Source: Candidatus Fermentibacterota bacterium (GTDB taxonomy: Bacteria; JAFGKV01). Taken from it: a stretch of 10,614 bases of DNA. The stretch's first letter is position 1. The number at the start of each line of letters is the position of its first letter. The DNA is taken from NCBI GenBank assembly GCA_030620115.1, contig JAUXFG010000135.1, positions 1-10,614 of the forward strand. Reading direction: 5' to 3'. The notes under the pieces are model-generated. The model did not search any database, had not been told where the DNA came from, and saw nothing but the letters and a program-made list of their open reading frames with translations. Positions 1 through 10,614 of the stretch are shown here, piece after piece. A program made the translations under genes and the position numbers.

Positions 1-121
1 AGTTTCAAGGTCTCAGAATCCCTCTGTGGGGCAACCGAGCGGTAACCTTTGCCGGCGATACCAGGTCCTGATCTTTAGGGGTCCTTTTCGTACCATGAAA
101 ATCTGTGACTACGTCTCCCGA

Positions 122-141
122 GGGCACGGCATGCCGTGCCC
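122..141. repeat. 20-nt perfect palindrome
   Basis: The half-site GGGCACGGCA at 122-131 is followed directly by its reverse complement at 132-141, giving a perfect 20-nt dyad with no spacer. It lies 53 nt beyond the pmbA stop codon on the minus-strand side. No T-run follows on either strand, so it is not a canonical intrinsic terminator. As RNA it could still form a GC-rich stem that protects the 3' end of the tldD-pmbA transcript. It may equally be one copy of a dispersed extragenic palindrome; the window holds only this copy. The rest of 1-194 shows nothing I recognise. Confidence 0.6.
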
Positions 142-194
142 CTACATGCGGGACTGAGACCCGGGAACGGCTCCCTCGTCTGTTGAGTTCCGGG

Positions 195-1568
195 CTAGAA
201 CGAATCAGCCGAGTCGGTAATCTTTACGCCCTCGACCACCATGTAAGCGGGGACACCGACAGCGACCGGCATCCGTCTTTCATAAGTGTTCGACACATTC
301 ACCGATACGGTTCTAGGACCCATCACCGCGACGTTCCCGAACACATTCCGGAATGTATCGGTCACCCTGCTTGAGAGCAGCGGCGCTACCACCGCTCCCT
401 TGTCAACCACCGTAGCACTGAACCGCGAGCTTGCGGTAAAGATGCCTTTGCTAAGATTCGGAATGTTCATGTAGTGCAATGCGGGAATAAAAAGCACGCG
501 GTCTCTGTTGGCCACGGCTTCCAAAGGATCCTCGGGGCCGTTCCCCGGCATGAGCACAATGCTCTCTTGAACGCCATGGTGGCCCGTGGGATTCTTCCCG
601 AACTTCGCGGCGGCGGTGAGATCGTAGATGAGGTTGGTGAAGACGCCTTCTTCAACCAAAGGGAAAAGCATTCTTCTTTTTCCCGCGAGATCGAAACCGT
701 ATCTGAAGGTGTTGTCATCCATGGGAGAATCAAGAATCGTTACGTTGGAGCCGAAGATCCTGTCTCCGAGCTTATGATGCGCGGTCCAAGACTGCTTTTC
801 CTCAAAGTATCGGCCCATGAACCCAGTCCAGATCGACATCATTATCAGCTCTGCGATGGCATCATGGCCAAAGAGAATAGTATAGTTCCCCGGGGTGAGC
901 TTCACTCCTGGTTTCCCCTCATAGATAGGAAGATGCTGAGAGAGGCTTGCGGCAACACGTTCCGCGGAGAAGCTCCCAACTCGCCACCCAGTCTCCGCGG
1001 CAAGAAGCTCCCACTTCTTTTCGGGGTGCTTCAATACGGTTGAGAACTGCATATCCGTGCCGAGATGGTAGGCTTCATTGGAATTGGCCGTGGATATCAG
1101 GTAGAGTTCAATTTCCCCGCTCGACCACGAGCCCGAGTAGTTGTAGTCATGCCCAACAGCCTTGAAAATCTGGCCATAGGCCTCGGCCTTGAATGCGGGA
1201 TCCAAGGCGGCAAGCTGGGCATCATATTGTGGGTGCTCATCTATGGATTCTTCCACCACCTGAAAGAGGGGCTCATACTCCTTCTCGGTGGCAACCCGTG
1301 CCTTCTTGACGGCGTGTTGCAGTGCAGCACGTATCTTGTCGGCAGAAGTGATCTCGCTCAGAACCGTATGTGCTCCTTCGCGTTTCCCAATAACGACTCG
1401 AATGTCAAGCCTTGTCAGATTTTCAGTGGTATTGAGAGAAACGGAGCTATTGCCGATCCGCATGAGATGGCTCTGTTCCCGGTGCAATACAAACGTTGCT
1501 TGAAGTCCGTCCCGGGCTGCTTCGTCGCGTATCCGGCAGAGGATCTCTCTGGTTCTTGCCTCCAACAT
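195..1568 (-). CDS. pmbA: TldE/PmbA-type subunit of the TldD/TldE metallopeptidase (457 aa)
   Basis: This is the non-catalytic partner of TldD. In the family, TldE pairs with TldD to form a cytoplasmic heterodimer that cleaves unfolded peptides, acting for example in microcin B17 maturation and CcdA antitoxin turnover in E. coli. The length (457 aa) is normal for the family. The N-terminal half, about residues 1-215, matches the PmbA/TldD N-terminal and middle domains. The C-terminal half has the expected features: a PGNYTILFG-like strand (226-234), a TGHHGV segment (328-333) and the NIPNLSKGIF region (368-377), where family members have a short Asn/Gly/Ser-rich motif. It lacks the HExxxH zinc motif, which separates it from the upstream partner. 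The ATG at 1568 is preceded by a purine-rich GAGAGGGGG stretch and begins 3 nt after the tldD stop, implying one transcript and coupled translation. The family call is secure; the physiological substrate here is unknown. Confidence 0.92.
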   Translation of the reverse strand: MLEARTREILCRIRDEAARDGLQATFVLHREQSHLMRIGNSSVSLNTTENLTRLDIRVVIGKREGAHTVLSEITSADKIRAALQHAVKKARVATEKEYEPLFQVVEESIDEHPQYDAQLAALDPAFKAEAYGQIFKAVGHDYNYSGSWSSGEIELYLISTANSNEAYHLGTDMQFSTVLKHPEKKWELLAAETGWRVGSFSAERVAASLSQHLPIYEGKPGVKLTPGNYTILFGHDAIAELIMMSIWTGFMGRYFEEKQSWTAHHKLGDRIFGSNVTILDSPMDDNTFRYGFDLAGKRRMLFPLVEEGVFTNLIYDLTAAAKFGKNPTGHHGVQESIVLMPGNGPEDPLEAVANRDRVLFIPALHYMNIPNLSKGIFTASSRFSATVVDKGAVVAPLLSSRVTDTFRNVFGNVAVMGPRTVSVNVSNTYERRMPVAVGVPAYMVVEGVKITDSADSF

Positions 1569-1571
1569 TTG

Positions 1572-3056
1572 CTACCCCCTCTCCCCAGTAATTACGTTGG
1601 CAAAGCGCACCACGGGCACACCATGGCCTAACTGCATCACTTGATTCGGTTCACCTTTGCCGCAGTTGCTCACCTGCTCAACCCTCCACGTGGACTCGTC
1701 GCCCACCGCATCAAGGGATCCGTAGAATTCCAGAGTGTGGCCTTGGTAGGTGGGGTTCCTCAATACGCGGGTTTTCTTCCCGTTCTTGACCTCCCACGCA
1801 ATCTCACAGCCGAAATGGAAATGCTCTCGGTTCGAGCCGATGGACCAGGATGTGGGATTATCCACCACGATGCCGTTTTCAGTGGAAGCGATGATATCTT
1901 CAAGGGAGCCATCGTTTCCAGGGATGATATTCACATTGGTCATCCGGTCGATGGGCGCACGGTAGAAAGAGGTCGCTCGCGCCACCCCGCCGCTTTGCGC
2001 GAAGACCTGGCGCCCAGCCTTCTGATTGGCCTCGCTGATCATTGCCCGCGACGACAACACGTCTACGAGCGTACCCTTGTCAATGAGGAGATAGTCCCGC
2101 TCGGGAGTTCCATCGTCATCGTAGCCGAATGTTCCCGGGGAGTTAGCGATGCCGCCGTATGCACTGGCGGTAAGCTTGTCGCTCCCATAGCGTAGCGAAC
2201 CAACATCATCCAATGTCACGAACGAACCGCCGGCATAGGAGAGCTCATACCCCAAGATTCTGTCCAATTCCAGGGCGTGACCAATGGTCTCGTGAACCTG
2301 GAGATGGCCTTGACCAGGTAGGAGGATCACTGATCGACGGCCATGTTCGAGCATGTCCGCCTTCAAGAGGGCGCCGAGCTCTTGCTTGATGCGTTCAGCG
2401 TGTCCGGAAAAAAGATCGGGATCGGTCATCATTTCCCAACCTCTCGTTCCCGTACCCGGAGAGTAGAGTTCCATACTGCGGCGTTGCATATCGCCGTCAC
2501 TATCGAGCGCCATGACCTCCATGGAGCCGAATACATTGGTGAGATGCTTCTCTATCACAGTACCGGCGCTGTTCCAGAAGAGAATGGTTTTTCGTTGGAG
2601 GTTGGCGTACACATAACGCCGAAGAATCCAATCCTCCTTGAGGACCTGATCGATTCCTGTGAGGAAACTGAGTTTGTCTTCCAGGGATACGGCGAACGGG
2701 TCTGTCTCCACAGGAGAATGATATTCATCTTTGTGAGCGGGGCTCTTGCCCATACTCAACGGCACACGCACTAGTCTTGCTGCGGTCTTGGCGTTCTCTA
2801 AGGCCGTGTCAAAACACGAACCGATCTTGCCGAGATCGCTGGTGGCCGCGAAGCCCCACGCGCCCCCATACATGATGCGAATGCCGATACCCTGCTCGAT
2901 TTCCGTATCGTTCGCTTCGAGGTTCCCGTCATAGATGATGAGTGTCTCCGAGCTGTCATCAGCATACAGCCGTGCATCAGCATATTGGGCGCCCTCTTTC
3001 ATCACTCGATCAAGATTATCCAGGATCGCGCTCCTGGGCAGTGCTGTCTGTTCCAT
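1572..3056 (-). CDS. tldD: TldD zinc metallopeptidase, catalytic subunit (494 aa)
   Basis: This is the catalytic subunit of the TldD/TldE heterodimeric peptidase. The HExxxH zinc-binding motif is HETIGH at residues 255-260. The distal Cys that completes the metal site in the family is visible as NCGKGEP (C465, residues 464-470). The region between contains GGSFV (277-281) and GYDDDGTP (311-318), which match the glycine-rich family core before the start of the last third. Length is normal. The ATG at 3056 follows directly after an in-frame TGA and has AAAGGGG about 7 nt upstream, so the start is well fixed. The stop (TAG, 1572-1574) lies 3 nt before pmbA, forming a two-gene operon. No RiPP precursor or toxin-antitoxin gene is visible beside it, so the context does not reveal a substrate. 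Confidence 0.95.
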   Translation of the reverse strand: MEQTALPRSAILDNLDRVMKEGAQYADARLYADDSSETLIIYDGNLEANDTEIEQGIGIRIMYGGAWGFAATSDLGKIGSCFDTALENAKTAARLVRVPLSMGKSPAHKDEYHSPVETDPFAVSLEDKLSFLTGIDQVLKEDWILRRYVYANLQRKTILFWNSAGTVIEKHLTNVFGSMEVMALDSDGDMQRRSMELYSPGTGTRGWEMMTDPDLFSGHAERIKQELGALLKADMLEHGRRSVILLPGQGHLQVHETIGHALELDRILGYELSYAGGSFVTLDDVGSLRYGSDKLTASAYGGIANSPGTFGYDDDGTPERDYLLIDKGTLVDVLSSRAMISEANQKAGRQVFAQSGGVARATSFYRAPIDRMTNVNIIPGNDGSLEDIIASTENGIVVDNPTSWSIGSNREHFHFGCEIAWEVKNGKKTRVLRNPTYQGHTLEFYGSLDAVGDESTWRVEQVSNCGKGEPNQVMQLGHGVPVVRFANVITGERG

Positions 3057-3238
3057 TCATGTACCCCTTTGTATATACAGATGAGGCCTGGTGCAAAGAT
3101 CCGTCTTCCAGGAATCCCGGATCGCTCAATGCAGTGCGGGGACGCGGAAAATAGACTGATACCCATGCCGCGTCAAAGGGTTCGATGAAGAACAAGCTTG
3201 CGGTTCGGGCGTCTCGCCAATCCCGCGTCGGTCGCGGG

Positions 3239-3356
3239 ACGGCTTTGCGCAACTTCTCAATAAGTCCGTGCGATATTGGAGAAATCACCCTCAATCCCCC
3301 GTTGCAAAAGGGAGAAGGTTCGATGCACGAACCTATTGAGAGGTTACGGCTTCGCG
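3239..3356. repeat. Imperfect inverted-repeat element flanked by short direct repeats (MITE-like)
   Basis: A 21-nt arm at 3251-3271 pairs with an inverted arm at 3325-3345, matching at 18 of 21 positions (core TCTCAATA...CGTGC). The arms enclose about 53 nt with no coding potential. Outside the arms is a near-identical direct repeat: ACGGCTTTGCG at 3239-3249 and ACGGCTTCGCG at 3346-3356, 10 of 11 matching. The right copy abuts its arm and the left copy is 1 nt from its arm. Terminal inverted repeats with flanking direct repeats are the layout of a small non-autonomous mobile element. Immediately left is a further perfect 7-bp hairpin (TCCCGCG at 3221-3227, CGCGGGA at 3233-3239). No transposase is present. 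The structural description is direct; the mobile-element reading is inference from one copy. Confidence 0.45.
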
Positions 3357-3396
3357 ACGAAAGCCGGTGAGAAATCCGGGTTAATGGGAGCGAAAA

Positions 3397-3468
3397 CTTA
3401 ACACAACTATAACATTCCTATAATCGCGAGATAACATCTATCAACTATATTATTTGTAGTCGAGTGCA
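3397..3468 (+). promoter_or_regulatory. Distal promoter-like module P1 with five 11-bp-spaced boxes
   Basis: Five heptamers start at 3397, 3408, 3419, 3430 and 3441, exactly 11 bp apart: CTTAACA, TATAACA, TATAATC, GATAACA and TCAACTA. A TATATT (3446-3451) serves as candidate -10. GTCGAGTGCA (3459-3468) begins at about the expected transcription start. The module has the same architecture as the one at 3866-3938. Direct repeats at 11-bp pitch are the known form of Pho boxes for OmpR/PhoB-family regulators, and CTTAACA resembles the TTAACA (PhoP) and CTTAACCT (SphR) half-sites. The regulator assignment is inference. Confidence 0.55.
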
Positions 3469-3865
3469 TGGGGTTCTCCCCCCTAGTGGAGAAACAAGAG
3501 TCGAGACCGGTGGCGCTTTTCCAGCGCGTAGTTGAGAAATGAGCCGTGGTCGTTGGCTCGAGTGAGAAGGCAGTATCCGATACTCTACTGAAAGGAGGGC
3601 TCAATCGGTTCAACCCATTGAATCAGCTCTCAGATCAGAAAGAGAGTTGCAACATCCAGGCGCAACGCTTCTGGTTGTGCAACCGGCGGGGCCGCACCCC
3701 GAGGTTCGTTCCACCGTACCTCATCGTTGATCGTCTCCCTAACTTCAACCTCGCGGTCCCGCCGGTTTTCTCTATACAATCGCGGTGAACGGTGGCTCGC
3801 AAAACATCCGCGCCATCAACGACAGCATTCCCTCACATGCCTACCGCACACAAAAGCCTGCAATT
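3469..3865 (+). other. Non-coding stretch between the two promoter modules: hairpins and an orphan ribosome binding site
   Basis: I see no convincing gene here. Four potential stem-loops occur in order on the plus strand: TTCTCC/GGAGAA (3474-3479 with 3488-3493), GCGCT/AGCGC (3513-3517 with 3523-3527), an imperfect long hairpin at 3646-3683 (outer GTTGCA/TGCAAC, inner CCAG/CTGG and GCG/CGC), and CGGGG/CCCCG (3687-3691 with 3697-3701). A perfect Shine-Dalgarno AAGGAGG lies at 3592-3598, but no ATG, GTG or TTG follows at a workable distance; the expected position reads ATC. Possible readings are a long structured leader of the fimbrial operon transcribed from the distal promoter, a small RNA, or a decayed duplicate of the 5' end of the subunit gene. 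None can be decided from one sequence. Confidence 0.4.
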
Positions 3866-3938
3866 CTTAACACAACTTTAATGCTCTCATAATTCTCACT
3901 TAGTATTTATATTGTATATTAATGTCAGGTCGAGTGCA
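3866..3938 (+). promoter_or_regulatory. Proximal promoter-like module P2 of the fimbrial operon
   Basis: Heptamers start at 3866, 3877, 3888, 3899 and 3910, exactly 11 bp apart: CTTAACA, TTTAATG, CATAATT, CTTAGTA and TATTGTA. TATATT at 3915-3920 is the candidate -10, at offset +49 from the first box, the same as in the distal module. GTCGAGTGCA at 3929-3938 matches the distal copy in all 10 positions. There is no good -35 hexamer at the proper spacing, which suits an activator-dependent promoter in which the boxes replace it. The predicted transcript would start near 3927 and carry a leader of about 65 nt ending at the strong ribosome binding site of the first subunit gene. A PhoB/PhoP/SphR-type regulator is inferred from the repeat spacing and sequence only. 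Confidence 0.6.
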
Positions 3939-3950
3939 AGAGAAGACCAA

Positions 3951-3973
3951 ATGCCCGATTCAGATGCCCGATT
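3951..3973 (+). repeat. Short tandem duplication in the operon leader
   Basis: ATGCCCGATT occurs at 3951-3960 and again at 3964-3973, a 13-nt period with CAG between the copies. It lies between the predicted transcription start and the AAGGAGG (3978-3984) of the first subunit gene, so a change in copy number would alter the leader length by 13 nt. Both copies contain an ATG; neither opens a useful reading frame that I can see. Confidence 0.55.
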
Positions 3974-3993
3974 TTAGAAGGAGGACTTGAACA

Positions 3994-4620
3994 ATGAAAC
4001 GGTTAGTGCCCGTGCTGCTTGCAGGCATTGCGCTGCTGGGGTTGAACGCGACCCCGGTTCTCGCCCAGGCCTCGGGAACGGTTGATATCGATATCAGCTT
4101 TCCCCCTCTCATCATTCTGTATTACTACTCAGACATCACCGTCACGATCCCGTCAGCCGCTCTTCTTAATCTGATGACTGGCGGCGATGATGACATCGAG
4201 ACTACCGGAGGTACGGTCGACGTAAGTGCCAGCGGTGGGATACTGGAGGGTACACTGGCGGGGCCGGGTACCGATCTCGATGTAAATCCTGCTGATGTGA
4301 ACTTGCATCTCAACACTATCTGGGCCGTTCGCTCGGTGGGTGCTGCCTCTGGGAACAATACCCAAGTGGTGGTATCAGCACCGGAGAATGCTACGCTCAC
4401 AGGAAGCAATGGCGGAACGATCGTGGTGGATGATACCGACATTCGCAAAAATGGCGGGACTTTTGATGGTAATCGGCAAGACGACTTCCCGCCCACAGGC
4501 CTTGGCTCGTACCAGTTGGGTGATGTTTTGCTCGAGCTGGATATCAGCAGTGCTTCGACTGAGGGTACGTATAGCAATGCAACTGGCGGTCAGTTCACCA
4601 TAACCGCCTCCAGCCTATAG
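3994..4620 (+). CDS. Secreted fimbrial subunit, putative major pilin (208 aa)
   Basis: This is probably the main structural subunit of the fimbria made by this operon. A clear signal peptide covers residues 1-24 (basic KR, hydrophobic core, cleavage after PVLA). The mature protein of about 184 residues has no cysteine and is rich in Gly, Thr, Ser and Asp with alternating hydrophobic residues, as expected of a beta-sandwich pilin. The N-terminal strand region (about 28-53, with FPPLIILYYYSD) could act as the donor strand. The C-terminus carries LELD (180-183), GTYS (191-194) and a final FTITASSL strand. The same LELD/GTYS pair at the same spacing occurs in the next gene, supporting a shared fold; the GTYS ending also resembles DUF4402-type pilins. 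It has the strongest ribosome binding site of the first three genes (AAGGAGG, 9 nt before ATG), fitting high expression. I do not recognise the exact family; the role rests on context and fold features. Confidence 0.75.
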   Translation: MKRLVPVLLAGIALLGLNATPVLAQASGTVDIDISFPPLIILYYYSDITVTIPSAALLNLMTGGDDDIETTGGTVDVSASGGILEGTLAGPGTDLDVNPADVNLHLNTIWAVRSVGAASGNNTQVVVSAPENATLTGSNGGTIVVDDTDIRKNGGTFDGNRQDDFPPTGLGSYQLGDVLLELDISSASTEGTYSNATGGQFTITASSL

Positions 4621-4628
4621 GCAGAACA

Positions 4629-5210
4629 ATGTGGAGTGCGCACAGAGCACTCCTGAGTCCCTTGGCACGCGGATGCTTCACATCCCATGTGCTTGGGCTC
4701 TGGGTGATGGCAACATTGGGGTCTGCGGTGCTCGCAGGCCCCAATGCCGTCTTCTGGAGCCCATCTTCCAAGGGCGGGATGATACGCTTCTCTATCCAAC
4801 CCCATGTGATCCTTCACCCTATCGCCTCATCTGAGCTCTTGAGAGGTAGTGAGTCGCAGCCAATGAGGTATCGCGGAGGCCCCATTGAGGCGCCGCAGAT
4901 CAATACCATAGTAACCCGTCATGTCCCCTCTCTCTGGCGTGTGACCATGCCCCGCGGAACCAATGTGGACGATCTGGAGATCACCTATGACGTGCTATCG
5001 GAAAAGGGCCGTGATGGGTGTCTCAGCCTGAGGGGGAAAGGGGATTTCGAGTGCCCTGTTCGTATTCTCCCAACCCGTCCCGTGACTGTGGAACGGCAAG
5101 ATCAGGTGGATCTGCTCGAGGGGGGAGCCATACTGGAGCTCGATCTCACCACCGTTCGCTACGCCGGTACCTACTCCGGCACGTTGCTCATTTCCATACA
5201 TCAGCTATAG
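4629..5210 (+). CDS. Secreted fimbrial subunit, putative minor or tip subunit (193 aa)
   Basis: This is a second exported pilin-like protein. The likely signal peptide is long, with a basic N-region up to about residue 20, a hydrophobic core VLGLWVMATLGSAVLA (21-36), and cleavage near 36. The C-terminus AGTYSGTLLISIHQL, with LELD (169-172) and GTYS (180-183), matches the first subunit in motif and spacing, so the two are probably homologous beta-sandwich domains. Unlike the first subunit it has two cysteines in the mature part, C131 and C142, that could form a disulfide. At about 157 mature residues it is one domain only, too short for a classical two-domain tip adhesin. The gene starts 8 nt after the previous stop with only a weak AGG as ribosome binding site. 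A 7-bp hairpin covers the start, suggesting lower expression. The ATG at 4629 is the best start; an internal ATG at codon 27 would destroy the signal peptide. Whether it caps, initiates or anchors the fibre is unknown. Confidence 0.65.
   Translation: MWSAHRALLSPLARGCFTSHVLGLWVMATLGSAVLAGPNAVFWSPSSKGGMIRFSIQPHVILHPIASSELLRGSESQPMRYRGGPIEAPQINTIVTRHVPSLWRVTMPRGTNVDDLEITYDVLSEKGRDGCLSLRGKGDFECPVRILPTRPVTVERQDQVDLLEGGAILELDLTTVRYAGTYSGTLLISIHQL
4633..4653 (+). promoter_or_regulatory. Hairpin at the translation start of the minor subunit gene
   Basis: GGAGTGC (4633-4639) and GCACTCC (4647-4653) form a perfect 7-bp stem around a 7-nt loop, beginning 1 nt after the ATG of the gene at 4629 and 12 nt after the stop of the major subunit gene. 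In the mRNA it would hinder initiation on the second gene and could shield the 3' end of a processed major-subunit message. Both effects would skew output toward the first subunit. The stem is seen directly; the function is inferred. Confidence 0.4.
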
Positions 5211-5219
5211 ATTACGTGC

Positions 5220-6080
5220 ATGAAAACGTCTATTCCTGCCTGGATACTCTTTTCGATTCTTGGGATGGTGGTTGCGATCCACGCGCAGATCGGAGTCAGC
5301 CCACCGAAATTTGAGCTCCCCATAGGAAAGGTTCCCACCACCGAATCATTGCGTGTCTTCAACTATGGAGACCGAAAAGTCGAAGTCTCTGTCACGGTAC
5401 ATAACTGGGATCTCGACGAGAAGAACGAGGTGAGGATTCTTCCTCCCACAGAACAGTCATTGGACCAATGGATGGTGATCAACCCATTACGGTTCAGCAT
5501 CGAGCCAAGCCGGTCCCAGACCATCCGTTTCTCCATCCGACCTCGAGTCGAGCCCCAGCCCGGGGAGCATCGGGCTATTATCTATCTGGAGGAGCAAAGA
5601 CCACCTGACGAAAACAAAACCGCGTTTCAGGTTCTTTTTCGATTGGGCATTGCTGTCTACGGTCATGTGGGTGAAGTGACGAGAACCGGCATGCTTCACC
5701 ATGTAGCCATTGAGGATGGATTGGTGTGGTTCGATATCAGCAGCCAGGGAACCGCGAATGCTCGTTTCGACGGGCAGTACGCGGTGTGGTCGCGCGATCT
5801 CTATCCCGGCTATTCCATGACCGAGATGATTGCTGATGAAGGGAATCCCGACGCGGTTCCTCCTGGCATGCTCGAGGTGGGCTCACTTCCCACCACGCCC
5901 ATATTGCCAGGTACCCGAAGGAGAATCTCTATGGGCCTTCCAGAGGATCTCCCTGATGGCTCCTATATGCTGGACCTGAATACGGCTCTGGGTACCGCGG
6001 TCATTGACACGGGAATCCCTTTCTCCATCGCTGTGTCGGAGGAGGACAGATCGGACCTTCGTGAAGAGAAGCCGGAGTAA
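5220..6080 (+). CDS. Periplasmic fimbrial chaperone, PapD-like fold (286 aa)
   Basis: The protein would bind fimbrial subunits in the periplasm by donor-strand complementation and deliver them to the usher encoded next. A signal peptide covers about residues 1-22 (cleavage after AHA). The first immunoglobulin-like domain (about 23-150) shows IGVSPPKFEL (24-33), the PLRFSIEPSRSQTIRF segment (89-104), PGEHRAIIYLEE (114-125) and the alternating-hydrophobic FQVLFRLGIAVYG (136-148). That last segment corresponds to the G1 donor strand and ends more like archaic CsuC-type chaperones than PapD/FimC. The second domain runs from about 155 to 272. At 286 aa it is somewhat longer than the usual 230-250, with a charged tail after residue 272 (SEEDRSDLREEKPE). 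The gene begins 9 nt after the minor subunit stop and has no recognisable Shine-Dalgarno, so translation is probably coupled. The family call is firm; the subclass is tentative. Confidence 0.85.
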   Translation: MKTSIPAWILFSILGMVVAIHAQIGVSPPKFELPIGKVPTTESLRVFNYGDRKVEVSVTVHNWDLDEKNEVRILPPTEQSLDQWMVINPLRFSIEPSRSQTIRFSIRPRVEPQPGEHRAIIYLEEQRPPDENKTAFQVLFRLGIAVYGHVGEVTRTGMLHHVAIEDGLVWFDISSQGTANARFDGQYAVWSRDLYPGYSMTEMIADEGNPDAVPPGMLEVGSLPTTPILPGTRRRISMGLPEDLPDGSYMLDLNTALGTAVIDTGIPFSIAVSEEDRSDLREEKPE

Positions 6081-6119
6081 TGGCCCACGTGCGGCCCGTT
6101 CTTATGAGGAGGAATAGAC

Positions 6120-8717
6120 ATGCGAGTCCTGGCAGCGTTCTTCCTCCTTTGCTTTTGGGCGCCTCCGCCTTTTGCGGCCCAGGTGTCCAACCAGGTTACT
6201 GATAGAGTCACCGCCCCTCTTTTCGAGATTCCACATGCTGATTCCACTGCCATAGAACCGCTTCTGGTGGGGGTTATCATTGGCCGGCAAGAGGTTGGCG
6301 CCTTGGAGGTACTCAGGGAAGGCGATCGTTTCCTGATTCCATTGGAGGCATTTTCGGAGATTGCCGGCATCACCATCACTCTGGTTGGGGAGCTGACGCG
6401 GCTTTCGACCCCATTGGGAGCCGTGGACCTTGGTCCTGCCGACCTCAGGATCATCCATGGAGAGACATTTCTGACGCAGAGCGCCATAGAGCAAAGGCTC
6501 GGAACCTATATCAGCTTCGATCGTGAGGAGTATGCGCTGCGTTTCGACATGCCGTGGCGTCCTGCACAGGGTGAGCGCCTTGTGCTCACCGATATGATCA
6601 CACCCGAAGCGACACCTCCAGCGATGAGTATCTCAACAATCCGCGAAGATCTCGCCTTGAGCCGGCGGGGTGATTCCCACAGTAGCCGCAGCGCAACAAT
6701 GCTGGCGGGACGATTGGCGGGCGGTACATGGCGCGTTCGGTATCAGGACGATTTTTCCGGCAGCAGGAATCTTCGACAGTATGCATGGCGGATCACACGT
6801 GGCAGGGGTCTTTTCCTGCTTGGACAACAGGATCTTCACCTCCATCCTTTGCTTGGAAGCTTCGAGCTCACAGGCCTGCAGGCAGCCTGGACCAACCAGC
6901 CTCTTGAACTCTTCCCTCCTATTGCGGAGTCGCGGGAACTTCTGCCACGACGAGTGCGCCCCATTGCTACCTTTCGGGGTCAGGGGCCTCCCGGTGGAAT
7001 GGCGGAGTTACGGATCGAGGGGAAAGTAGTCGACGTCCAGACAATCCCCCTCAATGGGGCATATGAGTTCCTGGAGGTCCAGCTGCCGGGGCGTTTGCTT
7101 GGGCAGATTGAGGTTCTGGTGTACGATCGTCGCAACCTCTCGATTCCAGTGGCCATTCACCAGCAGAGACCGAGTGTTTCAGAATTCCTCCTCTCGAAGG
7201 GTGCATTGATCCAGCTTGGCGGTTTCGGATATGATGGAAACCTGGGGCAAGACTTAATGGACGAGGAGAGAACAGGGGAGGTGGCTGGATTCTATCAGGC
7301 ACGGTACGGGATCTGGGATGGGGTGACCGTCGAAGCTGCGATCCAGGAATCCAATGACATGCCACAATACATGGGAGGCTTGGTGGTCGGTCTGGGCACG
7401 GGATCGGTCCTGTCACTAGGTGCGGCAGGATCCAGAGGGAAAGAGGCCCGTGGTGCAGACCTCGAAGTGCATCGAGGCCACTGGCATGTTCTTGGAAGTG
7501 CATCAACCCATGCCAGTGGTTTCTCCGCGCCAGAATCCGAGGAGCATTCCCAGTATTTCGCCGAACTCACCTATGTGCCCGGTACCCGCATGAACCTGTC
7601 ACTGATCGGTCGACGCAGGTTGGGGGGAATCGAGAAGATATCCTATGTTCTTCCAGCGATATCGTGCTGGCCAACCTCAAGACTCTCGGTGCGTGTCCGG
7701 CCGGATTATGCGGGCGATTACCAATTCGATCTCTATTACCGGCCACACCGGAGGATTCGTATCACCGTGCACCAGCAGGATGTGACGGCGCTTGATATTT
7801 CGCAGACCTTGCGGCGTTCGTACCGGGTGTCACTCGGTACGGAGTTCAAAGAGGGAATGTCCACCCGATACTCAGGCCTGCTCAGTTATGCCGGTCGAGG
7901 TGTGGATTCCTTCTGCTGGAGCCTTGGGGCGTCAACCGATGGCAAGAAGCACGAGGCTCTCGGCTCGGCGGAAGTCCGGATTGGGTTGGGTTTTCTGGCG
8001 AGAGTGGGCGTCGAACAGGATCTCTCTTCTCATGCGGAAGGATGGCGGAGTTGGGATTCACGGGTGGTCACGTTTGGTCTTACCATGGACATGGCGGTGG
8101 TAGGGGGCCGCTTGCTCCCGGCTCGGGCACATGCAATCCGAGCGGAACGTGGGGGAATAGCCGGTCAGATCAAGGTTATTGAGGATGAGGCGCCTACACG
8201 GCACGGCTTCAAGAACCTGTATATATTCTTGAACGGACAGCCTGCGGCTCGGACTCACGCAGGCGGCGCCTTCTTCGTCGGAGATCTTGAGGCCGGCGTA
8301 TATCTCGTGGAGCTCGACACTGAGAATCTCCCTCTGGAGCTGTCGCCCGTGCGTGGATCAATCGTGGCTGAAGTCGCTGCTGGCGCGGTGACTGGGGTCA
8401 GCTTTCTGGTTCGGCCTGAGTATGGATTGGCGGGGAGGGTGGCTGACTTGAATAGCACGACAGTGCCAGGCGTTCGCGTGGAGCTTTTGGACAAGACCGG
8501 CCATGTGCTCCGGACAGTGATCACCGATCGCTTTGGTTTGTTTCGTATAGATGGCATCCTCGTTGGTGTTTACCAACTGCGTGTCTCTCCCGAAAGTTTC
8601 CCTGATGTTTCGTTCATTTTGCCCACCAGGACCGTGGTGATCCGTGACGATTTCCTTTTTGATCAGAACCTCAAGCTTCCTCTCGTCTTGGAGACCGAAT
8701 CACCGCAATCTGACTGA
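6120..8717 (+). CDS. Outer-membrane fimbrial usher with two C-terminal transthyretin-like domains (865 aa)
   Basis: The usher forms the outer-membrane pore through which chaperone-bound subunits are assembled and exported. A signal peptide occupies about residues 1-20. An N-terminal periplasmic domain (about 45-145) has GDRFLIPLEAFSEIAGI (68-84) and ISFDREEYALRFD (131-143), resembling archaic ushers. The plug-like segment follows at about 280-345 (ATFRGQGP, AELRIEGKVVD, GAYEFLEVQLPG, IEVLVYDRR). From roughly 190 to 665 the sequence has the alternating pattern of an aromatic-rich beta-barrel, interrupted by the plug. The C-terminus differs from the PapC/FimD type. Residues about 678-766 and 767-855 look like two tandem beta-sandwich repeats of the CarboxypepD_reg/transthyretin kind (GGAFFVGDLEAGVYLVEL; TDRFGLFRIDGILVGVYQL). 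AGGAGG lies 7 nt before the ATG, the best ribosome binding site after that of the major subunit. A 39-nt gap separates it from the chaperone gene. No fimbrial gene follows. Confidence 0.82.
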   Translation: MRVLAAFFLLCFWAPPPFAAQVSNQVTDRVTAPLFEIPHADSTAIEPLLVGVIIGRQEVGALEVLREGDRFLIPLEAFSEIAGITITLVGELTRLSTPLGAVDLGPADLRIIHGETFLTQSAIEQRLGTYISFDREEYALRFDMPWRPAQGERLVLTDMITPEATPPAMSISTIREDLALSRRGDSHSSRSATMLAGRLAGGTWRVRYQDDFSGSRNLRQYAWRITRGRGLFLLGQQDLHLHPLLGSFELTGLQAAWTNQPLELFPPIAESRELLPRRVRPIATFRGQGPPGGMAELRIEGKVVDVQTIPLNGAYEFLEVQLPGRLLGQIEVLVYDRRNLSIPVAIHQQRPSVSEFLLSKGALIQLGGFGYDGNLGQDLMDEERTGEVAGFYQARYGIWDGVTVEAAIQESNDMPQYMGGLVVGLGTGSVLSLGAAGSRGKEARGADLEVHRGHWHVLGSASTHASGFSAPESEEHSQYFAELTYVPGTRMNLSLIGRRRLGGIEKISYVLPAISCWPTSRLSVRVRPDYAGDYQFDLYYRPHRRIRITVHQQDVTALDISQTLRRSYRVSLGTEFKEGMSTRYSGLLSYAGRGVDSFCWSLGASTDGKKHEALGSAEVRIGLGFLARVGVEQDLSSHAEGWRSWDSRVVTFGLTMDMAVVGGRLLPARAHAIRAERGGIAGQIKVIEDEAPTRHGFKNLYIFLNGQPAARTHAGGAFFVGDLEAGVYLVELDTENLPLELSPVRGSIVAEVAAGAVTGVSFLVRPEYGLAGRVADLNSTTVPGVRVELLDKTGHVLRTVITDRFGLFRIDGILVGVYQLRVSPESFPDVSFILPTRTVVIRDDFLFDQNLKLPLVLETESPQSD

Positions 8718-8777
8718 TCCCGCTCGCGCATATCGTAACCGTTCCCGGGTTTAGCCCAGTGCGGCAATCCATGGTTT

Positions 8778-9386
8778 CTATTGGATCAACTTCTCGGCAA
8801 GAGAATACGGAAGCCCCGCAAAGAGACTGTGACGAGAAAGACTTCCGAATTCTCGTGAGTCATCACACCCAAAGGAAATCACCATGTCCTGTATTTGGAC
8901 TGCCTTAACGGTCACATTTCCACAAGCTGAAATCACACTAGAGATCTCGGTTTGAAAGGATTTCTCCAATTTTCTCTGATAGACTTGTATCAAGCGCATG
9001 ACCTGCTCCGGTTGAAGTCTCGCGACCAATACGCTTGGCTCGTTTCTCATGTTGATGCCGATAGCTCCTGGTTTTATATGACAATGCGGCGTTTCTTCAA
9101 TCAGCTTCTCCGCGTATGCTGATGAATATCCCTTTTGATCCACCAGCTTTTGGATCATCTTCTCCTTCAGATCGGTCCCGCAGCCGAATGCGTAACGTGC
9201 GCCAGGGCAGGTGAATTGGGAGGGATCGAGCAGAATCTTATGAACGCAGGCCATTTCTATGACCTCGCAAAACCGATCCACATGAGGAGATAGAAATCCC
9301 TCCTTATATTTTGCATTTGAACTAAGAATGGAAACGCCGTGCCAGCGTCCGCCGATCATTTTTTCCAATGTCCTCATTGTTTCCAC
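8778..9386 (-). CDS. DUF169 family protein (202 aa)
   Basis: This is a cytoplasmic protein of the DUF169/COG2043 family, whose biochemical role is not established. Matching features are RFCEVIEMA (38-46), the cysteine-containing TCPGARYAFGCG (59-70) and EPSVLVARLQPEQVMRLIQ (116-134). The C-terminal block also fits: SACG (153-156), SFGCDDSREF (171-180) and GLPYSLAEKL (191-200). Seven cysteines, several in the conserved blocks, would permit metal or cofactor binding, but no ligand can be assigned. Length is near the family norm. The start is taken as GTG at 9386 because AGGAG lies 8 nt upstream; an ATG three codons later (9377) overlaps the stop of the small upstream ORF by ATGA but is poorly spaced from that site. 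It is the last gene of the minus-strand block and converges on the usher with 60 nt between and no clear terminator. Confidence 0.82.
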   Translation of the reverse strand: METMRTLEKMIGGRWHGVSILSSNAKYKEGFLSPHVDRFCEVIEMACVHKILLDPSQFTCPGARYAFGCGTDLKEKMIQKLVDQKGYSSAYAEKLIEETPHCHIKPGAIGINMRNEPSVLVARLQPEQVMRLIQVYQRKLEKSFQTEISSVISACGNVTVKAVQIQDMVISFGCDDSREFGSLSRHSLFAGLPYSLAEKLIQ

Positions 9387-9517
9387 GTTCGCTTCTCCTG
9401 TTGGATTCCTTGCAACAATCCATCTCCTTCCAGAATACCTACCGGTTGACTAACTTCGACAAAGATATCTTGCCGAGCGGCATCGAGCGATAGGATCACA
9501 AGATCGGCCTGCATCAT
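9374..9517 (-). pseudogene. 47-codon ORF resembling the interior of a radical SAM protein; probable gene remnant
   Basis: The ORF runs from ATG 9517 to TGA 9374. It reads ADLVILSLDAARQDIF, then SQPVGILEGDGLLQGI. From memory of COG0731-type radical SAM proteins, this matches the stretch ADVVxxSLDAADxxxFxxINRPxxxLxxxxIIEGL, which lies well inside that domain and after the CxxxCxxC cluster. No cluster cysteines are present, so the fragment could not be catalytic. It is in frame with the preceding yggS-like gene, separated by its TGA and two codons, and has no good ribosome binding site. Its stop overlaps the ATG at 9377 of the DUF169 gene. Two readings fit: a remnant left by a deletion between yggS and the DUF169 gene, or a short coupling ORF. 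A read-through extension of YggS is less likely because YggS already ends at its natural terminus. The similarity is a judgement by eye. Confidence 0.4.
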
Positions 9518-9523
9518 TTGAAA

Positions 9524-10219
9524 TCATGCTTCATTCCGGGCTCCAAATAATCTTGTCCCGATTCGTACGACATTTGCGCCTTCCTCAATGGCTTGTTCAT
9601 AGCTATTGCTCATTCCCATGGAGAGGAATCTCATTTCCGTGTGCGGCACGTTCTCCTTTATCAGTTGGTCGAACAGTTTTTTGGTGAGGCGAAAGTAAGG
9701 CCTGGCCTCTTCCGGATCGCCAAAACGCGGACCCATCGTCATGAGGCCCTGGATTTCAATATGCTTCAATTCCGCAATTTGCCTCACAAGGGAAATCAAT
9801 TCATCTGGCGGCGCTCCGGTCTTGTTGGACTCCCGACCACTATTGATTTCGATGAGTACCGGCATGACTTTGCCAATATCCGCACAGCGGCGGTCCACGG
9901 CCTCGGCAATCCGCAGAGAATCGATGGTCTCGATCATGTCAAACAATTCAACCGCTCTTTTTGCTTTATTCCGTTGCAGGTGTCCGATGAGATGCCATTG
10001 CAGCCGGCGAGACGTCTCCTGCATTTCCCATTCCTTCAATGTTTGCCGCATCGCTTCAGCTTCTTGAATATAGTTGTAGCCGACCGCAACGATGCCGGAT
10101 GCTACGGCCGTTTGCACTTCAGCCGCACTGCGTGTCTTGGCGGCTGCCACAAGGAGAACGTGCGGCGGAAGAGAGCCTTTTATTGCTCTTACCCGTTGTT
10201 CAAGACTCTCTTTTTTCAT
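9524..10219 (-). CDS. yggS: YggS/PLPBP family pyridoxal 5'-phosphate homeostasis protein (231 aa)
   Basis: This is a single-domain TIM-barrel protein that binds PLP covalently and buffers vitamin B6 pools in the cytoplasm; the family has no confirmed enzyme activity. The PLP-binding lysine is K28 in VLLVAAAKTR (21-30). Further family blocks are WHLIGHLQRNK (75-85), VLIEINSG (121-128), QGLMTMGP (157-164), EEARPYFR (170-177) and the phosphate-binding C-terminal region LSMGMSNSYEQAIEEGANVVRIGTRLFGAR in two parts (199-217, 218-228). The usual GENYVQE motif is GYNYIQE here (47-53), with the Glu replaced by Tyr. The start is fixed at ATG 10219 by AAGGAG 7 nt upstream and by the start of family similarity. 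Upstream in-frame sequence to 10549 is open but belongs to the overlapping membrane-protein gene. Its ATG overlaps that gene's stop as ATGA, indicating translational coupling. Confidence 0.92.
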   Translation of the reverse strand: MKKESLEQRVRAIKGSLPPHVLLVAAAKTRSAAEVQTAVASGIVAVGYNYIQEAEAMRQTLKEWEMQETSRRLQWHLIGHLQRNKAKRAVELFDMIETIDSLRIAEAVDRRCADIGKVMPVLIEINSGRESNKTGAPPDELISLVRQIAELKHIEIQGLMTMGPRFGDPEEARPYFRLTKKLFDQLIKENVPHTEMRFLSMGMSNSYEQAIEEGANVVRIGTRLFGARNEA

Positions 10220-10614
10220 TGTTCGCTCCTTGTCGCAAAAAGTAAGGGGAATGCGATATCGCTCGTACAACAGGGAATCCAGACCGCAACGAACAAGAAA
10301 AAGCCGGTCACCACCACCGTGAAAACCCCAAAGCCCGCTTCCAAGGCCATGAGTATGTGAAACAAAGATGCCCACGTGCTTAACAACACGTGTCCGGCAT
10401 GGGGGAATTTGGTTGCGGGCCGCCAGCAGGCAAATGCAATCCCGGCGAATGCCAACGGATTCACGAGCCACCATTTTTCGATGAACCCGAGATGAATGCC
10501 CCGATTCGGCATATCCAAAAGGATTTCCCCAATATAGGGAATAATGCAATCACTCAAGCTGGCGATTCCGATCGCCCCGGAGTATCCGATTATTAGGGTC
10601 GGCCAGAGCCTGCC
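10216..10614 (-). CDS. Polytopic membrane protein, N-terminus beyond the window (132 aa visible)
   Basis: The minus-strand frame is open from the window edge to TGA at 10216-10218, and I do not recognise the family. The visible 132 residues contain about four hydrophobic segments: around LIIGYSGAIGIASL (near the window edge), WWLVNPLAFAGIAFACW, HVLLSTWASLFHILMALEAG and GVFTVVVTGFFLFVAVWIP. Conserved-looking polar residues within or beside them include several His (GIHLGF, PHAGH, LFHIL) and Cys-Cys after the last helix. The C-terminal tail is short and charged (ATRSEQ). The gene is accepted as real because of its helix pattern and because its stop overlaps the yggS start by ATGA. A TTG at 10557 could be read as a start, but the frame continues upstream with another hydrophobic stretch, so the gene is more likely cut by the window edge. 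Confidence 0.6.
   Translation of the reverse strand, partial: GRLWPTLIIGYSGAIGIASLSDCIIPYIGEILLDMPNRGIHLGFIEKWWLVNPLAFAGIAFACWRPATKFPHAGHVLLSTWASLFHILMALEAGFGVFTVVVTGFFLFVAVWIPCCTSDIAFPLLFATRSEQ

Follow-up and report, generated by a model that had tools for sequence, protein, structure and literature searches.

Two arrays upstream of a four-gene operon

The window, i.e. the whole 10,614-nucleotide stretch of Candidatus Fermentibacterota DNA that was analysed, possesses an intergenic stretch (3057-3993) between a divergent tldD-like gene and a four-gene operon (3994-8717). Within this stretch are two promoter-like elements, at 3397-3468 and 3866-3938, both on the + strand. Array 1 (3397..3440) consists of four 11-bp boxes, CTTAACACAAC TATAACATTCC TATAATCGCGA GATAACATCTA, equalling two 22-bp Pho-box equivalents. 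It is followed by the -10 hexamer TATATT of promoter 1 (3446..3451), in phase with the boxes, a phase common to pho promoters, and by a first copy of GTCGAGTGCA (3459..3468) at the predicted transcription start. Array 2 (3866..3909) comprises CTTAACACAAC TTTAATGCTCT CATAATTCTCA CTTAGTATTTA, with the -10 hexamer TATATT of promoter 2 at 3915..3920 and the second copy of GTCGAGTGCA, found by string check, at the predicted start (3929..3938). Including the -10, the arrays span 3397-3451 and 3866-3920. The box core T-A-A-Y occupies letters 3-6 of the 11-bp units, with a single degenerate unit, box 4 of array 2 (CTTAGTA), and letter 4 is A throughout both arrays. A -35 consensus is lacking at the usual distance in promoter 1, and promoter 2 has a weak TTCTCA alone. 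An additional TATATT at 3908, seen in the string check, overlaps array 2.

A sequence-only reading of the window had placed the units at 3397, 3408, 3419, 3430 and 3441 and at 3866, 3877, 3888, 3899 and 3910, and a string check reproduced all of these starts. The same holds for the common 11-base opening CTTAACACAAC (within the window at 3397 and 3866 only), for TATATT at offset +49 in both arrays (starts 3446 and 3915) and for GTCGAGTGCA at offsets 62 and 63 (within the window at 3459 and 3929 only). Its count of five heptamers per array had to be reduced to four boxes: the fifth units (TCAACTATATT and TATTGTATATT) misfit the box and form the -10 region, each ending in TATATT as its last six bases, with GTCGAGTGCA 7-8 bases further on.

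The best scores for four boxes plus -10 are 19/19 and 18/19 for the window arrays, and the maximum among shuffles is 16 (2000 dinucleotide-preserving shuffles per local AT-rich stretch, 500 of the whole intergenic region). With up to two mismatches, the strict four-box pattern has six overlapping matches in the 4.1-Mb genome, at two loci only, the window and contig C258; the reversed pattern has none in the same genome. The arrays have a GC content of merely 24-29%, as chance AT-rich repeats would, but the observed score was unreached by any shuffle and the reversed-pattern control was zero, and these controls rule out a chance origin. Arrays 1 and 2 are identical at 36/55 positions, and the 100-bp stretches that precede them at 20/100, so they probably represent an old promoter duplication, which would have been kept only where functional.

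Further upstream, positions 3251-3345 of the window are occupied by an interspersed repeat of ~95 bp, with about 81% identical copies before pstS (L024 6589-6495) and on contig C198 (L026 4211-4116).

The downstream operon and the region between the promoters

The operon is preceded by a ribosome-binding site (GGAGGA, 3980..3985, + strand) and encodes, all on the + strand and in this order, a secreted pilin-like protein of 208 aa (3994..4620, no significant family match), a small protein of 193 aa (4629..5210, no family match), a PapD-like chaperone candidate (5220..6080) and an 865-aa usher-like protein with a C-terminal CarboxypepD_reg domain (6120..8717). The 'fimbrial' label of the earlier reading is plausible and weakly backed by family models, as the PapD_N match of the chaperone candidate (E 0.024) is below cut-off and the usher-like protein has no Pfam usher match. 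Distant homologues of the chaperone candidate in two other genomes (G021, G029) lie beside other predicted secreted genes, and none was found in the two family relatives G001 and G002. No usher relatives were found in the genome contigs searched, and a comparison of the usher-like protein with PDB sequences gave no informative match. Single-sequence structure models of the chaperone (pLDDT 40) and the pilin (pLDDT 34) were too poor to use. The genes 3994-8717 are thus described here as a probable chaperone-usher-like surface operon.

The region between the promoters (3459..3865, + strand) contains no convincing ORF, folds better than shuffles (z -3.8) and, like related loci, has no match among Rfam RNAs. 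It is possibly a long 5' leader or a small RNA of promoter 1, which may be structured.

Arrays at the pho locus and elsewhere in the genome

The genome (4.1 Mb, a MAG in 296 contigs, 98% complete) was scanned by pattern and by profile. It contains one PstS-type match, on contig C148, in the order phoB-phoR-porin(PF16930)-pstS-pstC-pstA-pstB-phoU, with pstC, pstA and pstB named by sequence and order. Located 5' of the porin gene are GCTCACAATCT TCTAACAATCT GCTCATCTTCC TCTAACGATCT CCTTGTATCAT, i.e. four boxes and a -10 at offset +49 as in the window. An 11-bp array of the kind that the sequence-only reading had proposed to look for at pst/pho genes is present at this locus. The boxes of this pho promoter are a mixture of TCAY and TAAY, and those of the window arrays are all TAAY-type, a difference that counts against a common regulator.

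When widened to four TMAY cores, spaced at 11 bp and followed by a -10, the pattern fits the C148 pho site and array 1 without mismatches, and array 2 with one. Allowing one or two mismatches, it also finds C258, C81 and two TTCAC-type arrays, one on C182, downstream of creBC, the other on C193; the reversed control yielded one match in the genome scan. The C258 locus (L014 7460-7540) is a six-box TAAY array with a weak -10, TACATG. Its neighbours are a divergent prepilin-like gene 110 bp off, named from its N-terminus only and lacking a Pfam match, and, 1.2 kb downstream, an HD-domain gene. The 1.2 kb that follow the array contain no gene on its strand. The TAAY array of C81 is located 5' of a gene for a GEVED-domain secreted protein, orthologue of the GEVED gene of G001. 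A profile search of three genomes recovered just the eight source arrays, which points to a small set, although for this genome it scored 150 of the 213 first-look candidates and a weak member may have escaped.

Conservation of the pho promoter and matrix scores

The TMAY pattern matches the orthologous porin promoter in both family relatives as well as the orthologous GEVED promoter of G001, and G002 possesses a weaker array between a regulator gene and its GEVED gene. Loci retrieved by the porin scan bear the annotations Eisenbacteria, Fermentibacteria, Krumholzibacteria, Zixibacteria and Planctomycetes, among others. Of the related porin loci in other genomes, 71 had enough upstream sequence; 38 of these carry an upstream array of at least 17 of 19, versus two of 71 in reversed sequence.

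A matrix was built from the 38 porin promoters of the other genomes, two of them from G001 and G002; these training arrays were chosen by their TMAY core, which makes the matrix test partly circular at the four letters of the core. The own pho promoter scores 39.1, C258 38.2, array 2 37.3, array 1 29.0 and C81 25.6. Outside arrays the score remains at or below about 6 over 156,314 positions, and the shuffle maximum is 3.7. The two CreB-type arrays also reach 28.9 and 23.8, array 1 not being separated from the one at 28.9. The matrix thus identifies operators of this class, and letter 4 tells the two types apart.

Candidate regulators

Of OmpR-type response regulators, the genome yielded PhoB and CreB only; matches to PF00486 are these two and one SARP/BTAD-type protein, and no LytTR regulators were found. 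The C148 regulator has PhoB as its best NCBIfam model, below cut-off (251.9 vs 296.2), and the kinase beside it is above the PnpS cut-off; both adjoin pstS and phoU. CreB and CreC are above their NCBIfam cut-offs. The recognition helix of PhoB (DVQIVGLRKKLG) contains Gln here, and His takes its place in G001 and G002. Over a set of 17 pho loci, helices with Gln go together with A and those with His with C at letter 4 (22/8 vs 12/23, Fisher p about 0.003-0.005 for loci that are phylogenetically related), a pairing that is suggestive; the observation covers L024 8122-8180 and loci L064-L139.

The CreBC system, together with two promoters whose 11-bp arrays are of the TTCAC type and have a common -10 phase, is found at L025 2860-4985 and 7035-7104, and L045 1638-1696. 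TTCAC repeats constitute the cre tag of CreB.

Weighing the regulators

Judged by their sequence, the window arrays are OmpR/PhoB-class operators. They have geometry and box content in common with conserved pho-operon promoters, which makes PhoB the best-supported regulator and suggests, at a probability of about 0.74, that they are operators of the genome's PhoB (Pho boxes) which place the surface operon in the Pho regulon via tandem promoters. Further support for the Pho link proposed in the sequence-only reading is provided by the array at the pho locus, its retention in G001 and G002, and the like arrays that precede related porins elsewhere.

Binding by CreB, in response to a carbon or redox signal, would draw on a system that is encoded here and whose likely arrays agree with those of the window in pitch and -10 phase. 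However, letter 4 is C in 8/8 CreB-type boxes and A in 17/18 TAAY-type boxes (Fisher 9e-7), and the window arrays have A in place of the C of TTCAC repeats, so CreB is disfavoured and very improbable as their regulator. A SARP/BTAD-type regulator, i.e. the protein of C198 or C281, might instead bind the TAAY arrays as tandem heptamers adjacent to the -10, without any link to phosphate. BTAD proteins are encoded in the genome, and SARPs such as AfsR and PimR bind heptameric repeats at 11-bp spacing which end beside the -10, the last repeat 8 bp from it (PMC10936776; PMC5930380). In contrast to the window arrays, those repeats have another heptamer and have been characterised in actinobacteria. 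Such a regulator is unlikely, as pattern and profile scans found no array on the C198 and C281 contigs, near the SARP-like genes of this genome, and the box content agrees with pho-operon promoters of many genomes.

G001 and G002 each encode an additional OmpR-type regulator directly 5' of the gene for a GEVED-domain secreted protein (L048 439-1262; L052 1057-1929). A separate regulator of this type, unassembled here, could control a surface-protein regulon of the window, C81 and C258. G001 and G002 have such a gene, with an array between regulator and GEVED gene, the C81 promoter, whose downstream gene is orthologous to the GEVED gene of G001, has a TAAY array, and a MAG in 296 contigs could lack the regulator. 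The regulator was not found in this 98% complete genome, however, and those of G001 and G002 have a His-type helix and arrays that are mostly not TAAY, so this explanation, too, has a low probability.

Comparison with known systems

The Pho box of E. coli consists of tandem CTGTCAT separated by 4 bp (PMC2648988, PMC3511308). The window arrays resemble it in the heptamer with 4-bp linker at 11-bp pitch, in the overlap with the -35 position, here replaced by the array with a -10 in fixed phase, and in the presence of the same operator at the own pst operon of a genome that encodes PhoB-PhoR. They differ in their core, TAAY rather than TCAT, in their four boxes and in the two tandem promoters. 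In Synechocystis, PhoB binds to three TTAA repeats in tandem, and a mutation in any single repeat weakens or abolishes binding; type IV pilus genes are among the putative targets of this PhoB (PMC11126600). These cyanobacterial PhoB/SphR boxes share with the window arrays the tandem repeats and the TTAA core, there bound by a PhoB protein (PMC11126600), but belong to another phylum and comprise three repeats, versus four boxes here. Arrays of the cre tag agree with those of the window in pitch and -10 phase, CreBC being encoded here, and differ in letter 4, which is C in the cre tag and A in the window.

Putative Pho boxes at fimbrial genes are already known from Enterobacteria, where ydeT and ydeQ of the F9 fimbriae possess them and a pst mutant shows lower fimbrial expression (PMC2648988). 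The likeness lies in putative Pho boxes at known or probable fimbrial genes; unlike F9, activation is predicted here from the operator position, and phylum and pilus type are different. Unusual in the present case are the tandem arrangement of duplicated promoters, a regulon of very few members and the pattern between helix and box.

Proposed function

If PhoB is the regulator, phosphate limitation would place phosphorylated PhoB dimers on the four head-to-tail 11-bp boxes, i.e. two 22-bp Pho boxes. Bound PhoB would stand in for the -35 element and bring sigma-70 RNA polymerase to the -10 hexamer TATATT lying in phase with the boxes, and transcription would begin at about 3459 and 3929. Two tandem promoters would thereby bring the secreted-protein/chaperone/usher-like operon into the Pho regulon, and the upstream promoter would add a leader of about 400 nt. 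As both promoters share their rows of 11-bp repeats with the phosphate-uptake operon of the genome, the surface structure is probably switched on at phosphate shortage.

A more extended proposal is somewhat less probable than its opposite: PhoB, with its Gln-type helix and a preference for TAAY, may run a very small regulon made up of the pst operon, the pilus-like operon with tandem Pho promoters, the GEVED surface protein and the prepilin-like locus, with the helix residue and letter 4 having co-evolved. The Gln/His versus A/C pattern may offer a simple handle on how the specificity of PhoB changes, and the box matrix, drawn from pho promoters across many genomes, could be used for Pho regulons in lineages without genetics. 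For this uncultured bacterial family, the arrays would delineate a concrete Pho regulon, in which surface appendages would be the main non-transport targets.
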